Part shown: positions 1-64,000 of the stretch, one piece after another
Layout of the letters: every line of letters begins with the position of its first letter
How positions within the stretch are numbered: position 1 is the first letter of the stretch
From: Actinomycetota bacterium
GTDB taxonomy: Bacteria > Actinomycetota > Acidimicrobiia > IMCC26256 > PALSA-610
NCBI GenBank assembly: GCA_005773635.1
Contig: SXHN01000054.1
Coordinates: 1-64,000, forward strand
Reading direction: 5' to 3'
DNA length: 64,000 nt
The notes under the pieces: model-generated
Databases searched by the model: none
Seen by the model: the letters and a program-made list of their open reading frames with translations, nothing else
What the model was told of the DNA's origin: nothing
Position numbers and translations under genes: made by a program

Positions 1-484
1 GCGCAGCTTCTTCCTCACTGCTACGTGCCGCCGCGAGGACCCGCGCCGATTCGCGTTTCACTTCAGTCAGGCCGCCACGGTGCGCGGCACGCAACAGGTG
101 CTGTTCTTTCCCAGGTGCTTTGATTGCAGCGCGGGTTACTGCCGATGCTTGCGGCAACGAGAGGATTCCTTGACGGATCGATGATGCTGTCTCGGGGAGT
201 TTCTCTATCGAACGCGCCACTGCGACCGTCTCAATCGCGGAGCCGATCCCAGTGCCCGCGACGTTCGATAACCAATCCGCTGGCGATTTCGCACTCGTAT
301 TGGCCCACGACCCCGTCGCATCTACCCGCCCCATCGCCAGCATCTTGCCCGCCGCCGCGATCCGTTCGATCTCTGCGAAAACCACCACAAGATTCCGAGC
401 CGATACCCCATCAATACGATCGACATCGAGAACCACCACACAGGTACGCAGTTCGTCTCGAAGGCCTTGAATCTCAGTCAACAT
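1..484 (-). CDS. DUF222 (13E12-type) protein, N-terminal part, cut by the window edge
   Basis: Reading the minus strand from an ATG at 484 gives 161 residues open to the left edge. The sequence starts MLTEIQGLRDELRT and continues with a helical region (IERIAAAGKMLAMGRVDATG, then ADWLSNVAGTGIGSA) and LLRAAHRGGLTEVKRESARVLAAA. This is the layout of the DUF222 domain found N-terminal to HNH endonuclease domains in the actinobacterial 13E12 repeat family. The HNH part would lie outside the window, so nuclease activity is inferred only. A purine-rich GGTGGTAG precedes the ATG. Such genes often occur in several copies per genome. It could also be a degraded copy; the rest of the gene is needed to tell. 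Confidence 0.75.
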   Translation of the reverse strand, partial: MLTEIQGLRDELRTCVVVLDVDRIDGVSARNLVVVFAEIERIAAAGKMLAMGRVDATGSWANTSAKSPADWLSNVAGTGIGSAIETVAVARSIEKLPETASSIRQGILSLPQASAVTRAAIKAPGKEQHLLRAAHRGGLTEVKRESARVLAAARSSEEEAA

Positions 485-795
485 CTACCACCATTGAAAC
501 ACGAGGGTACGACATTCAACCAACAAAATCAGGCACTATTCCCACACATCGCAAAGAAATTTCAAGCGACCGCAGCTACAGCTACGTGGCAGCTCTTCTG
601 GAGCCCGAAGTAACGGACCTGCTCTCGCACATCGAGGACCTCGTAGACGAACAATTCCCACACGGCCGCATGACAACTTCTTACGAAACGTGGTGCTTTG
701 GATCGCAACGGTTCGAGCCCGCTGATCGGTCAGCGAGCACCAGACCTTCCGTGAACTTGCAATAACGAGCGCGGGCCGGGCAGTCGGAGCGATAT
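485..795. other. 311-bp intergenic region without a convincing gene
   Basis: This lies between the start of the DUF222 gene and the stop of the P-loop kinase, both on the minus strand. The only coding-like stretch is a plus-strand GTG at 586 running to 765 (59 codons). It has no ribosome binding site, no recognisable family, and continues a frame that is antisense to the DUF222 gene. The right end holds the first copy of a 36-nt repeat (755-790). The stretch may hold gene remnants, but I cannot support a gene. Confidence 0.4.
755..790 (+). repeat. Imperfect 36-nt direct repeat, copy 1
   Basis: This copy matches 2267-2302 at 31 of 36 positions by eye. The first 16 nt (acttgcaataacgagc) are identical, and the remaining differences are substitutions only. 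The two copies bracket the divergent kinase and methyltransferase genes. Both lie outside the assigned genes. On the minus strand both copies can be read as SDCP followed by ARYCK, so they might be relics of a coding sequence rather than a mobile repeat. Confidence 0.6.
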
Positions 796-1329
796 CTAGT
801 ACACGAGTGTTGCTGGAATGCGTTCCAAAATCATGTCGACTGTCTCGTCAACGGTTAGGGCGCTCGTATCGATCCACAATCCAATGCGCTCAGTGTTCGC
901 GCGTAGTTCGGCATCCAGCGTCGCCGGAGTAAAGGTCGTGTAGCCCTTCTTCGGCCTCTCTAATTCTCGCTGAGCCACGACCTCGGCCGACGGCGCCAGC
1001 ACCACGACTCCGACGGGTCGAGTCTGAAGCAGGTTGATGAATCGAGGGAGTTCGCCAGCGATGATGATGTCCTGGACAACTGCAACGTAGCCGGATTCGG
1101 CGTAGGCGTCAGCCGCCTTAGCAGCAAGCTTGTACCGCAAACGTAAATCGCCAAGGGCTTCCGACGAGGGATTTGGAGTCATTGGCGTGTAACCGTTCAC
1201 GACACTTCGTCGAAATGAGTCGCCACGGACGTGGGCCGAGCGCGGAAATCTCATGGCGAGCGCTTCCGCGACGGTCGACTTTCCCGCTGCCATGATCCCC
1301 GTCACGACAAAGAGATTCGGAAGATCCAT
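796..1329 (-). CDS. AAA/adenylate-kinase-like P-loop phosphotransferase
   Basis: A 177-residue protein with a Walker A motif right at the N-terminus (GIMAAGKST, residues 11-19). It continues as VAEALAMRFPRSAHVRGDSFRR, which resembles small kinases of the chloramphenicol phosphotransferase/gluconokinase-like group that phosphorylate small molecules. LERPKKGYTTFTPATLDAELR near residues 123-143 fits a lid region, and WIDTSALTVDETVD a conserved C-terminal strand. The substrate cannot be told. The ATG at 1329 is preceded by AAGGAGCA, a good Shine-Dalgarno site. The gene is divergent from the methyltransferase at 1483 and is cytoplasmic, since no signal or membrane segment is seen. Confidence 0.8.
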   Translation of the reverse strand: MDLPNLFVVTGIMAAGKSTVAEALAMRFPRSAHVRGDSFRRSVVNGYTPMTPNPSSEALGDLRLRYKLAAKAADAYAESGYVAVVQDIIIAGELPRFINLLQTRPVGVVVLAPSAEVVAQRELERPKKGYTTFTPATLDAELRANTERIGLWIDTSALTVDETVDMILERIPATLVY

Positions 1330-1482
1330 TGCTCCTTTGTATCAGGCCGCGGACAACGTGCCGCGACGAGCGCCGAGCGCGCAATGGGCCTCGCGGTTGG
1401 AGGCATCGCCGTTTCGCACTTGCCATAATACTTTCACTTCGGCAATTCTGAGCGGGTTGCCGACATATGCAAAGCAGAGGCC

Positions 1483-2235
1483 ATGGCAGATTTTCGAGGT
1501 GGCGAAGCAGTCTGGATCGAGCGGCTCGACAATCTTCGCAATGTGATCCGCCAGGAGGTAATCCGACGTCAGTTGTCGCGTCATGTCACAGCAGGGATGA
1601 CGGTGCTCGACGTCGGTTGTGGCCAGGGAACGCAGGCGATCGAGTTGGCGCGGGCGGGTTGTGTCGTTACCGGAGTTGAGCCATCAAAGGAACTTCGTCT
1701 CCGGTGCGAACGGTCGGCGTCGTCGTCGGGTTGCGCCATCGAGCTGATCGACGGCGCGGTGGACCAACTCGACGAGATTATGGTCGGGCGACACTTCGAC
1801 GTTGTATGCGCGCACGGCGTCCTGATGTACATGCCGAGTATGACCGGAGCGATCACCGCGCTGTCGCGCCGAGTGGCTCTTCGGGGTTTGCTTTCTGTCA
1901 CCTTTCGCAATGGACATGCGCTCGCGTTTCGGCCTGCGATGCGCCGAGACTGGGCTGGTGCGTTGGCGGCGATGGAGGCGAAGGAATATGTCAATGAACT
2001 TGGGGTTGCGGCTCGCTCTGATCGTTTGGAGAATGTCGAAACGGCGCTTGTCGAATCTGGCTTCGAGATCGAGTCCTGGTACGGCGTTCGGGTTTTCAAC
2101 GATGCGATCGCGGCCGACATGCAGGTCCCCGAAGGCGAAGATCTAGCTGCGATGCTTGAGGCGGAGGATGCGGCTGGGCGACGTGATCCATACCGATGGC
2201 TCGCGTCGCAACTGCATGTGGTCGCGCGGCGTTGA
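1483..2235 (+). CDS. Class I SAM-dependent methyltransferase
   Basis: A 250-residue Rossmann-fold methyltransferase. Motif I is VLDVGCGQGTQAIELA (about 41-56), followed by the acidic strand end VTGVEPSKELR, FDVVCAHGVLMYMPSM (motif IV region) and LRGLLSVTFRNGHALAFRPAM. The overall look, including the LMYM and NGHALAFRP segments, resembles CmoM-like enzymes that methylate the 5-carboxymethoxyuridine of tRNA, but the E. coli-type pathway is not shown here. The substrate therefore stays open. The start ATG at 1483 has GCAGAGG 6 nt upstream. It lies between the two copies of the 36-nt repeat and is divergent from the kinase. Confidence 0.8.
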   Translation: MADFRGGEAVWIERLDNLRNVIRQEVIRRQLSRHVTAGMTVLDVGCGQGTQAIELARAGCVVTGVEPSKELRLRCERSASSSGCAIELIDGAVDQLDEIMVGRHFDVVCAHGVLMYMPSMTGAITALSRRVALRGLLSVTFRNGHALAFRPAMRRDWAGALAAMEAKEYVNELGVAARSDRLENVETALVESGFEIESWYGVRVFNDAIAADMQVPEGEDLAAMLEAEDAAGRRDPYRWLASQLHVVARR

Positions 2236-2266
2236 CGGGACCAGTCAGCGTGAGTCTGTCTCTAGT

Positions 2267-2302
2267 ACTTGCAATAACGAGCACAGTCCGGGCAATCGGA
2301 AC
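2267..2302 (+). repeat. Imperfect 36-nt direct repeat, copy 2
   Basis: This is the second copy of the sequence at 755-790, in the same orientation, with 5 mismatches. It begins 31 nt after the methyltransferase stop. Read on the minus strand it ends CPDCARYCKY followed by a stop, which could mark the 3' end of a lost coding sequence. No further copy was noticed in the window. Confidence 0.6.
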
Positions 2303-2420
2303 GGGGCCAGGGCGACGGGCGACAAGGTTGCGTCATGGCCCTCCACGAAGCGCTGTTGACCCATTGAGCTGGACGCAAAGTGGTTCGATTGGTCATGGTC
2401 ACTGTGTCAGACTGTTGGGC

Positions 2421-3008
2421 GTGGAGTTCGATCCCAAAGCAGTGCTGCATGAGTATCTCCAATCGGCGCGAGAGGTCATGCTCTGGAAGCTTGAGGGACT
2501 ATCGGAGTACGACATGCGTCGTCCGTTGGTGCCGACGGCAACGAACTTGCTTGGACTGGTCCGACACGTCACGTGCTCTGAGATCGGCTATTTCGGATTG
2601 GTGTTCGGTCGGTCGTTCAACGAGCTGCTGCCTTGGAGGGCTGATGGCGAGCCGAATGGCGACATGTGGGTGCGGTCATATGAGTCGACCGACAGCGTCG
2701 TCGATCTGTACCGCCGAGTGTGGAGTCATTCCGACGCGACGATCGCCGCGCTCGCTCTGAATGAAATCGGTGTGGTCCCGTGGTGGCCAGAGGGCAACCA
2801 AGACATTTCACTCCATCAAGCAATGGTGCACGTCATGACCGACATCTACCGTCACGCCGGGCACGCTGATGTGCTTCGCGAACTAATTGATGGTGCGGTT
2901 GGTAGCGACCGACGGTGGCCCAGCGTCCCGCAGGTCGATGACACGTACTGGAATGCGTACCGCGAAAAGGTCGACACCGCCGCGCTGCGAGCAGTCGAAG
3001 CGACGTAG
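2421..3008 (+). CDS. DinB family protein (DUF664-like)
   Basis: A 195-residue protein, taken from GTG 2421 (VEFDPKAVLHEYLQSAREVMLWKLEGL). The sequence fits the four-helix DinB fold: the first helix with LWKLEGLSEYDMRRPLVPTATNLLGLVRHVTCSEIGYFG holds the first metal-type histidine (LVRHV), and the later segment SLHQAMVHVMTDIYRHAGHADVLRELIDG holds HVMTDIYRHAGHAD with the second and third histidines. DinB-like proteins in actinobacteria include mycothiol-dependent transferases, but no function is proven for this subfamily. The frame is open further upstream to 2196, but that part overlaps the methyltransferase and repeat copy 2, so I preferred the GTG. Confidence 0.8.
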   Translation: MEFDPKAVLHEYLQSAREVMLWKLEGLSEYDMRRPLVPTATNLLGLVRHVTCSEIGYFGLVFGRSFNELLPWRADGEPNGDMWVRSYESTDSVVDLYRRVWSHSDATIAALALNEIGVVPWWPEGNQDISLHQAMVHVMTDIYRHAGHADVLRELIDGAVGSDRRWPSVPQVDDTYWNAYREKVDTAALRAVEAT

Positions 3009-3070
3009 CGCAGCGAACCACGCAGAACAGCCGATTTGCTAGCTTCTTTTTCTCATTCATCGTTTGCGGT

Positions 3071-3847
3071 TCAGTAGGTGAATTCGACGAGGTGGTGCGT
3101 CATGACGAAACCAGCATTCTCCAACGCCCGCCGCGAATTCTGGTTCTCGGCGCTGCAGCCACATATCGGTCGATCGCCGCGAGCCACAACGAGGTTCTTG
3201 AGGTGCGACGCGATGGACGCGCCGATACCCATTCTCCGATGCGCGCTGGCCACCACCATGCCGATGTCGACGGCCGCGGTGCCGGCGATGACACGCGTGA
3301 GAATTCCGCAGCCGACCAACTCGCCGGAACTTGTCTCGTAAAGGTACAAGTTGTTGCTGGCCGTGTAGCGCTGGATCTCTTCGCGGTCCTCGAAGAACCC
3401 GTCGTGAATCTTCCACACCAAATCGGCGTCGGCGACTTCGGCCACACGCGGCCGAAGCTCCGGGCTGCCAGCGCAGTTTGTCGGGCCGATATCGCGAAAT
3501 AGGAACCCGGCGGTCGTTGTTATTGCTGGCCAGCTCGTAGCCGCCGTCATCATGTGAGCGTCGAACGATTTGCACAGTGCTCGGTGCGCGCCTGCTTCAG
3601 CGAGCACCGCACCGAAGTGCTCGGACAACGAATGCTGTTCTGCACCGCGAACGTGGAATTCGACGATTGCCTCGTCCGTGACAATCGCGTAGCCGTGGAC
3701 TTCGTCCGTAGTGCCGAACGTATAGCCATGACCAGCTGCGACTAGCTGTTCGACGTGAAGCTCTTGAGGTTCAGCGAGTGCCGCTAGGTACTCGATGCGA
3801 AGATCGTCCGGTATCGATGCAACAGCTCTGACGGTTATCCCAGCCAT
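3071..3847 (-). CDS. GNAT family N-acetyltransferase
   Basis: A 258-residue protein. The C-terminal half is a standard GNAT domain: LVGCGILTRVIAGTAAVDIGMVVASAHRRMGIGASIASHLKN, where RRMGIG is the acetyl-CoA pyrophosphate-binding loop (Q/RxxGxG), then NQNSRRALENAGFVMTHH, the usual last strands. The N-terminal half (VHGYAIVTDEAIVEFHV, ALCKSFDAHMM) looks like a degenerate second domain. The acceptor is not identifiable. The ATG at 3847 is divergent from the sulfotransferase at 3924, with 76 nt between them. Confidence 0.85.
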   Translation of the reverse strand: MAGITVRAVASIPDDLRIEYLAALAEPQELHVEQLVAAGHGYTFGTTDEVHGYAIVTDEAIVEFHVRGAEQHSLSEHFGAVLAEAGAHRALCKSFDAHMMTAATSWPAITTTAGFLFRDIGPTNCAGSPELRPRVAEVADADLVWKIHDGFFEDREEIQRYTASNNLYLYETSSGELVGCGILTRVIAGTAAVDIGMVVASAHRRMGIGASIASHLKNLVVARGDRPICGCSAENQNSRRALENAGFVMTHHLVEFTY

Positions 3848-3911
3848 CCCAAGAGTTTGCCCCGCGGCGAGCGCATCCGTCCGTATCGCAATGTGCAGGG
3901 GGGTAGAGAGC

Positions 3912-3917
3912 TAGCGT
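3912..3917 (+). promoter_or_regulatory. Putative -10 (TAGCGT) of a leaderless sulfotransferase transcript
   Basis: The TANNNT hexamer TAGCGT ends 6 nt before the ATG at 3924, and no Shine-Dalgarno sequence precedes the ATG. In actinobacteria this spacing places the transcription start at or next to the start codon. No clear -35 is seen. Confidence 0.45.
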
Positions 3918-3923
3918 TTTTGA

Positions 3924-4817
3924 ATGCCTGAATCACTTCGCACGATCTTTCGCAAAATCGTCCCAGACCCAATCCGAGGTCGGGCTGCGTTCGCCAACTT
4001 CGCGGTGCGCGAACGATTTGGCGAAACACGATGTCTGCCCGACTACATCGGTATCGGAACCATCAAAGGCGGTTCGACTTCGCTGTGGCACTACGTGGCT
4101 CAACATCCCCAGGTGCTTCCTGCGCGCGTAAAACAAGTCCGATATTTCGATTACTTCTCGTATCGAGGCCCTGCGTGGTATCGAACGAATTTGCCAACGG
4201 TCGCCGAAAGAGATGCGTTGTCGGCTCGGCTCGGCCTCCCTGTCATCTGTGGCGAGGTCAGTCCGTCGTACCTTTCCCACCCAACCGCTCCGCCACGAGC
4301 AGCCGCGCTTGTGCCCAACGCTCGACTGATTGCTGTGCTACGCAACCCCATTGAGCGGGCCTATTCGCATTGGCAACATTCACTGAGAAAAGGAGGCGAG
4401 ACGATCACTGATTTCGAGAGGGCGCTCGCCGTGGAGGAAGAACGTATTGCCAGCGATCGGGAGAAAATATTCACTAACCCTGTGTACTTTCCGCGAGCGT
4501 ACGGCGACTTCTCCTACAAGCTTCGTGGCCGGTACGCGGAACACCTTGAATTGTGGCTTGCGGCGTTCCCTCGCGAACAACTCCTCGTTGTGCAAAGCGA
4601 ACGGCTCTTTGCCAATCCGCAGCATGTGCTGACGAAAGAAGTATTCCCATTTCTCGGCATCGCGCCCGAGGTTGAGACGATCGAGTTCAACGCGCAAAAT
4701 GTCGGTGGCTATGAAACTCCAATCTCAAGCGAAACACGATCGGCGTTATGCGACTATTTCGCGCCCCACAACGCGAAGCTCGAGACCCTGCTCGATATGA
4801 AGTTTGATTGGCTGTAG
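3924..4817 (+). CDS. PAPS-dependent sulfotransferase family protein
   Basis: A 297-residue cytosolic sulfotransferase that should transfer sulfate from PAPS to an unknown hydroxyl or amine. The 5'-phosphosulfate loop is YIGIGTIKGGSTSLW (about 41-55; the lysine is the catalytic type). The 3'-phosphate site is VLRNPIERAYSHWQ (about 139-152), with the conserved R and S. VICGEVSPSYLSH and FPREQLLVVQSERLFANPQ are further family blocks, as in heparan-sulfate-type and Stf-type bacterial sulfotransferases. The gene stands alone between a GNAT gene and a small membrane protein gene, so the context does not reveal the acceptor. Confidence 0.88.
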   Translation: MPESLRTIFRKIVPDPIRGRAAFANFAVRERFGETRCLPDYIGIGTIKGGSTSLWHYVAQHPQVLPARVKQVRYFDYFSYRGPAWYRTNLPTVAERDALSARLGLPVICGEVSPSYLSHPTAPPRAAALVPNARLIAVLRNPIERAYSHWQHSLRKGGETITDFERALAVEEERIASDREKIFTNPVYFPRAYGDFSYKLRGRYAEHLELWLAAFPREQLLVVQSERLFANPQHVLTKEVFPFLGIAPEVETIEFNAQNVGGYETPISSETRSALCDYFAPHNAKLETLLDMKFDWL

Positions 4818-4870
4818 CTCGATCGGGAAATGCTGGACCTGGATCGTGCCGAGTTCACGTCCGGTTGCTT

Positions 4871-4876
4871 TATGGT
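4871..4876 (+). promoter_or_regulatory. Putative -10 (TATGGT), leaderless
   Basis: TATGGT ends 6 nt before the ATG at 4883. The start has no Shine-Dalgarno sequence, so this hexamer both suggests a leaderless transcript and supports 4883 as the start of the downstream three-gene operon. Confidence 0.4.
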
Positions 4877-4882
4877 GGTGTT

Positions 4883-5173
4883 ATGAATTGGGTTTTGGCT
4901 GCATTGCTAGGCGTGCTCGGGGCGGCGCTGCATGATGCCTACGAATTGACAGAGGTTGTACGAGCGCGACGCAAGGACGTGCCCGCGGAATGGAAGTCGG
5001 GGCCGTTTGTGGCAGCGACGGCGATTCGGGTTGGTGCCGGCGGGGTGCTCGCTGGCGTCCTTGGGGCGCTCGACGAGGTTGGGCCATTGGGCGCGTTACT
5101 GGTTGGTGTGGTCGGTGCACTCGCGGTGCAACGTATGGCGGCCGCGCGCGACATGGGGTCGGGGCGCAACTGA
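4883..5173 (+). CDS. Small membrane protein of unknown function
   Basis: A 96-residue protein with an N-terminal hydrophobic segment (NWVLAALLGVLGAALHDAYELTEVV, about 2-26), a charged loop (RARRKDVPAEWKSG), and two more hydrophobic segments (IRVGAGGVLAGVLGALD and LGALLVGVVGALAVQ). It is therefore probably a three-segment inner-membrane protein. No family was recognised. Its TGA overlaps the ATG of the pentapeptide gene (TGATG), so the two are translationally coupled. An in-frame start further upstream (4808) is possible but would overlap the sulfotransferase. Confidence 0.6.
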   Translation: MNWVLAALLGVLGAALHDAYELTEVVRARRKDVPAEWKSGPFVAATAIRVGAGGVLAGVLGALDEVGPLGALLVGVVGALAVQRMAAARDMGSGRN

Positions 5174-5805
5174 TGCCGGTATCGTTCGGCGAGTTGATGA
5201 CGCGGCATATGGCACGACACTCTCATCCGTTCGTGTTGCATTCGGACGCAATTGAGAGCGAACGCACCGTTCATGTTCCGCAGACCTGGGGCCGGTGGTT
5301 GCTGGTCAGCGTGTCGCGTCACGGTCAACCGTTTCGACAACACCGGCATCGGCGCGCAGCGCTGGTGATGCGGATGGATAAAGCGAAGCTCCACATGTAC
5401 GACCTTGGCGGCAAGAATCTCTCCGGATTCTGGATGCGGCGTGCCCAGCTCGATCGAGCGTTTCTCGGCGAAGCAGACTTGTCGAGCGCTTTGCTATTTC
5501 GAGCCAACCTGGAAGGCGCTGATCTCACTGATGCCATCTTGGTGCGCGCCGACCTCCGCGAAGCAAATCTCAGCGCCGCGCGATTGTTTCGAGCAGATTT
5601 ACGTGGGGCCTTGCTGCAACATGCGAATCTCCGTTTTGCGGATCTCCGCGGCGTGCGCATGAGCGCCACCGATCTCCGCGGCGCAGACTTACGCAACGCA
5701 CAGCTGAGCGACGACTTCGATCGCGCCAACACGGTGGCAGACGCCTCGACCCAATGGCCCGACGACGAAGCAGAGCCGTCGGGAATTATTGACGCTGATG
5801 CGTAA
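5173..5805 (+). CDS. Pentapeptide repeat protein
   Basis: A 210-residue protein. After an N-terminal region of about 85 residues without repeats (MPVSFGELMTRHMARHSHPF...), there are tandem pentapeptides of A(D/N)LxX type: LGEADLSSALLFRANLEGADL, VRADLREANLSAARLFRADL, HANLRFADLRGV, ATDLRGADLRNAQL. They should form a short right-handed quadrilateral beta-helix, often a protein-interaction or DNA-mimic surface. The C-terminus is acidic. The start ATG at 5173 overlaps the upstream stop by 1 nt, and the TAA overlaps the next ATG (TAATG). This places it in the middle of a three-gene operon with a membrane protein and a PhyH dioxygenase. Function unknown. Confidence 0.85.
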   Translation: MPVSFGELMTRHMARHSHPFVLHSDAIESERTVHVPQTWGRWLLVSVSRHGQPFRQHRHRRAALVMRMDKAKLHMYDLGGKNLSGFWMRRAQLDRAFLGEADLSSALLFRANLEGADLTDAILVRADLREANLSAARLFRADLRGALLQHANLRFADLRGVRMSATDLRGADLRNAQLSDDFDRANTVADASTQWPDDEAEPSGIIDADA

Positions 5806-6677
5806 TGCTTGATGCCACAGCCGCCGCGCACGTGCTCACCTCGGCCGAGCGATCACAGTTTGCGCGCGATGGTTATGTGCTGATCCCCGCGGCACTCAGC
5901 GAACGCCAACGCGCCGAAATGCTGGCCGTTTCGCTCGAACGTGATCGTCGGTTTCGTATGGAGCCGAACGTCGGCCCGCACCACGTTCTCAACGAACACG
6001 ACCTCGTGGGTAAAGATCAGGTGTGGTTCGACACGGTGTCGTTGCCGAAGGTCTTCGTCAAGGTGCTCGGTCTGATGGGCTGGAACATTCAGTTGTTTCA
6101 CACCCAGCTACTAGTCACACCGCCTGCACCGCAAGGAAGCGAACCGGGGCCGTACGGTTGGCATCAGGACAACAACCGGATGAATCGCGACCTCGGCACG
6201 GGGTTGCACCCAATGGTCTCGTTGAAAGTCGGCTACTTCCTAACGGCACTTCCTACATCCGGTATGGGCAACCTCTGTGTCGTGCCTGGGTCGCATTTGA
6301 TGGAAAGCACAAGAGAAGGAAGTCTTGCAACGTTTCGAGGTTCGGCGAGCTGGCCCGGTGACGTATCACCTGAACACGTTGAGGTCATCGCACAAGCTGG
6401 TGATGCAATCGTTTTCGATCGGCGCTTGTGGCACAGTGCGAGCACGAATATCTCCGAGACCACGCGCGTGTTCGTCACCTTTGGCTACTCTTATCGTTGG
6501 TTGCGAACGAAGTCTGCGATGCATTTCGGGACCGAATTGGATTCGTTCGATCCATTGCTGCGCCAGCTACTCGGGGCGGCAACGAGCGCGAATGGCTATT
6601 TTGATCCGCAGCCCGACGACGTTCCGCTCCGCGCATGGATCGAGGAGCACCTCGGTCCCGATGCGGTCGTGCCCTAG
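5805..6677 (+). CDS. Phytanoyl-CoA dioxygenase (PhyH) family protein
   Basis: A 290-residue Fe(II)/2-oxoglutarate oxygenase. The N-terminus FARDGYVLIPAALSERQRAEML is typical of PhyH. The iron-binding HxD is in YGWHQDNNRM (about 123-132), and the distal histidine is in VFDRRLWHSASTNISETTRVFVTFGYSYRW (about 202-232), with the arginine of TRVF placed to bind 2-oxoglutarate. MGNLCVVPGSHLMEST is the conserved strand between them. The substrate is unknown; bacterial members hydroxylate lipids, osmolytes or natural products. Coupled to the pentapeptide gene by a 1-nt overlap. Confidence 0.85.
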   Translation: MLDATAAAHVLTSAERSQFARDGYVLIPAALSERQRAEMLAVSLERDRRFRMEPNVGPHHVLNEHDLVGKDQVWFDTVSLPKVFVKVLGLMGWNIQLFHTQLLVTPPAPQGSEPGPYGWHQDNNRMNRDLGTGLHPMVSLKVGYFLTALPTSGMGNLCVVPGSHLMESTREGSLATFRGSASWPGDVSPEHVEVIAQAGDAIVFDRRLWHSASTNISETTRVFVTFGYSYRWLRTKSAMHFGTELDSFDPLLRQLLGAATSANGYFDPQPDDVPLRAWIEEHLGPDAVVP

Positions 6678-6713
6678 CAGCAGGTGAACGTTGCGCGCCG
6701 AGGGTGACGTGCA

Positions 6714-7622
6714 CTATCGAGTTGGGTTGAATTGCGCCTTGCTGTCTGGGTAGCCACCCGCGGCACGAATGGCGACACCCCATGGGTGCAACAGCGAAAT
6801 CAATTCTTCGAAGTCGTCACCCAGTGCGGCCAGTGCAGGAGCCAATTGCGTGTCGGTCACTGTCTCGATGAGCTCGCGTTCTGCGTATCCTTGTTCGGTC
6901 AGCGTGTGGTCGGCAGCAAACCAACCGCGCTGCATTAATCGTTGCGCTGCGGCATCAAATTCGGCGTCGGACCAAGCTCGACTTCGCGAGTAAGTGCGGG
7001 GAGGGATTCCCATAAAGAGTTCGGACGCCAAGTTGATTTCCTGCGCCGTGAGTCCCGCCGAAATCCAGGCTGCAGTATGGGAATCCCCCCGAAATTCGCG
7101 CAGCATGTCCCCAAGTTGAAAGTAGCGGCTCCAAGTGTCGCTGTCGTTCGTGAAGTGATAACGCGCGCCAGCGAAGAGCGGTCTGCCTTCTGGCTGTAGC
7201 GGCTCGACGGCACGTGCCAGCAGGTCACTGGCGCGCAGGAGATTTGCAGTGCTGTCGGCGCCGATGCATCGTCGTAGCAACGCGGCACCAGAATGCTGGC
7301 GTGCGGTGCGGATCGTGGTGGCATCGGTGAGCGTCCATCCGTATTCGACTGCCGGCAGGACTGCTGCCGGATTGAACACCGCGAATGCCGCGGTAATTAC
7401 CGTCGGCGCGACTTGGCCCATCAGTGCGCCTCGACTTGTGAAATATGCGGCGCCGTCGGGCATCTGCAAATTACCGATCGAGGCGGGACTCCCATTGAAT
7501 CCGAGCGCGGCATAGGCGGCGTGGGCCTCTGGCGCGAAATATACCTGCCCGATTGTTGGCTCGAGCGCGGCCGCGAGCACTCGCGCCGCGTTCAGCGGGT
7601 GAGATGGGGTTGTGACAGCCAT
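6714..7622 (-). CDS. SCO6745 family protein
   Basis: A 302-residue helical protein with the features of the actinobacterial SCO6745 family: LNAARVLAAALEPTIGQVYFAPEAHAAYAALGF at the N-terminus, YFTSRGALMGQVAPTVITAAFAVFNPAAV, and a C-terminal winged-helix-like part (DAAAQRLMQRGWFAADHTLTEQGYAERELIETVTD) that resembles MarR-type HTH folds. Its biochemical role is not established. The ATG at 7622 has AAAGG about 11 nt upstream. It is convergent with the PhyH gene and stands alone. Confidence 0.75.
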   Translation of the reverse strand: MAVTTPSHPLNAARVLAAALEPTIGQVYFAPEAHAAYAALGFNGSPASIGNLQMPDGAAYFTSRGALMGQVAPTVITAAFAVFNPAAVLPAVEYGWTLTDATTIRTARQHSGAALLRRCIGADSTANLLRASDLLARAVEPLQPEGRPLFAGARYHFTNDSDTWSRYFQLGDMLREFRGDSHTAAWISAGLTAQEINLASELFMGIPPRTYSRSRAWSDAEFDAAAQRLMQRGWFAADHTLTEQGYAERELIETVTDTQLAPALAALGDDFEELISLLHPWGVAIRAAGGYPDSKAQFNPTR

Positions 7623-7845
7623 CGATGTAGGCCTTTCGGGCTAAAACGCTGAGACACGTGTCACCTTACGAAACCCGGCCCCGAGGAGCAATGAATTCGG
7701 TACAAAAGGTATATACGCTTCTGTTCGGGTTCCTGAATTCTGGCCGCGAGGTTGGTATGCGAGGTGCCTGTGGTGGTGCAGTGTTCACGAGGGATGCACT
7801 CGGCACCGGACAAACAGATGAGAGCCCCGGGCGGAGGACGCAGTG

Positions 7846-9375
7846 ATGCTTAGGTTGATTCGAAATGGTGCCGACGATACGTACGAGCCACGGTCTCGAC
7901 GATCCAGACGACGGTATTCCCACATGAGCGCAGAACCGATAGAACCAGAATTTGCAGCCCCGCTAGAGATACGGAGCCCGCACGCGCCGTCTGCCGTCTT
8001 TCGCATCGGTCCGACGCTGACCCAAGTGATGGGGTTCGGTCCGACCGCAGATGTCGCATCGTGGATCCGCGATGCAATGGTCACTCCTGCGGTCGTCATC
8101 ACACCCGATGCATTTGATGAAGCAGCGGCCGTCGCGGCCGCCAACTTCGACCCCCGCCATGAGATCGAAGCAAAACTCGACCAACTCGAGGGCCGTGCGG
8201 AATGGCTCGAACGCCAAATCAATGCAATTGATAACGGTGAGGAAATTACTGGCCCTGACACCGTCACGGCCGCCGAAGCAATGGCACTGGCGCTTGAGTG
8301 GGAGACCGCAATTTCGTCTGGTGGTGGTTCCGGAGCCGATCGGCAGGAACAAGTACTTGAGGCACCATCGTCGGGTGAACCGATCCCGCTGACGCAGGAC
8401 CCCGTCGTAGCGGCTCACTCGGAAGTTGATGCTGCCAAAGCTGCCTTGAACTCCACGAAACGCGCCGATCGCAAGGTGGCGCAACAACGTCTCGATCGGG
8501 CGCGGGGGGTCGAAAACGCTGCGCTCCAGCACGCTGGAGTGTCGTCGTACACCGAGTATCTGATGTCGGCCCCGGCTCTATCAGTTTCGTTCGTTGCGCA
8601 AGTGCCAGAGGCGGGGTCAGTGGGCGACGAATCCAGAAGTACCGCGGTCGAGAATTCCGTGCTCATCGCGCTGCGAGCGCGAGCCGCCGTGGTGCTTGGT
8701 CGACTGCCTGGACCTGACGCTATTGCCGAGTTGCGCGACCACGCGCGGCGCTGCTTGAGCACGCAAAACTCGCGAGCAGTTGATATTGACCCCGAGACTC
8801 GAGACGCGTTGGTGCTGGAACTCGACGAAATTGACGCCCAAGGTCAAGTTCTGGCCGACAGCCTTGCCAACCCATTCGAGAGTGCGGAACCATCGACTGC
8901 TTTAGTGCTCGACGTGTTGTTCTCAACCAACTGCGAAACGCTGGTGATTGACGGCGATTTGTTGTGGGCGTGTTCCTATGACGCACGTGAAGCGCTCCTC
9001 AATCGACTGCGTGACATTGCGATGGAACGGCGCGTGGTGCTCGTGTCAGATGAAACGATCCTGGACTCGTTTGTCGACTCGATTCCGCGCGCCATGCTGT
9101 GGTCGAGCGGACACCTCCACCTGTTACACGCCGATCGTGTCGAGTGGAGTGACGACCCGGCGGTACGAGGTGCGTCGATCGTGGCGTCAAATACGGTGGT
9201 TGATCACATCGGAGTCTGTGTAAACCACGCCGGCTCAGCCACCCGATTGGCTTGCCCTCGATGCCATAAGCCGTTTTGTAGCTTGTGCTTGATCATCGTT
9301 GACAAGCGAGCAGTTGAGTGTGTCGCCTGTGCGCTCGGGCGCGGCGGAGTGCGAGCGCGACGGTGGCGCACCTAG
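7846..9375 (+). CDS. Orphan 509-residue protein with C-terminal B-box-like zinc site
   Basis: No family recognised for most of the length. Residues about 110-160 (DPRHEIEAKLDQLEGRAEWLERQINAI) and 210-240 (KAALNSTKRADRKVAQQRLDRARG) look like coiled coils. Residues about 340-430 (LVLDVLFSTNCETLVIDGDLLW, RRVVLVSDETILDSFVDSI, LHLLHADRVEWS) look like an alpha/beta, possibly P-loop-derived, domain lacking a visible Walker A. The C-terminus has VCVNHAGSATRLACPRCHKPFCSLC and then CVACALG: a CxxH/CxxC set like the B-box-type zinc fingers that precede some actinobacterial rhomboid proteases. The ATG at 7846 follows GCGGAGGACGC, a strong ribosome site; a GTG lies directly before it. Confidence 0.65.
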   Translation: MLRLIRNGADDTYEPRSRRSRRRYSHMSAEPIEPEFAAPLEIRSPHAPSAVFRIGPTLTQVMGFGPTADVASWIRDAMVTPAVVITPDAFDEAAAVAAANFDPRHEIEAKLDQLEGRAEWLERQINAIDNGEEITGPDTVTAAEAMALALEWETAISSGGGSGADRQEQVLEAPSSGEPIPLTQDPVVAAHSEVDAAKAALNSTKRADRKVAQQRLDRARGVENAALQHAGVSSYTEYLMSAPALSVSFVAQVPEAGSVGDESRSTAVENSVLIALRARAAVVLGRLPGPDAIAELRDHARRCLSTQNSRAVDIDPETRDALVLELDEIDAQGQVLADSLANPFESAEPSTALVLDVLFSTNCETLVIDGDLLWACSYDAREALLNRLRDIAMERRVVLVSDETILDSFVDSIPRAMLWSSGHLHLLHADRVEWSDDPAVRGASIVASNTVVDHIGVCVNHAGSATRLACPRCHKPFCSLCLIIVDKRAVECVACALGRGGVRARRWRT

Positions 9376-9423
9376 CCAGCCAGGGCTCACGCGTTTGACG
9401 AGCGCATGGTCTCCTCGTGGCAC

Positions 9424-9429
9424 TATGTT
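9424..9429 (+). promoter_or_regulatory. Putative -10 (TATGTT), leaderless
   Basis: TATGTT ends 6 nt before ATG 9436. This favours 9436 over an upstream in-frame ATG at 9406. A TTGACG lies at 9395-9400, but the spacer of 23 nt is too long for a standard -35. Confidence 0.4.
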
Positions 9430-9435
9430 GCCATC

Positions 9436-9816
9436 ATGACTGCTACCCCTGATGCCATTAATGCCACCCTTGACGCCTACACCGCGGCCTATCGCAACAA
9501 CGACAAGAGCGCGCTTGTCGCGTTGTATGCCGAAAACTGTGAATGGACTGATCCGGTTGGTACGCCAACGCACTACGGACGCGATGGGGTCGCGGCGTTT
9601 TGGGATCAAGCGCGTGCGTTGGCCGACTCGATTGTCATCGTCAAAAAGGGCGCTCATATCTGTGGCAACGAAGTCGCCATGCCCGTCGAGATCCATGCCT
9701 CGGTTGGGGGCGCGACGATGATTATGGACGGTGTCGACATCTTCACCTTTGACGACGACGCCCACATCGTGGTCGGCAAAGCGTATTGGGACATGGCGCA
9801 AGCCCGGCCGGCTTAA
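9436..9816 (+). CDS. Nuclear transport factor 2 (SnoaL/ketosteroid isomerase-like) family protein
   Basis: A 126-residue single-domain protein of the NTF2 fold: TPDAINATLDAYTAAYRNNDKSALVALYAENCEWTDPVG is the typical helix-strand start, then HYGRDGVAAFWDQARAL, and beta strands MPVEIHASVGGATMIMDGVDIFTFDDDAHIVVGKAYWDM. The cavity residues (W, D in CEWTDPVG; D in FTFDDDAHI) fit a SnoaL- or KSI-like polyketide/steroid isomerase or hydrolase, but many members have no known activity. A 126-residue length is normal for the family. Confidence 0.8.
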   Translation: MTATPDAINATLDAYTAAYRNNDKSALVALYAENCEWTDPVGTPTHYGRDGVAAFWDQARALADSIVIVKKGAHICGNEVAMPVEIHASVGGATMIMDGVDIFTFDDDAHIVVGKAYWDMAQARPA

Positions 9817-9938
9817 CCCAAACTTTGCGTACAGTGGTGCAGTAATACGCAGGTCAGAGGGCCAAGACGGTTGCTGGGTCACGTTTCGCGAGCCTCGACT
9901 TTGAATTAGGGGTCCACTTCGGCCACAATAGATGGCCG

Positions 9939-10613
9939 ATGAAGGTCGAATCGCGTGACTCAGTTTCTCTTAAGCCCGCCGAACTCGATGAGTTCTCGCA
10001 ATTGCTTGTCGGCGTGGGCCTCCCGCTCAAAGACGAAGTGCTCGATCAGCACATTGAGTCGTTTCCCTTGGTGGTGCTTGCTCACGACGATGACGGTCTC
10101 GCAGGTTTCATGTTCGGGTCGTTAGAACGCATCGGTGGGACTCCAGCGATTCTGTGGGGCATGGGCGCGTCCCGTAAGAAGATCACCGCTTCAGTCCTCA
10201 ACGTCATGACTGCAGAACTTGCTCGTCGTGCGGCGATTTCCTTTCCTGACGAAGACGTCCTGGTCGGTTCTCGGTATTCGCATCCTGCGATTTACATGAT
10301 GCTCAACTGCTACACGAACGTGGTTCCTCGCCCTGGCTATTCGCCCAATGGTGAAGAACGAGCTTGGGGCCGTCGATTGGCGAAGCGATTCCGCTGCGAG
10401 AGTTCCTACGACGATCGCGCGTTTAGCGTGCGGATCAAGAGCCGCAAACCAACACCAGTGCCGATCCTGGATGCAACGGGTATCAAAGCAACTGGCGGAG
10501 CAAAGATCGCAACCCTAGTAGGCACGCACGACCCCATTAAGGGTGAGGCAATGATCTCTTTCGCGTGGGCGGTCGCCGAGGCGCTCGAAGCCGGGACCTA
10601 CTCAGCTCCCTAG
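9939..10613 (+). CDS. Hypothetical protein, possibly GNAT-like
   Basis: A 224-residue protein. The strands FPLVVLAHDDDGLAGFMFGSLERIGGTPAILWGMGAS, followed by a helix (NVMTAELARRAAISF) and YMMLNCYTNVVPRPGYSPNGEERAWGRRLAKRF, resemble the order of secondary structure of a GNAT domain. I do not see a clear acetyl-CoA loop, so the assignment is weak. A small inverted repeat GGCCA/TGGCC (9921-9937) sits directly before the ATG. The gene converges with the thioredoxin-domain gene 17 nt downstream. Confidence 0.5.
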   Translation: MKVESRDSVSLKPAELDEFSQLLVGVGLPLKDEVLDQHIESFPLVVLAHDDDGLAGFMFGSLERIGGTPAILWGMGASRKKITASVLNVMTAELARRAAISFPDEDVLVGSRYSHPAIYMMLNCYTNVVPRPGYSPNGEERAWGRRLAKRFRCESSYDDRAFSVRIKSRKPTPVPILDATGIKATGGAKIATLVGTHDPIKGEAMISFAWAVAEALEAGTYSAP

Positions 10614-10630
10614 TCGTCCGGCGCTCGCAG

Positions 10631-12703
10631 CTACCGAGACGTGAGCTCGTAACCAGGATCGACTCGCTTGAGCTGGGCAATCAGCGCACCGGCGTTCGTG
10701 ACTGGAAGTTGGCATGTCGAGTGCTGGCACACGTATGCAGTTGAGTTGCTGTCCACGAGGCCGCGACCCGACAACAAGTAGACGGTCGAAGCCACTTGGG
10801 ACGCCATGTCTGGATTCGTATGGAGCACAACGCGATTGCGGGACAATCGCGTGTAGACGACCTCGAACAGCTTCCGCGTCGATATTTCGTCGGGGTCACC
10901 TGCGATCACGACTTCGACTGACGGAAAGGCGATCCGCGCTGCTGCTTCGAGCGCGTACCCAAAGCCGGTCGGATGCCGAACGAACAGTGTCGCGACACTC
11001 GCAATACATTCCGAACCAATTCGTAGGTATCGGGCGTTGTCTGTGATGGTGGAGAGACGCAACAACGCATTGGCCGCGAGCGAGTTCTCCGCAGGCGTCG
11101 CACTGTCCATCTGATCCTTTGCCCGCACGATGAGCCGCTCGGCATCGCTCCCAGTAGTGAAAAAGCCACCATTCACATCATCGTGAAAGAGCTCGATCAA
11201 TTCATCGGCTACCTCACATGCGGCTGGGAGCCATTCGATGCAGTCATATTCGCACAATGATGCGAGCGCCTCTGCGAGCGCGGCGTAGTCCTGCGCGTAC
11301 GCCAGCAGCCGGGCCTTGCCGTTGAGGCCCCAACCGTCGGTCGGCGCGGCATCTGCTTGCCACGTGCGCAGGAAGCGACCGTCGGCGCGGCGCAGGTTCG
11401 TCATCAGGAACTCGGTGGTGCGGCGGGCTTCGTGAATCCATCGCGGCTCTGCAAATGCCGCACCCGCCTCGCAGAGAGCACGGACCATCATCGCATTCCA
11501 CGCCAGCAGGACCTTGTCGTCACAGCCTGGGGTCACCCGTAACGCTCGACGTTCGCGCAGTTGACCAAGAGCCTCTAGGAGTGCGGGCGAAGGCTCGTGC
11601 TCTCGGTCCGCGAGATGCAGCACGTTGCCAGAAAAGTTCGAGTGCGGATCAACGAAGTTGCCCCGCTCACTCACCCCGTAAAATTTGGAAAACTCGAAAT
11701 ATTGCTCACCCAAGGCTTCGCGAAGTTCGGCGTCACTCCACGCGTAGTACTTGCCTTCGATTCCCTCGCTATCTGCGTCGAACGCGCTGAAGAAACCTCC
11801 ATCAGGATGGCGGAGTTCGTGCATGGCCCACTCGATCGTCTCGGCAACGATGCGACGGTAACGATCGTTGCGCGTGCGAAGCCATCCGTCGGTGTAGGCA
11901 CGAATCAACAGAGCGTTGTCGTACAGCATCTTTTCGAAATGCGGAATACACCACTCGTTGTCTGTCGAGTATCGAGCAAATCCGCCGCCAACTTGGTCGT
12001 AGATACCCCCGCACGCCATCGCGTCCAAGGTTGTAGTGAGCATCGCGGTGTCGGGGTCGTGGCGCGCGAGCAGAGACAGGGTTGCAGCTTGCGGGAATTT
12101 CGGTGCGCGCCCAAAGCCACCCCATTCCACGTCGAAATCCCTGCGCAACGTCGCGATTGCGTTGTCGAATGTTTCGGCTGTGACCGATTCGTGCGGCGTC
12201 TGCGGCAATTCAACTGTGATTGCCGCTGTCAGGTTCGTCGCGAGTTCATCTACCTCATCACGTCGTTCATGCCAGGCTTGCGAGATGGCTTCTGCGACGC
12301 GAGTAAATGACGGCAAACCGTGGCGATCCTGCGCAGGAAAATACGTGCCCGCATGGAACGGGGCGCCGTCGGGTGTGAGCCACACACTCATCGGCCAACC
12401 CCCGCTACCAGTCATCGTCTGGGTTGCCTGCATATAGATGGCATCGATGTCAGGGCGTTCCTCGCGGTCGACCTTGATATTGACAAACAACCGATTCATG
12501 ATTGCGGCCGTGGTGGTCGACTCGAAACTCTCGTGAGCCATGACGTGACACCAATGGCAAGCGGAGTAGCCAACCGACAAAAAGACCGGCACACCACGGT
12601 CGCGAGCAGCGGCGAACGCCTCATCGCCCCAGGGATACCAATCGATTGGATTGTCGGCGTGTTGGCGCAAATAGGGGCTTGTTTCCGCCGCCAGACGATT
12701 CAC
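10631..12703 (-). CDS. Thioredoxin domain-containing protein, YyaL/spermatogenesis-associated 20 family
   Basis: A 690-residue protein starting [30 protein letters not shown], the family signature. The thioredoxin-like (DUF255) domain carries [18 protein letters not shown] (CxxC-type motif) and [15 protein letters not shown], then a large (alpha/alpha)6 part ([46 protein letters not shown]) like N-acylglucosamine epimerase folds. Cellular role not established. I chose GTG 12703 because it overlaps the upstream stop in a GTGA and because family members begin there. The frame stays open to 12814 only through the repeat at 12707-12787. Confidence 0.85.
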
Positions 12704-14361
12704 AACGGGGACGCTTCGCTCGCGTCTATTGCTCGCTCGGCTCGGCTGCTCCGCGACGCCGCCCCTGGCGGGGACGCTTCGCTCGCGAGGCGGGTGGCGG
12801 TTTCGCAGGCCCACCGGTAGTCGGGTTTGCCCGAGGGCGAACGTTGGATTGCATCAACACGATACAGAGTCTTGGGAATTTTGTAGCCCGCGAGGTGCAA
12901 TCGCAAGCTGTCGAGAATATCGGCGCATAGTGCCATTTCAGTATCGAGATCTGCGATGGTCGACGTCGCTCTCGGCTGAAACAGCGCGACGACTCGCTCA
13001 CCAAAGCGAGCGTGCGCCACGCCGACCACCACGGCATCGAACACCGACGGGTGGGCCTTCAATTGAGATTCAACCTCGTCGGGGTAGACCTTCTCGCCAC
13101 CCGTGTTGATGCAGAGAGATCCGCGTCCGAGCAGCGTCACAGTCCCGTTCTCATTGCGTATCGCGTGATCTCCCGGCACCGACCAGCGCACGCCTGCGAC
13201 GGTGCGGAACGTGGCGGCAGTCTTGTCCGCGTCCTTGTAGTAGCCGACCGGTATGTGTCCGCGTCGAGCGAGGAGCCCGCTGGTACCGACTTCGGCAACT
13301 TGCAGCGTCATTTCGTCGAGAACTTCGGTGGTTTCGTCAAGTAGAAACATGGTGGCCTCGGCGGGCGACCCAAGCGCAGTCACTGCCTGGCCTTGCCCGC
13401 CAGTCTCGGACGCGCCGTAGCCATCGACGACGATGGTTTGTGGGAGTTCCTTGATCAAGGCGTGTTTGACAGCAGGCGACAGTACGGCACCGCCAGACAC
13501 GATTACGTTGAGGCAAGTAAGAGGCGAATCGGTTGCTCGCAGCACATCGACCATCGGAATCGCGAAAGCGTCGCCGACAATCACTATGAAATTTGCCTGT
13601 TCAGCAACGGTGAGTGCGAACACCGTCGCGGCATCGAAGTGACGGGTGTCGGTCAACACGACGCATCCTCCGGTCAACAGCGTCGACCAAGCCATCCAGT
13701 GTGCACTGCCGTGCATCAGCGGGCAGGCCGTGACGACTCGAATGCGACCGTGCATGCACCGTTGAGAAATATCCGTTGGCGAAGAAATAGGTGTTCGGCC
13801 GTTGCCTGCGCCTCCCAGGGCCGCGAAGAACAAGTCGACGTGGCGCCAGACGATTCCCTTTGGCATCCCAGTAGTGCCGCCGGTGTACAACACGTAGTGG
13901 TCGTTGCCCGACCTCGGTGCGAAGCCGCGACCATCATCGAGATGACGCAACTGCGCGTCATAGCCGCTATCGACGACAATGGTGTGCAGCAGCAAAGGCA
14001 ATGCAGGCATGACCTGTTCGACCTGGGTCGCGAACTCGGGATGGTAAATGATCGCAACAGCGTCGGCGTCGTCAAGTAGATACAGCAATTCATCAGCGAC
14101 GTATCGATAATTGACATTGATCGGTACGGCGCGCAGTTTGAACGACGCGATCATTGCTTCGAGGTATTCGACACAGTTGTGGAGATAGAGCGCGATGTGG
14201 TCGCCAGGGCCTACACCAAGATTTGCAAGTTGGTGCGCCAATCGATTGGCTCGACGGTCCAACTCCAAATAGGTGAACCGGCGATGGCCGTCGACGACTG
14301 CCTCGTGGTCTGGGATCGAGTCGACCACGAGTTCCCAAAGGTCGGCCAGGTTGAACTCCAT
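12700..14361 (-). CDS. FadD-like acyl-CoA synthetase (AMP-binding)
   Basis: A 553-residue ATP-dependent acyl-CoA ligase. Motifs: the P-loop-like [18 protein letters not shown] (about 171-188), the A5 region [12 protein letters not shown], the hinge [21 protein letters not shown], and a C-terminal domain with [19 protein letters not shown] and GKPDYRWA, whose lysine is the catalytic A10 type. The YTGGTTG...WRHVD pattern resembles mycobacterial FadD19-like steroid/branched-chain acyl-CoA synthetases; the substrate is inferred only. The last 25 or so residues ([20 protein letters not shown] and onward) are encoded by an 18-nt repeat pair and its spacer and look like a late extension. First gene of a pair with the YyaL-type gene. 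Confidence 0.87.
12707..12724 (-). repeat. 18-nt direct repeat at a gene junction, copy 1
   Basis: GGGGACGCTTCGCTCGCG (plus strand) is identical to 12770-12787. The two copies are offset by 63 nt, a multiple of three, so the ligase reads SEASP twice, and the frame upstream of the YyaL start reads RERSVP twice, 21 residues apart. The spacer is rich in GCTCGCTCGG-type sequence. Confidence 0.75.
12770..12787 (-). repeat. 18-nt direct repeat at a gene junction, copy 2
   Basis: Exact second copy of 12707-12724. Just before it, CCCC-TGGC-GGGG can form a small hairpin (12762-12773), a feature of small palindromic repeat elements. It lies inside the 3' end of the acyl-CoA synthetase gene. Confidence 0.75.
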
Positions 14362-14370
14362 GCGGAGGCG

Positions 14371-14376
14371 AACGTA
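14371..14376 (-). promoter_or_regulatory. Putative -10 (TACGTT on the minus strand)
   Basis: TACGTT lies 9 nt upstream of ATG 14361 of the acyl-CoA synthetase. No Shine-Dalgarno sequence is seen in the gap (CGCCTCCGC), so a leaderless transcript is likely. Confidence 0.35.
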
Positions 14377-14421
14377 TCGGTGCTATCGGCCGTCAGGGGA
14401 ATCTTGCCGCTTCGCCCGCGA

Positions 14422-15633
14422 CTATTGCTGAGCACCGACTGCAAATTTTGTGAACACCGAGGCGAACGAAGCACGAATCTCGATCGCGTCTGGTTGCCAC
14501 GCCGTGCCATGGGCAGCGCGATGAGCCTCCGCCGCGAGCCACCAATTGGCCTCAATCGGCGCCCAGGCGGCCCGAATATCCCCGGCGGCGCCCGACGAGG
14601 CTTCGGCGATGACGCGCAGCTGGTCGAATCGTTGCCAGACGGCAAGATCGCTGAACTCGATCGGTACCTGTGGACCGATGACCGGTACGTAAATGCTCAC
14701 GCAGGGGCTGCCGAGCGCTGCCCACACCTGTAGCTTGCGCGGATCAGAGGTCGAATCGCGCGGGAGTTCAACAATCATCGACGCCGCAGTCGTTTGGTAA
14801 TCGCGCACATGCATGCACACCGTGACGCCTTCGGCGCTGGCGCCGACTTCGGCGGGAATTGGCGTGGGCACATCTGCGGGCTGTAGCGGATTCCCCCAAC
14901 TCGGCCCGCCGTGGTCGCGCATTGCCACCGCAATGTCGCCAGGGTTCCGAGCCAGTAGTGCTGCCTGTCGCGTCACCAACAGACGATGATCAGCGTGATG
15001 GGTTGGGACGTTGTCGGGCCTCCAGGTCTGGATGTCGATCGGCGATCCTGAAGCATCATCGATGCTACAAAGATCCCAATCGCGCGCAAGAGAGATCCGG
15101 TTGCTGATTGCGCCGTGTCCATCAACACGCCGAGCGGCCCAAGCTCGATGGTTGGTTTCGATTGTCCATGCCGACTCCGCGTCGGCGACCAAGAAGCTGC
15201 TGTCGTAGGGGACGTTGTGGTGAGGCTCACCACTGCCTCCTTGGCCGTGGCTCGCGACGAGCGCGCAAATGATCTCGCGTGCCTCAGCGGCCGTGCAGGC
15301 CCGCTCCAACGCGAGCCGCACAATGTCCATCCCTAGCAGCGCTTCGGGTTTCGTCCGTGGGTCGGTGGTCGTCCAGATCTTTTCGTTGCCGACGGCGACA
15401 CCGTGTTCATTGACTCCGTGTTCGACGCCCCAAAGCCATGTGGGCTGCGAACCCAAAAAGCCGTACGCCCCAGGGTCGGGTCCAAGGTCAAGGTATTGCG
15501 TCCGTAGCCGTCGGGTAGCTGAAGCGCTCCGCGGCGAAAACCAGTGCAGTAATTGCGGCTCGCCCACGGGCCGGTCGCTGTTCTTGGCGAAGTACGTTGC
15601 GTGCGGTCGAATCGAACACAGCGTGTCGCACAC
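14422..15633 (-). CDS. Secernin-type C69-family peptidase
   Basis: A 403-residue protein of the N-terminal nucleophile class. Cys2 directly follows the initiator (CDTLCSIRPHATYFAKNSDRPVGEPQ), which fits the C69 dipeptidase/secernin family, in which this cysteine is the nucleophile. TWLWGVEHGVNEHGVAVGNEKIWTT and HHNVPYDSSFLVADAESAWTIET are the next conserved blocks, and ISNRISLARDWD follows. Family members are dipeptidases or relatives of unknown function. The start is a GTG at 15633, required so that the cysteine is at position 2. The gene follows a small membrane protein gene by 6 nt in the same direction. Confidence 0.83.
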   Translation of the reverse strand: MCDTLCSIRPHATYFAKNSDRPVGEPQLLHWFSPRSASATRRLRTQYLDLGPDPGAYGFLGSQPTWLWGVEHGVNEHGVAVGNEKIWTTTDPRTKPEALLGMDIVRLALERACTAAEAREIICALVASHGQGGSGEPHHNVPYDSSFLVADAESAWTIETNHRAWAARRVDGHGAISNRISLARDWDLCSIDDASGSPIDIQTWRPDNVPTHHADHRLLVTRQAALLARNPGDIAVAMRDHGGPSWGNPLQPADVPTPIPAEVGASAEGVTVCMHVRDYQTTAASMIVELPRDSTSDPRKLQVWAALGSPCVSIYVPVIGPQVPIEFSDLAVWQRFDQLRVIAEASSGAAGDIRAAWAPIEANWWLAAEAHRAAHGTAWQPDAIEIRASFASVFTKFAVGAQQ

Positions 15634-15639
15634 GTCGGG

Positions 15640-15999
15640 CTACTTGAACCAGATTCGTTGGTGGTTTCGGCTCATTGGGTGAACCAACAGCGCCACGATT
15701 GCGACATCGAACATGAAGTTCAAAATCCAAGGAAACCGCAGTACTTCAAGCTGTAACAGGATCAATTGGAGTGCCACAATGCTGACCGAAACAACGAGGG
15801 CCAGCCCGTAGCCCCACTTTTGTTCGTTGGCGATACCAGCCGCACCACCAATGAGCCCCAATGTGAACAAGAGCGGTAATGCTCCACTCAACGCTCCGCC
15901 CTGAATCAGATTCAAGACTGCGGTGATGTAACACAGCAGTTGTGCGTTCACGAGCGTGACCGGAAGTGTCTTGTTGAACCATTGCCAGGAAGTATTCAC
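15640..15999 (-). CDS. Small integral membrane protein
   Basis: A 119-residue protein taken from GTG 15999 (VNTSWQWFNKTLPVTLVNAQLL). There are about four hydrophobic segments: VTLVNAQLLCYITAVLNLI, ALSGALPLLFTLGLIGGAAGIA, WGYGLALVVSVSIVALQLILL and ILNFMFDVAIVALLVHPM. It ends in a basic tail. No family recognised. The frame is open to 16062, but that would overlap rlmN. It sits 7 nt after the rlmN stop and 6 nt before the secernin start, so it is probably co-transcribed with both. Confidence 0.6.
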   Translation of the reverse strand: MNTSWQWFNKTLPVTLVNAQLLCYITAVLNLIQGGALSGALPLLFTLGLIGGAAGIANEQKWGYGLALVVSVSIVALQLILLQLEVLRFPWILNFMFDVAIVALLVHPMSRNHQRIWFK

Positions 16000-16006
16000 G
16001 GCGCCA

Positions 16007-17026
16007 TTATCCCAGATTTCGCGACCGAAGTTGGCCACATGCGGCGTCAATCTGCGTGCCACGATTACGCCGTACGGTGGCGTTGACTCCTCGATCGGTG
16101 AGCGCGTTGGCGAAATTCTGAATGCGCATCGCTCCTGCCGGTGTGCCGCCGTAGCCGTCGGTGCTGTTGAGCGGGATCAGATTGACATGCGCGCCGCCGG
16201 GAAATCCGCGAAGGAGGTCCGCGAGGGCTTCGGCTCGCTGAAGCTGGTCATTGACTCTTTCAATGCACGCATACTCGAATGTGACTCGCCGTCCCTTGCG
16301 CGCGACATACTCCCGAGCCGCCTCCATGACACTTGCGATTGGGTAGCGCTTGTTGATCGGCACCAGTTCGCTACGCAACTCGTCGTCGGGAGCGTGCAGC
16401 GACACCGCGAGTGTGACGGGCAGCGCAAGATCTGCCAGTTTCCGCATACCTGGCACGATGCCAACGGTTGAGATCGTGATGTGGCGTGCCGACATGCCCA
16501 TGTCCTGATGCAATCGTTGCGTCGCACCCCAAACTGCGTCGAGGTTGGCGAGAGGCTCGCCCATCCCCATGAACACCACGTTGCTGACTCGTTGTGGCGA
16601 GGCATGCTGCGCACGCAATACTTGTTCCACGATCTCGCCAACGTCGAGATGTCGTTCGAACCCTGCCTGACCGGTCGCGCAAAACGTGCACGCCATGGCA
16701 CATCCAGCTTGCGATGATACGCATACAGTTGCGCGATCGCGATAACGCATAAGCACAGTTTCGATCTGAGCGCCGTCCTGGGTTCGCCAGAGCCACTTGA
16801 CGGTCGTGCCGTTGTCGCCCTCGCGTCGCGTCAGTTCGGTCAACGAGTGCGGTAGGAATGCGTCGAGGTGCGTTCGGAGATCCGCACCGATGTTGGTCAA
16901 GTCTTCGAGCGGTTTGCGCTGTTCGTAGAGGCCCTCCCACACCTGCTTCGCTCGAAACGGACGTTCGCCGAGCGCGACAAGGTGGGTTGCCAGATCTTCA
17001 GCGGTGATGTTGTAGCGACTCGTCAT
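16007..17026 (-). CDS. rlmN: Dual-specificity 23S rRNA/tRNA adenine-C2 methyltransferase RlmN
   Basis: A 339-residue radical SAM enzyme methylating C2 of A2503 in 23S rRNA and A37 of some tRNAs. The Cx3Cx2C cluster motif is CAMACTFCATG (C109, C113, C116). The N-terminal part (FRAKQVWEGLYEQRKPLEDLTNIG) is the accessory RNA-binding domain. VVFMGMGEPLANLD is the SAM-binding GGEP-like block, and the methyl-carrying cysteine is in GTQIDAACGQL at the C-terminus. ATG 17026 overlaps the mshD stop by 4 nt (ATGA), which fixes the start and indicates coupling to mycothiol synthase. Confidence 0.95.
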   Translation of the reverse strand: MTSRYNITAEDLATHLVALGERPFRAKQVWEGLYEQRKPLEDLTNIGADLRTHLDAFLPHSLTELTRREGDNGTTVKWLWRTQDGAQIETVLMRYRDRATVCVSSQAGCAMACTFCATGQAGFERHLDVGEIVEQVLRAQHASPQRVSNVVFMGMGEPLANLDAVWGATQRLHQDMGMSARHITISTVGIVPGMRKLADLALPVTLAVSLHAPDDELRSELVPINKRYPIASVMEAAREYVARKGRRVTFEYACIERVNDQLQRAEALADLLRGFPGGAHVNLIPLNSTDGYGGTPAGAMRIQNFANALTDRGVNATVRRNRGTQIDAACGQLRSRNLG

Positions 17027-17976
17027 ATCGCTGTCACGGTTGCGCAATATGCGGCGTCGGTGCGATGCACCGTAAAGCCGAGTCGCCGATACAAAGCGAT
17101 GGCATTGTGATTGTCGGCCGCCACATAGAGCATCGCGGTAGAAATTCCACGCACATGAAGTGCGCGCAGTCCCAGGCCGGCGAGTGAGTATCCGAGGCCC
17201 CGGCCTTGTGCTTCAGGCGTCACGCCGATCACGTATATCTCGCCGAGTCTCGGTTCGCCGATGTAGGTATTCGCGTCGTGAATCTTGAGCCAATTGAACG
17301 CAATGATCGGGCCGTCGGGTTCGTCGCGTGCGACGAGAAACAACTCTGGGTCAAACCAAGGCTCTTCCATGCGTTGTCGCAATGCCAACATGTCCCAGCC
17401 CGACTGTTCAGGGTGGGTCCGAAATGCGGCGTTGTTGGCCACAAGCCATGCTTCGGCGTCGGTGTCGCTAGAAAACGTGGTGATGTTCGGCATAGGTGCG
17501 TGCTGAGGGTCGAAGGAGATCGGGAGCGATACCCGAAGTTGGTATTGCTCCCGATCGCGCGTAAAACCGGCACGAGCGGCGATGTGATCATCGGCTCGGG
17601 TCGCACCAGCCCGCCACCACGTCACGAGCCCGCCGCCGCGAGCCGCGATTTCGCTGGACGCGCCCATGAGAAGCTCTGACAGGGTTGTGTGCGGGGCTTC
17701 AACGCCGATGTTCCATTCGAGACGCACAGTCTCGGCCGGTGTATCGCCACTATTGGGTGCGACTGGTCGGTTGGTGCGCACCAGCATCGCGTGGAGGTAC
17801 CCATCGGGGGCAAGGACGTCGAATGATTCCGGGGTCGGGTTACGCCGGTCGCCCATCAAGGAGTCATTGAATTGTGAGGGAGCATCTCGGACGAACTCGG
17901 CGCCCACAAGGGCGGCATCGGCGCTGGCGAGAGCGCGGTCGCGCCGAAGTTGCGGAGGGGTGGTGGAATGCGGCAC
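17023..17976 (-). CDS. mshD: Mycothiol synthase MshD
   Basis: A 317-residue enzyme that acetylates the cysteinyl amine of Cys-GlcN-Ins, the last step of mycothiol synthesis. It has two GNAT domains: a weak N-terminal one (PDGYLHAMLVRTNRPVAP..., VTWWRAGATRADDHIAARAGF) and a C-terminal catalytic one (FLVARDEPDGPIIAFNWLKIHD, GEIYVIGVTPEAQGRGLGYSLAGLGLRALHVRGI, MLYVAADNHNAIALYRRLGFTVHRTDAAY). QGRGLG is the acetyl-CoA loop. GTG 17976 is chosen because a TACCGT hexamer lies 6 nt upstream and because longer starts run into nth. It marks the host as an actinobacterium. Confidence 0.93.
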   Translation of the reverse strand: MPHSTTPPQLRRDRALASADAALVGAEFVRDAPSQFNDSLMGDRRNPTPESFDVLAPDGYLHAMLVRTNRPVAPNSGDTPAETVRLEWNIGVEAPHTTLSELLMGASSEIAARGGGLVTWWRAGATRADDHIAARAGFTRDREQYQLRVSLPISFDPQHAPMPNITTFSSDTDAEAWLVANNAAFRTHPEQSGWDMLALRQRMEEPWFDPELFLVARDEPDGPIIAFNWLKIHDANTYIGEPRLGEIYVIGVTPEAQGRGLGYSLAGLGLRALHVRGISTAMLYVAADNHNAIALYRRLGFTVHRTDAAYCATVTAI

Positions 17977-17982
17977 GCCTCC

Positions 17983-17992
17983 ACGGTACTGT
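17983..17992. promoter_or_regulatory. Overlapping divergent -10 elements of mshD and nth
   Basis: The plus-strand sequence ACGGTACTGT contains TACTGT (17987-17992) reading toward nth, 8 nt before ATG 18001, and TACCGT on the minus strand (17988-17983) reading toward mshD, 6 nt before GTG 17976. The two hexamers share the central TA. This would be a bidirectional promoter giving two leaderless transcripts. Confidence 0.45.
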
Positions 17993-18000
17993 CCGGAACC

Positions 18001-18759
18001 ATGGCCCGACCCCGTGGAGCACGCCAACGTGGCGAATCTGTTCAAACACTGCTGGCTGAGCTATATCCAAATGTTGTGTGCGCGCTGCACCACCGCAACG
18101 CGTATGAACTGCTCGCGGCGACCATATTGTCGGCGCAATGCACCGACGAACGCGTCAACATGGTGACGCCAGCGCTTTTCGCTGAGTTTCCGACACCCGG
18201 AGATTTGGCGGCCGCGGACCCCGATCGAGTCGAAACGTTGGTGAAATCGACTGGCTTTTATCGCAATAAGACCAGGAGCCTGATCGGGATGGCACAAGCG
18301 ATAGAGCAACGCTTCGATGGCAAAGTGCCGGAGGCACTCGAAGATTTGGTCACGGTTCCCGGCGTGGGACGCAAGACGGGCAACGTCGTACGGGCGGTGG
18401 TGTTCGATCTCCCTGGGCTTCCCGTGGACACGCACGTCACGCGCTTGTCGCGGCGTCTGGGCCTCACTCGCGAAACCGACGCCGTCAAAATTGAGATGGA
18501 ACTCAACGACATGGTCGAACCGCAGGATCGTGGCAACTTTTCGTTGCGCCTCATCGAACACGGTCGCCAAGTGTGCGATGCTCGCAAGCCTAGGTGCCAC
18601 GATTGCACCCTCGCCGCGATCTGTCCGTCCGCGACGACATTCGGTACCGTGGCGAAATCGGCCAAGCTCGCTAAACAGCGAGTCGCAACCAAAACGACAG
18701 CTGTGACGAAGCCAGCGAAGAAATCATCGGCGACACAGCATCGACGCGGGGCCTTATGA
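18001..18759 (+). CDS. nth: Endonuclease III
   Basis: A 252-residue DNA glycosylase/AP lyase for oxidised pyrimidines. The helix-hairpin-helix is LVTVPGVGRKTGNVV with catalytic K125, the catalytic aspartate is D143 (VDTHVTRLSRRLGL), and the [4Fe-4S] cysteines are C192, C199, C202 and C208 (C-x6-C-x2-C-x5-C). A lysine/alanine-rich tail (about 215-252, AKSAKLAKQRVATKTTAVTK) follows, as in many actinobacterial Nth proteins. ATG 18001 (MARPRG) lies 8 nt after a -10-like TACTGT. The stop overlaps the next ATG (ATGA). Confidence 0.95.
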   Translation: MARPRGARQRGESVQTLLAELYPNVVCALHHRNAYELLAATILSAQCTDERVNMVTPALFAEFPTPGDLAAADPDRVETLVKSTGFYRNKTRSLIGMAQAIEQRFDGKVPEALEDLVTVPGVGRKTGNVVRAVVFDLPGLPVDTHVTRLSRRLGLTRETDAVKIEMELNDMVEPQDRGNFSLRLIEHGRQVCDARKPRCHDCTLAAICPSATTFGTVAKSAKLAKQRVATKTTAVTKPAKKSSATQHRRGAL

Positions 18760-19964
18760 GCGAATCGTCTATCCAAACCACGCCGGGCTTCGAAATTCGC
18801 TGTGCCACGGATGGCGATCTCGACGATCACGCTCGGCTCCTAGAACAGGGGTACGGATTCGCGCCTCCTTACGGCGCCCGGCACGCGGATCTCATTCGTG
18901 GCGCCAACCTCACGCATCGCGTCTTTGGAGCCTACGAGCGCGGACGGTTGATGGCGACGATCACGCAGTATCCCTTCGGTCAGTTCTTTGGTGGTCGGCC
19001 AGTCCCGATGGGGGGCATCGGCGCGGTAGTTGTGTTGCCCGAACATCGGGGACGGGGAATCGCCGCGAGTTTGTTGGGCCATGCAATTGGCGAGATGCGC
19101 GAACACGGTGAAGTCGTATCCTCGCTCGGGCCCGCGACGATTGGGGTATATCGCCGAGCGGGCTGGGAGCTCGCAGGCGATCGCTGTTGGTACTCACTCT
19201 CAACGAGTTCGCTTGCGGCGCTCGAAATTTCGCAGAGCCAGGAACGACGATCTGTGCGTGGCGATCACGATGCAATGAAGCGGGTTTATTTGCGGTGGGC
19301 ATCGGCGCGACCGGGTTCATTGGCTCGCCCGGCATACCTGTGGGATCAACGCCTTGAACTCGATGTCGGTTCGTACTGCTACGTCGCGACGAGAAACGAT
19401 GCGATCGTGGGCTATGTGATCTATACACAGCGCAGAGGGCGGGTCGGCTACGCGATCACTGTCGACGATTTTGCGGCGCTCGACTGGGATGCTCAACGGT
19501 GTTTGTGGCGACATCTCGGCGCCCATCGAGCGCAAGCAGCCACAGTCGTGACGCAAGGCCTGGTGCCGGACTCGTTGCTTCTGCACCTGGAGGAGGCGAG
19601 CGTATCGTTGGTGCACCAACACCAATGGATGCTGCGCATACTCGATGTTCGCGGCGCCATCGCGGCCCGCGGTTTCAATTTTGGGGTGCAAGGCTCGGTA
19701 TCGCTACACGTGAACGATCCGCTCGTTCCCGCCAACAACGGCGCATGGACGCTGGATTTCGCCGAGGGCCGAGGGCAAGCAACGGCCGGCGGTGCAGGGC
19801 CGATCGAAATCAGCGCCAATGGACTTGCGGCGATGTACAGCGGATTGCATTCGGCCCGCACGTTGGCGGCGAGCGGTTTGCTTGACGGCGCGACGCCTGA
19901 ACAAGTTGCGCTGCTGGATGCTGCCTTCAGTGGACCTCGGCCGGCCATGGTCGACGATTTTTAA
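18756..19964 (+). CDS. Eis-like GNAT N-acetyltransferase
   Basis: A 402-residue protein with the three-part Eis architecture: an N-terminal GNAT domain (VPMGGIGAVVVLPEHRGRGIAASLLGHAIGEM, where RGRGIA is the acetyl-CoA loop; SLGPATIGVYRRAGWE), a second GNAT-like domain (YCYVATRNDAIVGYVIYTQRRGRVGYAITVDDF), and an SCP2-like C-terminal domain (FGVQGSVSLHVNDPLVP..., GPIEISANGLAAMYSGLHSARTLAASG). It ends in an acidic -DDF, near the usual Eis C-terminus, whose carboxylate is catalytic in the family. Eis enzymes acetylate amines of aminoglycosides, peptides or polyamines; the substrate here is unknown. Coupled to nth by a 4-nt overlap. Confidence 0.85.
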   Translation: MSESSIQTTPGFEIRCATDGDLDDHARLLEQGYGFAPPYGARHADLIRGANLTHRVFGAYERGRLMATITQYPFGQFFGGRPVPMGGIGAVVVLPEHRGRGIAASLLGHAIGEMREHGEVVSSLGPATIGVYRRAGWELAGDRCWYSLSTSSLAALEISQSQERRSVRGDHDAMKRVYLRWASARPGSLARPAYLWDQRLELDVGSYCYVATRNDAIVGYVIYTQRRGRVGYAITVDDFAALDWDAQRCLWRHLGAHRAQAATVVTQGLVPDSLLLHLEEASVSLVHQHQWMLRILDVRGAIAARGFNFGVQGSVSLHVNDPLVPANNGAWTLDFAEGRGQATAGGAGPIEISANGLAAMYSGLHSARTLAASGLLDGATPEQVALLDAAFSGPRPAMVDDF

Positions 19965-19973
19965 CGGGATTCG

Positions 19974-20180
19974 TTAGCTCGTGCGGCGCAGCAGATCGCT
20001 GGCCCGGTCGAGCGTCCGGCCTGCGGTTCGCAAGGCTCGCTCTCCTGAAAAGAGTTCGGCGGCAATCTGCGAATCGGGGGTACTGGCGTAGCTGTCTGCC
20101 ATTGTCGTGACCCGGAGCTGGAGTTCGTCGAGTTGGGAGCGGAGGCTTGAAAGCAATGCGAGGTCGGATGCGGCAGTCAT
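19974..20180 (-). CDS. Small helical protein of unknown function beside hisD
   Basis: A 68-residue protein, MTAASDLALLSSLRSQLDEL..., continuing RVTTMADSYASTPDSQIAAELFSGERAL and ending LDRASDLLRRTS. It is predicted to be nearly all helical and soluble. The even amphipathic pattern and the compact size suggest a real gene, and longer upstream starts only run antisense to the hisD leader. It is convergent with the Eis-like gene and divergent from hisD. No function is known to me. Confidence 0.55.
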   Translation of the reverse strand: MTAASDLALLSSLRSQLDELQLRVTTMADSYASTPDSQIAAELFSGERALRTAGRTLDRASDLLRRTS

Positions 20181-20261
20181 TGCGAGCAAGATTGGTCGCG
20201 TTTTGGCCGTAACGCAAACCAAGGCCGCGACAATCCAATCGCCCGGTTCGACCCCGGCGCG

Positions 20262-20267
20262 TAGCAT
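20262..20267 (+). promoter_or_regulatory. Putative -10 (TAGCAT) of the histidine operon, leaderless
   Basis: TAGCAT ends 7 nt before ATG 20275 of hisD, and the gap (CGAACGG) has no full Shine-Dalgarno sequence. This spacing predicts a leaderless hisD mRNA, which leaves no room for a leader-peptide attenuator upstream of the operon. Confidence 0.45.
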
Positions 20268-20274
20268 CGAACGG

Positions 20275-21567
20275 ATGTTGGCTCGACTTGATCTCCGAGG
20301 ATACGAAGGTGACCTCAATGTGGCGCTGATGCACGCGCCGAAGTCGGACGCGGCACAGGCTGAGCTTGTAACCGATGTGACCGCGATTATCGACACGGTG
20401 CGATTTGGCGGGGACGCGGCATTGCGCGAGTACACCAAGCGATTCGACGGTGTCGCAGTCGAGGATTTGAAGGTGCACGCCGACGAGTTGCAAACTGCCC
20501 TCGATTCGATTGATCCGGATCTGAGGATCGCATTGGAGTTCGCTCGCGATCAGATACTGGCGTATCACGAAGGCCAACGTGAGCACTCGGGTCGCCACGA
20601 GCGCAACGGCGTGCACGTGCAGGAACTCGTGCTTCCGGTCGAGCGGGCTGGACTGTACGTTCCGGGCGGGCGTGCGGCGTATCCGTCGACGGTGTTGATG
20701 ACGGCGATTCCCGCCAAGATCGCTGGTGTGCCCGCGGTCGTGTTGTGCGTCCCTCCAGATAGTTCCGGCGCAATTCCGGCGTCCACACTCGCCGCGGCGG
20801 CGATTGCGGGCGTTAACGAGGTGTACAGCGTCGGTGGAGCACAGGCAATCGCTGCGCTCGCGTACGGCACGGAATCGATTGCGGCAGTCGACGTGATCGT
20901 TGGGCCAGGCAATGCGTACGTTGCCGAGGCGAAGCGCCAAGTGATCGGTGCCGTTGGAATCGACTCAATTGCGGGTCCCTCCGAGGTTGTGATTATTGCT
21001 GACGGGTTGCGGGACGCGCAGTTTGTTGCCGCCGACCTGCTGGCGCAATCGGAACACGGACCGGGGGGCAGCGCCATCCTGATTACGTGGAATGCGGCGC
21101 TCGCCGATGAAGTCGATCTCCAGCTGAAATCGCTGACACGCAGCGCGCCACGCCGAGATGAAATCGAGAGCACCCTCGGCGTGGGCGGACGGTGCGTGAT
21201 TGTTCAAGACATACGCCAGGCACTCGATGTGAGCAACACAATTGCTCCTGAGCACTTGCAACTGATGTGCTCGAATGCCGCGCACGCGGTTTCAATGGTT
21301 CGCAACGCGGGTGCCGTATTCGTCGGGGAATGGGCTCCTGCTGCGATTGGCGACTACGTCGCGGGTGTGAATCATGTGTTGCCAACCGGTGGGACGGCTC
21401 GGTTCTCAAGTGCGTTGCGAGTCGCGACGTTTCAAAAGATGGTGCACGTCGTAACGATGGATGAAGCGGCCCTTGATCGCGTCGGCCCCTATGCGGCGAC
21501 GATCGCCGACGCCGAAGGTCTCTATGCCCATGCTCAGTCCGTTCGGCTTCGGCGGCTCCCTCGATGA
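20275..21567 (+). CDS. hisD: Histidinol dehydrogenase
   Basis: A 430-residue zinc enzyme for the last two oxidation steps of histidine synthesis. Diagnostic blocks: ERAGLYVPGGRAAYPSTVLMTAIPAKIAGV, VYSVGGAQAIAALAYGTESI, VIVGPGNAYVAEAKRQVIG, IAGPSEVVIIAD, LLAQSEHGPG (metal/substrate Gln-His), NTIAPEHLQLM (catalytic Glu-His) and AGVNHVLPTGGTARFSSALRV. Start ATG 20275 is set by the family N-terminus (LDLRGYEGDL) and the TAGCAT hexamer. First gene of hisD-C-B-H-A-F. Confidence 0.96.
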   Translation: MLARLDLRGYEGDLNVALMHAPKSDAAQAELVTDVTAIIDTVRFGGDAALREYTKRFDGVAVEDLKVHADELQTALDSIDPDLRIALEFARDQILAYHEGQREHSGRHERNGVHVQELVLPVERAGLYVPGGRAAYPSTVLMTAIPAKIAGVPAVVLCVPPDSSGAIPASTLAAAAIAGVNEVYSVGGAQAIAALAYGTESIAAVDVIVGPGNAYVAEAKRQVIGAVGIDSIAGPSEVVIIADGLRDAQFVAADLLAQSEHGPGGSAILITWNAALADEVDLQLKSLTRSAPRRDEIESTLGVGGRCVIVQDIRQALDVSNTIAPEHLQLMCSNAAHAVSMVRNAGAVFVGEWAPAAIGDYVAGVNHVLPTGGTARFSSALRVATFQKMVHVVTMDEAALDRVGPYAATIADAEGLYAHAQSVRLRRLPR

Positions 21568-22652
21568 ATATGAGGCCGCAGCCGCGCGACGATCTGAGAG
21601 CACTTGAGGGCTATCACTCACCCCAACTCGATGTCACCGTCCGGCTGAATACCAACGAGTCGCCGTATGCGGCGCCGCAAGCGTTTCTCGACCGTTTGGG
21701 CGCTGAAGTTGCCAGCGGCGACTACCACCGATACCCCGACCGCTCCGCCACGGTGTTGCGGTCTGCGATCGGCAAAGCATTAGGTCAGCCGAGCGAGCGA
21801 GTGTTCGCTGCCAATGGGAGCAACGAAGTGTTGCAGACGTTGCTTCTCACCTACGGCGGACCGGGGCGATCGGCGCTGATCTTCGAGCCGACGTACGCGC
21901 TGCACTCGCACATTGCTCGGATTACGTCGACGGCTGTATTCGTTGGAGCGCGCAACCACGACTTCTCAATAGATGTGGATGACGCATGCTCGCGCGTTCT
22001 GCGCGATCGCCCCAGCATCGTGTTTGTATGCAGCCCAAACAATCCGACGGGTACGGTGGAGCCGCACGCGACCGTGACCTCAATCGCGGATGCGTGTGCG
22101 ACCGTTGGTGCGCTCGTCGTGGTCGACGAGGCGTATGGAGAATTCGCGCCTCGAAGCGCACTCGAATTGGTCTCTGACGAACGCGCACTGGTTGTGGTGC
22201 GTACCTATTCGAAGGTCTGGTCGCTGGCTGGCGCCCGTCTGGGTTTCTGCATCGGACCGCAATGGGTGGTGCACGAACTGGAAAAAGTTGTGCTGCCGTA
22301 TCACCTATCAACTCCGACGCAGATCGCGGGCACGCTGGCACTTGAATACCGACAAGAGATGCTGGAGCGAGTTGCTGCGCTGGTCGAGGAGCGGGGCAGG
22401 ATGTTCGTTGCACTGGATGCACTCGATGGCGTTTCTGTGGTTCCTTCGGGCGCGAACTTCTTGCTGATTCGCGTCCATCACGACGCTCGGGCAGTGTGGC
22501 AAGCGATGGTGAATCAGGGAGTATTGATTCGCGATTTTTCTACGTGGCCGGGTGTCGAAGGATGTTTGCGGATCACGATTGGTACTTCGCAAGAAAATGA
22601 CGACTGTCTTGTCGCGCTGCGCGCGGCACTTACAAAGGTTGGCAACACATGA
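21564..22652 (+). CDS. hisC: Histidinol-phosphate aminotransferase
   Basis: A 362-residue PLP enzyme of aminotransferase class I/II that converts imidazole acetol-phosphate to histidinol phosphate. RLNTNESPYAAP is the HisC N-terminal signature, SPNNPTGT and VVDEAYGEF hold PLP-binding Asn and Asp, and the Schiff-base lysine is K217 in RTYSKVWSLAGARLGF. Overlaps the hisD stop by 4 nt (ATGA). Confidence 0.95.
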   Translation: MNMRPQPRDDLRALEGYHSPQLDVTVRLNTNESPYAAPQAFLDRLGAEVASGDYHRYPDRSATVLRSAIGKALGQPSERVFAANGSNEVLQTLLLTYGGPGRSALIFEPTYALHSHIARITSTAVFVGARNHDFSIDVDDACSRVLRDRPSIVFVCSPNNPTGTVEPHATVTSIADACATVGALVVVDEAYGEFAPRSALELVSDERALVVVRTYSKVWSLAGARLGFCIGPQWVVHELEKVVLPYHLSTPTQIAGTLALEYRQEMLERVAALVEERGRMFVALDALDGVSVVPSGANFLLIRVHHDARAVWQAMVNQGVLIRDFSTWPGVEGCLRITIGTSQENDDCLVALRAALTKVGNT

Positions 22653-23236
22653 GTCGGCGCGCGAGCACACAAGATCGGGTTACCAAAGAGACGAACGTTC
22701 ACGTCGAGGTCGATCTTGACGGTGAAGGAAACCGCATCACGGTGTCTACTGGAATACCGTTTTTCGACCACATGCTCGAACAGATCGGCAAACACGGAGG
22801 CCTCGATCTCGACATTCAAGCTACCGGTGACGTTGAGGTCGACCTACACCACACGGTTGAAGACGTGGGGATCTCGCTTGGCGTTGCGATCCGTGAGGCA
22901 TTGGGTGACAAGGCCGGCGTTCGCCGTTTCGCGAATTCGTTGGTACCTCTCGATGAAGCATTGATTCAGACCGCGATCGATCTTTCTGGTCGCCCGTTTC
23001 TCGCGTACGACGTAGACCCGGTAGCGGAATGGATTGGTACGTTCGACCCACAACTCATGGAAGAGTTTTGGAAGGGTCTCGTCGACGGATCCCGCATGAC
23101 GTTGCACATTCGCTCACTCGCAGGCAAGAACGGCCATCATGTTATCGAAGCGTCGTGCAAGGGTTTCGCTCGCGCACTCAGGGATGCGGTACGGCTCGAA
23201 GGCACAAGTGTTCCATCGACCAAAGGCGTGTTGTGA
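22649..23236 (+). CDS. hisB: Imidazoleglycerol-phosphate dehydratase
   Basis: A 195-residue single-function dehydratase; there is no fused histidinol phosphatase. The two Mn-binding repeats are visible: FFDHMLEQIGKHGGLDL and DLHHTVEDVGISLG, then DLSGRPFLAYD and RSLAGKNGHHVIEASCKGFARALRDAV. Overlaps hisC by 4 nt and hisH by 4 nt (GTGA), so it is translationally coupled on both sides. A separate histidinol-phosphatase gene is not in the window. Confidence 0.95.
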   Translation: MSRRASTQDRVTKETNVHVEVDLDGEGNRITVSTGIPFFDHMLEQIGKHGGLDLDIQATGDVEVDLHHTVEDVGISLGVAIREALGDKAGVRRFANSLVPLDEALIQTAIDLSGRPFLAYDVDPVAEWIGTFDPQLMEEFWKGLVDGSRMTLHIRSLAGKNGHHVIEASCKGFARALRDAVRLEGTSVPSTKGVL

Positions 23237-23865
23237 GCCGGGGGTCGCCTCGCATTGCAGTCATTGACTACGGCATCGGCAATCTGGCGAGCGCGCAGAA
23301 GGCGTTTATTCATCTTGGAGTGGACGCAGTATTGACCAACGACGCGCGCGAAATCGCGGGCGCGGACGGCGTGGTCTTACCCGGAGTTGGCAACTTTGGC
23401 GCTTGCATGCGAGCGCTGCGCGCTGCCGATCTCGAAACGGTCGCGACAGAGTGTGCAATGGATGAGCGTCCGTTTCTTGGGATTTGCGTGGGGATGCAGA
23501 TGTTGTTCGGGGGCAGCGATGAGTCGCCTGACATCGTTGGTTTAGGTGTTGTGCCAGGTTGGGTACGAAGTCTTCCTGACACAGTGAAACTCCCACAGAT
23601 CGGCTGGAACACCGTGGAAACTCGGGTCGACTCGTTGATGTTTCAGGGTCTGAACGCGGCACCGTGGCTCTATTTTGTTCACACGTTTGCGGCCTTCGAT
23701 ACAGATCTCGATGTTGTCAGCGGATGGTGCGACTATGGCACTCGCTTCGCATGTGCGGTCGAACGAGACACGTTATGGGCAACTCAATTCCATCCGGAAA
23801 AGAGCGCAGCGGCCGGGCTGCATATATTGCGCAATTTCGCAACGCATTGCGGAGTCTCACCATGA
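23233..23865 (+). CDS. hisH: Imidazole glycerol phosphate synthase, glutaminase subunit HisH
   Basis: A 210-residue class I glutamine amidotransferase that feeds ammonia to HisF. The nucleophile is C85 (LGICVGMQMLF), and the His-Glu pair is in WATQFHPEKS. IAVIDYGIGNLASAQKA is the N-terminal HisH signature, and VVLPGVGNFGACM forms the oxyanion side. The start is GTG 23233, overlapping the hisB stop (GTGA); a longer open frame exists upstream but is antisense-free overlap with hisB and is not used. Confidence 0.95.
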   Translation: MSRGSPRIAVIDYGIGNLASAQKAFIHLGVDAVLTNDAREIAGADGVVLPGVGNFGACMRALRAADLETVATECAMDERPFLGICVGMQMLFGGSDESPDIVGLGVVPGWVRSLPDTVKLPQIGWNTVETRVDSLMFQGLNAAPWLYFVHTFAAFDTDLDVVSGWCDYGTRFACAVERDTLWATQFHPEKSAAAGLHILRNFATHCGVSP

Positions 23866-24608
23866 CGTTTGAGTTATTTCCCGCAATCGATTTACGGGGC
23901 GGCAATGTGGTGCGATTGCGTCAAGGCGACTACGCGGATGAGACGCAGTACTCAGATAATCCTGCTGTAGTTGCGCGCGGCTTCCAGGATGCTGGTGCTC
24001 GGTGGATACACGTTGTTGATCTTGAGGCAGCGCGCGATGGCGGGAGTCCGAACCTCGCCGCGATCGAAGCAATTTGCAGCGCGGCCCCGCTGTGCGACGT
24101 GCAAACGGGAGGAGGCGTGCGATCGTTTGCCGACGCCGAATCTCGTTTTGCGCTCGGCGTAGCGCGCGTCATCGTTGGGAGCGCAGCAGTGGAACATCCT
24201 GAAGTGGTCGCGGAGATAGCCGCTGCCCGACCGGGCCGGGTGGTCGTTGGGCTCGATGTCAGAGGACGAGAAGTGAGCACTCACGGCTGGACCAAGGGCG
24301 CCGGTTGCGACGTGGGCGCAATGCTGCAGGCCTTCGATGGTGCAGGAGTGGGTGCATGCGTTGTGACTCAGATCAACGTTGATGGGTTGCTGACAGGCGC
24401 CGATATTGGCCTGTACGTTGAGTTGCTGGCCGCAACCGCGATTCCGTTGGTCGCCAGTGGTGGTGTTGGGAGCCTCGACGATCTCGAGGCATTGCGAACG
24501 ATCAAGGTCAACGGCCGTGGCCTTGTAGGAGCCATCGCGGGTAAGGCGATCTATGAAGGACGATTCACGACCGCGCAAGGAGTGGCGGCATGCTCGCGAC
24601 CCGAATAA
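23862..24608 (+). CDS. hisA: Phosphoribosylformimino-AICAR-phosphate isomerase HisA
   Basis: A 248-residue (beta/alpha)8 barrel. D10 in [19 protein letters not shown] is the general base, and the partner acid is in [25 protein letters not shown] and [10 protein letters not shown] are the two phosphate-binding repeats. In actinobacteria this locus can encode PriA, which also does the TrpF reaction; here a separate trpF gene at 36851 makes a HisA-only role more likely, though sequence alone cannot exclude dual activity. ATGA overlap with hisH; overlaps hisF by 19 nt. Confidence 0.92.
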
Positions 24609-25381
24609 TTCCGTGTTTGGATGTCGACGCCGGACGAGTCGTCAAGGGCATCAAATTCGTTGAGATTCGCGACGCTGGCGACCCCGTCGAGTTGGCGGCC
24701 CGTTACGACGCCGAGGGCGCCGACGAGTTGGTGTTTCTTGATATCACCGCATCAAGCGACGACCGAGAGACAATGGTGCACGTGGTCGAACGGGTCGCAG
24801 AACAGGTTTTCATTCCGTTCACTGTCGGTGGAGGGATTAGAAGTGTCGCCGACGTTCGCAAGATGTTGCGGGCCGGGGCAGACAAGGCGAGTCTCAATAC
24901 CGCTGCTGTGCAACGGCCCGAACTCATCGACGAATGCGCGAGCGAATTCGGAAATCAATGCATCGTCGTGGCGATTGATGCCCGTCGCCGTGACGCCAGT
25001 CGGCCCGAATACGGTTGGGAAGTTGTGATTCACGGCGGGCGTACAGCGACGGGGCTCGACGCCATTGAATGGGCGAGCGAAGTGTGTCGTCTTGGCGCAG
25101 GGGAAATCTTGCTCACCAGCATGGATCGCGATGGCACCCACGCTGGGTATGACATCGAGCTGCTGCAGCAACTTGGAGCCGCGGTGCCGGTGCCCGTCAT
25201 TGCGAGCGGAGGCGTCGGTACCTTGGAACATCTGTGCGCCGGAGTGACCGATGGTGGAGCACAAGCCGTTTTGGCCGCGTCGATTTTTCATTTCGGTCAG
25301 CACACCATCGCTGACGCGAAGCACTACCTAGCGGACCGTGGCATCGTTGTACGGCCGGTGGTAGCTGAACCCGTGACATAG
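24590..25381 (+). CDS. hisF: Imidazole glycerol phosphate synthase, cyclase subunit HisF
   Basis: A 263-residue (beta/alpha)8 barrel that uses ammonia from HisH to make IGP and AICAR. Catalytic D11 ([15 protein letters not shown]) and D130 (VVAIDARR) are present, with phosphate-binding GGGIRS and [10 protein letters not shown] and the barrel-bottom segment [15 protein letters not shown]. It starts inside the hisA 3' end (19-nt overlap). The cluster stops here; the next gene is convergent, and hisI is about 3.8 kb downstream. Confidence 0.96.
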
Positions 25382-25442
25382 CTGTCGGTCGCAGACGCTG
25401 GTTGCCTCATTGACCCAGTTGCGCCGATCGTTGTCGCGCGGC

Positions 25443-26087
25443 TCAAGCTGTGGTGAGTTCATTGATGAAATCGGCCACGACGGCCATCATGATTTCAGTG
25501 CGGGCGACAAAGAAATGATTCGCTCCCGCAACTGATTGGCTGCGCAAGTTCCGCCACTGCGCCGTGTGGTTCAACACCCATTCGGGATCTCGAAAGTCGT
25601 CTCTTGCCGCCAAGATGATTTGTTTCGGTCGGTTGTCCTGGGCGAGTGCATGCGACTCGGAACTTGAGTCCGCAAAGCGAAACGGCGGCGCAATCATGCA
25701 GTACGCGTCGACCTGAGCGCCGACGCATGACATTGCAAGGTCGGCACCAAATGAGAATCCGATCAGCACAAGCGGGGTATTCGGGCGCACCGAATCTCGA
25801 TGGCTCGCTACTGCATCGGCGACGTCGAGTTGTTCGCCGATGCCATGATCAAAAGAACCCTGCGAAGCGCCGACCCCTCGAAAGTTGAACCGCAAGGTGT
25901 CGATGCCAAGAGCTGGCAATTGTTCGAATAGCGGTGAAATTACGACCGATTGCATCGTGCCTCCATGCGCTGGGTGCGGGTGGCACAGCACCGCGCCGGC
26001 TCGCACTTCGACCTCCGCTGGTGGCCGCCCGCGCTCATATTCGATGGTGATCCCGTCGCTCGTAACAAAGGTGCCGTGTTCTCCCAT
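25443..26087 (-). CDS. Alpha/beta hydrolase, dienelactone hydrolase-like
   Basis: A 214-residue serine hydrolase. AVLCHPHPAHGGTMQSVVISPLFEQL is the HPHP block of this subfamily, TLRFNFRGVGASQGSFDHG follows, the nucleophile elbow is LIGFSFGADLAMSC (GxSxG), and ILAARDDFRDPE and GANHFFVAR supply the acid and histidine. A 214-residue length is usual. Substrate unknown. Its start 26087 has TAGCCT on the minus strand (26099-26094) 6 nt upstream, so it is probably leaderless. Convergent with hisF, divergent from the thioesterase. Confidence 0.82.
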   Translation of the reverse strand: MGEHGTFVTSDGITIEYERGRPPAEVEVRAGAVLCHPHPAHGGTMQSVVISPLFEQLPALGIDTLRFNFRGVGASQGSFDHGIGEQLDVADAVASHRDSVRPNTPLVLIGFSFGADLAMSCVGAQVDAYCMIAPPFRFADSSSESHALAQDNRPKQIILAARDDFRDPEWVLNHTAQWRNLRSQSVAGANHFFVARTEIMMAVVADFINELTTA

Positions 26088-26093
26088 GCGCGG

Positions 26094-26099
26094 AGGCTA
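26094..26099 (-). promoter_or_regulatory. Putative -10 (TAGCCT on the minus strand), leaderless
   Basis: TAGCCT lies 6 nt before ATG 26087 of the alpha/beta hydrolase. It is separated by 11 nt from the plus-strand hexamer at 26111, so this divergent pair has two adjacent -10 elements. Confidence 0.4.
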
Positions 26100-26110
26100 G
26101 GGGCAGGTTG

Positions 26111-26116
26111 TAGGTT
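26111..26116 (+). promoter_or_regulatory. Putative -10 (TAGGTT), leaderless
   Basis: TAGGTT ends 8 nt before ATG 26125 of the thioesterase. It supports this ATG over a TTG two codons upstream. Confidence 0.4.
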
Positions 26117-26124
26117 CATTGCCC

Positions 26125-26976
26125 ATGACAAGTCGATTCGCTCGCGACACTGCCGTTACCGGTCTTGGCGAGGGACGTTTCGGCGCCACGATTGACCGTG
26201 GTTGGTGGATCGTGCGCGGGCCGAACGGCGGTTACGTCGCGGCAATCGTGTTGCGAGCCATGCAATCAGCGGTCGCCGACGAATCTCGCCATCCGCGTTC
26301 ACTGACGGTGCATTTCACTGCTCCACCCGCGGAGGGCCCGGTTGTCGTGCACACAACGATCGAACGTGCGGGACGATCAATCACAACAGTCACCGCCCGA
26401 CTCATGCAAAACGATCGCGTATGTGCGTTCGCCATCGGTGCGTTTTCCGATGCCTGGCCCGGACCTGAAGTACAAGACCGCTCGCGGCCCGTCGCGCCAC
26501 CGCCCGAACAGTGCTCCGAACATCCACCGACGCCGCCAAATCAGTCTGCGGAGGGTTCTGTGAATGCGCCGTCTTTCACGCCACCGCCGTTGATCGATCG
26601 TTATGACATGCGTTGGGCGATCGGCTCGCCGCCCCGCACCGATGGAGACCAGGCACTTGCGGGCGGGTGGATTCGATTTAGCGATGCTCACGTGATGGAT
26701 GCATGTGCCGCGGCCGCAGTTTCTGATGCTTGGATTCCGCCGATTTTCAGCCGGGTGCAACAGCCAATGGTGGTGCCAACAATCGATCTGACTGTGCATT
26801 TCCGATCGCGATTACCGTTGCTCGATGCTGGAGCCGACGATTGGCTGCTCTGTATGTTTCGCACCACCGTGGTGCAAGAGGGCTTCCTGGAAGAAGACGG
26901 TGAGATCTGGAGTCGCGACGGCCGGCTGCTGGCGCATTCGCGCCAGCTTGCGGTGGCGATGCCTTTTGCCCCGTAG
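26125..26976 (+). CDS. Double-hotdog acyl-CoA thioesterase (TesB-like/4HBT_3)
   Basis: A 283-residue protein with two hotdog halves. The first: GRFGATIDRGWWIVRGPNGGYVAAIVLRAMQSAV, SLTVHFTAPPAEGPVVVHTTIERAGRSITTVTARLMQND. A proline-rich linker of about 45 residues (APPPEQCSEHPPTPPNQSAEG) is longer than usual. The second: ALAGGWIRFSDAHVMDACAAAAVSDAWIPP, PTIDLTVHFRSRLPLLDAGADDWLLCMFRTTVVQEGFLEEDGEIWSRDGRLLAHSRQLAV. This is the layout of TesB-like acyl-CoA thioesterases, which release fatty acids from CoA; the chain-length preference is unknown. Confidence 0.85.
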   Translation: MTSRFARDTAVTGLGEGRFGATIDRGWWIVRGPNGGYVAAIVLRAMQSAVADESRHPRSLTVHFTAPPAEGPVVVHTTIERAGRSITTVTARLMQNDRVCAFAIGAFSDAWPGPEVQDRSRPVAPPPEQCSEHPPTPPNQSAEGSVNAPSFTPPPLIDRYDMRWAIGSPPRTDGDQALAGGWIRFSDAHVMDACAAAAVSDAWIPPIFSRVQQPMVVPTIDLTVHFRSRLPLLDAGADDWLLCMFRTTVVQEGFLEEDGEIWSRDGRLLAHSRQLAVAMPFAP

Positions 26977-27010
26977 TGGTCGCCCGTAGGTCAGGCACGG
27001 CCAGGCCAAA

Positions 27011-29083
27011 TCATTTCGGTTTGGCTTGCATCCTCGCCGCGTCGGCTGTATCGAACGTCCACGCTAGGAGCAGAGCTTCCTCTCGCCATTGCTCGTAGCG
27101 TCCTGACGGGCCGCCGTGGCCGGCTCCCATCTCAGTGCGCAGCACCACATTGACATCCGGACAAAGTTCACGCATCTTGGCTGTGAACTTCGCGGGTTCC
27201 CAATATTGCACGCGAGGATCATTCAATCCAGCAGTGATGTGAAGCCGTGGATAGCTCACGCCAGCGGCAATGTTGTCGTACGGTGAATACGCCAGCATCG
27301 TCCAATAGTCGGACTCAACTGTGGGGTTGCCCCATTCCTCCCACTCGTTGACGGTCAAGGGGATGGTCGCGTCTGACATCGTTGACACAACATCGAGAAA
27401 CGGGACCTCTGCAATAATGCCGCTCCAGAGATCGGGCCTGAGGTTCGCGACTGCACCCATCAAGAGCCCGCCCGCGCTCGCTCCGCGGGCCACGATGCGG
27501 GTCGGATCGCAGAACTGCTTGGCGATGAGATGTTCAGCACAAGCACAAAAGTCGGTGAAGGTATTCATCTTGTAGCCGAGTTTGCCTGTCTCATACCAGC
27601 CGCGCCCCATCTCTCCACCGCCGCGTGGGTGCGCAATCGCATAGATCCATCCGCGGTCGAGAAGCGGAAGAATGTCACTGCTAAAGGCGGGATCGACCGA
27701 CGACTCGTAGCTGCCGTATCCGTACAGGAACAGGGGAGCAGTTCCATCTACGGCAACGTCGGTGCGATGTACGATCGAGATTGGAACCAACGTGCCATCG
27801 AGCGCCCGAGCCCATTCGCGCGTCGTGCAATAGTTTGATGCATCGAAATTGGGAACAGGCTGCTGCTTCACCACCGTGCTTTGGCGAGTCGCAACGTCGT
27901 AGTCGAACGCGGTACGGGGGCACACGAGCGATGAATACAAGTAGCGAAAGGTCGATGTTGTGTATTCGCGATTTGATCCGGGCCAAGCCGTATAGACCGG
28001 ATCAGGGAGGTCGATTGTGACCAACTCTGCGTCGTTGTGGTGCCGCACTCTGAGCCGTTCGAGGCCGTTGACACGTTCATACAACACAAGGAAATTCGCG
28101 AATGCACTGACGTTGACGATCCTGACCTCAGGGTCGTGATCGATGAGTTTGGTCCATTGGCTACGGGAGTCGCGGTTGGTCGGGGCGAGGTAGACCTCGA
28201 AATTTGTGCACCCGCCGGCATTCGTCCAGACCACGAACTGATCGCGATAGTGATCTACGTGGTACTCGACTCCATCAACGCGCTCAGCGATGCGCTGTAG
28301 TTCATGGTTTGGCTCGCTGGCGAGGAGAAAATGAACTTCAGACGTAATACGCGAACTCGCGGATATGAAGATGTATTTACCGCTACGACTCCGACCTACT
28401 CCAACGTCGAAACGTTCATCGTCTTCCTCATAGACCAAGATGTCGTTCTCCTGGTCGGTGCCGAGCTCGTGCCGCCAGACTTGGTGCGGCCGCATGGCAT
28501 CGTCGGTGCGTGTGTAGAACAGAATGCGGCTGTCGGCCGACCATGCCAGCGAGTAGTACACGTTGTCGATTCGATCAACCAGATTTTGACCATTGGCACC
28601 ATCGGCCAGGTCCCGTATTGCGAGTGTGTAGAGCTCTCCGCCGGTGACATCGGTCGTGTACGCCATCAGATTATGTCGTGGGTCGATCGCGATATCGCCG
28701 ACCGAGAAGTAGTCATTGTCGCCAGCTTCGAGGTTCTCGTCGAGAATGATGGCGGGCGCGCCTCCGGCGAGTGATGTCCGTTCGTGCACCGCGTACTCCT
28801 GGCCCTTGACCGTGCGGGTCGAGTAGATCCACGAACCCCAAGTCACGGGCTCCGATACATCGTCTTCCTGTACATGGCTGCGCAATTCGTCGAAGAGCGT
28901 TTCTTGGAGAGGTACTGCTTCGGCGAGGCGTTGTTGGGCGTAGTTGTTTTCGGCAGTGAGATACGCGAGCACCTCCGGTGAATCACGATCCCGAAGCCAA
29001 AACCAGTCATCTTGGCGATCATGCCCATGGGCCGAAAGCGTCGTTGGATGTCGCGGGGCTTGGGGTGAAGGAAACGTGGGCAT
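27011..29083 (-). CDS. ptrB: Oligopeptidase B (S9A family)
   Basis: A 690-residue prolyl-oligopeptidase-type serine peptidase cleaving after basic residues in peptides. The N-terminal beta-propeller follows [30 protein letters not shown]. The catalytic domain has [34 protein letters not shown], the nucleophile elbow [14 protein letters not shown], the aspartate in [14 protein letters not shown] and the histidine in [12 protein letters not shown]. Cytosolic, as no signal is seen. ATG 29083 gives the family N-terminal length; ATG 29101 is also possible. It is divergent from hisI and convergent with the thioesterase. Confidence 0.92.
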
Positions 29084-29139
29084 CCTTGGAGTCTCGCGCA
29101 TCACTGGTATTCGCTCGTGAGTCCGAGGTTGCTCACCGG

Positions 29140-29145
29140 TACGAT
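29140..29145 (+). promoter_or_regulatory. Putative -10 (TACGAT) for hisI-trpE, leaderless
   Basis: TACGAT ends 7 nt before GTG 29153. The gap (AGGCGTC) contains AGG but too little for a proper Shine-Dalgarno sequence. It supports a separate promoter for hisI-trpE-ygfZ. Confidence 0.4.
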
Positions 29146-29152
29146 AGGCGTC

Positions 29153-29536
29153 GTGACTGATCCGCAAGCAACACCGATCTCGTTTACTCCTGCCGAACTG
29201 GACGCGGTTTCGTTTGATCGCGATGGGCTTGTGCCAGCGATCGTGCAAGACGTCGACTCGCGAGCCGTGCTGATGATGGCTTGGATGAACCGTGACGCGC
29301 TCAGAACGTCCTTAGAAACTGGTCGAACGTGGTTTTGGAGCCGGAGTCGCCAGGAGTACTGGTGTAAGGGCGAAACGTCTGGAGATCGCCAGTTCATTCG
29401 CGCCGCGGCCTATGACTGTGACATGGACGTGATCTTGCTTGAGGTCGATCAGGTTGGTGCGGGCGCGTGCCACACCGGCCAACGTAGCTGCTTCTTTCGT
29501 TCGTTCGGCGGCGGCGACGAACCTGGCCGACGATGA
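29153..29536 (+). CDS. hisI: Phosphoribosyl-AMP cyclohydrolase
   Basis: A 127-residue single-domain HisI without a fused HisE. Zinc and magnesium site blocks: [70 protein letters not shown]; the three cysteines (YWCKG, GACHT, RSCFF) match the Zn ligands. GTG 29153 ([11 protein letters not shown]) is chosen from the -10 hexamer and family length. Its last codons overlap trpE (ATGA), so histidine and tryptophan synthesis are co-transcribed here. Confidence 0.94.
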
Positions 29537-31077
29537 CCCATCGCGGCAACGTCCAAGTGTCCACGCGCGATGCAAGCCCGTCGCTCGATGATTTTCTCAC
29601 CTATTGCCGCGAGCACACCGTTGTTCCGGTGTGGTGCGAAGTCCTCGCAGATTTTGAGACTCCGTTGTCGGCATTCACCAAACTCGCAGGTTCCGGCGAT
29701 GGCTTCTTGCTGGAATCGGTGGAACATGCCCAGCAATGGGGCCGGTTTTCATTTCTTGGGTGGGACCCAATTTCGACGCTCACTGTACGCGGGCAACACG
29801 TAGAAGTCCATGGCGCGGTACTCGACGACATCCCGACTGACCGCGGGAGCCTCGGGATACTCGATGCGGCAATCGCGAAGTACCGATCGCCGGTCATCGA
29901 TGGACTTCCGCCGTTTCACGGCGGCATCGTCGGATACATGGGATACGACCTGGTCCGCGAGATCGAGCGGCTGCCCGCGGTGCCGTCTGATGACCTTGGA
30001 CACGCGGACGCGGTGCTATTCCTCACGGCAAGCGTTGCCGCGTTTGATCACTTCGGTCAGCGACTGTTTCTCATCGAAAACGTCTACGTGGCTGACACGA
30101 CTGATTCCGACGAACTCGCGGCGCAGTACTTCGCAGCTCGTGCACGGCTACACGCCAATGTAGACCGGCTCGCCGAACCACTTGCCCCAATGGCGAGCGT
30201 GTGTCCGCCTCAGCGCGACGATGCGTTGCCGTCCCATACACGGCGCACTTCGTTCGATGAGTATTCGCGCAGCGTAGAAGCCGCGAAGGAGTACATACTG
30301 GCAGGCGACATTTTTCAGGTGGTACTTGCTCAACGTTTCGACCTTGATAAACCCTGCGATCCGTTCGGTCTCTATCGGGTGTTGCGGGTGGTGAATCCCT
30401 CTCCATATATGTACTTTGTGCGCGCAGGCACTACCGCGGTCGTCGGGAGCTCACCCGAGGCGCTCGTGCAAGTACGAGATGGTCATGTCGTGAGTCGGCC
30501 AATCGCCGGAACGCGAAAGCGCGGTCGCGACGAAGAGCACGACAAACGGCTTGCGTCGGAACTGTTGGAGCATCCTAAGGAACGCGCAGAACATGTGATG
30601 CTGGTCGATCTGGCGCGCAACGACGTTGGTCGCGTCGTTAAGTTCGGCACTGAAAAGATTGATGAAATGATGACGTTGGAGCGGTACTCCCACGTGATGC
30701 ATATGACAAGCCAGGTGTCAGGCACGCTGGCTGAAGGCAAGACCGCCGTCGATGTGCTGCGCGCGACGTTTCCTGCGGGCACCGTCAGCGGCGCCCCGAA
30801 GGTTCGCGCCATGCAACTCATCGATGAGCTCGAACCAACGAAACGTGGACCGTACGCAGGAGTGGTTGGATACTTTGACTTCTCCGGCAACCTGGATACC
30901 GCAATCGCGATTCGAACGATGTTTTTTGACGGGACACAGGGTTCGGTTTCAGCCGGTGCGGGCATCGTCGTCGATTCGGATCCTGCCGACGAGGATCTTG
31001 AATGCAACAACAAAGCACGGGCGTTGCTCAATGCTGCCGCGGCGGCGCAACACCTCTTTCCACTAGACGGGATCTGA
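29533..31077 (+). CDS. trpE: Anthranilate synthase component I
   Basis: A 514-residue chorismate-utilising enzyme. [19 protein letters not shown] carries the LLES motif of tryptophan feedback inhibition. The catalytic domain includes [71 protein letters not shown] and [23 protein letters not shown]. Length and motifs are those of TrpE rather than PabB or a fused TrpEG. The glutaminase partner trpG and trpD are not in the window. Overlaps hisI by 4 nt and ygfZ by 1 nt. Confidence 0.94.
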
Positions 31078-32060
31078 TGCCAGAAACATTTGATGGCACG
31101 CCAATCGCTGCCACCGCAACAGAGCAGGCACAACTCGCAGCGTTTCGCACAGGTGCTGCAGTCTTTACAACCCTGAAAGAGGTTGTGAGCGTGCGTGGTA
31201 TCGACGCTCGGAGTTTCCTGCAAAGCCTTGTATCTCAAGACGTCGCGAACTTGGCACCCGGCGAGGCAACTGACGCGTTGCTTCTGCAACCGCAAGGGAA
31301 GCTCATTGCCTTGATGCGGATGTTTGTAATCTCAGAGGAGCATTGGCTTCTGCTGGTAGACGCGGGAGTGGGCACTGCATTGCACGACGGCCTCGCCCGG
31401 TTCAAGATTCGAGTTAAAGTCGACCTCGAAATTTCCACGGATCTCGTGGTCGCTTGCGTGCGGGGGCCTCGAGCAGTCGAGGTCACAGGTTACGACGCTT
31501 CGCGGTCGGTGATGGCCCTTGATGACGGCGTACTCGTTCCCAATAGCTGGGATATCGTCGCTGGCGTCGATTGGGTAGGACCACGCGTGAAGCTCACTGC
31601 GGCCGTCGACGAAATGGTCGCGAACGGTGCCCTTGCGGTGACCAAAGGTGTGTATGAAACCGCACGCGTCAGCTACGGCGTTGTGACCCAAGGCGTCGAC
31701 ATCAACGATCGCACCATTGCGCAAGAAGCGCAACTAGAAGTCAACGCGGTCAGTTTTACCAAGGGCTGTTTTGTGGGCCAAGAGCTTGTATGCCGCATCG
31801 ACAGTCGTGGCCATGTCAATCGTTTTGTGCGGCTGCTGCGAGCTAGCGATAGCTCCGCTCGGTTCACCGTCGGCGACTCGGTCGAGTGTCAAGGCACGGT
31901 CGTAGGCGAAGTCACGAGCGTGGCCGCGTTCGATGGCGTTGCGTTGGCGACGATTCGCCGCACTGTCGACGTGGGGACTGAAGTGAGTGTGGGTGGCTCG
32001 TCGGCCGCCGTAGAGCAAAGATTTCCTTCAGAGCCCACGAACTCGGCATCTGCCGATTAA
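31077..32060 (+). CDS. ygfZ: Folate-binding YgfZ/GcvT-like protein
   Basis: A 327-residue protein of the COG0354 group that supports iron-sulfur cluster assembly or repair using tetrahydrofolate. The signature is SFTKGCFVGQELVCRID (K-G-C-x-x-G-Q-E). The N-terminal part (VVSVRGIDARSFLQSLVSQDV..., LLLQPQGKLIALMRMFV) is the GcvT-like fold, and the C-terminal part (GDSVECQGTVVGEVTSVAAFDGVALATIRR) is a small barrel. ATG 31077 overlaps the trpE stop (TGATG). In actinobacteria such genes are common near unrelated operons. Confidence 0.87.
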   Translation: MPETFDGTPIAATATEQAQLAAFRTGAAVFTTLKEVVSVRGIDARSFLQSLVSQDVANLAPGEATDALLLQPQGKLIALMRMFVISEEHWLLLVDAGVGTALHDGLARFKIRVKVDLEISTDLVVACVRGPRAVEVTGYDASRSVMALDDGVLVPNSWDIVAGVDWVGPRVKLTAAVDEMVANGALAVTKGVYETARVSYGVVTQGVDINDRTIAQEAQLEVNAVSFTKGCFVGQELVCRIDSRGHVNRFVRLLRASDSSARFTVGDSVECQGTVVGEVTSVAAFDGVALATIRRTVDVGTEVSVGGSSAAVEQRFPSEPTNSASAD

Positions 32061-32132
32061 GGATCCAGGTCGCATTTGCCGACAATGGGTGTCTGTACTC
32101 GCCCGAGTGCGGTAACCCAACGGGGGGTTGAC

Positions 32133-33731
32133 ATGCGACGAACCACCGCAGTTGCACTGGTTGCAGCGCTCGGCGCGACGAGCTTCGCCGCGGCCAACCT
32201 GCGTACTGCTCCTGCTTACGCGGCGCTTGGCGCCACATCCGATTTCAACTGCGATGGATACTCGGACTTGGCTGTGGGAGTGCCGGGAGAGACCGTTGGT
32301 GTTGTCGCGAGCGGCATCGTCCAAGTGTTTTGGGGTTCGGATGCAGGCCTTCAACCCGATGCGACGGTGCTGCGGATCGGTGCAATGGGGGCAACAGGGA
32401 CGGGCGCAAACGGCGATCGCTTCGGAGCCATCGTAAAATCTGGCAGCCTTGATGACGACACCTGTGATGATTTGGCAGTCGGGGCCCCCGGAGTGGACCT
32501 TTCGAATTTGGTCGATGCTGGTGTGGTGTACGTGTTCTACGGTTCTGCCGGCGGATTCACAACCAATCGCACGTCGCGTATTACGCGGGGCTCCAAAGGT
32601 GTTCCTTCGAACAACCAAGCTGGAGCATTGTTTGGGACTGCGCTTGCAATCGGAGATGCGAACGGCAACTTCATCGAAGATCTTGCCATAGGTGCACCGA
32701 GCGACGACGGACCAACGACGACGAACTCAGGATCAGTGACTGTGCTCTACGAACCTGGCGAAACTGGCGGCGGAACCTACGACGCCGCGTGGTTTCGGAT
32801 GGGGCTGGGCAACGTCGCGGGTACGCCCGAAACGAATGCCGCATTCGGTTCGGCATTGAGTTTTGGCAATTTCAACAAGACAAGCGACACAGACTTTGCC
32901 CAAGAGCTTGCGATCGGTTCGCCGGGCCTGAATGCCGACGGCATGCGCGATTCCGGAGCAGTCACAGTGCTTGCCAACAACAGTGTGGGATTGATCGCGG
33001 GTGGCTCGGTGGTTCTCACCCAGAATTCGGTCGGTGTTCCGGGCAGCTCGGAGGTCGGCGATGGCTTCGGCTTCGCCCTCACGTCGGGCGGCCTCCTTGG
33101 CAACGATGATGCCGACGACCTCGCAGTCGGCGTTCCCAACGAAGACGTCGGTTCCAAGATCGACTCTGGCAACGTGATCGTCTTGGGCGGTTCCGCGCAA
33201 GGGTTGGTCGATGTGGTCGCGCCGCCCGCCCGCACGCTGTATCAAGGCGCTGCTGGAGTCCCCGATACATCCGAGACTGGTGACAAATTCGGACGCTCGC
33301 TCGTTGCGGCGAATTTTTCGACGGACGCAGTGGATGTGGATCTGGCGATCGGTGTCGCCAATGAGGATGCAGCGGGCATCACCGACGCGGGCTGTGTCGT
33401 AGTCATGCGTAGCTCAAGTGGTTCGTTGACCTCGTTCAATCCGCAACTATTTTGCCAAGGTATCGGTGCAGCGCCGGGGAGCGCAGAGACGGGAGATCTG
33501 TTTGGGTACGCGTTGTCTTCCGGCGACTACCGAGGGACCGGAGCGAACGATTTGGCCGTAGGCGCTCCCTACGAGGACGGATCAGCTGCTACCAATTCGG
33601 GTGCAGTGACGATACTCAACACCGATGGCAATCGACTTGATCCTGCGGGTTCCGGTGCCGCGGTGTGGGTGCAAGACACGACGGGTGTACCCGACACCGT
33701 TGAAGCCAACGACAAATTCGGAACCTTCTAG
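32133..33731 (+). CDS. Secreted FG-GAP (integrin alpha-type) repeat protein
   Basis: A 532-residue protein. The signal peptide MRRTTAVALVAALGATSFAA precedes a likely AYA cleavage site. Seven FG-GAP repeats follow, each with a Ca-binding D-x-D/N-x-D-like loop and a DLAVG/APxED core: DFNCDGYSDLAVGVPGE, DDTCDDLAVGAPG, NGNFIEDLAIGAPSDD, DTDFAQELAIGSPG, NDDADDLAVGVPNED, DAVDVDLAIGVANEDA, GTGANDLAVGAPYED. Seven repeats would close one beta-propeller, so this is probably a complete extracellular propeller, with a role in adhesion or surface recognition inferred. ATG 32133 has GGGGGG 5-10 nt upstream. Its stop overlaps the convergent kinase stop on CTAG. Confidence 0.85.
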   Translation: MRRTTAVALVAALGATSFAAANLRTAPAYAALGATSDFNCDGYSDLAVGVPGETVGVVASGIVQVFWGSDAGLQPDATVLRIGAMGATGTGANGDRFGAIVKSGSLDDDTCDDLAVGAPGVDLSNLVDAGVVYVFYGSAGGFTTNRTSRITRGSKGVPSNNQAGALFGTALAIGDANGNFIEDLAIGAPSDDGPTTTNSGSVTVLYEPGETGGGTYDAAWFRMGLGNVAGTPETNAAFGSALSFGNFNKTSDTDFAQELAIGSPGLNADGMRDSGAVTVLANNSVGLIAGGSVVLTQNSVGVPGSSEVGDGFGFALTSGGLLGNDDADDLAVGVPNEDVGSKIDSGNVIVLGGSAQGLVDVVAPPARTLYQGAAGVPDTSETGDKFGRSLVAANFSTDAVDVDLAIGVANEDAAGITDAGCVVVMRSSSGSLTSFNPQLFCQGIGAAPGSAETGDLFGYALSSGDYRGTGANDLAVGAPYEDGSAATNSGAVTILNTDGNRLDPAGSGAAVWVQDTTGVPDTVEANDKFGTF

Positions 33732-35263
33732 CTGGATTTGACCGCCGCGGTGCCAGTGCGCACCTGCAGTCGAAATGCCGCACCTTTCTCGTGGTCATCG
33801 AGGAGCGTGCACGTTCCGCCCATTGCGTTGGCGAGTTCGGCGACGATCGTCAAACCGAGGCCCGTCCCGACGGCTCTTCCAGGGGTTTTGCGAGAGGTGT
33901 AGAGACGTTCGAACACCTTGACGCGCTCGCGTTCCTCGATGCCAGGGCCATCGTCGACTACATCGACGACGACGAGGTCTGCGCGATGTGTCAAGGTGAC
34001 ATTTACGTGGTGTTGCGCATACTTCAAAGCGTTTTCAACCAGGTTGGCGACTGCCTGGCCGAGGCGTTCGGGGTCGAGGTCGCACGCCACGGTGGTGTGC
34101 GTTGCGTTGAAATCGAGCACGAGGCTGCTGGCCTCAGCCCGCGGTTGGAACGCTTCCACAATTGTGGAGACGACTTCAACAGCATCACACGGTTGAGCAC
34201 GCAAGGTGAATTCGCGGCTCTCAAGCCTCGATAGATCGAGGAGATCACGCACGAGTCGTTCAAGGCGATTGGCTTCCGCCGTGATGACTTCGGCCGCTCG
34301 TTTGCTTGCTACAGGATCGGTAGTGTCAATCGTGCCATCGGCCAAAGCTTCTGAGTATCCGCGAATCGATGTGAGCGGCGTTCGGAGATCGTGACTCACA
34401 GCCTGAAGGAAGCTGCGTTCAGCATTGCGAGCAACATCCAAGTCGTGGGCGAGGCGGTTCATCGTCATGGCAACGTCGGCTAACTCTCGGTCGGCATCGG
34501 CATCAACGTGAACCCGAGCCGAAAGATCCCCGGCCGCGAGGGAATATGCAGCGGCTTCAATAGCGAGCAACGGGCGAGTAAGGCGTCGACTCAACCACGC
34601 CGCGATCATCACGCAAGCACCTAGTGCTACGACTGCTGAAAAGAGAAAGGCCGTAGTTGCCCTGCGAACGCCGGCACGATCGATGGGTTCGCTTAGAATG
34701 ACGATCGGAACTGCGAAGCGCAAAGCGGGGATATCGATCGAAGCTGCGAGGTATGCGGTGTCGTTGCGTCTCAGCGTGCTGGTTGCCCCTTTTGCCACTT
34801 CGCGAAGTTGGAGATCAGCGGCGGTGATCCCATCGGGAAGTGCGACGAGTGCTTCGGCGCCGATTTCAGCGCCCACGAGAACTTGCTCTCGCCGCGGGTC
34901 GCGCCGCCCGACCGCGTTGAGTTCCGCGTAGGTCAGGACCTTGCCGTTACTCATGAAGACCACGCGAGCGTCGGCAACCCGAGCCGTAGCGCGAAGTTGG
35001 TTCAGAAATGCGGCGATCCCCAGCGTTTGCCTCGTCGCCTTGGCAGAGCCAGGGGCTTGCATCCGTTCAACGATGTTGGCCGAAACGGCGGCGATGTTAT
35101 CGGCCTTATGGCGGATCTCGTCGGTCGCCGACTGTTCTGCGCCGCGATTGATGAAGTACGCGGTCGATGTGCCTGCGAGGGTCAGTGCGCCGGCCGCTAC
35201 AAGTACGAAGCTGAAGAGTAACCGATTGCGAAGCGTGCCGCGCCGCGCTTGCAAGGGCTTCAT
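33728..35263 (-). CDS. Two-component sensor histidine kinase
   Basis: A 511-residue membrane kinase. TM1 is about 13-36 and TM2 about 203-224, with a 165-residue extracytoplasmic sensor between them. Then come HAMP (SRRLTRPLLAIEAAAYSLAAGDLSARVHV), the phosphoacceptor H291 (FLQAVSHDLRTPLTSIRGYSEA), and a HATPase domain with N box NLVENALKYA, G1 DDGPGIEERE, F box FERLY and G2 GTGLGLTIVAELANAMGG. The signal is unknown. It overlaps the regulator gene by 4 nt and is transcribed after it, so they form a cognate pair. Confidence 0.93.
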   Translation of the reverse strand: MKPLQARRGTLRNRLLFSFVLVAAGALTLAGTSTAYFINRGAEQSATDEIRHKADNIAAVSANIVERMQAPGSAKATRQTLGIAAFLNQLRATARVADARVVFMSNGKVLTYAELNAVGRRDPRREQVLVGAEIGAEALVALPDGITAADLQLREVAKGATSTLRRNDTAYLAASIDIPALRFAVPIVILSEPIDRAGVRRATTAFLFSAVVALGACVMIAAWLSRRLTRPLLAIEAAAYSLAAGDLSARVHVDADADRELADVAMTMNRLAHDLDVARNAERSFLQAVSHDLRTPLTSIRGYSEALADGTIDTTDPVASKRAAEVITAEANRLERLVRDLLDLSRLESREFTLRAQPCDAVEVVSTIVEAFQPRAEASSLVLDFNATHTTVACDLDPERLGQAVANLVENALKYAQHHVNVTLTHRADLVVVDVVDDGPGIEERERVKVFERLYTSRKTPGRAVGTGLGLTIVAELANAMGGTCTLLDDHEKGAAFRLQVRTGTAAVKSS

Positions 35264-35940
35264 CGTCGATGTTCGAGCCGGTAGCCAATGCCTCGAACCG
35301 TCGCGATTTCCACTGCCGTGTTGATCTTTTTTCGTATTTGCGCAATGTGCACATCAACGGTGCGGGGATCTCCAAACCAGTCGTAGCCCCAAATACCATC
35401 GAGCAGCTGTTGGCGTGAAAGTGCCCGACCAGGACGCTCCGCGAGAAAGTGCAAAAGTTCAAACTCTTTCGTAGTGAACGCCACAACCGCGTCGCGTACG
35501 CGTACCTCGCGTCGTCCGATATCTACGATCACCTCGCCAACCTGCAAGAGTTCAGCGGTTGAGCCTCCTGCCCCGTCGGTCCGGCGCAGCACAGCCTTCA
35601 CGCGCGCAACAAGTTCCGCCGGCGAGAATGGCTTGGTGATGTAGTCGTCGGCACCAAGTTCGAGGCCGAGCACTCGGTCTACCTCGCTGTCGCGGGCGGT
35701 CAGAAAAATGATAGGGATCGGAGAATGGGCGCGGAGGCGGCGACATACTTCAAGACCATCAAAGTCTGGCAACCCCACGTCGAGGATGACCAAGCGGGGG
35801 CGATCGCGATCAACCGCCGCCAAGGCACCGGCGCCGCAGTTGGCCTTCAGCACGCGGTAGCCCTCGCGAGCGATATAGAGCTCGACGAGATCGGCGATGT
35901 TCGCCTCGTCGTCGACCACCAGAATTGTGCCCCGTTCCAT
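35260..35940 (-). CDS. OmpR/PhoB-family response regulator
   Basis: A 226-residue regulator. The receiver domain has the acidic pair DDE at 10-12, phosphoacceptor D54 (VILDVGLPDFDGLE), the T of FLTARDS and the lysine of DDYITKPFSPAELVARV. The C-terminal winged helix (VRDAVVAFTTKEFELLHFLAERPGRALSRQQLLDGIWGYDWFGDPRTVDVHIAQIRKKI) binds DNA. The ATG at 35940 has GAGAGGT just upstream. It forms an operon with the histidine kinase. Target genes cannot be told; no direct-repeat operator was obvious upstream. Confidence 0.95.
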   Translation of the reverse strand: MERGTILVVDDEANIADLVELYIAREGYRVLKANCGAGALAAVDRDRPRLVILDVGLPDFDGLEVCRRLRAHSPIPIIFLTARDSEVDRVLGLELGADDYITKPFSPAELVARVKAVLRRTDGAGGSTAELLQVGEVIVDIGRREVRVRDAVVAFTTKEFELLHFLAERPGRALSRQQLLDGIWGYDWFGDPRTVDVHIAQIRKKINTAVEIATVRGIGYRLEHRR

Positions 35941-36035
35941 ACCTCTCTATCGTCCCAAATCCTTATTGTCGAAGCAGTGATGTATGTGTGAGGGATTTGT
36001 GAAGTATTGAAGGTCTTGTGTCTAGCCTGGGCCAG

Positions 36036-36041
36036 TATCCT
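36036..36041 (+). promoter_or_regulatory. Putative -10 (TATCCT) for trpC-trpF
   Basis: TATCCT ends 9 nt before ATG 36051. The gap CGACGAATC has no Shine-Dalgarno sequence. The upstream TTGTGT (36016-36021) is only 14 nt away, so a -35 is uncertain. No leader peptide with tandem Trp codons was seen. Confidence 0.35.
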
Positions 36042-36050
36042 CGACGAATC

Positions 36051-36845
36051 ATGGGCATTCTCGACGAAATTCTCGCCACGAAACGTGATGAGGTCACCGT
36101 GTTGCGTCACCCTGCGACTCGGAAGTTATTGCAGCGCACCGCGCTCGCGGCATCGCAACCTCGAGATTTTGCACAAAGCTTGCGCCACGAAGACGGTTCG
36201 TTAGCCGTCATTGCCGAGTGCAAACGCCGGTCCCCGAGTAAAGGGGAATTGTCGCCGGATCTCAACGCTGAGGTCACTGCACAGATGTACGAACGAGGGC
36301 TAGCGAGTGCCATGAGCGTGCTCACCGATGCACCGTACTTCGGCGGCAGCATTGAGGATTTGCAGTTGGCACGTGCGCATTGCGGGCTTCCAGTGCTGCG
36401 CAAAGACTTTGTTATCGATGAAATCCAGGTGTACGAAACCCGCGCGGTTGGTGCCGATGCCATGCTGTTGATCGTTGCTGCCCTTGACGATGCCGCATTG
36501 CACGACCTGCACACGCTAGGTCGAGAGCTAGGTCTTGGTGTGCTGGTCGAGACCCACGACGAATCCGAACTTGATCGAGCGTTGGCTTGCGGAGCCGAAG
36601 TTATTGGCGTCAATAGTCGAAGTTTGCAGACCTTCGGTGAAGACCTTTCGATTGCAGAAGCGTTGAGGAGTCTGATTCCTTCGGACTGTGTCGCCGTCGC
36701 AGAATCTGCAGTTCGCTCGATTGCCGACGCACAACGCATGGCTGATGCCGGATTCGATGCGGTCTTGGTGGGCGAAGCTTTCGTACGCAATGACCATCCG
36801 GAGTTGCTGTGCCGCGACATGGCAAGCTGCACGGTGCGGAGGTAA
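36051..36845 (+). CDS. trpC: Indole-3-glycerol-phosphate synthase
   Basis: A 264-residue (beta/alpha)8 barrel. MGILDEILATKRDEV is the family N-terminus, which fixes ATG 36051. Catalytic blocks: LAVIAECKRRSPSKGEL (catalytic Lys), MSVLTDAPYFGGS, PVLRKDFVIDEIQVYE (second Lys), GVLVETHDESEL (catalytic Glu), IGVNSRSLQTF and AVAESAVRS. Monofunctional: no TrpF fusion, and trpF follows 5 nt after the stop. Separated from trpE by about 5 kb. Confidence 0.95.
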   Translation: MGILDEILATKRDEVTVLRHPATRKLLQRTALAASQPRDFAQSLRHEDGSLAVIAECKRRSPSKGELSPDLNAEVTAQMYERGLASAMSVLTDAPYFGGSIEDLQLARAHCGLPVLRKDFVIDEIQVYETRAVGADAMLLIVAALDDAALHDLHTLGRELGLGVLVETHDESELDRALACGAEVIGVNSRSLQTFGEDLSIAEALRSLIPSDCVAVAESAVRSIADAQRMADAGFDAVLVGEAFVRNDHPELLCRDMASCTVRR

Positions 36846-36850
36846 CGAAC

Positions 36851-37567
36851 ATGTGGGTCAAAATTTGCGGCATCACCAATGAAGACGACGCGCTCTTGGC
36901 TACGGCCTTGGGAGCCGATGCGCTGGGTTTCGTCTTCGCACCGAGTCGTCGCCAAGTCGATCTCGACACGGTGCGTGACATTGTGAAGCGTCTTCCAAAC
37001 GAGATCGTGACCGTCGGAGTGTTTCGTAACGAACGCCCAGAGCGCGTGTCGGAAATCGTCAACAAGCTTGGCCTCCACGGCGCGCAGCTTCACGGACATG
37101 AACCGCTGCGCGAGGTGCGTTGGATCCGTCAACGGGTGCAGTTTGTGATCCAGGCCTTCGCAGCGGGCGACCCCACGATTCAAGCTGCTGCGAATGGCCC
37201 CGCCGACATTCTCCTGCTCGACGGTGTGAATCCAGGTGGCGGCAAGGTGTTCGATTGGCACCTCGCTGAAAGTGTGCCCGGCGGAGTGCGGCTCCTGCTC
37301 GCCGGAGGTCTCACGCACGACAATGTCGAGGATGCGATTCACAAGGTGAGGCCCTGGGGCGTCGACGTTTCTACTGGCGTAGAAGCTGGGCCCGGCCGTA
37401 AAGACCCTCGCAAGTTACGACTGTTCATTGAAGCTGCGAAAGCTACTGAGACCGAAGACGAATACGTGGAGCCACGTGCCACGCATCGGCCCGACGATGG
37501 CGCAGGCAGCAGCTTCGCCGACCTCGACGATGAACCCCGGCCCTTTAATTGGGAGATTGATTCGTAG
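36851..37567 (+). CDS. trpF: Phosphoribosylanthranilate isomerase
   Basis: A 238-residue protein. WVKICGITNEDDALLATALGADALGFVF holds the catalytic cysteine, VGVFRNE and GLHGAQLHGHE follow, LLLDG carries the catalytic aspartate, and LLLAGGLTHDNV and VDVSTGVEAGPGRKDPRKLRLFIEA close the barrel. After the barrel comes a charged tail of about 37 residues (EDEYVEPRATHRPDDGAGSS..., ending FNWEID S) not present in typical TrpF. The presence of trpF contrasts with many actinobacteria that use PriA for this step. Confidence 0.93.
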   Translation: MWVKICGITNEDDALLATALGADALGFVFAPSRRQVDLDTVRDIVKRLPNEIVTVGVFRNERPERVSEIVNKLGLHGAQLHGHEPLREVRWIRQRVQFVIQAFAAGDPTIQAAANGPADILLLDGVNPGGGKVFDWHLAESVPGGVRLLLAGGLTHDNVEDAIHKVRPWGVDVSTGVEAGPGRKDPRKLRLFIEAAKATETEDEYVEPRATHRPDDGAGSSFADLDDEPRPFNWEIDS

Positions 37568-37723
37568 CGGGTTCCGGCCTCGGTTTGGCCGCGGAGATCA
37601 CAAAATGCTCACAATGGCTGATGAGATCTTCATGCGGCGCTGATCTGATCACCACATGGTTCTTCGATAGTTCTGTTGTCGCCACACGACGACGAACTCA
37701 CCGATCCCACAAAGGAACCTGTC

Positions 37724-38245
37724 ATGTTGAAACGTCTCGTCACTACAACCATCCTCGGTGCAACCTTGGTATCAGGTACGACACTCGTCGGAACGACTGC
37801 TTCCGCGTCGCCTGCGTCAGCAACGCAATGCCCGTCGGGTACGTGGAATAGCCGGACCCTTGGTGTGCCAGCGGGTGCGAAACCAGGCATGAGCGGCGTC
37901 GCGGTGTTTCGCAAGACTGACAACGATGTATTTAGCCTGCGTATGAGCACCGCTCGACCGGGAGCTGTGTACGTCGGTTCGATTTCCGTCACCGAAGGTG
38001 CCATCAGCTACCGAGCGATTCGTACCGAACGCGGCGATGTGATCCGACAGGTCTCACCACACAAGATCGTTTTCAAGATGACGAACCGCGGTCATCTCGA
38101 CGGTCTCGACATCCGAGTGCCGTGCAGCGCGTCAGTGAAATTTGGCGTAACTGTCAACGGACACAGGGTTGCGCTGAACCGAATTGTGCTCGGGTCTGGC
38201 GAAACCCACCCGACGAGCAATCCGTTCACCGAGACCAAAGCCTGA
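37724..38245 (+). CDS. Secreted protein of unknown function
   Basis: A 173-residue protein with a clear Sec signal: MLKRLVTTTILGATLVSGTTLVG, cleavage likely after TTASASPASA. The mature part of about 140 residues is beta-rich (VYVGSISVTEGAISYRAI, HKIVFKMTNRGHLDGLDIRV, VKFGVTVNGHRVAL), with two cysteines (TQCPSG and VPCSAS) that could form a disulfide. No family recognised. AAAGGAAC 7 nt upstream of ATG 37724 is a good ribosome site. Lies between trpF and trpB and is followed by a strong hairpin. Confidence 0.7.
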   Translation: MLKRLVTTTILGATLVSGTTLVGTTASASPASATQCPSGTWNSRTLGVPAGAKPGMSGVAVFRKTDNDVFSLRMSTARPGAVYVGSISVTEGAISYRAIRTERGDVIRQVSPHKIVFKMTNRGHLDGLDIRVPCSASVKFGVTVNGHRVALNRIVLGSGETHPTSNPFTETKA

Positions 38246-38305
38246 ATTCCATACTCCAGTGGTTCCTGGCTCTTGGCTTCTGATCTAGGGCGACTGGGCC
38301 ACGAG

Positions 38306-38351
38306 ACAACGTTGCATGCCCCGGCTATTGCGCCGGGGCATGCAACGTTGT
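38306..38351 (+). terminator. Perfect 20-bp hairpin between the secreted-protein gene and trpB
   Basis: Left arm 38306-38325 (ACAACGTTGCATGCCCCGGC) is exactly complementary to right arm 38332-38351, with a 6-nt loop (TATTGC). No T-run follows in either direction. It is probably a terminator of the T-less actinobacterial type for the upstream gene. Its right edge is only 39 nt from the trpB ATG, so it must sit against, or inside, the trpB promoter region. Confidence 0.7.
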
Positions 38352-38357
38352 GGTCGG

Positions 38358-38363
38358 TAGAGT
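38358..38363 (+). promoter_or_regulatory. Possible -10 (TAGAGT) for trpB-trpA
   Basis: TAGAGT lies 6 nt after the hairpin and 27 nt before ATG 38391. It would give a short leader that includes the GAGGGA ribosome site. The -35 region would fall inside the right arm of the hairpin. Confidence 0.3.
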
Positions 38364-38390
38364 GTCGCCTTCGCTACTGAGGGAATTGTG

Positions 38391-39629
38391 ATGAACGCTC
38401 CATCTCGCGGCACTGCCGTAGAACTCGATCCTCCAGGACCTGAACCAACGACCGACGGTCGCTTTGGTGATTTTGGGGGTCGCTACGTGCCGGAATCGAT
38501 CATTCCGGCGCTTGAAGAGCTTGAGTCGGCGTTTCGTACCTCGTGGCATGACGATGAATTTCGACTGCAATACGCCACGCTGCTGAGTGAATACGCCGGA
38601 CGTCCAACGCCGGTTACCGAGTGCCACCGCCTGTCGGATCGGCTGGGCGTGCGAGTTCTGTTGAAGCGAGAAGATCTGACCCATACCGGATCGCACAAAA
38701 TCAACAACGTGTTGGGTCAGGCTCTGCTCACTCGGCGTATGGGGAAACAGCGCGTCATTGCTGAAACCGGCGCCGGTCAACATGGTGTCGCGACTGCGAC
38801 CGCAGCAGCACTCTTCGGGCTTGATTGCACGGTTTACATGGGTGCGGTCGACGTTGAACGACAAGCTCTCAATGTTTGGCGAATGAAGTTGTTGGGCGCT
38901 GAGGTCGTGCCGGTCACGAGCGGCAGCGCAACGCTCAAGGACGCCGTGAATGATGCAATGCGTGAGTGGGTTGCCTCCGTCGAAACCACGCACTACTGCT
39001 TGGGCTCGGTCATGGGGCCGCATCCGTTTCCCTGGTTGGTCCGTGAATTTCAACGGGTGGTCGGCGACGAGGCCCGCAAACAATGTCGCGCAATTCTCAA
39101 CGGCAAAGATCCCCAGTACGTGGTTGCCTGCATTGGCGGGGGATCGAACGCGATGGGCACCTTCGCCGGGTTCGTGACCCAGTGCCCCGATTCAGTGTTG
39201 ATCGGTGTCGAAGCGGGTGGTCTCGGTCTCGAATCGGGCCACCACGGGGCTGCGGTGAATCGGGGCGTGCCCGGCATCGTGCACGGTATGCGTAGCTTGT
39301 TTCTTCAAGATGAGCACGGCCAGGTAGTGGAAGCGACGTCGATTAGCGCAGGGCTCGATTATCCCGGGATCGGCCCGGAACATGCGCACCTCGCGGAGCT
39401 CGGTATGGCGCGGTACGAATACGCCACCGACGATGAAGCGGTCGCCGGTTTTCAACTACTCGCCGAAACCGAAGGCATCGTGCCGGCACTGGAGCCGGCG
39501 CACGCGATTGGATGGCTCGCACGTGAGGCCGGACGATCGATTCCGAGCGGGTCGACGGTGTTATTGACGCTGTCGGGACGCGGCGACAAAGACGCGGCCC
39601 AGCTGATGGACCGGCTGGGGGAACTATGA
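38391..39629 (+). CDS. trpB: Tryptophan synthase beta chain
   Basis: A 412-residue PLP enzyme condensing indole and serine. FGDFGGRYVPESIIPALEELE is the TrpB N-terminus, the PLP lysine is K103 in REDLTHTGSHKINNVLGQALL, AETGAGQHGVATAT holds the catalytic glutamate, CIGGGSNAMGTFAGF is the phosphate-binding loop, and LLTLSGRGDKD the C-terminus. ATG 38391 follows GAGGGAATTGTG. A standard TrpB1 type, coupled to trpA by a 4-nt overlap. Confidence 0.96.
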   Translation: MNAPSRGTAVELDPPGPEPTTDGRFGDFGGRYVPESIIPALEELESAFRTSWHDDEFRLQYATLLSEYAGRPTPVTECHRLSDRLGVRVLLKREDLTHTGSHKINNVLGQALLTRRMGKQRVIAETGAGQHGVATATAAALFGLDCTVYMGAVDVERQALNVWRMKLLGAEVVPVTSGSATLKDAVNDAMREWVASVETTHYCLGSVMGPHPFPWLVREFQRVVGDEARKQCRAILNGKDPQYVVACIGGGSNAMGTFAGFVTQCPDSVLIGVEAGGLGLESGHHGAAVNRGVPGIVHGMRSLFLQDEHGQVVEATSISAGLDYPGIGPEHAHLAELGMARYEYATDDEAVAGFQLLAETEGIVPALEPAHAIGWLAREAGRSIPSGSTVLLTLSGRGDKDAAQLMDRLGEL

Positions 39630-40408
39630 CAGTCCACCTCGAAGCCCACTTGCGGGCGCAGCGCGCCACTGGGCGCAAGCTCTTGGTTCCCTACGTCACG
39701 GGTGGTCTTGGTAAAGATTGGATCGATGTGGTGCGCGCCTGCGCTGCCAATGGAGCCGATGCTGTAGAAATCGGGATTCCGTTCTCGGATCCGATGATGG
39801 ACGGCAAGACAATCCAAGAGGCGTCGCAACGCGCCCTCGACCTCGGCGCGACGCCGGAGAGCGTCATCAGCCAGGCCGCGGATATCGACGTGGGAATTCC
39901 GCTCGCCGTGATGACCTACTACAACCTTGTGTATCGCATGGGCCATGATCGTTTCGCAGCGTCGCTGGAAGCCAGTGGTATTTCTGGGTGCATTCTGCCG
40001 GATCTACCCCTCGATGAACTGCAGCGAGGTGGCTTTGATACAGCCGCCGCGGAACACAACGTCGAGTGCGTGCTCCTCGCGTCGCCCACCACCACCGACG
40101 CTCGGCTGCTCGATATTTGCCGGAGTGCGCGGGGGTTTGTTTATGGCGTTTCCTTGATGGGTATCACCGGCGAGCGCACCTCGTTGGCGGGCAGCGCCAA
40201 GATCATGGGGGAGCGGATGAAGGCCGTCACGGATCGCCCTGCGTTGCTTGGTGTCGGGATTTCGACTCCCGAGCAGGCCCATGAGGCTGCGCAGTACGCC
40301 GACGGCGTCATTGTTGGTTCGGCGTTGGTGCGCCGGTTGCTGCAGTCGGGCGGCCCCGATGAGGCTGGCGCCTTCGTTGCTGAACTTCGGGCCGCGCTCG
40401 ACGCGTGA
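39626..40408 (+). CDS. trpA: Tryptophan synthase alpha chain
   Basis: A 260-residue (beta/alpha)8 barrel that splits indole-3-glycerol phosphate. Catalytic E48 and D59 lie in ADAVEIGIPFSDPMMDG. VMTYYNLVYRMG, GCILPDLPLDE, FVYGVSLMGITGERTSL and PALLGVGISTPEQA are family blocks. ATGA overlap with trpB. A gap of 114 nt separates it from motA. Confidence 0.95.
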   Translation: MTVHLEAHLRAQRATGRKLLVPYVTGGLGKDWIDVVRACAANGADAVEIGIPFSDPMMDGKTIQEASQRALDLGATPESVISQAADIDVGIPLAVMTYYNLVYRMGHDRFAASLEASGISGCILPDLPLDELQRGGFDTAAAEHNVECVLLASPTTTDARLLDICRSARGFVYGVSLMGITGERTSLAGSAKIMGERMKAVTDRPALLGVGISTPEQAHEAAQYADGVIVGSALVRRLLQSGGPDEAGAFVAELRAALDA

Positions 40409-40522
40409 GTCCCCACAGTTAGGGCACGCCTCGCAGATATCGGTGCGAATCTCATCTCCAGGTGATCCGTTTGGGTGTCGATACCACTCACGGCGGTAAT
40501 CCCACACGGAGGCGGGAACAAG

Positions 40523-41296
40523 ATGGAAAAAGGAACGATGGTCGGCCTTGCAATGGCCGTGGTGGGGGTCTTTGTCGGCGCTGTGCTCAAGGGCGCCGAC
40601 GTCGTGATGCTCTTTACCAACGTGCCGGCCATTCTGATTGTGTTCGTGGCAGGCCTAGGCGCTGCGATTATGTCGCACCCATTTGGCGAGACCCAGAACG
40701 TGGGGAAGTACTTCTCTATCGCGATGAAGGGCATTCCCGAACACAACACGCAACAGACGATTGACACCATCGTTGATCTCACGAACCGTGCCCGCGCTGA
40801 AGGCCTCCTCGCGCTCGAAGAAGCCGCGAAGACCATTGATGACCCCTTCTTGAAAAAGGGCTTGCAACTCGCGGTGGATGGCACCGATCATGACGCGCTG
40901 AAAAAGACGCTACGCGCCGAAATCACCCAAATGAAAGAACGACACAAAGCGGGTCAGGCCTTCTTCACCAACGCAGGCGTGTTCGCACCGACTTTCGGAA
41001 TTATTGGTGCTGTGTTCGGTCTGATGGCCACAATGAGCCACCTCGATGATCCTGCATTGATCGGTCACGGTATTACCGCGGCATTCGTTGCCACGTTCTG
41101 GGGTGTGTTCTTGGCGAACGCCATCTACTTGCCGTTTGCGAACAAACTCAAGCGTTTCGACGTGTATGAAGTAGCGCACATGGAGCTTGTGATGGAGGGG
41201 ATCATGGCGATCCAAGCGGGCACGAGCCCTCGGGTCGTCGAGGAAATCTTGAGCGCCCACATTCCGCCGTCGGCCCGTGTTGACAAGGCTGCCTAG
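40523..41296 (+). CDS. motA: Flagellar motor stator protein MotA
   Basis: A 257-residue stator subunit with about four membrane segments: MVGLAMAVVGVFVGAVLKG, AILIVFVAGLGAAIMSHPF, AFFTNAGVFAPTFGIIGAVFGLMATMS and GITAAFVATFWGVFLANAIYLPFANKLK. The cytoplasmic loop contains ALEEAAKTIDDPFLKKGLQLAVDGTD and the conserved PTFGIIGAV. ATG 40523 follows CGGAGGCGGGAACAAG, a strong ribosome site. No other flagellar gene is in the window. It precedes motB by 2 nt. Confidence 0.9.
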   Translation: MEKGTMVGLAMAVVGVFVGAVLKGADVVMLFTNVPAILIVFVAGLGAAIMSHPFGETQNVGKYFSIAMKGIPEHNTQQTIDTIVDLTNRARAEGLLALEEAAKTIDDPFLKKGLQLAVDGTDHDALKKTLRAEITQMKERHKAGQAFFTNAGVFAPTFGIIGAVFGLMATMSHLDDPALIGHGITAAFVATFWGVFLANAIYLPFANKLKRFDVYEVAHMELVMEGIMAIQAGTSPRVVEEILSAHIPPSARVDKAA

Positions 41297-41298
41297 CG

Positions 41299-42234
41299 AT
41301 GAGCCACGACGCCGACGATGAACCGCATGAAGAACATGAAGAACACGTCAACCACGAGGCTTGGGTTATCCCGTACGCCGACTTGTTGACACTGCTCATG
41401 GCTATGTTCATTGCGCTGTTCGCGATGTCTTCGGTGGATCAAGCTAAGTTCAAAAAGGTTGCTCTTGGCTTCAACGATGCGCTTGGCGGCGAGAAGTTGA
41501 CGAGCGGTGTATTCGCTGGATCAAAAGCAGACTCCGTCAACGGCGGCAATGGGAAAGGCGGATCCAGCAACGACTTGCAAGAAGGAAAGGAACGGGGCAC
41601 AGAGTTCTTCGAAAAGATTGCCGACCAACAAGTCGCACTTGAGCAGCGTAAAAATGCGGAGCAGGACACGCTTGAGGAGGTCAAAGACCTCATTGAGGGT
41701 GAGGCCGCGAAGGCTGGTCTCTCCGACAAGCTGACGTTTGAGTTGCAGGAACGCGGACTTGTTGTGCGCGTACTTACCGACAAGTTGGTGTTTCGTTCCG
41801 GTGATGCAACGCTTCAGGCCCAAGGCCGAGAGCTATTGCAACTTGTGGGCGCGGTATTGAAGGATCTCGAAAACCCGCTCTACATCGAAGGTCACACAGA
41901 CACTGATCCCGTCGGCCCAAACTCGGTCTTCAAATCAAACTGGGGGTTGTCGACGGCTCGGGCCGAAGAGGTGCTGTTGTTTCTCCGCGATGTCAGCGGC
42001 ATCGACCAGGGACGTTTACGACCGACCGGCTGGTCGGATACCCACCCAATCGCAAGCAACGATACCGAAGCCGGCAAAGCCACCAACCGACGAGTCGAAA
42101 TCGTCGTGCAATCCTTGATCATTGATCAACTCTTAGCGGAGAACGACCTCGGCACGAAATCACTGCCCAAATCTGATCCCGCAAAACCCAACCTCGACGA
42201 GATCGAAAAGCCGGGAGACATCGCACCCCACTAG
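41299..42234 (+). CDS. motB: Flagellar motor stator protein MotB (OmpA-like)
   Basis: A 311-residue protein. After a charged N-terminus, the plug/TM segment WVIPYADLLTLLMAMFIALFAMSS carries the proton-binding aspartate (YAD). The periplasmic part ends in an OmpA/peptidoglycan-binding domain: LYIEGHTDTDPVGPNSVFKSNWGLSTARAEEVLLFL, RLRPTGWSDTHPIASNDTEAGKATNRRVEIVV, with the D and R that bind diaminopimelate. Together with MotA it forms the proton-driven stator. A long Gly/Lys/Glu-rich linker (about 70-140) follows the TM. Confidence 0.9.
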   Translation: MSHDADDEPHEEHEEHVNHEAWVIPYADLLTLLMAMFIALFAMSSVDQAKFKKVALGFNDALGGEKLTSGVFAGSKADSVNGGNGKGGSSNDLQEGKERGTEFFEKIADQQVALEQRKNAEQDTLEEVKDLIEGEAAKAGLSDKLTFELQERGLVVRVLTDKLVFRSGDATLQAQGRELLQLVGAVLKDLENPLYIEGHTDTDPVGPNSVFKSNWGLSTARAEEVLLFLRDVSGIDQGRLRPTGWSDTHPIASNDTEAGKATNRRVEIVVQSLIIDQLLAENDLGTKSLPKSDPAKPNLDEIEKPGDIAPH

Positions 42235-42282
42235 ATGAGTTGAGGATGGGCGCATCTCCTCTAGATTCATTGGGATGCACGC

Positions 42283-44088
42283 ATGCCCTCGCAATCCACG
42301 GCGGAGGAATCCGAGACCGTGACGCCGGGGCAAACGAGGCGTTGGTGCATGCCCGTGGTGCTTGGCCTGCTACTGCTTCCGGTGGCGGTTGTCATTGTGC
42401 GCCTTATTGGCCGTGATCATCCCGCAATGAACGGCGACGACGCACTGATCGAACTTCGCACCCGGGACGTGTTCACTCGCAATACTCCATTGTTGGGGAG
42501 CTATCAGCGGTACGGCTGGAATCAAGCAGGCCCGCTGTATTTTTATCTCCTAGCGATTCCGTATCGTCTCTTCGGGCAGTCATTCACGACGATTCAAATC
42601 AGTGTTGTGGTGATGAATTGCGCCGCGGCAATCGCGACGATTCTGATTATGCGCCGGCTGCACGGCGACGCTGCGGCCGCCGTGGCTGCCGCGCTGATCG
42701 CGGTCGCTTTCCACGCGCTGTCAATGCGCACGTTGACGGATCCGTGGGAGCCCAGCATTTCTGTCATGCTGTTGGTGATGCTCGCTGTGGTTGCCTACGA
42801 GGCATCCACTGGCAACGTGCGGAGTTGGTTCGCCACAGTGCTGGTCGCGTCCCTGCTGGCGCAGGCGTACGCATCAGTGACGACCATTGCGATCGCGCTT
42901 GCCGTTATTGGAATAGCGATAGGCATCGTTCGTCTGCGACGAACTGAGGTTGCGCAGTCGATCGCGAAGCCGGTCTTAGCGCTTGTAGCGCTCGCAATAC
43001 TGCTGTGGTCGCCGTCGATCATCGAACAGCTCTCGAATTCGCCTGGAAACGTGCGAGCCGCGTTGTCGTATTTCGGTGAGAACCGTGAAACCCTGGGTGG
43101 CCGCGATGCGCTCGGTGCGCTGCGAATTGAGAGCGGCCTGCATGCTCCGTGGATTACAAACTCGGTTCCGAAGGAAACATTTTCGCCATTCGTCGATGTC
43201 GGAGCTGGCCCGGTATTGCCAATCGCATTCATCCTGTTTGCAGTTGCGGGTGTCGTTGCGTGGCGTCGTCGCGAGTGGTTGGCTTTACAGCTCGTCACGC
43301 TCGTCGCAGCGTTTGGCATCGTCGGATTACTGTCGCTGCGTACTTTGACGCGACCGTTCTTCGTGTGGATCCTCATGCCCTATCGAGCATTTGGGCTCTT
43401 GCTGTGGCTCGCGTCGTTCGTTGTGCTGTTCGCGACCGTACCGAGGGCAAGAAATCTTGGTTGTGCGGTGGCGATAGCGGTGCTCGTTGGCGTCGGTGCG
43501 CTTTCTACGGCGGATGCAGCCCGGGCGCACCTCGGAGCGGATAGCGGCCCGGCGGCGTTTGACGCTGCGGCGGCGCGCGTGTCCGCGGAATTACGGGCTC
43601 TCGATGCTCCGATCCTGGTGAGGTCGGAAGTCGGTGGTCAGTTGTTGACGCCCTCGGGTTACGCCCGTGACGAGACCGCCGTGGCGTTGTTGTTGAACGG
43701 CGTTGCGGTGGTCGTGGACGTTGACTCGCGGAATCGTTTCGGGCCGCAGCGTGCGCATCCGGAGCTCGCACAGTACGAACTTCGATTAATGAACCACAAG
43801 GATCCGATGCCAAAGGGGTTTCGTGAGCTCACGGTCGTCGATCCACTTGGGTCCACTCGTGGCGACCGTGAAGGGTTGGCGCAGTCGGTGACACGTCGGT
43901 GTGTTCTCGCCAACGGCACGCAGCCGCCACCGAGCGAGGACGCTTCGGCGAGCCTGCGGTGGTTAGAGAATTGTTCGCAGCGCGACGGCGAAGCCAAGCG
44001 ACAGATCGGCGTCCTGCTTGACGACTTTGAGGATCTCCCTCGGATCAGCTTCCGACTCGGCGCGATCGCCGCGACCGGTGGATTGTGA
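42283..44088 (+). CDS. Polytopic membrane protein, GT-C glycosyltransferase-like
   Basis: A 601-residue protein with roughly 10-11 membrane segments in the first 400 residues. After TM1 (VVLGLLLLPVAVVIVRLIG) the first extracytoplasmic loop reads HPAMNGDDALIELRTRDVFTRNTPLLGSYQRYGWNQAGPLYFYLLAIPYRLFG. An acidic pair in this loop (GDD) is the hallmark of GT-C glycosyltransferases that use polyprenyl-phosphate sugars. The C-terminal 150 residues are a soluble extracytoplasmic domain. The donor and acceptor are unknown, but the neighbouring rhamnose genes fit envelope glycosylation. ATG 42283 lies 15 nt after a TAGATT hexamer. It is convergent with rmlD, with 1 nt between the stops. Confidence 0.65.
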   Translation: MPSQSTAEESETVTPGQTRRWCMPVVLGLLLLPVAVVIVRLIGRDHPAMNGDDALIELRTRDVFTRNTPLLGSYQRYGWNQAGPLYFYLLAIPYRLFGQSFTTIQISVVVMNCAAAIATILIMRRLHGDAAAAVAAALIAVAFHALSMRTLTDPWEPSISVMLLVMLAVVAYEASTGNVRSWFATVLVASLLAQAYASVTTIAIALAVIGIAIGIVRLRRTEVAQSIAKPVLALVALAILLWSPSIIEQLSNSPGNVRAALSYFGENRETLGGRDALGALRIESGLHAPWITNSVPKETFSPFVDVGAGPVLPIAFILFAVAGVVAWRRREWLALQLVTLVAAFGIVGLLSLRTLTRPFFVWILMPYRAFGLLLWLASFVVLFATVPRARNLGCAVAIAVLVGVGALSTADAARAHLGADSGPAAFDAAAARVSAELRALDAPILVRSEVGGQLLTPSGYARDETAVALLLNGVAVVVDVDSRNRFGPQRAHPELAQYELRLMNHKDPMPKGFRELTVVDPLGSTRGDREGLAQSVTRRCVLANGTQPPPSEDASASLRWLENCSQRDGEAKRQIGVLLDDFEDLPRISFRLGAIAATGGL

Positions 44089-44089
44089 G

Positions 44090-44944
44090 CTACTGCAACG
44101 TTGCGATGAGTCGCGAAAGTGCCAAGCGATAGTCGTCGAGCATCGGCAATCCAGCGCTGCGCATCGCGGCGTTATCCAATACGGAATTCCGTGGCCGCGG
44201 GGCCGGGCGTGGCGGCTGCAAAGCTGATGTTGGTATTGGTTCGACACGCGACACGTCGCCGCCCGCCTGCGCCACGATTTCGGCCACGAATTCGTACCAG
44301 CTCACAGCGCCTTGGTTGGTCACATGAAAGATTCCAGCGGCCTGCGTCGTTGCTAGCAATTCGATGGTTTCAGCGAGATCAGCTGAAAAGGTGGGGCAGC
44401 CCCGTTGATCGGAAACAAAGCGAAGCGGGCCGGTTGCGTCTACCAACCGCAACACAGTATTGACCATATTGGGACCGTGCTGTCCGCAGAGCCACGAAGT
44501 GCGAATCACGGTGGCGTCGGGGCCGAGGGTTTCTAGAACGGCGGTTTCACCCGCGAGTTTCGACTCACCGTAGACGGACAGCGGATTCGTCGGGTCGGTT
44601 TCTGTGTACGGCTCGATCTTGGTGCCGTCGAAGACGTAATCAGTGCTGATATGGATGAGGCGAGAGCGGGAAGCGAGGCAGGCTGCAGCGACGTTGCGAG
44701 CCGCAGTTTCATTGCCAGCGAAGGCACTGCTGCGATCTGTTTCGCAGGCATCCACGGCCGTGAATGCTGCGCAATTCACTACAACATCGGGGGCAATGGC
44801 GGTGATCATGGCATGGGCAGCGGTGCCGTCGGTCGCGTCAAGATCGTGTCGAGTCCAAGCGACAACATCGTGACCGAGCCGCTGCAACGTCTGGGTGGTA
44901 TCGGTACCCAACATCCCTGCGGCCCCGGTTATCGCGAATTTCAT
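44090..44944 (-). CDS. rmlD: dTDP-4-dehydrorhamnose reductase
   Basis: A 284-residue SDR. FAITGAAGMLGTD is the NAD(P)-binding GxxGxxG, DVVVNCAAFTAVDACE follows, and the catalytic YxxxK is in PLSVYGESKLAGETAV. TDYVFDG and IRTSWLCGQHGPN are RmlD hallmarks. It makes dTDP-L-rhamnose in the last step. ATG 44944 overlaps the rmlB stop (ATGA). Third gene of rmlA-B-D; rmlC is not in the window. Confidence 0.93.
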   Translation of the reverse strand: MKFAITGAAGMLGTDTTQTLQRLGHDVVAWTRHDLDATDGTAAHAMITAIAPDVVVNCAAFTAVDACETDRSSAFAGNETAARNVAAACLASRSRLIHISTDYVFDGTKIEPYTETDPTNPLSVYGESKLAGETAVLETLGPDATVIRTSWLCGQHGPNMVNTVLRLVDATGPLRFVSDQRGCPTFSADLAETIELLATTQAAGIFHVTNQGAVSWYEFVAEIVAQAGGDVSRVEPIPTSALQPPRPAPRPRNSVLDNAAMRSAGLPMLDDYRLALSRLIATLQ

Positions 44945-45900
44945 GTGCGCGCCCGTAATGGTTCCCACCACCAACGGTTGTCCCGGTACCACGCAACAGT
45001 TGCTTCGAGCGCTTCATCGAGTGAGCGTTGCCGTTTCCAGCCGAGCGCGGTGACTTTCGCGATGTCGACTGAGTATCGGCGGTCATGACCGAGGCGGTCT
45101 TCGACATATCGCACGCTGCTTTCATCGTTGCCTTGCAACGCAAGCAGCTTGTCGACGAGCACTCGATTCGTAGTCTCGTTTCCGGCGCCAATGTTGTAGA
45201 TCTCTCCTGGTGTGCCCTGTTCGAATACGAGATGTACACCCGAGCAATGATCGTCGACATATATCCAATCGCGTTCATTGAGGCCGTCGCCGTACAACGG
45301 AATTTGTTTGCCATCGAGCAAGTTGGTGGTGAAGAGCGGAATCGCTTTTTCAGGATACTGAAACGGACCGAAATTATTGGTGCATCGGGTGACCACGACG
45401 TTGAGACCATGAGTGGCGTGATACGACAATGCGATGAGGTCGGATCCTGCTTTCGATGCGGAATACGGCGAACGCGGTTCGAGTGGATCGCCCTCTTTCG
45501 ACGAGCCAACTTCGACTGATCCGTAGACCTCGTCGGTGCCGATGTGCAGCACTCGACCGATCTCGAGGCGACGCGCGGTATCCATGACAACGTTGGTACC
45601 AAAGCAGTTGGTATTGATGAAATCATCGGATCCGACGATCGAGCGGTCGACGTGGCTCTCAGCGGCGAAGTGCACCACTCCATCGCAGCCACGCATAGCA
45701 GCTTCTAGCGTGCCGGGATCACAAATGTTGCCATGAACAAACGATGTGCGGGGATCGTCGTCGACATCGCGCAGCGTGGAACGATTGCCAGCGTACGTCA
45801 ACGCGTCGTATACGACGACCTCGTGGTCGGTGTTCGCGAGCACATAGCGCACGTAGTTCGAACCAATGAATCCGGCGCCGCCGGTAACAAGGAGCTTCAC
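44941..45900 (-). CDS. rmlB: dTDP-glucose 4,6-dehydratase
   Basis: A 319-residue extended SDR. KLLVTGGAGFIGSNYVRYV binds NAD, HFAAESHVDRSI and HIGTDEVYGSVE (with the catalytic TDE) are diagnostic, and YxxxK is in SPYSASKAGSDLI. CTNNFGPFQYPEKAIPLF follows. It converts dTDP-glucose to dTDP-4-keto-6-deoxyglucose. The start is a GTG at 45900 with GAGG 6 nt upstream, 21 nt after the rmlA stop. Confidence 0.95.
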   Translation of the reverse strand: MKLLVTGGAGFIGSNYVRYVLANTDHEVVVYDALTYAGNRSTLRDVDDDPRTSFVHGNICDPGTLEAAMRGCDGVVHFAAESHVDRSIVGSDDFINTNCFGTNVVMDTARRLEIGRVLHIGTDEVYGSVEVGSSKEGDPLEPRSPYSASKAGSDLIALSYHATHGLNVVVTRCTNNFGPFQYPEKAIPLFTTNLLDGKQIPLYGDGLNERDWIYVDDHCSGVHLVFEQGTPGEIYNIGAGNETTNRVLVDKLLALQGNDESSVRYVEDRLGHDRRYSVDIAKVTALGWKRQRSLDEALEATVAWYRDNRWWWEPLRART

Positions 45901-45921
45901 ATCAACCTCATGGTTAAGGGG

Positions 45922-47031
45922 TTACTGGATTTCGACGTGTGAATGGTCGCCCAACAGCAACCGAGTGGCGTTGGGTATCCCTGTTGAACGGGTGACAATC
46001 GTGTCTCGACCAAGCAGCGAATCTTGGAGTCGCGGCACGCCGGTGATTTGGCAACGTTCAAGCACGACCGAATGTTCAATTTCGGCGTCGGTGATGATGC
46101 AACCTGAAGCGATGGAAGTGAACGGCCCCACGTAGCTGCTATCGATGACTGTATCGGCGCCGATAACGACCGGCCCGCGCACAGTTGAATTGATGAGTTG
46201 TGCCCCTGCCTCGACGACAACTCTTCCGATCACTTGTGAGACATCGTCGACTTCGCCTTCGATGCGTGCTTCAAGGGTTTCGAGTACGAGGCGGTTGCAG
46301 TCGAGCAGCGGGTCTTTCTTGCCGGTGTCGATCCACCACCCGGTCAGGATGTCGTGGGTCACTCGATGCCCGTTGTCAACTAACCACTGAATCGCGTCGG
46401 TGATCTCCAACTCGCCGCGTGGCGACGGCGCTATCGAATCAACTGCGGTATGAATGTGGGGCGTGAATAAGTACACGCCAACTAGTGCGAGGTCCGATGG
46501 CGGATCTTTGGGCTTTTCAACGAGACGAATGATCTCGCCGAATTCGTCGAGCGCGGCGACCCCGAACGAACTTGGGTTGTCGACGTGCGTCAGCAATACC
46601 TGTGCCGAAGGTGGACCAGCCTGTTCGTTGGCGGTTCCGAGTTGTGGGTGGGCGGCGTGGCTCGCTTCGAAGCGTTCGACGAAGTCGGTAAGACCCTGCT
46701 GGAGCATGTTGTCGCCTAGGTACATCACAAAATCTTCGTCGCCTAGGAACGGACGGGCGATCAGAACACAATGCGCCAGGCCCAGTGGAGCATCCTGTTG
46801 GATATAGGTGACGTTGACGCCAAACTGCCACCCGTCGCCCACAGCATTCATGATCTCGTCGCCGGTTTCGCCGATAACGATCCCAATCTCGCGGATCCCG
46901 GCTTCGGCCATGGCCTCAATTCCGTAAAAGAGAATAGGTTTGTTGGCAATTGGTACGAGCTGTTTTGCGCTGGTATGGGTAATTGGTCGTAACCGTGTGC
47001 CAGCGCCGCCTGAGAGAATGAGACCCTTCAT
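45922..47031 (-). CDS. rmlA: Glucose-1-phosphate thymidylyltransferase, long form
   Basis: A 369-residue nucleotidyltransferase. KGLILSGGAGTRLRPITHTSAKQLVPIANKPILFYGIEAM is the signature, GLAHCVLIARPFLGDEDFVMYLGDN binds the nucleotide, and EKPKDPPSDLALVGVYLF and WIDTGKKDPLLDCN complete the catalytic domain. The last 110 residues form a left-handed beta-helix extension (VVIGADTVIDSSYVGPFTSIASGCIITDAEIEHSVVLE), as in the StrD-like long type rather than the short RmlA. ATG 47031 has TAGACT on its strand 10 nt upstream. Confidence 0.9.
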   Translation of the reverse strand: MKGLILSGGAGTRLRPITHTSAKQLVPIANKPILFYGIEAMAEAGIREIGIVIGETGDEIMNAVGDGWQFGVNVTYIQQDAPLGLAHCVLIARPFLGDEDFVMYLGDNMLQQGLTDFVERFEASHAAHPQLGTANEQAGPPSAQVLLTHVDNPSSFGVAALDEFGEIIRLVEKPKDPPSDLALVGVYLFTPHIHTAVDSIAPSPRGELEITDAIQWLVDNGHRVTHDILTGWWIDTGKKDPLLDCNRLVLETLEARIEGEVDDVSQVIGRVVVEAGAQLINSTVRGPVVIGADTVIDSSYVGPFTSIASGCIITDAEIEHSVVLERCQITGVPRLQDSLLGRDTIVTRSTGIPNATRLLLGDHSHVEIQ

Positions 47032-47041
47032 GTGGTTGGCG

Positions 47042-47051
47042 AGTCTAGGGT
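47042..47051. promoter_or_regulatory. Overlapping divergent -10 elements of rmlA and the CxxC protein gene
   Basis: AGTCTAGGGT contains TAGGGT (47046-47051) facing right, 7 nt before GTG 47059, and TAGACT on the minus strand (47047-47042) facing rmlA, 10 nt before ATG 47031. They share the central TA, exactly as at mshD/nth. Confidence 0.45.
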
Positions 47052-47058
47052 TCCGGTG

Positions 47059-47397
47059 GTGACTAATACGCCAACAGAGTGGCCCCACAGCGACAACTGC
47101 GATCTCTGCGAAGCTGCAAGGATCACGGAGTGGTTTCACGAAGATGAAATCTGCTGGATCGCCGAGTGCGAAATCTGCTCTACGCCGATGGTCGTGTGGC
47201 GCCATCACGGAGTCGAACCCCCACTACAGCACATGGACCACATGCATTCGAATCTCAGTGCCGTCGTAACGAAGTTCTTCGAATTTGAGCACTATGTCGA
47301 CGATCACATGCGCAACATCCCTGACCATTACCACGCCCATGCCCGTCCCAAAGGCGGCTTTTTTGGGCACGGACTCCGACGAAAGGATCCATCATGA
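47059..47397 (+). CDS. Small cysteine- and histidine-rich protein
   Basis: A 112-residue protein. It has a CxxC (NCDLCEAARITEW), a second set of three cysteines (EICWIAECEICSTPMVVWRHHGVEPP) and a His-rich end (HMDHMHSNLS, HYVDDHMRNIPDHYHAHARP). This suggests a metal-binding, cytoplasmic protein; the CxxC plus CxxC could hold Zn. I recognise no characterised family. GTG 47059 is chosen for the TAGGGT hexamer at the right distance; GTG 47056 is also possible. Its TGA overlaps the next ATG (ATGA), so it is coupled to the Tat-exported repeat protein. Confidence 0.6.
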   Translation: MTNTPTEWPHSDNCDLCEAARITEWFHEDEICWIAECEICSTPMVVWRHHGVEPPLQHMDHMHSNLSAVVTKFFEFEHYVDDHMRNIPDHYHAHARPKGGFFGHGLRRKDPS

Positions 47398-48554
47398 CTG
47401 CGGAAACCGAATCGCTCCTAGCGCGTATCGCTGAACTGACTGATCGCTTAGATCTCCTCGAAGAACGCGAGAGCAGGCGAGGTAACAACCAAGAACCACA
47501 CACGGTCAGCCGCCGGGGCATGTTGCGCTACGCGGCAGTGGGCGCAGGCGCCGCGATCGCAGGATCCGTGGTTGCAACAACCCACCCTGCCGCGGCGGAC
47601 ACGGGTGACAACTTCGTGCTCGGAGTGACGAATGACGCCGACGCGACCACATTTTTGCTCGGCAGTGGCATCACCGATGCAGTGCTGAATGTCGACACAG
47701 GCGGTCAGGCCACCACAGTCGCGATCGACGCATATTCGCTCGACTCACCCGCAATATCTGGTACTGCGCAGACGACTGGCAGCGGGCTTCAGGGTACGTC
47801 GTCCGCGGGCATCGGCGTTGTGGGTATATCGACCACAGGTGCTGGCGTTCGGGGCACCTCGGACTCGTCGTCAGGCGTCATTGCCGAGAGCGTTACATAC
47901 GTCGGCCTAACAGTCTCCACTACTTCAGGTCCGGTCGCGATCCTGGCCACGAACCAAACGGGTGATGGCACGACCGCGGTAATCAGGGCGACGCACGACG
48001 GAAGCGGCTCCGTTATCGAAGCGACATCGAGTGCGGGCAACGCGGTGACAGCTACTGCCGATGCTGGGGTGGCGGTGCAGGCCGAGTCGGCGACCGGCGT
48101 CGGGGTTAGTGGCACGTCCGGGAGTGCAATCGGCGTCACAGGCACTTCGGGTTCGAATGTAGGAGTGCTGGGTACTACAACCACTGGCAAGGCGGGTGTT
48201 GAAGGTGTGTCGACAACGTCCAGCGTTGGTGTCTATGGCAGCTCGTCGGGCACGGGAACCGCGCTGTTCGGTCGTGGTTTCGGAACCGGACGTGCGGTTG
48301 CGGGCTACATCTCGAATGTGTCGAGTGCTTCGGCGTGCATATACGGCAACACTCTCGGCACGGGCGCTGGCGTCGAAGGCAAGAGCCTGAACGGTCGAGG
48401 GGCGCAATTCACTGGGAAGCTCGCCCAGGTTCGTTTGGTGCCGGGCGCGCTATCTACCCGTCCGAACGGTGGGGCGCGTGGCGATTTGTATTGCGATGCG
48501 GGCGGGCGATTGTGGTTCTGCAAAGGCAGTGTGGGTTGGGTGCAAATCGGCTGA
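47394..48554 (+). CDS. Tat-exported glycine/threonine repeat protein
   Basis: A 386-residue protein. The first 30 residues form a heptad-like helix (ESLLARIAELTDRLDLLEERES), followed by a twin-arginine signal (TVSRRGMLRYAAVGAGAAIAGSVVATTHPAAA). The mature region consists of degenerate 8-13-residue repeats of GVxGTS type (GAGVRGTSDSSSGV, GVGVSGTSGSAIGVTGTSGSNVGVLGTT, GVEGVSTTSSVGVYGSSSG), which should make a beta-solenoid or a fibre-like trimer. The C-terminus LYCDAGGRLWFCKGSVGWVQIG is a compact cap with two cysteines. No family recognised. A cytoplasmic coiled coil before a Tat signal is unusual. Confidence 0.65.
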   Translation: MTAETESLLARIAELTDRLDLLEERESRRGNNQEPHTVSRRGMLRYAAVGAGAAIAGSVVATTHPAAADTGDNFVLGVTNDADATTFLLGSGITDAVLNVDTGGQATTVAIDAYSLDSPAISGTAQTTGSGLQGTSSAGIGVVGISTTGAGVRGTSDSSSGVIAESVTYVGLTVSTTSGPVAILATNQTGDGTTAVIRATHDGSGSVIEATSSAGNAVTATADAGVAVQAESATGVGVSGTSGSAIGVTGTSGSNVGVLGTTTTGKAGVEGVSTTSSVGVYGSSSGTGTALFGRGFGTGRAVAGYISNVSSASACIYGNTLGTGAGVEGKSLNGRGAQFTGKLAQVRLVPGALSTRPNGGARGDLYCDAGGRLWFCKGSVGWVQIG

Positions 48555-48575
48555 TCAATACATAACGACGTCGCC

Positions 48576-49877
48576 TCACGGATGGGAATTGACGAAACCC
48601 ACCTGCGAGTACGTCTTGCCGAGGATCTCATGGTCGTCAGCATTCATCCACTTGTCGAGCACCGTCGCGTACACGCTGCGGTAATCAACGTGGCTGCGTA
48701 AATTGCCATAGTCGACTAGCTGTGCGTTGGCGAGCGAAGGCATTTGCCCGTAGAGCCCGCCTTTCACCCGCGGGCCCACTGCGATGGCTGCTCCAGACGT
48801 TCCGTGGTCGGTTCCAGCCCCGTCGTTTTCTTCAGGGCGACGCCCAAATTCACTGAACGTCAAGCTCATGACGTTATCGGCCCAACTCGGATTCAGTTTC
48901 GTGAAGAGCGCATCGATTCCTTTGTCGAGGGAGTCCATGAGGCCGGCATGGCCCGCAAGTTGTCCAGTGTGGGTATCGAAGCCATCAAGCGAGACGTTGA
49001 ACACTCGAATTCCGAGATTGCGATTGACGAGACCAGCGACGAGTTCCATTTGTCGCACGAACCAATTGTTGTTGGGGTTCGCGGGGTAGGCAGGCGCGAT
49101 ACGACCAGTGAGTCGAAGCACGTTCGCGTTCGTGCGGGCGATGGTGTCGCCCCATTGCCCGAGGCCGGTGCGACCGGCACGAGCAATCGCCGCTACGTCG
49201 TCGTACAAGCGGGCGTCGTCTTGGTTACTTCGATTGATACCGAATCGGCCACCGACCGACATCGGCAACGCCGAACCGCGGCCTTGTGAACCGACGAGGT
49301 GCAATGGCACTCCATTCGTGTTCAACGTCACGGCGTACAAAGATTCAATTGCCGCGTTTGGCAGGTCGTCGAGGTAACGCCCAATCCATCCGGTCGGCAC
49401 GCTTTGCGAAGTGCCGCCCCAGCCTTGCATCCAGTAGGCCATCGACGTGAAGTGGCTGAAATCGGGTGGGTTGTACCCAACGCCTTGAATCAGCGCGACA
49501 TCACCTGCGTCGTATCGCTGCTTCAACTTCACCAGCGAAGGATGGAGTCCGACCGCGCTATTGATATTGAGCGTTTGGCCGGCATCGAAGCCAAGATTGG
49601 GGCGCAATGCGTGGTAGTTGCTGTCGTTGTGTGGAACCACCATGTTGAGGGAGTCGTTGCCGCCTCCAAGGGTGATGAGCACCAAGATGGCATCGGTCGA
49701 CTTCAGTGGCGGAGCCGCGAAAGCTTCGAGGTGCGAAAGCATGGGTGCGAATGCCACACCGCCACCAGCTATCGCGGAGGCTTGAATAAACCTGCGCCGC
49801 GAGAATCCTGGGTTCGTCTCGGGCACCGAAAGCGCCGCGAGCACCTCTGCAGTTTCAGGTTCACGTGTGAGTGTCAT
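48576..49877 (-). CDS. DUF1501 domain protein, Tat-exported
   Basis: A 433-residue protein. The twin-arginine signal is FSRRRFIQASAIAGGGVAFAP (about 25-45). The mature domain has LVLITLGGGNDSLNMVVPHND, SLVKLKQRYDAGDVALIQGVGYNPPDFSHFTSMAYWMQG, and NVSLDGFDTHTGQLAGHAGLMDSLDKGIDALF, SLTFSEFGRRPEENDGAGTDHGTSGAAIAVG. The GFDTH and GTDHG blocks resemble the metal site of the alkaline phosphatase/sulfatase superfamily to which DUF1501 is related. It is transcribed just after its DUF1800 partner (15 nt gap); ATG 49877 follows GGGGGAACCA. Confidence 0.85.
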   Translation of the reverse strand: MTLTREPETAEVLAALSVPETNPGFSRRRFIQASAIAGGGVAFAPMLSHLEAFAAPPLKSTDAILVLITLGGGNDSLNMVVPHNDSNYHALRPNLGFDAGQTLNINSAVGLHPSLVKLKQRYDAGDVALIQGVGYNPPDFSHFTSMAYWMQGWGGTSQSVPTGWIGRYLDDLPNAAIESLYAVTLNTNGVPLHLVGSQGRGSALPMSVGGRFGINRSNQDDARLYDDVAAIARAGRTGLGQWGDTIARTNANVLRLTGRIAPAYPANPNNNWFVRQMELVAGLVNRNLGIRVFNVSLDGFDTHTGQLAGHAGLMDSLDKGIDALFTKLNPSWADNVMSLTFSEFGRRPEENDGAGTDHGTSGAAIAVGPRVKGGLYGQMPSLANAQLVDYGNLRSHVDYRSVYATVLDKWMNADDHEILGKTYSQVGFVNSHP

Positions 49878-49892
49878 TGGTTCCCCCAGGGA

Positions 49893-51245
49893 TCAGGCGA
49901 GGTTGAATTCGGGCGAGAGCAGTACCAACACCACCAAGTTCGACCATGTGCGTTGGTCCCAACTCCCGGTATGCGATTGGCGGGTTACGGCGGCGATGAG
50001 CTGCCGTCGCGTGTTGGCTGAGGGGTTGAATATTCCGAACGCGGTCAAGGCGTAATCGACTGCGTCGACGAAGCGATTTGCGCCGCCGCCATCGAGGATG
50101 GTGATGATCGAATCGCGAACCGAAGTGTCGATGTTGGGATCATCGCTCCAGTTGAAGAGCTGGTTGATGACATTGCCGGTGAAATCGGCCCGCTGCCACA
50201 TTGCCGATGCATTCAGCCAATACTGATTGTTTTTCCACCCAGCCACGTTTGGTGGCTCGAACAACGTCTGGCCCATGTCACCCATGTACCACTGTGGGTT
50301 GATGTTGTCGGCAGTGAGACCGGTGTATTTCAATATGGCCGCAACCCACTCGACCGGGCTGCGCACGAGCCCCTGCTTCGCCGTCGTCGTGTAGAACTCC
50401 GGTCGCACAAAGAGCGCTCGGAGCAGCGGCTGCATTTCCAGGTCGTTGTCGAGAAACACTTGCGCCAGTTCGTCGACGATGTTCGCGCTGGGGTTTGGGT
50501 ATGCGAAGAACGTCCAGAGCTTGTTGACGATGTATTTGGCTGAGACGGTCTTTTTGGCAAGATTCTCTTGCAGAAGAAAGTCGATAATCCCAGGACCATT
50601 CCAATTTCGGGTCTGGCCCATGAAGGTCTTTTGTGAGTGGTCATGACGACTGTCGTAGTAGATGTATTGGGTCGAGTCGTTGTCGTGAATGTTGTAGCCG
50701 GTCCATGCTTTCGCGGCCGCGAGTATGTCGCCCTGGGTGTATTGGTTTACCCCGAGGGTAAACAACTCCATGAGTTCACGCGCGAAGTTTTCGTTTGCGT
50801 TGCCCTTGTAGTTATAGGAGTTGTCGAGGTAGTGCAACATTGCAGGCTGTAGCGACATGGTGTGGATGAGTGTGCGGAAATTGCCCATGCCGGTATCGCG
50901 AAACAACTTGTTTTGGTCATACATCAATACCATGTTGCCGACCTTGGCATTTTCGCTGCAGAGCAGGCCGTGCCAAAACAGGGTCATGCGTTCTTGCAAC
51001 GGTTTCGGTGCGGTTGCCATGCGGTCCAGCCACCACTGTTGCAGGAGGTACTCCCACTCCCAATCGTTCACGTTGGGGTCGTTGAAGAACGCTGGTGGGT
51101 TGGAGTCGTCTGGCGTGACGACGTCATCGACAAGCAAATCGACAATCTCGGTGATTGTCATTGCGCTGAGCGTCGTGACTTCGGCTTGGGTCGCACCAAA
51201 GCCTGCTCGACGCATCAAATGGGCTACATCGTCTGGTGCTGCCAT
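49893..51245 (-). CDS. DUF1800 domain protein
   Basis: A 450-residue protein starting AAPDDVAHLMRRAGFGATQAEVTTL, the DUF1800 signature (H-L-x-R-R-x-x-F-G). ERMTLFWHGLLCS, NFARELMELFTLGVNQYTQGDILAAAKAWTGY and LVRSPVEWVAAILKYTGL are further conserved blocks. No signal peptide is seen, and export together with the Tat-exported partner is only a guess. DUF1800 and DUF1501 genes pair in many bacteria; the biochemical role is not established. ATG 51245 has AGGGGGAATACCG upstream; the frame extends further but without a ribosome site. Confidence 0.88.
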   Translation of the reverse strand: MAAPDDVAHLMRRAGFGATQAEVTTLSAMTITEIVDLLVDDVVTPDDSNPPAFFNDPNVNDWEWEYLLQQWWLDRMATAPKPLQERMTLFWHGLLCSENAKVGNMVLMYDQNKLFRDTGMGNFRTLIHTMSLQPAMLHYLDNSYNYKGNANENFARELMELFTLGVNQYTQGDILAAAKAWTGYNIHDNDSTQYIYYDSRHDHSQKTFMGQTRNWNGPGIIDFLLQENLAKKTVSAKYIVNKLWTFFAYPNPSANIVDELAQVFLDNDLEMQPLLRALFVRPEFYTTTAKQGLVRSPVEWVAAILKYTGLTADNINPQWYMGDMGQTLFEPPNVAGWKNNQYWLNASAMWQRADFTGNVINQLFNWSDDPNIDTSVRDSIITILDGGGANRFVDAVDYALTAFGIFNPSANTRRQLIAAVTRQSHTGSWDQRTWSNLVVLVLLSPEFNLA

Positions 51246-51341
51246 CGGTATTCCCCCTAGTTCCTGATCTATATCGGCGCTTGGGGTGTTGAAACTTGAA
51301 GGTAATCGCGCGGTGCGCGCGCAAAGATTCGCGCATTTGAT

Positions 51342-51366
51342 CGCCTGAGCGGACGCGCTCAAGGCG
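51342..51366 (-). terminator. Possible hairpin terminator after the lactonase gene
   Basis: CGCC-T-GAGCG / loop GACG / CGCTC-AA-GGCG can form a stem with an internal bulge, about 40 nt beyond the SMP-30 stop on the minus strand. No T-run follows. It may also act as a spacer hairpin before DUF1800. The surrounding 51295-51330 is a run of GCGCGC palindromes. Confidence 0.3.
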
Positions 51367-51405
51367 CTCACAGCGAGCTATGACAAGCCCGCTACGACAG
51401 ACCGC

Positions 51406-52251
51406 CTACGGCAATCCAGCTCTGGCGTGCTCCACCTCGATGGTTTCAATTCTTCCCGAGAGGGTCACCACGGTTTCATCGGGATGCGACGAGTCCGCGG
51501 TACACACAAACAGTGTCGTGCCGTTGTCGCCTCCGAGCATGCAGGCATATGCCGGTCGACCAGTATCGACAACCTGCAGCACCTCGCCACCTTCACGAAC
51601 ACGAATAACGCGACCAGACAATGGGCAGGCGCTCCAGATCGCTCCGTCATCGTCGAGGCAAATCCCGTCGGGCACCGCGCCTTGGAGTTTCGCCCATACG
51701 CGACGATTGCTGAGGTGGCCGCGGGCATCGATGTCGAACGCGGTTAAACGTCCCTTCCACGATTCGCCGACGATCAATGTGCTGCCGTCTGGGGTAATCG
51801 CCATGCCATTAGGAAACCCCAATTCCGACGCGACCTCGATGACAGCGCCGTCCGTGTCGACCATGATGAGGTTCGTGAGGCACGGCTCGCCACCGCCATC
51901 CAGATCGAAGCCGAAGTTGCCCACGTACGCGCGACCGAGCTGATCAACGACCATGTCATTGCAATGCCATGAAGCGAGTGCGCGGAGATCCGCGACCGTG
52001 GTCAACCGGCCGTCGGGCTCTTGGCGCAGTAGTCGTCGATCTCTCATCGAAACGACCATGAGATTTCCGTTGGGGTCCCACCCCAAGCCACTTGGCTGTT
52101 CCGGCACGCTGCAGATCGTTTCGGTGGTGCTGTCGGGGTTCAAGGCGAGTACGAGACCGCGGTGCATGTCAGAGAAGTACAGGCGGCCGTCGCGCCAGCG
52201 AGGTCCTTCGCCAAACGCGATACCGTCGAGCACTGTTGTGCAGTCGCTCAT
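51406..52251 (-). CDS. SMP-30/gluconolactonase-like protein
   Basis: A 281-residue six-bladed beta-propeller. Blocks: GIAFGEGPRWRDGRLYFSDMHRG (metal-binding glutamate GEGP), SVPEQPSGLGWDPNGNLMVVSMRDRRLLR, CNDMVVDQLGRAYVGNFGF (metal-binding Asn/Asp), GFPNGMAITPDGSTLIVGESWKGRL and VPDGICLDDDGAIWSACPLSG (catalytic Asp). It probably hydrolyses a sugar lactone or related ester. ATG 52251 overlaps the MFS stop (ATGA), so it is coupled to the transporter, which may import its substrate. Confidence 0.85.
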   Translation of the reverse strand: MSDCTTVLDGIAFGEGPRWRDGRLYFSDMHRGLVLALNPDSTTETICSVPEQPSGLGWDPNGNLMVVSMRDRRLLRQEPDGRLTTVADLRALASWHCNDMVVDQLGRAYVGNFGFDLDGGGEPCLTNLIMVDTDGAVIEVASELGFPNGMAITPDGSTLIVGESWKGRLTAFDIDARGHLSNRRVWAKLQGAVPDGICLDDDGAIWSACPLSGRVIRVREGGEVLQVVDTGRPAYACMLGGDNGTTLFVCTADSSHPDETVVTLSGRIETIEVEHARAGLP

Positions 52252-53870
52252 GGGTCGGGCTCCAATTCGGAAGGGCTGATCTCGTCGAGATCGCGTTGAT
52301 TGGTTTCGGGAAGAAACGGTACAACCAACACAGCCGCAATGAACGTGCCGAGGGCACACAACGCGATGGATCTTCCGATTCCACCAAAGGGATCGCGCAG
52401 TCGTCCGGCGATCTGCAACCCCACAACAGAGCCCATCACGCTGATCACCGTGACAAGACCATTCGATGTACCCCGCGTTTCGGTTGGGAATAGCTCAACA
52501 TTCTGTGTGCCGATAGCCAGTGCGCCGATAGCGAGGGCAGCGTCTCCGATGCCGGAGGCAAACCACAAGATCGGCCCACCGCTCAAAAAGAACAGTGCGC
52601 GGATCGCGGAACCGACACTCAGAGCGACGATCGCAACTGGGCGTCGTCCATACCGTTCGAGTAACCGACCCGAGACTGCAATCGCAAGGAACCCGGGCGC
52701 AGTAGTCGTGGCGAAACGAAACAGCAGGATGAAGCGGTTGGAGTAGTCGTGGACGTCGGTGAGATACGTATTGGTGAGTTGTGCCGATGGTGCAGACAGC
52801 ACATTCATGAAGAACCCAATGAGGGCCATCAAGATGAAGCGACGCCGGTATTGCGCACCAAAAACCTCACCTAGTCGTCCCCGTTGAATGGGGGCTCGTG
52901 CAATGCGTTCGTATCGCTTGGACTCTTCGAGATGTGAGCCGATCCGGCGGATCATGAGTGCGCTCGCCGCACTGACGAAGAGCATTCCTCGCCACGCCCA
53001 TGGCGCGAAATCCGAAAGCGGCAACAATATGACGTTCAGCGAAAAACCGACTCCGCCTGCGAGCGCGATCATCGTGGTTGCGAACGCTCGAGCACGTTCC
53101 GGCGCTTCCTCCAAGGCGCCGACCGCTGCCACAATGCCCGCCGCAGTCGCGAAACCGCGTGCGAAGGTTTGCAGTACCGTGAGGGTTGCAGGGTCCGGCG
53201 CAAATGCGCTGAGCAGGTTCGCTCCAGCCATTGCGAGGAGTGAATACAAGATGACGCGACGGCGTCCGAATCGATCGGCGAGGCCGCCCGCAACCAGGGC
53301 AACGAGCGCACCTGCTCGCATGAACGACAACATGTCCGTCCATCGCGCATCGGTAAGATCGAAGCTCTTTTTGATCGGGCTCCCGTATTGCCCAACGATC
53401 GATTGGCCAAATACGCCCACCGCAATCGCGAACCCTGCAGTGGCGAGGTACGTCGCTTGTTCTTTCGAATACGCGACCGGGGGCAACAACGGCGTCGGCT
53501 TCGGACGTTTCGGCTCGGCGGCGCCGGCCAAGTCGGAAGCGATCGCGGCACCGGCGAATACGCAAGCCTTTTCGTAGTGCAACATCAACATCGAAGTGAC
53601 GATGCCATTGAAATAGGGAAGTCTGAGGTCGTTACTGGCCGCAATGGTGAGCGCGGTGCCTTGACCGGTTTCGCTCGGCACGCACGTGAAGCGCATCGTT
53701 CCGTCGTCACTCGGATCGTCGTCGATTATTGCCCGAAAGGTTCGGACCTCGAACCCGTCATCTTCGCTCGTCGAATCCAGCACCGCGTTGAATCGGGCGA
53801 CGAGTAACTCCTCAACGGCCTCACGCGATGATTCAAGTTCAACGACGATCGAATGCTGCACGGGCGGCAT
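52248..53870 (-). CDS. MFS transporter with an N-terminal soluble domain
   Basis: A 540-residue protein. Residues 1-135 are soluble (MPPVQHSIVVELESSREAVEELLVARF, EVRTFRAIIDDDP, MRFTCVPSETGQGTALTIAASNDLRLP) and have the look of a SRPBCC/polyketide-cyclase-type or START-like domain, an unusual fusion. The membrane part has about 12 segments, with the MFS signature GGLADRFGRRRVILYSLL in the 2-3 loop and SGRLLERYGRRPVAIVAL in the 8-9 loop, as in sugar/organic-acid transporters. Coupled to the lactonase. ATG 53870 fits the divergent peroxiredoxin gene at 53905. Confidence 0.78.
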   Translation of the reverse strand: MPPVQHSIVVELESSREAVEELLVARFNAVLDSTSEDDGFEVRTFRAIIDDDPSDDGTMRFTCVPSETGQGTALTIAASNDLRLPYFNGIVTSMLMLHYEKACVFAGAAIASDLAGAAEPKRPKPTPLLPPVAYSKEQATYLATAGFAIAVGVFGQSIVGQYGSPIKKSFDLTDARWTDMLSFMRAGALVALVAGGLADRFGRRRVILYSLLAMAGANLLSAFAPDPATLTVLQTFARGFATAAGIVAAVGALEEAPERARAFATTMIALAGGVGFSLNVILLPLSDFAPWAWRGMLFVSAASALMIRRIGSHLEESKRYERIARAPIQRGRLGEVFGAQYRRRFILMALIGFFMNVLSAPSAQLTNTYLTDVHDYSNRFILLFRFATTTAPGFLAIAVSGRLLERYGRRPVAIVALSVGSAIRALFFLSGGPILWFASGIGDAALAIGALAIGTQNVELFPTETRGTSNGLVTVISVMGSVVGLQIAGRLRDPFGGIGRSIALCALGTFIAAVLVVPFLPETNQRDLDEISPSELEPDP

Positions 53871-53904
53871 GCTAAGCAGTGGCAACTCACTTCGGAGGTA
53901 CCCC

Positions 53905-54369
53905 ATGACGCAACTCAAGATTGGCGACGCTGTACCCAAGTTCGCATTGAGCGATCAGCACGGCAATATCGTCAAGTCCACGCAATTCAAAGGGCGGTTT
54001 TTGGTGATCTATTTCTATCCTCGTGCCGACACGCCCGGGTGCACAACCCAGTCTTGCGCGGTACGCGACGCCTTTCCCGATCTCAAGGCGTTGAACGCCG
54101 CAGTGTTGGGCGTTTCCCCCGATACTCCAGCCAAACAGTTGAAATTCGACGAGAAGTACAGCCTTGGCTTTCCGCTGCTGGCCGATGTAGACCACGAGAT
54201 GGCGGATTCGTTTGGAGTCTGGGCCGAGAAGATGAACTACGGCAAGAAATACATGGGGATTGTCCGCAGCGCGTTCGTAGTAGATCCCAAAGGGAAACTC
54301 GTTGGCGTGATGTACAAGGTCAGCCCCAAAGACACCGTCCCGAAAGCAACCTCAGCTATCTCAGGTTGA
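53905..54369 (+). CDS. bcp: Thiol peroxidase, BCP/PrxQ type
   Basis: A 154-residue peroxiredoxin. The peroxidatic cysteine is C46 and the resolving cysteine C51, in YPRADTPGCTTQSCAVRD, the BCP pattern with Cx4C. SDQHGNIVKSTQFKGRFLVIYFYP and MGIVRSAFVVDPKGKLVGVMYKVSPKDT are typical. It reduces hydroperoxides using thioredoxin or mycoredoxin. ATG 53905 is preceded by GGAGGTACCCC, a strong site. Convergent with fabI, 6 nt between the stops. Confidence 0.93.
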   Translation: MTQLKIGDAVPKFALSDQHGNIVKSTQFKGRFLVIYFYPRADTPGCTTQSCAVRDAFPDLKALNAAVLGVSPDTPAKQLKFDEKYSLGFPLLADVDHEMADSFGVWAEKMNYGKKYMGIVRSAFVVDPKGKLVGVMYKVSPKDTVPKATSAISG

Positions 54370-54375
54370 GCGTGC

Positions 54376-55134
54376 CTATCCGATCGCGTGGTAGCCGCCG
54401 TCGACGTGGATGACCTCTCCTGTTGTTGCGGGGAACCAGTCGCTCATCAGCGCCACGCAGGCCCGCGCCACGGGATCGGCATTGCGAACATCCCAACCGA
54501 GCGGTGCTCGAAGCGTCCACGCGTCTTCGAATTGTTCGAATCCGGGAATTGACTTTGCCGCGATGGTTCTGATCGGGCCCGCCGCAACGAGGTTGACACG
54601 AATCCCGTGAGGGCCGAGGTCTCGAGCCAGGTACCTCGCTACGGATTCGAACGCGGCTTTCGCCACCCCCATCCAGTCGTAGACCGGCCAAGCCACTGTC
54701 GAGTTGTCGAAGTCGAGTCCCACGATCGCACTCCCGGGTGTCATCAGCGGTTGACAGGCGACTGCGAGCGACTTCAACGAGAACGCGCTCACCTGCATAG
54801 CAATGGCCACATCATCCCACGGTGCAGTCAGAAATCCTCCGCCGAGGCAAGAGTCTGGCGCGTAACCGATCGCGTGCAGCACTCCGTCGAGCGGTGCGCC
54901 GATGCGCGATGCAAGTGCAGCAAGATCGGCTTCATTGGTGATATCGAGTTCGACGATTTGAGCATCGGGATTGGGAAGCCTGCGGGCCGCGCGCGTCGTG
55001 AGCGATAATGCACGACCGAACGATGTGAGCACGATTTCGGCACCTTCGTTTTGGGCTTGACGTGCCACCGAGAAGGCGATGGACGCATCGTTCAACACGC
55101 CGGTGATCAGAATTCGCTTGCCTTCAAGCAACAT
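54376..55134 (-). CDS. fabI: Enoyl-ACP reductase, InhA/FabI type
   Basis: A 252-residue SDR that reduces trans-2-enoyl-ACP. KRILITGVLNDASIAFSVARQAQNEGAEIVLTSFGR is the FabI NAD loop, and the active site is Y152 and K159 in VYDWMGVAKAAFESVARYLARDLG, with LDFDNS upstream; this matches the mycobacterial InhA pattern (DF..., YNWMxVAK) more closely than E. coli FabI. GPIRTIAAKSIPGF is the substrate-loop region. AGGAG lies 8 nt before the ATG. Last gene of the fatty acid operon. Confidence 0.94.
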   Translation of the reverse strand: MLLEGKRILITGVLNDASIAFSVARQAQNEGAEIVLTSFGRALSLTTRAARRLPNPDAQIVELDITNEADLAALASRIGAPLDGVLHAIGYAPDSCLGGGFLTAPWDDVAIAMQVSAFSLKSLAVACQPLMTPGSAIVGLDFDNSTVAWPVYDWMGVAKAAFESVARYLARDLGPHGIRVNLVAAGPIRTIAAKSIPGFEQFEDAWTLRAPLGWDVRNADPVARACVALMSDWFPATTGEVIHVDGGYHAIG

Positions 55135-55152
55135 GTTGGTCTCCTGGTTGTC

Positions 55153-56487
55153 CTAGAGGGGGGAGTTGGAGTGGCGCCGCCGCCGGCTGTTTCGAGTCTT
55201 CAACGCCAATGTTTCGAATGCCTCGATCACTGCGCTGCGAGTTGTCGCAGGGTTGATCACATCGTCGACGAAACCCCGATCGGCGGCCTGCCAAGGGTTC
55301 AGGAATCGAAGTTCGTATTCATCGGCGGTGAGTCCTTTGGATCCGAGAATCTGGGTGGCGCCGTCGGTGCCCATGACTGCAATTTGCGCCCCGGGCCAAG
55401 CAAAACAGATGTCGTTTCCAATTCCGCGTGAATCCATCACGATGTACGCGCCGCCGAAGGCCTTGCGCATGATCACACTGACTCTCGGCACGGTGGCATC
55501 GCAATACGCGTGCACAAGCTGAGCGCCATGTCGGATCATGCCCCGCCACTCAAGATCACGACCGGGCTCGAATCCGGGCGTGTCGACCAACGTCAGGATG
55601 GCGATATTGAAAGCATCGCACCATGTCACGAAGCGAGCCGCCTTACGAGAAGCCTCGATGTCGAGTGTGCCAGCTCTCCACTGGGGCTGATTCGCAACAA
55701 CGCCAACGGTGCGGCCTTGTAATCGCACGAGCGCCGTCACCAGATTCGGTGCGTATGTCTCTCGAAGCTCGAGAACTGAGTCCGCGTCGGCTATATCCGC
55801 GATGATGTTTCGCACGTCGTACGGCGTATTCATGTTGGTTGGGATGATTTGCAAGATCGGTTCGTTCGCACGAGCCCGCGGATCCGCGACGAGGACTACC
55901 GGTGGTTCGGAGAGTGAATTCGATGGGAGATACGACAACACCAATTCGATAAACGTGTGGAGGTCTTCGGGGCTGTCAACAATGGCGCAAGTAACTCCGG
56001 AATCTCGACTATGAACGACAGCACCACCGAGTTCGGTGCGATTCACAATCTCGCCAGTAACGGCGGCAGTGTCTCCGGGGCCACTGACGTATGCGAATGC
56101 GTTGGTGGCCATGACAGCAATGTCCGCGATGCCCAGGAGTAGTGACGGACCCGAGACGCATGCGCCCGCGACTCCGAACAGAATCGGAACCGCACCGGAC
56201 GCGTCGACGATGGCTTTGGCCAGGAGTCCCCATCCATGAAGTGCACTGATGCCTTCCGAGACATCCGCACCTCCGGAATCGAGCACAATGACAATCGGAA
56301 TTTGGTGACGAGTCGCGAGCCGAACCCCTCGAATCGCAGTTTCGGCACCGCGTAGCCCAATCGCGCCGTGGCGGCGACCTCCAGCAATGTCGATCCACAC
56401 GACTCTGCGCCCATCGACGATCTGAATCTCGGCGCGGACCGCCGCGTCGCCAAACCGTGCGATACTCACCGAACGTGATGCCGACAC
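55153..56487 (-). CDS. Short carboxyltransferase-like (AccD/PccB-type) protein
   Basis: A 444-residue protein with two crotonase-like carboxyltransferase domains. N-domain: GAAIRGVRLATRHQIPIVIVLDSGGADVSEG region and PILFGVAGACVSGPSLLLGIADIAVMATNAFAYVSGPG. C-domain: LQGRTVGVVANQPQWRAGTLDIEASRKAARFVTWCDAFNIAILTLVDTPGFEPG, AFGGAYIVMDSRGIGNDICFAWPGAQIAVMG, RGFVDDVINPATTR. It is about 70 residues shorter at the N-terminus than PccB/AccD5-type subunits; the usual KLxARERIxxLLDxGSF segment is absent. The product site (GG-AY...) is intact. Start is GTG 56487. In a normal complex it would carboxylate acetyl-CoA using biotin on BCCP, but the neighbour lacks the lysine. Confidence 0.78.
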   Translation of the reverse strand: MSASRSVSIARFGDAAVRAEIQIVDGRRVVWIDIAGGRRHGAIGLRGAETAIRGVRLATRHQIPIVIVLDSGGADVSEGISALHGWGLLAKAIVDASGAVPILFGVAGACVSGPSLLLGIADIAVMATNAFAYVSGPGDTAAVTGEIVNRTELGGAVVHSRDSGVTCAIVDSPEDLHTFIELVLSYLPSNSLSEPPVVLVADPRARANEPILQIIPTNMNTPYDVRNIIADIADADSVLELRETYAPNLVTALVRLQGRTVGVVANQPQWRAGTLDIEASRKAARFVTWCDAFNIAILTLVDTPGFEPGRDLEWRGMIRHGAQLVHAYCDATVPRVSVIMRKAFGGAYIVMDSRGIGNDICFAWPGAQIAVMGTDGATQILGSKGLTADEYELRFLNPWQAADRGFVDDVINPATTRSAVIEAFETLALKTRNSRRRRHSNSPL

Positions 56488-56522
56488 TGGCCTCCCATCA
56501 TTTGTAGTTGTTCATCGCTGGA

Positions 56523-57791
56523 TCATTGCGCGGGCGAAACGATGAGCGAAGCGTTATGTCCGCCGAATCCAAACGAGTTAGAAAGCGCACACGCCGATGG
56601 GATCGCACGGGTTGCTCCAGCGACGACATCGAGTTCGAACGCAGGGTCGACCTGATCGAGATTCGCGGTGGGCGGGACCTGTTGCTTCGCCATGGACAGC
56701 ACCGCGGCGACGGCTTCCACGGCACCGGCGGCGCCGATCAGGTGCCCTGTGATGCCTTTGGTTGAAGTCACTGGCACCGCTCGCGGTCCAAAGACCTTCG
56801 TTACTGCCTCGGCCTCGGCCGCATCATTGAGTGGAGTCGAAGTGCCATGCGCGTTGACATGTCCAATAGCGTTGGCTGCAATCGCGGCGTCTTGCAACGC
56901 GAGTTCGATGCATGCGGCGGCGCCCGCTCCGCCCGGTGAAGGAGCGGTGATGTGATGCGAGTCTGAGTTGCGGCCGTAGCCAACGATCTCGCCATAGATT
57001 CTCGCCCCGCGCGCGACGGCCAGGTCCCAACGTTCGAGGATGAGCGCCCCGGCACCTTCGCCCATGACGAATCCGTCTCTGCCTTCGTCGAACGGCCGCG
57101 AGGCCCGCGACGGGTCGTCGGTTCGACCCGAGAGCGCAGTCATGCGACCGAATGCACTGATCGCCACTGGCGTCATACACGACTCCGCGCCCATTCCAAT
57201 AGCAACGTCGGATTCACCGTAGCGAATTAGGTTGGCGGCATCGCCGATAGCATTGGTGCCCGCAGCACAGGCAGTAGCAACTGCAATATTTGGTCCCGTC
57301 CATCCAAACTGCAGCGATACCAGCGCAGGTGTTGCGTTCGTCATCATCATTGGCACAAGAAACGGGCTAACTCGGTTCGGTCCCTTTTCGATCATCACCC
57401 CGATTTGTTCTTCCAAGGTGATGAGCCCGCCGATCCCAACGCCGGCAATGATTCCGCACCGCGACGGATCGGCTTCGATTGGAGTGCCGTGCGCGTTGGC
57501 GTCAGCGAGAGCGTCGGCGGCGGCGGCGAAACCCAGGATCGAAACGCGGTCGAGACGCCGTGCCTCCTTCGGTGTGACATAGGCACTGACATCGAAATCT
57601 GGGACCTCACACCCAATCTGCACAGTCAACTCGGACGGGTCGAATCGCTCGATGCGCTTGGCGCATGACTCGCCACTATTGAGGCGCGACCAAAATGTTG
57701 CAAGGTCGTTGCCCGCAGGAGACATGACGCCGAGACCAGTGATCGCCACTCGGTGACGCCCGCGATGGTCGAGATGACTGGAGATCAACAT
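56523..57791 (-). CDS. fabF: Beta-ketoacyl-ACP synthase II
   Basis: A 422-residue thiolase-fold condensing enzyme. The nucleophile is C175 (VATACAAGTNAIGDA), the two histidines are in GHVNAHGTSTPLNDAAEA and KGITGHLIGAAGAVEAV. RVAITGLGVMSPAGND starts the domain, and SNSFGFGGHNASLI ends it. Together with FabH and FabG it elongates acyl-ACP. The ATG at 57791 follows the acpP stop by 6 nt. Confidence 0.95.
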   Translation of the reverse strand: MLISSHLDHRGRHRVAITGLGVMSPAGNDLATFWSRLNSGESCAKRIERFDPSELTVQIGCEVPDFDVSAYVTPKEARRLDRVSILGFAAAADALADANAHGTPIEADPSRCGIIAGVGIGGLITLEEQIGVMIEKGPNRVSPFLVPMMMTNATPALVSLQFGWTGPNIAVATACAAGTNAIGDAANLIRYGESDVAIGMGAESCMTPVAISAFGRMTALSGRTDDPSRASRPFDEGRDGFVMGEGAGALILERWDLAVARGARIYGEIVGYGRNSDSHHITAPSPGGAGAAACIELALQDAAIAANAIGHVNAHGTSTPLNDAAEAEAVTKVFGPRAVPVTSTKGITGHLIGAAGAVEAVAAVLSMAKQQVPPTANLDQVDPAFELDVVAGATRAIPSACALSNSFGFGGHNASLIVSPAQ

Positions 57792-57797
57792 CGTTGA

Positions 57798-58040
57798 CTA
57801 GGACAGCTTGCTCAACACAAGGTCGACCGCGTGCCCAATAGTGGTAACGCCATCGAGGTCTTCTTCTGGGACCTGGATGTCGAAACGTTCTTCGAGACCC
57901 ATTACGAGCTCAACAAGATCGAGACTGTCGGCATCGAGATCTTCTTTGAAGCGTGCGGACTCGACTATTTGATCGGCTTCGACGGAGAGCACTTCGGTGG
58001 CGACTTCGCGTACTGCTTCAAGTGCATGAGATCGGTCCAT
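57798..58040 (-). CDS. acpP: Acyl carrier protein
   Basis: An 80-residue ACP. The phosphopantetheine serine is S39 in FKEDLDADSLDLVELVMGLEERFDI. EALxxVREVATEVLSVEADQI and GVTTIGHAVDLVLSKLS are the flanking helices. Very acidic, as expected. ATG 58040 follows AAAGGAAATC, a good ribosome site; longer starts upstream are not used. Confidence 0.95.
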   Translation of the reverse strand: MDRSHALEAVREVATEVLSVEADQIVESARFKEDLDADSLDLVELVMGLEERFDIQVPEEDLDGVTTIGHAVDLVLSKLS

Positions 58041-58107
58041 GATTTCCTTTGGTAGGGGATGTGCGAATTGGGTAACGACAACGTAGGGCGAATTTGACGA
58101 ACAGCTT

Positions 58108-58854
58108 TCAGTGGCCCATCGCGAGGCCACCGTCGACGGGGATGATTGCTCCAGTGATGTAGGCCGCAGCCTCAGAGCATAAGAAGTCGATGGTCGTTGC
58201 CACCTCATCGACGGTACCGAATCGCCCGAGCGGCACTTGGGCCTCAAGCTTGTCGATCCAAGCTTGGGGCATTTCGGCCGTCATCGCGGTACGTATCGGG
58301 CCTGGGGCGACAATGTTGGCGGTAATGCCGCGCGATCCGAGTTCTCTTGCCACGCTGCGGGTCAATCCAACCAGTCCTGCTTTCGCCGCGGCATAGTTCG
58401 CTTGCCCGGCGCTGCCGAGTTGGCCACTCGCGGACGCGACATTGATGATTCGCCCGTATCGGGCTTTCATCATGGCCGGCGAGCACCGTTTGATCATTGA
58501 AAAGGCTCCGGTGAGATTGGTGTTGATCACCGCATTCCAGTTTTCTTCGCTCATGCGCATCGAGAGGCCATCTCGTGTTATTCCTGCATTGTTCACGAGC
58601 ACTGTTATCGCGCCAAATTCCGATTCCACCGATGTGCACGCGGCCTCAATCGATGACGGTTCGGCGACATCGATGCACACGGGTAGCGCCGACCCCGACG
58701 CCTGCAGAATCGCGGCAACGACCGCATTGGCTCCGTCGGCATCGCTCACATAACCGACGCCAACGTGAAACCCGGACGCACCCAGGCGAATCGCAGTTGC
58801 GGCACCGATGCCCTTCGAAGCTCCTGTCACAATCGCAGTTCGCCGGACACTCAT
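58108..58854 (-). CDS. fabG: 3-oxoacyl-ACP reductase
   Basis: A 248-residue SDR. TAIVTGASKGIGAATAIRLGASG is the NADPH loop, LVNNAGITRDGLSMRMSEENWNAVINTNLTGAF follows, and the catalytic set is S141, Y154, K158 (NVASASGQLGSAGQANYAAAKAG). The PGPIRTAMTAEMPQ and ITGAIIPVDGGLAMGH ends are typical. ATG 58854 overlaps the fabH stop by 4 nt. Confidence 0.94.
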   Translation of the reverse strand: MSVRRTAIVTGASKGIGAATAIRLGASGFHVGVGYVSDADGANAVVAAILQASGSALPVCIDVAEPSSIEAACTSVESEFGAITVLVNNAGITRDGLSMRMSEENWNAVINTNLTGAFSMIKRCSPAMMKARYGRIINVASASGQLGSAGQANYAAAKAGLVGLTRSVARELGSRGITANIVAPGPIRTAMTAEMPQAWIDKLEAQVPLGRFGTVDEVATTIDFLCSEAAAYITGAIIPVDGGLAMGH

Positions 58855-59870
58855 CGGGATTCTTTCGTGGTCGCTGGCCATCGCAGTACTGATGTAGCCG
58901 TGGTGAGTCCAGCTCCGAACCCACACGCCAAGACCGTGTCACCCGGGCGTATGCGACCGTCGTCGACTGCTTCGAATAATGCTAACGGGATCGATGCCGA
59001 AGATGTGTTGCCGTAGCGATCGAGATTGACGACAGTTCTGCTCATTGCAATGTTGAGTCGGCTGGCTGCTGCTGTGATGATTCGAATGTTGGCTTGATGG
59101 GGGATGAACCAGTCAACGTCGTCGCAGGTCAAAGACGCGCGGTTGAGTGCTCGCTGGCAGGACTCCACTACTGCCAAGACCGCTCGTTTGAAGACCTCTT
59201 GGCCGTTCATGCTGATGAAGTGATCCCCTGAATCCAAAGTCTTTTGCGACGACGGAAGCTTCGAGCCCCCGGCAAGCACTCCGAGAATTGCTGTCGCGGA
59301 GCCGTCGCATCCGAGATCGTTGGACAAGAACGATTCGAATTCACTTGCATGTGCGGATACGACCGCTGCACCCGCGCCATCGCCGAACAAGATTGCCGTA
59401 GCGCGATCGTCAGGATCGACGATCCGGCTCATCGTCTCCGATCCCACGACAAGTACGTTGGGAATGCCATTGCGTGCCATACCGACCGCGACTTCGAGCG
59501 CATACACGAAGCCGGAACACGCGGCGTTGATGTCGAAGCTGCCACAGCTCAGGCCGAGTTCGTGGCCTACGAAAGCGCCGGTGTGTGGCATCAACTGCTC
59601 TGGGGTGCACGTTGCAACGATCATGAGGCCAATGTCGTTGGGGAATAATCCCGCGCGCGCGATTGCGGCGCGGGCCGCTTGTGCTGCGAGGGTCGCAGTT
59701 GTTTCGTCATCATTGGCGAAGAACCGCTGGCGAATGCCTGTGCGTTCGTATATCCACGCGTCAGTGGTTTCAAGGCGCCGTGATAGATCGTCATTGGTCA
59801 CAATCGTGGTGGGCAGCGCGACGCCCCAGCCAGTGATGGCACAGTGGCTGTTGGAACCGGGCTGTGTCAT
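58851..59870 (-). CDS. fabH: Beta-ketoacyl-ACP synthase III
   Basis: A 339-residue initiation condensing enzyme. Nucleophile C118 (FDINAACSGFVYALEVAVG), histidine in DWFIPHQANIRIITAAASRL and asparagine in VVNLDRYGNTSSASIPLAL. ETTDAWIYERTGIRQRFF and ILFGDGAGAAVV are further signatures. ATG 59870 overlaps the BCCP-like stop by 4 nt. Primes the chain from acyl-CoA. Confidence 0.95.
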   Translation of the reverse strand: MTQPGSNSHCAITGWGVALPTTIVTNDDLSRRLETTDAWIYERTGIRQRFFANDDETTATLAAQAARAAIARAGLFPNDIGLMIVATCTPEQLMPHTGAFVGHELGLSCGSFDINAACSGFVYALEVAVGMARNGIPNVLVVGSETMSRIVDPDDRATAILFGDGAGAAVVSAHASEFESFLSNDLGCDGSATAILGVLAGGSKLPSSQKTLDSGDHFISMNGQEVFKRAVLAVVESCQRALNRASLTCDDVDWFIPHQANIRIITAAASRLNIAMSRTVVNLDRYGNTSSASIPLALFEAVDDGRIRPGDTVLACGFGAGLTTATSVLRWPATTKESR

Positions 59871-60178
59871 GAACGGATCCAAGCGACCGGTTGGCCTTTG
59901 CGGACACGTTCGCCATCTTGCGCCATGACTCCCATGAACCGACCCGCGAACGCGCTGCGTACGGGCCGTACACCCTGGGTGGTTCGCACAACGCCGACAC
60001 TTTGGCCCTCCTCAACGTAGGCGCCACGGAATGCCATGGCGGTGAGGTGGAACGTTCCCGTTACCGGTGCAACGATCAAGCGTTCAGCGATGCCACTAGT
60101 TTCGCCGCGGTACCTCACTGCCGCATCCACGTCGCTACCAGATGTTCGCGAGCGAATATTCGCGGCGGCGCTGGTCAT
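59867..60178 (-). CDS. BCCP-like biotinyl-domain protein lacking the biotin lysine motif
   Basis: A 103-residue protein. Residues 34-102 align with an AccB-type biotinyl domain: IVAPVTGTFHLTAMAFRGAYVEEGQSVGVV, then the second half AFAGRFMGVMAQDGERVRKGQPVAWI, matching GTF...V.GQ...V and V..DG..V..GQP...I. Where AccB has EAMKM, this protein has RTTQG (65-69), so there is no lysine to be biotinylated. The N-terminal 33 residues are unstructured. It sits between fabD and fabH with 4-nt overlaps on both sides. It may be a structural or regulatory paralogue, but biotin carriage is very unlikely. Confidence 0.72.
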   Translation of the reverse strand: MTSAAANIRSRTSGSDVDAAVRYRGETSGIAERLIVAPVTGTFHLTAMAFRGAYVEEGQSVGVVRTTQGVRPVRSAFAGRFMGVMAQDGERVRKGQPVAWIRS

Positions 60179-61137
60179 GGGGTTCCTCGGTTGGATTGAG
60201 TTGCGAGAGTGTCGAGCATTGTCAGCGCAGATGTGGCCGTCTCGGGTGACGAAATCCCGAGCACGGCTATGCCAGGCACGGTACGCTTCGCTACGCCTGC
60301 GACCATGGATCCGTGACCGACTTCGAGCATCGCGTCGGCGTGTTGCTCACGTATCAACGCCTCCATGGACGAACGCCACCGCACGCGTTGTGTTGGGTGC
60401 ACGGCGAGCCGATCGCGCCATCCGGAACCATCCCGATATTGCGTCGCGTCTGCATTGGACACGACGCAATGGTGCGTATCTTTGAGCTCTGTCGATTCGA
60501 GCGACTGTCTCAGGGTTGCGACGGCGCCTTGCATCAAAGGGGTGTGAAAGGCGCCGTCGACCGCGAGTGGTAGTGCCTTGCGGATTCCGAGTTCTTTGCC
60601 ACGCTCGATAGCTGCCGTCACCCCCTCAGGCGTGCCAGCGATGACGATTTGTCCAGGAGCATTGTCGTTGGCAACCCAGACATCGCCTGCAGAGTCACAT
60701 GCCGCTTCAGCTTGCTCCAGACTCGCACCAACGAACGCAGCCATGCGCCCTGGGTGCCGCGACGCTTCGTGTTGTGTCGCCGTAGCACGAACTTCGGCGA
60801 AGCCGATCCCTTGATTGAGTGATATTGATCCGGCGGCTATCAGTGCGGTCACTTGCCCGAGAGAGTGACCAGCAAAACCGACGATCTCATGCGAAGAATC
60901 CTCGAGTGCTTCTGAAATCGCTCCCCAGGCAATCAGTGAATTGCAAAGTACTGAGAGTTGGGCGAGACGGGTGCTCGAGAGCTCGGCAGCCGTTGCTTCG
61001 CACAGCAGATGGGTCAGCGAGATTGAATTCGCATCGATCGCTGCTTCGACGGTGTCCCAGCAACGGTGGCCCTTCCAAGGGGTGCCCATTCCGGGAGATT
61101 GCGTACCTTGACCGGGAAACACGATGGCGATACGCAC
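60175..61137 (-). CDS. fabD: Malonyl-CoA:ACP transacylase
   Basis: A 320-residue acyltransferase that loads malonyl groups on ACP. FPGQGTQSPGMG holds the glutamine, the nucleophilic serine is in VGFAGHSLGQVTALIAAG, FAEVRATATQH holds the arginine and VDGAFHTPLMQGA the histidine. The residue after the GHSLG is Q instead of the usual E. GTG 61137 is chosen with AAAGGA 12 nt upstream. First gene of the fab operon, divergent from fabZ. Confidence 0.92.
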   Translation of the reverse strand: MRIAIVFPGQGTQSPGMGTPWKGHRCWDTVEAAIDANSISLTHLLCEATAAELSSTRLAQLSVLCNSLIAWGAISEALEDSSHEIVGFAGHSLGQVTALIAAGSISLNQGIGFAEVRATATQHEASRHPGRMAAFVGASLEQAEAACDSAGDVWVANDNAPGQIVIAGTPEGVTAAIERGKELGIRKALPLAVDGAFHTPLMQGAVATLRQSLESTELKDTHHCVVSNADATQYRDGSGWRDRLAVHPTQRVRWRSSMEALIREQHADAMLEVGHGSMVAGVAKRTVPGIAVLGISSPETATSALTMLDTLATQSNRGTP

Positions 61138-61285
61138 GCGGAGTAACAATCCTTTGGATGGTGGGGAAGTGGTTCGTACGACTCTTGGAGTCAACGAGGG
61201 TTACTTGGTTTCGAAGATATTCACATCAGTATCTCAGTCGAGGATGGTTACCGTCAGGTATTCAATGAACAGCTACGTTCGGACG
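61138..61285. promoter_or_regulatory. Divergent control region between fabD and fabZ
   Basis: 148 bp. Contains TACGTT (61274-61279), 6 nt before fabZ ATG 61286, and AAAGGA for fabD. A clear palindromic operator (such as a FasR or FapR-type site) was not recognised by eye. Confidence 0.35.
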
Positions 61286-61702
61286 ATGAGCAACGACCCA
61301 ATTGGCCTGCTTGCGCACCGACCCCCATTTCGATTCGTGGATGTTGTGGACGAACTGATTCCTGGGCAACTGTGTGTGGCGCGTTGGCAGATAACCGGCG
61401 ATGAAGCGTGGCTCGCTGGGCACTTTCCGGAGAACCCGATCGTGCCTGGCGTGTTGCAACTCGAAGCACTCGCGCAGGTGGGAGCGATTGCGCTGCTCAG
61501 CGACGAGCGATATGCCGGAAAATTGCCGCTCTTTGGCGGAGTGGATGCAGTGCGTTGGAAACGCATCGTGCGTCCGGGCGACGAACTGCTGCTACGGGTC
61601 GAAGTTGAACAGCTCAGCGCACGCGGGGGCTGGGCGACCGCCGTGGCTTCGGTTTCGGGTGACACGTCGGTTCGAGCGCGGCTCCTGTTCGCGATTGCCT
61701 GA
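61286..61702 (+). CDS. fabZ: 3-hydroxyacyl-ACP dehydratase FabZ
   Basis: A 138-residue hotdog enzyme. The catalytic histidine H46 and glutamate E60 lie in WLAGHFPENPIVPGVLQLEALAQVGAI. AHRPPFRFVDVVDELIPGQ is the N-terminal block, and GVDAVRWKRIVRPGDELLLRVEVEQL follows. It dehydrates beta-hydroxyacyl-ACP and is the only fab gene of this cluster on the plus strand. ATG 61286 is favoured by TACGTT 6 nt upstream; an ATG at 61265 is also in frame. Confidence 0.9.
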   Translation: MSNDPIGLLAHRPPFRFVDVVDELIPGQLCVARWQITGDEAWLAGHFPENPIVPGVLQLEALAQVGAIALLSDERYAGKLPLFGGVDAVRWKRIVRPGDELLLRVEVEQLSARGGWATAVASVSGDTSVRARLLFAIA

Positions 61703-61732
61703 GAGGAGCGCGCATCGAGGGCGAATCGTGCT

Positions 61733-62026
61733 TCAACTCAGTGGGTGATCGTGTTGGGGGATCTCGTTCGGGGCTTTGCCATCGTCGGGGCGATCTAGCT
61801 CACGCAATGTTTGCATCTGGGCTGTATTGAATTGCCAGCTTGTGTCGACTCGGTTGATTGGCAGTGGCGGCAAGGGTTCGTCGGGATCAAGCCCGAGGAG
61901 GAGTCGCAACTGAGTTTCGAGTTCGAGCGGTGGTTCGTCGCGTATCCGGCGCGACGGGGCGACGACGATTGCGATCAGCAGCGTGAGCGCGGTGCCCACC
62001 ACGATTCCGACAATGAACCCAAACAC
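61733..62026 (-). CDS. Small single-pass membrane protein
   Basis: A 97-residue protein with an N-terminal hydrophobic segment (MFGFIVGIVVGTALTLLIAIVVA, 1-23) and a polar cytoplasmic tail (PSRRIRDEPPLELETQLRLLLGLDPDEPLPPLPINRVD...). By the positive-inside rule, the tail is in the cytoplasm. No family recognised. Start is GTG 62026. Convergent with fabZ. Confidence 0.55.
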   Translation of the reverse strand: MFGFIVGIVVGTALTLLIAIVVAPSRRIRDEPPLELETQLRLLLGLDPDEPLPPLPINRVDTSWQFNTAQMQTLRELDRPDDGKAPNEIPQHDHPLS

Positions 62027-62096
62027 TGCGGCAAGCGTACTCAGCGTCGGGTAGGTTCGGCATTCGGCGCCGCGTTATGGCAACATGGTTCCGCTC

Positions 62097-62177
62097 GCCC
62101 GAGTGGTGGAATGGCAGACACGACGGATTCAAAATCCGTTGCCGCAAGGCGTGTGGGTTCAAGTCCCACCTCGGGTA
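62097..62177 (+). tRNA. tRNA-Leu (anticodon CAA)
   Basis: A class II tRNA. Acceptor arms GCCCGAG (62097-62103) and CTCGGGT (62170-62176) pair with one G-T at the end; the discriminator A is at 62177. The anticodon stem ACGGA/TCCGT encloses TTCAAAA, so the anticodon is CAA, which reads UUG. A long variable arm (TGCCGCAAGGCGT) and the T-loop GGTTCAAGTCC are present. CCA is not encoded (ACT follows), so it is added after transcription. Confidence 0.95.
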
Positions 62178-62389
62178 CTCATTTTCGCAGGTCAGAGCAT
62201 GGCAAACGTGCTTGTAAACACTGCTTGGGGCACACCCTGGTCACCAACGAAATGCTTCACGCGGATACACCGTCGCGAGCGTTGGCTTTTGCCAGCAGTC
62301 GTGGCGCAGTGGGCGCTACTGTTTGCTCAAGAGCTGGTGGGCACAACTCTTCTCAACTAGACATCGTTATGAGCGGAGAGAAGTAGTTC

Positions 62390-64000
62390 ATGTGGTGGAA
62401 ATTCCGCAAGGAAGTGGCGGCGGCGTGGTGTTGCATCATTGCCGGTGCCGCAGTCGGCGTGGTCTCGCCGTCGCATGCAGCATTCGAAACCATCTTCACT
62501 GTGAACAGCGTGGCGGATGCGCCAGATGCGAGTGCAGATGGTGTCTGCGAAACCACGATTGTGGGAGAGTGCACGTTGCGCGCGGCCTTGTTTGAGGCGA
62601 ACAACGCAGTCACCGACGTCAGGATCAGCTTCGATATCCCTGGTGCAAGCCCTCAAAGAATCCGCACGTATTCGACGCTGCCGCACATCGACAACCCGTA
62701 CGCGACCGTCAGCATCGACGGCACAACCCAACCGGGTTACGTAGTGAATTCTGACCCGCTGGCGGTTACCACGCAGTTCGGTATCGAACTGGTTGGTGGT
62801 GGCGGGTCAGCGTTTCATGGAATCGTCATCAAGTCGGCGCACAACACCGTGCGTGGTCTCAACCTGCATAGCTTCAAGAAGGCAATACTTTTGGACGGTC
62901 CTGGCGCTGCATACAACGAGATTGTGGGCGTGAGTATTGGCTTGACGCCAACTGGCGCCTACGACCCGCAGTATGCCCTGCGCGGCGGAAGTTCCTGTAT
63001 CGAGCTAATCAACGGGGCACATCACAACCGACTCGGCTTGCCGGGCGACGCGAACCGCAACGTGATTTCTGGTTGCGATCAAAAAGGAATTGCGCTGTAC
63101 CACTCGGGCACGGACTTCAACACAATTCAAAACAGCATCATTGGCCTGGACCCGTCCGGCACGCAGCGACGCGGCACAAAATCGCATGGTGTCGATTTCA
63201 ATTCGGGTGCATCAAACAATGTGGTTGGTGGTGTGGGTTGGCAGGAGCGCAACGTCATTTCGGGCAATTTCCAGTCGGGCGTCGAGATATCCCACGGTTC
63301 GACAACGAAGTACAACCAAGTCATTGGTAATTCGATAGGAACAGATCTCGCAGGAACGGGAGCGAATCCGCAGACTGTGAACGGCCAGATCGGGATTCGG
63401 TTGGAAGGCAAGGCGAGTTGCAGCGGAGTCTGCGGTCTCGACGCAGGATGGGCCACCATTGCCGACAACGTCATCGTGAACTCAACGATTGCAGGCATCT
63501 TCGTCGACAAAGGGTTCCGCGATTCGCGGATCGAACGTAATTTGATTGGTGTCTTGCCCGGCGGAGGGGCGGCCGCAAACCTGAGCTCTGGAATCAAAAT
63601 TGAGTCCGGTGTACAAAGGATTTCCATCAGCGGCAACACGATCGCGTACAACGGAAAAGGAATTCAGCTCACGCCGTACGGTTCAATGCCTTCCAACACT
63701 ACGTCGTCTCCTGTTTTCGGCATTGAAATGATCGGCAATCTTGTCTACGGAAATGGCGGCTCTTACCAAATTGATCTCGCGCCATTTGGTTTGCCCAATG
63801 ATGCGAGCCGCGGCAACGCAGGCGTCAACAACGACATCCGCATCCCGTTGCTATCGAACGGGTCGGCCACGTCAGTTCGGGTGTCGACCTGTGGGGGCTG
63901 CCAGGTCGAATTGTTTGCAGCAAGCGCGACGCTCACATACGGCGGCGCGATCTCGCTTGTAGCGAGTGGTGTCGCAAATTCATCGGGGATCATCAATATC
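62390..64000 (+). CDS. Secreted right-handed beta-helix protein, cut by the window edge
   Basis: At least 537 residues, open to the right edge without a stop. The signal peptide is MWWKFRKEVAAAWCCIIAGAAVGVVSPSHAA. Then comes a CSLREA-like start (FTVNSVADAPDASADGVCETTIVGECTLRAALFEAN) and a series of NosD/pectate-lyase-like turns: NTVRGLNLHS, NRLGLPGDANRNVISGC, NTIQNSIIGLDPSGT, NNVVGGVGWQERNVISGN, NQVIGNSIGTDLAGTG. This predicts an extracellular beta-helix, commonly a carbohydrate-active or surface protein. ATG 62390 has GGAGAGAAG upstream. Confidence 0.85.
   Translation, partial: MWWKFRKEVAAAWCCIIAGAAVGVVSPSHAAFETIFTVNSVADAPDASADGVCETTIVGECTLRAALFEANNAVTDVRISFDIPGASPQRIRTYSTLPHIDNPYATVSIDGTTQPGYVVNSDPLAVTTQFGIELVGGGGSAFHGIVIKSAHNTVRGLNLHSFKKAILLDGPGAAYNEIVGVSIGLTPTGAYDPQYALRGGSSCIELINGAHHNRLGLPGDANRNVISGCDQKGIALYHSGTDFNTIQNSIIGLDPSGTQRRGTKSHGVDFNSGASNNVVGGVGWQERNVISGNFQSGVEISHGSTTKYNQVIGNSIGTDLAGTGANPQTVNGQIGIRLEGKASCSGVCGLDAGWATIADNVIVNSTIAGIFVDKGFRDSRIERNLIGVLPGGGAAANLSSGIKIESGVQRISISGNTIAYNGKGIQLTPYGSMPSNTTSSPVFGIEMIGNLVYGNGGSYQIDLAPFGLPNDASRGNAGVNNDIRIPLLSNGSATSVRVSTCGGCQVELFAASATLTYGGAISLVASGVANSSGIINI

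Follow-up and report, generated by a model that had tools for sequence, protein, structure and literature searches.

A perfect hairpin without a T-run before trpB as the likely 3'-end signal of a probable secreted-protein gene in an Actinomycetota bacterium

Hairpin-forming RNA 3' ends that lack a U-tract have been described in mycobacteria and Streptomyces (PMC12288462, PMC8355165, PMC8269248, PMC12207403), with the mycobacterial I-shaped terminators going back to Unniraman et al. 2001 and Ahmad et al. 2020, both as cited in PMC12288462. For Streptomyces, the accessible sections of one study report the longest and most stable hairpins with few U residues, as well as transcript ends lying at medians of 66–76 nt after the stop codon (PMC12207403). 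Published actinobacterial trp attenuators, as far as the available part of their description extends, combine a poly-U stretch with a leader peptide in which UGG codons stand in pairs or triplets (PMC1262725). Our literature search returned nothing on the trp operon of Acidimicrobiia, nor on a terminator–promoter overlap of the kind considered below.

The window, by which we mean the whole analysed stretch of 64,000 nt from the genome of an Actinomycetota bacterium, carries a trp cluster oriented in one direction and consisting of trpC, trpF, a 173-aa open reading frame (ORF) for a probable secreted protein, trpB and trpA. Between the secreted-protein ORF and trpB lies a long hairpin-forming sequence, and comparison with related loci makes it probable that this hairpin constitutes the 3'-end signal of the secreted gene (37724–38245), either as a T-less ('I-shaped') terminator or as a 3'-end former. 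The features of the region are as follows.

36809..37567, + strand: trpF (phosphoribosylanthranilate isomerase)
37724..38245, + strand: probable secreted-protein gene, 173 aa, between trpF and trpB (signal-peptide-like start judged by eye)
38306..38325, + strand: 5' arm of the hairpin (inverted-repeat search)
38326..38331, + strand: loop TATTGC (sequence and inverted-repeat search)
38332..38351, + strand: 3' arm of the hairpin (inverted-repeat search); also spans the expected −35 position for TAGAGT at spacers of 16–18 (deduced from spacing)
38358..38363, + strand: TAGAGT, −10-like (TANNNT), candidate trpB promoter starting 33 nt before the trpB ATG (motif class recurrent before trpB)
38391..39629, + strand: trpB (tryptophan synthase beta; TIGR00263, 564.5 bits, cut-off 392.45)
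39626..40408, + strand: trpA

The ORF list begins trpB one codon earlier, with a GTG at 38388, while the ATG at 38391 is used throughout this work. The secreted-protein ORF at 37724–38245 matched no Pfam or NCBIfam family. In many relatives (e.g. G002, G005, G009, G012, G018 and G025), a second TrpB-like match with 34–38% identity is found approximately 0.8–3 kb upstream of trpB, and the window has no such second match upstream of its trpB.

The initial annotation had described a perfect 20-bp hairpin with a 6-nt loop and no T-run, located 39 nt before trpB, and both the inverted-repeat search and the sequence bear this out: the arms at 38306–38325 and 38332–38351 are 100% complementary (20/20 pairs) with 6 nt between them, the ten bases following the stem (GGTCGGTAGA) contain no T-run, and 39 nt separate the end of the stem from the ATG at 38391. 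The stem begins 60 nt past the stop of the secreted-protein ORF, whose stop codon ends at 38245. Folded alone, the 46-nt hairpin has a predicted energy of −41.6 kcal/mol, and a 151-nt region yielded a folding z of −4.98, with none of 200 shuffled sequences being equally stable. In the predicted fold the stem dominates, with 17 of the 20 stem pairs reaching probabilities of at least 0.97 and the outer three ranging from 0.76 to 0.91. A perfect stem of 20 bp is far beyond chance, the longest perfect stems (loop 3–8) in 20 first-order Markov copies of the window measuring 8–12 bp. It is the longest perfect hairpin in the window, where the remaining nine listed inverted-repeat pairs are imperfect, and also the longest of the eight perfect stems of at least 11 bp (loop 3–8) in 464 kb of the same genome, a sample made up of the window and 20 further stretches. 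A scan of the window against Rfam at gathering score returned tRNA only, so the hairpin matches no Rfam family. A second, weaker inverted repeat was recorded at 17518–17556 of the window, with 16-nt arms that are 94% complementary and 7 nt apart.

Two comparisons across the order, one anchored on trpB and one on the secreted gene, were used to establish with which neighbour the hairpin is associated; both take related genomes as separate loci and include no test of independent events. On the trpB side, the sample comprised the best 33 loci from 57 genomes of the order with any trpB match, the start in L024 being set by hand. In the 150 nt preceding trpB, the highest-scoring stem reached 35.5–53 in four of these loci (G000, G001, G003 and G005) and did not exceed 26.5 in any of the other 29, and it is exactly in the four high-scoring loci that trpB directly follows a relative of the secreted gene. 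Of the 29 loci lacking the secreted gene, 26 have a trpF that either stops no more than 140 nt short of trpB or slightly overlaps it; in the remaining three, trpF was not located or the trpB start was mislocated. Among the named loci examined outside the order, L077, L085 and L088 have stems of 10–15 bp before trpB although no secreted gene is present. These stems are formed by another palindrome that occurs there in pairs, so a hairpin-forming sequence before trpB is not per se unique to the secreted-gene arrangement. In several Actinomycetes a palindrome lies near the start of trpB: the exact sequence GTTCTAGAAC occurs twice in L077 and L085 and once in L078, L089 and L114, and near variants precede trpB in L078, L083 and L088. 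This palindrome looks operator-like and is unrelated to the hairpin of the window.

On the secreted-gene side, a search of 58 genomes of the order gave relatives of the gene in 14 (E ≤ 0.001), and in 11 of these 14 loci a GC-rich stem with no fewer than 11 pairs and a score of at least 27 occurs within 100 nt after the stop codon. The post-stop stem is unmatched by any other window of its own locus in eight of the 14, while in L117, L125 and L127 it is equalled or exceeded by other windows, and the stem of L125 is borderline at 27.0 against 26.5 for the best trpB-side control. The three loci without a notable stem are L123, L128 and L129, of which L128 and L129 match only weakly and contain in-frame stops. 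The distance from stop to stem is 9–34 nt in the ten other stem-bearing relatives versus 60 nt in the window. Four of the 14 loci have trpB following the secreted gene. About 1.7–1.8 kb separate the secreted gene from trpB in G011 and G012, and the hairpin is found at the secreted gene (L120 and L119, respectively), with no comparable stem before trpB (L023 and L020, respectively); in G007, G008, G031, G032 and G040 other sequence follows the secreted gene and the stem is still present. As regards gene placement, the secreted gene is part of the trp cluster in four genomes (G000, G001, G003 and G005) and lies near trpB in two more (G011 and G012), all six belonging to one family, while in the other genomes its relatives are located elsewhere in the genome. 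From these comparisons we conclude that the hairpin is linked to the secreted gene at its 3' end and not to trpB and, since it tracks this gene also where trpB is not adjacent, it would be a 3'-end hairpin of the secreted gene, in agreement with the earlier proposal that it ends a secreted-protein gene.

The position of the hairpin directly before trpB, along with the existence of actinobacterial trp attenuators (PMC1262725, in its available part), led us to consider whether a leader transcript might sense tryptophan and the stem end the transcript before trpB. We regard such attenuation as highly improbable. A search for leader ORFs of 5–45 codons ending between 38246 and 38345 gave two candidates that share one end, each with one Trp codon and neither with tandem Trp codons; no T-run follows the stem; the fold is dominated by the stem itself; 29 of the 33 trpB loci of the order have no comparable stem; and the likely trpB promoter lies at the downstream edge of the hairpin. 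The classical attenuators predicted in Corynebacterium and Streptomyces likewise place a hairpin before a trp gene (PMC1262725, same part); the locus described here differs from them in that it lacks both poly-U and a leader ORF containing tandem Trp codons, and in that the hairpin is not conserved with trpB. No antiterminator was apparent in the predicted fold.

The palindrome may also serve as an operator, bound by a dimeric protein that regulates either trpB or the secreted gene, and the perfectly palindromic DNA over the likely −35 position of trpB fits this idea. Furthermore, the 14-base core of the arm has 73 matches with up to two mismatches in the genome (both arms included), compared with 50 for the reversed pattern. 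Follow-up of the six nearest other matches among these 73 (0 or 1 mismatch) showed that none of these six forms the hairpin, and on this basis the arm core was not taken to be a repeat element; one of the six, L008, holds a 14-base uninterrupted palindrome. Within the order, no comparable hairpin precedes trpB without the secreted gene, and the sequences in G003 and G005 are unrelated although a hairpin is kept, and we consider an operator unlikely.

Inspection of the arms in relatives, which the initial annotation had recommended for conservation, gave a divided answer, as pairing is largely kept and the letters are not conserved between genera. The stems of G003 and G005 show no visible resemblance to the arms in the window, yet both retain a hairpin. 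In G001, which belongs to the same genus, the core GCCCCGG/CCGGGGC is retained, and in an ungapped comparison with the window outward from this core the first 14 positions all pair, five of them with changes on both sides, while three of the outer four positions are unpaired. This count of two-sided changes depends on the ungapped comparison, because MAFFT, applied to the window and the same-genus hairpins, prefers a 2-nt gap in the 5' arm. Pairing that appears largely preserved while letters change fits a terminator better than an operator. The initial suggestion that the hairpin could be terminator, attenuator and protein-binding site at once therefore stands for its first part, as a terminator or 3'-end former tracking the secreted gene across relatives; the attenuator part is not supported, given the features listed above, and the protein-binding part found no support, given the arms differing between genera and the six nearest arm-like matches without a hairpin.

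The trpB promoter had been expected in or next to the hairpin, an expectation which TAGAGT at 38358–38363 and the recurrence of its motif class support. Actinobacterial −10 elements usually take the form TANNNT. A consensus scan of 35000–43000 gave no site resembling a sigma-70 promoter, where shuffles would lead one to expect 2.4, and for this reason the argument for a −10 element rests on the motif in relatives. In 20 of 26 loci, TANNNT occurs in the 70 nt preceding trpB, versus a mean of 6.7 and a maximum of 14 in 2000 shuffles that preserve letters, not dinucleotides. For GTANNNT, the same distance gave 17 of 26 loci (shuffle mean 2.6, maximum 8, 2000 shuffles), compared with 1 of 26 on the reverse strand. 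When the four hairpin loci are removed, the counts are 16/22 for TANNNT and 15/22 for GTANNNT. The 26 loci are those of the 33 with at least 30 nt between the end of trpF and trpB, the secreted gene lying in between in four of them; left out were two loci without a located trpF, four with a gap below 30 nt, and L024, whose trpB start was mislocated, while L015, with an unchecked trpB start, was kept with no motif counted. The hairpin relatives carry −10-like motifs as well, namely TAAAGT in G001 and TACGCT in G003, and in G005 the candidate TATCAT forms the hairpin loop (L121) and is identical to the −10-like motif of trpB in G026, G030, G031 and G034. It thus seems likely that the trpB promoter lies directly downstream of the hairpin with its −35 position inside the 3' arm. 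With TAGAGT as the −10 element, the trpB transcript would start past the hairpin and would not contain it. Because the −35 position falls into the 3' arm in the window and TATCAT coincides with the loop in G005, one may also conceive of terminator and trpB promoter as one physical module in which transcription of the secreted gene, or a DNA cruciform, directly tunes trpBA; we judge this to be unlikely.

According to the 3'-end signal that we favour, the polymerase would copy the hairpin, whereupon a GC-rich stem of 20 pairs would form in the nascent RNA and stop transcription, or fix the RNA 3' end, without a U-tract. The secreted-gene unit between trpF and trpB would thereby be closed, trpB would start from its own promoter directly downstream (TAGAGT, 38358–38363), and with the promoter in this position the hairpin would also shield it from upstream transcription. 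Termination itself, its intrinsic (not Rho-assisted) mode, the −10-like motif as a promoter and the shielding are what we infer. This is the ordinary explanation, and the locus is most likely a new example of the already described U-less gene-end hairpins. It also illustrates one way in which a biosynthetic operon can accommodate an additional unit, with a secreted gene that has its own end signal and a trpB that apparently has its own promoter.

Whether gene ends of this genome are generally marked by hairpins was assessed with crude gene calls (87 co-directional ends and 366 interiors). A best 50-nt window of −20 kcal/mol or below was found at 20.7% of the ends versus 20.2% of the interiors; at −25 the values were 6.9% versus 3.3%, and at −30, 3.4% versus 0.3%. 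Since gene-end hairpins in general show little excess in this sample, we base our argument on what the relatives show. Terminator-like sites with a T-run showed no excess in 35000–43000 either (7 versus 8.0 expected). Elsewhere in the genome, in L157 (C60), two nearly identical long hairpins without a T-run lie about 1 kb apart (9896–9931 and 10872–10901), the first just past the end of a minus-strand ORF and the second inside the crude call of that ORF.

An alternative that we hold possible, albeit less likely, is that the stop is Rho-dependent or brought about by RNA processing, with the hairpin serving as an exonuclease barrier that protects the RNA 3' end and does not itself terminate. It shares with our preferred reading the element at the 3' end of the secreted gene, and the probabilities of the two overlap. 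The absence of a T-run after the stem would suit it, Rho-dependent termination is reported to dominate in mycobacteria (PMC12288462, in the part available), and the U-less 3' ends of S. clavuligerus may be I-shaped terminators or ends of Rho-terminated transcripts (PMC8269248, likewise). We found no counter-evidence to it, and sequence alone fits intrinsic termination too. The locus offers a clean natural test case for the dispute over hairpin termination without a U-tract in Actinobacteria. That actinobacterial polymerase terminates without a U-tract is disputed, reportedly by Czyz et al. in 2014, and this counts against the reading we favour.

Among the known systems, as far as the available sections of the respective papers describe them, the 'HS-U-lack' ends of S. 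clavuligerus are likewise structured 3' ends without a U-tract, for which intrinsic or Rho-dependent termination is possible; they were mapped on RNA, whereas the hairpin in the window is known from its DNA (PMC8269248). With the I-shaped terminators of mycobacteria, the hairpin has in common a stable GC-rich stem (20 pairs, predicted −41.6 kcal/mol) and no U-tract (PMC12288462). It differs from them in its distance from the stop codon, which is given as 'within 50 bp' for mycobacteria (PMC12288462) and amounts to 60 nt here, near the Streptomyces medians, and in that it abuts the likely promoter of the next gene, with termination at this site being predicted.

Follow-up and report, generated by a model that had tools for sequence, protein, structure and literature searches.

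A lysine-less biotinyl-like domain accompanies FabD in fatty acid synthesis operons of Actinomycetota

What is the function of a protein in a fatty acid synthesis operon that resembles a biotin carrier but has no residue to carry biotin? This question is raised by a gene at positions 59867–60178 (minus strand) of the window, the whole 64,000-nt stretch of an Acidimicrobiia contig analysed here, which encodes a 103-residue, lysine-less biotinyl/lipoyl-like protein of the barrel-sandwich hybrid (BSH) fold. The gene lies in an operon of the order fabD, BSH gene, fabH, fabG, acpP, fabF, accD and fabI, all on the minus strand. These genes encode malonyl-CoA:ACP transacylase (fabD, 60175–61194, the longest open reading frame, with the true start probably further in; PF00698 E=3 × 10−20, TIGR00128), β-ketoacyl-ACP synthase III (fabH, 58851–59870), 3-oxoacyl-ACP reductase (fabG, 58108–58854), acyl carrier protein (acpP, 57798–58040), β-ketoacyl-ACP synthase II (fabF, 56523–57791, matching above the curated cut-off), an N-terminally short carboxyltransferase-like subunit classified by tree, motif and census as fab-type AccD (55153–56487, matching Carboxyl_trans from profile position 47) and a fabI/InhA-type enoyl-ACP reductase (54376–55134). 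A divergent fabZ stands at the operon head (61124–61702, plus strand; PF07977, NF000582), and its true start is probably the ATG near 61266. At the other end a peroxiredoxin-like gene, Bcp-type by eye (53686–54369, plus strand), converges with fabI, and a tRNA-Leu (CAA) gene lies at 62097–62178 (plus strand), where the open reading frames called over the tRNA are spurious.

The initial annotation had described the protein as a BCCP-like domain with RTTQG in place of EAMKM, unable to hold biotin, and this description was borne out by both alignment and structure prediction. Residues 47–100 align without gaps to PF00364 (Biotin_lipoyl) at 20.4 bits, just below the cut-off of 22.1, and the protein likewise fell below the curated cut-offs of the other BCCP models scored, PRK07051 (small BCCP; E=1.7 × 10−6, 28.1 bits, cut-off 87) and TIGR00531 (20.5 bits, cut-off 115.2). 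AlphaFold, supplied with 52 sequences, predicted a confident biotinyl fold for residues 31–103 (pLDDT 94–98 over most of them), and the best Foldseek matches of this model in the PDB were the biotinyl domains 5gua, 1bdo, 2d5d and 9a87 (TM-score by target 0.81–0.87), with E. coli AccB and Arabidopsis BCCP1 among the top matches. The codons of RTTQG (59972–59986, minus strand) specify hairpin residues 65–69, placing Q68 at the biotin position, and the protein lacks what defines a BCCP, the hairpin lysine. Nor is it the biotin carrier of the cell, as it has no such lysine and intact carriers are encoded elsewhere in its own genome, where three frames of 600–700 codons, the size of BC–BCCP proteins, contain EAMKM or ESMKM domains. 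The 4-nt overlaps reported with both neighbours are exact: an ATGA at 60175–60178 combines the fabD stop with the BSH start, an arrangement (0–4 nt) that recurs in many relatives and points to translational coupling, and a second ATGA at 59867–59870 joins the BSH gene to fabH when the fabH ATG at 59870 is taken. A GAGGA sequence precedes the BSH start.

A scan of genome contigs with the single sequence returned no match, and an alignment-based scan returned 54 loci; about 40 of the 61 nearest genomes contain a homologue (E<10−6), and a profile search found further homologues beyond the class of the window, in additional families of the phylum. The genomes surveyed are mostly metagenome-assembled, and one named record, Aquihabitans sp. 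G128 (Acidimicrobiales), is a complete genome. The typical homologue has 86–90 residues, starts on or close to the stop codon of a preceding open reading frame of about 320–350 codons and follows the consensus GE.L.VPERMIVAPxVGVFRP...GxxVxxGQxIGVxEGPGTSTPVxSPFxGxLMGMLAxxGERLREGQPVAWLRVA, with a weak but significant sequence similarity to BCCPs. The hairpin is usually EGPGTST, with an alternative form four residues shorter that predominates among the FabD-fused forms of Acidimicrobiia. No model in Pfam or NCBIfam covers the BSH protein or the fused C-terminal domain above its cut-off, and the open-access PMC literature yielded no paper on the family or on FabD with lipoyl/biotinyl domains. Two further records were noted: a typical Acidimicrobiia fab operon with a BSH domain in a ‘Bifidobacterium breve' metagenome-assembled genome (CAMDCC010000112.1), which is probably misnamed, and a weakly similar lysine-less barrel-sandwich segment (JAHBXY010000093.1, 8998–9153; L093) in a Planctomycetota metagenome-assembled genome, a one-off match inside an apparent YqeB-type protein (selenium-dependent molybdenum hydroxylase).

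Alignment of the homologues, the check proposed at the outset, turned up none with an intact lysine: the residue was absent from the biotin column in all 107 distinct homologues, as was the AMKM motif. A lysine one position away, in EGKGH, occurs sporadically (L048, L050 and L065) and has no AMK context. The family thus appears, as judged from its sequences, never to hold biotin, and because the lysine is missing throughout a phylum-wide family, the idea that it was lost from an AccB finds no sign of a recent event. A sequencing error at the motif is ruled out by a same-genus relative with CSTGR and by the lysine-less homologues. One could still suppose that a BCCP decayed not long ago and persists by chance or as a spacer for translation, as the window hairpin RTTQG differs from the family EGPGT; this is close to inconceivable and is refuted by the conservation across the 107 homologues, including Gly, Arg, Phe and Trp columns shared between families, together with the conserved position, the fusion to FabD and the confident fold. 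The initial proposal that the gene is maintained and co-translated holds.

The fusions identify the principal partner. In all named loci with a complete operon the BSH gene lies between fabD and fabH, as it does in more distant families of the phylum, and in several Acidimicrobiia families BSH forms the C-terminal domain of FabD itself (L074, L084, L088, L089, L098, L100, L101, L105, L106 and others). In a second actinobacterial class 71 of 197 genomes match BSH at E≤1.1 × 10−11, and all ten loci inspected there encode FabD–BSH fusions followed by fabH and acpP; we infer that this class is Actinomycetes because its FabD part is closest to that of S. coelicolor (1nm2). Within the fused proteins the FabD part is unremarkable (E=10−105 to 1nm2): solved FabDs, such as those of S. 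coelicolor and M. tuberculosis (2qc3), align with it up to about residue 307 of the fused protein, whereas the C-terminal domain of 70–90 residues is absent from them. The AlphaFold model of the L074 fusion, in which FabD and the BSH domain are both confident and the linker is of low confidence and poorly ordered, is consistent with a tethered module. BSH was found either adjoining fabD or fused to the C terminus of FabD, with the exceptions of L052 and L132, where it stands beside accD, and of one-offs such as L093. Of the new scaffolding or regulatory role first suggested, scaffolding remains the best interpretation; what needs amending is the partner, since on the genomic evidence FabD is the constant companion of the domain and a specific, atypical AccD its second associate.

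One alternative is that BSH is purely a part of FabD or of FAS-II, stabilizing or oligomerizing FabD or recruiting ACP or FabH, and that its tie to AccD is indirect, arising from lineages that keep or lose a whole FAS-II variant. FabD is after all the constant and in many lineages covalent partner, FabH is the usual downstream neighbour, and conserved arginines (in GERxRxGQPVAWLR) could meet the acidic ACP. Three observations speak against this explanation, which we consider unlikely, if the most serious of the rivals. The first is a mirror-tree comparison of 32 operons, in which the partial rank correlation of BSH, a value confounded by shared ancestry, was 0.49 for AccD, 0.22 for FabD, 0.17 for FabF, 0 for AcpP and −0.14 for FabH, so that the signal is absent for AcpP and FabH; AccD ranked first in 96% of the bootstraps over loci, though accD lies five genes away. 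The second is that BSH and accD are found together apart from fabD. In L052 a fab-type accD with no fab operon around it immediately follows the BSH gene, and L132, which belongs to another family, has the BSH gene immediately before an accD outside a fab operon. The third is that the co-occurrence is specific to one clade of AccD.

This clade was delimited in a tree of AccD sequences, in which the operon AccDs formed a fab-type clade with a support of 0.985, a wider group that also took in the additional AccDs from five genomes with FabD fusions received a support of 0.76, and none of the AccDs of eleven BSH-less genomes fell inside the fab-type clade; one mistranslated sequence (G697) was disregarded. 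Among operons read at both ends (named and fetched loci), 35 contained both BSH and accD, two (plus L087) only BSH and none only accD; six (plus G044, in two contigs) contained neither, all from the order of the window. Across a census of 149 Acidimicrobiia genomes, 55 had both BSH and a fab-type AccD, 5 only BSH, 2 only the AccD and 87 neither; collapsed by family, which is the only correction made for phylogeny, the counts were 20, 4, 1 and 15 (Fisher's exact test P=2 × 10−6), and shared ancestry confounds this co-occurrence as well. AccD class was assigned by score against the AccD of the window, with two low scorers (G430 and G438) counted for their operon position, and the co-occurrence includes genomes with that AccD outside the operon. 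G041 and G014, in which only the AccD was seen, have contigs that end at acpP or within fabG, leaving the fabD–fabH interval out of view. Housekeeping AccDs scored about the same in BSH-bearing as in BSH-less genomes, which argues against a mere effect of relatedness. The notion that accD generally belongs to the operon was ruled out, as most operons outside the class and L059, L080 and L087 carry BSH without it; the genome of L059 (G020) has its AccD elsewhere, and the five BSH-only census genomes, G005 and the genome of L087 bear BSH with no fab-type AccD. Two further observations concern the operons themselves. In five BSH-less operons (L170, L172, L174, L175 and L179; families f11 and f18) fabH is also missing and fabG directly follows fabD, and at 11300–14830 of JAOSJK010000001.1 (L070) fabF, accD and fabI are each broken over several frames, probably through assembly indels.

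The fab-type AccD is itself atypical. It lacks about 60 N-terminal residues relative to the housekeeping AccD of the same genome (L220), and the N-domain motif of the latter, GPCAGGAVYSPA, is G(P/A)(C/A)VSGP(A/S)LLLG in most fab-type AccDs and HGGLATLLG-like in a few; in the window, VSGPSLLLG replaces AGGAVYSPA. In PccB-type enzymes an oxyanion hole is formed by glycines of this motif. The fab-type AccDs retain the C-domain GGAY motif, and the AccDs associated with BSH outside Acidimicrobiia have the N-domain motif intact. Because the oxyanion-hole motif is replaced, the fab-type subunit alone probably does not act as a normal carboxylase; a canonical paralogue is encoded elsewhere in the genome of the window (G000:C122:16362-17630). 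To our knowledge, AccD6 has not been reported together with a lysine-less domain. AccD6 of the FAS-II locus of M. tuberculosis (4fb8), reported as a source of malonyl-CoA (PMC4949712), resembles the fab-type AccD in being encoded with FAS-II genes.

Loss of a hallmark of biotin-dependent carboxylation in each of the two acetyl-CoA carboxylase-like parts could also mean that FabD, BSH and fab-type AccD assemble without biotin into a complex of decarboxylase type that acts on malonyl-ACP or malonyl-CoA to supply an acetyl-ACP primer. Malonate decarboxylase (MdcD/E/H) combines carboxyltransferase-like subunits with a FabD-like transacylase (MdcH) and is biotin-independent, and the co-occurring parts are homologous to the carboxyltransferase, transacylase and carrier components of such enzymes. 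The likeness is a resemblance only: the AccD of the window is of the single-chain PccB type, and no genes like mdcA or mdcC (acetyl-S-ACP:malonate transferase and the special ACP) were seen among those of the fab operon. Moreover, the altered oxyanion motif is the very one that would stabilize the enolate, and lineages with BSH but only canonical AccDs would go unexplained, making this a rather improbable explanation.

The reading we prefer, to which we assign an even chance, is that BSH, carrying no biotin, serves as a docking domain between FabD and a carboxyltransferase-type subunit and favours the hand-over of malonyl groups. The protein of the window would be the split-gene form of a FabD accessory domain which, without the biotinyl lysine, would dock rather than carry. 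From the genomic association we infer that BSH binds FabD and AccD, and the contact with AccD would most likely lie on or close to the face where BCCP ordinarily docks its biotinyl domain; FabD would thereby be held at the carboxylase, favouring direct transfer of malonyl-CoA to FabD and ACP. The probable partner in Acidimicrobiia is the fab-type AccD encoded in the operon, which may, as the docking subunit, join a mixed carboxyltransferase hexamer with the housekeeping AccD; carboxylases built of two different beta subunits are found among solved structures, such as 9t97, for which chains D4 and D5 are listed. Plain hand-over of malonyl-CoA from the Acidimicrobiia subunit is doubtful because its catalytic motif is lost, and counting against docking as such are the BSH-bearing genomes that lack a fab-type AccD and the operons read outside the class of the window, most of which have no accD nearby. 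We rate BSH as a pseudo-carrier with a new partner. More tentatively, it may belong to an unrecognized FAS-II module of Actinomycetota, a biotin-free complex built of carboxylase parts at FabD, in which FabD with a pseudo-biotinyl docking domain, covalent or split, and in Acidimicrobiia a pseudo-carboxyltransferase would control or channel the malonyl supply. Bacterial fatty acid synthesis has FabD among its core enzymes, and malonyl-CoA is usually assumed to reach it by free diffusion. With BSH attached to FabD over much of the phylum and tracking one AccD subfamily, the question of a FabD–carboxylase complex becomes directly testable.

The fold is shared with BCCPs such as E. coli AccB (1bdo), the Pyrococcus protein (2d5d), PRK07051 and PRK08225, from which the family differs in its missing lysine and AMKM motif, its variable hairpin length and its FabD partner. 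The closest working parallel, by function and not necessarily by descent, is plant BADC1–3 of the heteromeric acetyl-CoA carboxylase. BADC is BCCP-like without the AMKL motif and has been reported as an inhibitor or an assembly ‘glue' (PMC11926652); like BSH it would be a non-catalytic component of fatty acid synthesis, but it is plastidial, tied to the BC–BCCP subcomplex and with no reported FabD link or fusion. The BSH family would in this sense be a bacterial counterpart of BADC, and it offers protein family libraries an unannotated domain. A more literal parallel, in which BSH is a dummy BCCP that inhibits or helps to assemble the housekeeping acetyl-CoA carboxylase, would use the same trick as BADC in a genome that does encode BC–BCCP-sized proteins and a small biotinyl protein with intact motifs; we hold it to be quite improbable, since covalent fusion and one-to-one coupling to FabD do not suggest a general carboxylase inhibitor and BSH is missing from many genomes with a housekeeping AccD. 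The small biotinyl protein, a stand-alone product of 75 residues with an intact ESMKM (G000:C115:117326-117499; L007), is encoded away from the fab operon and is possibly a real small carrier.
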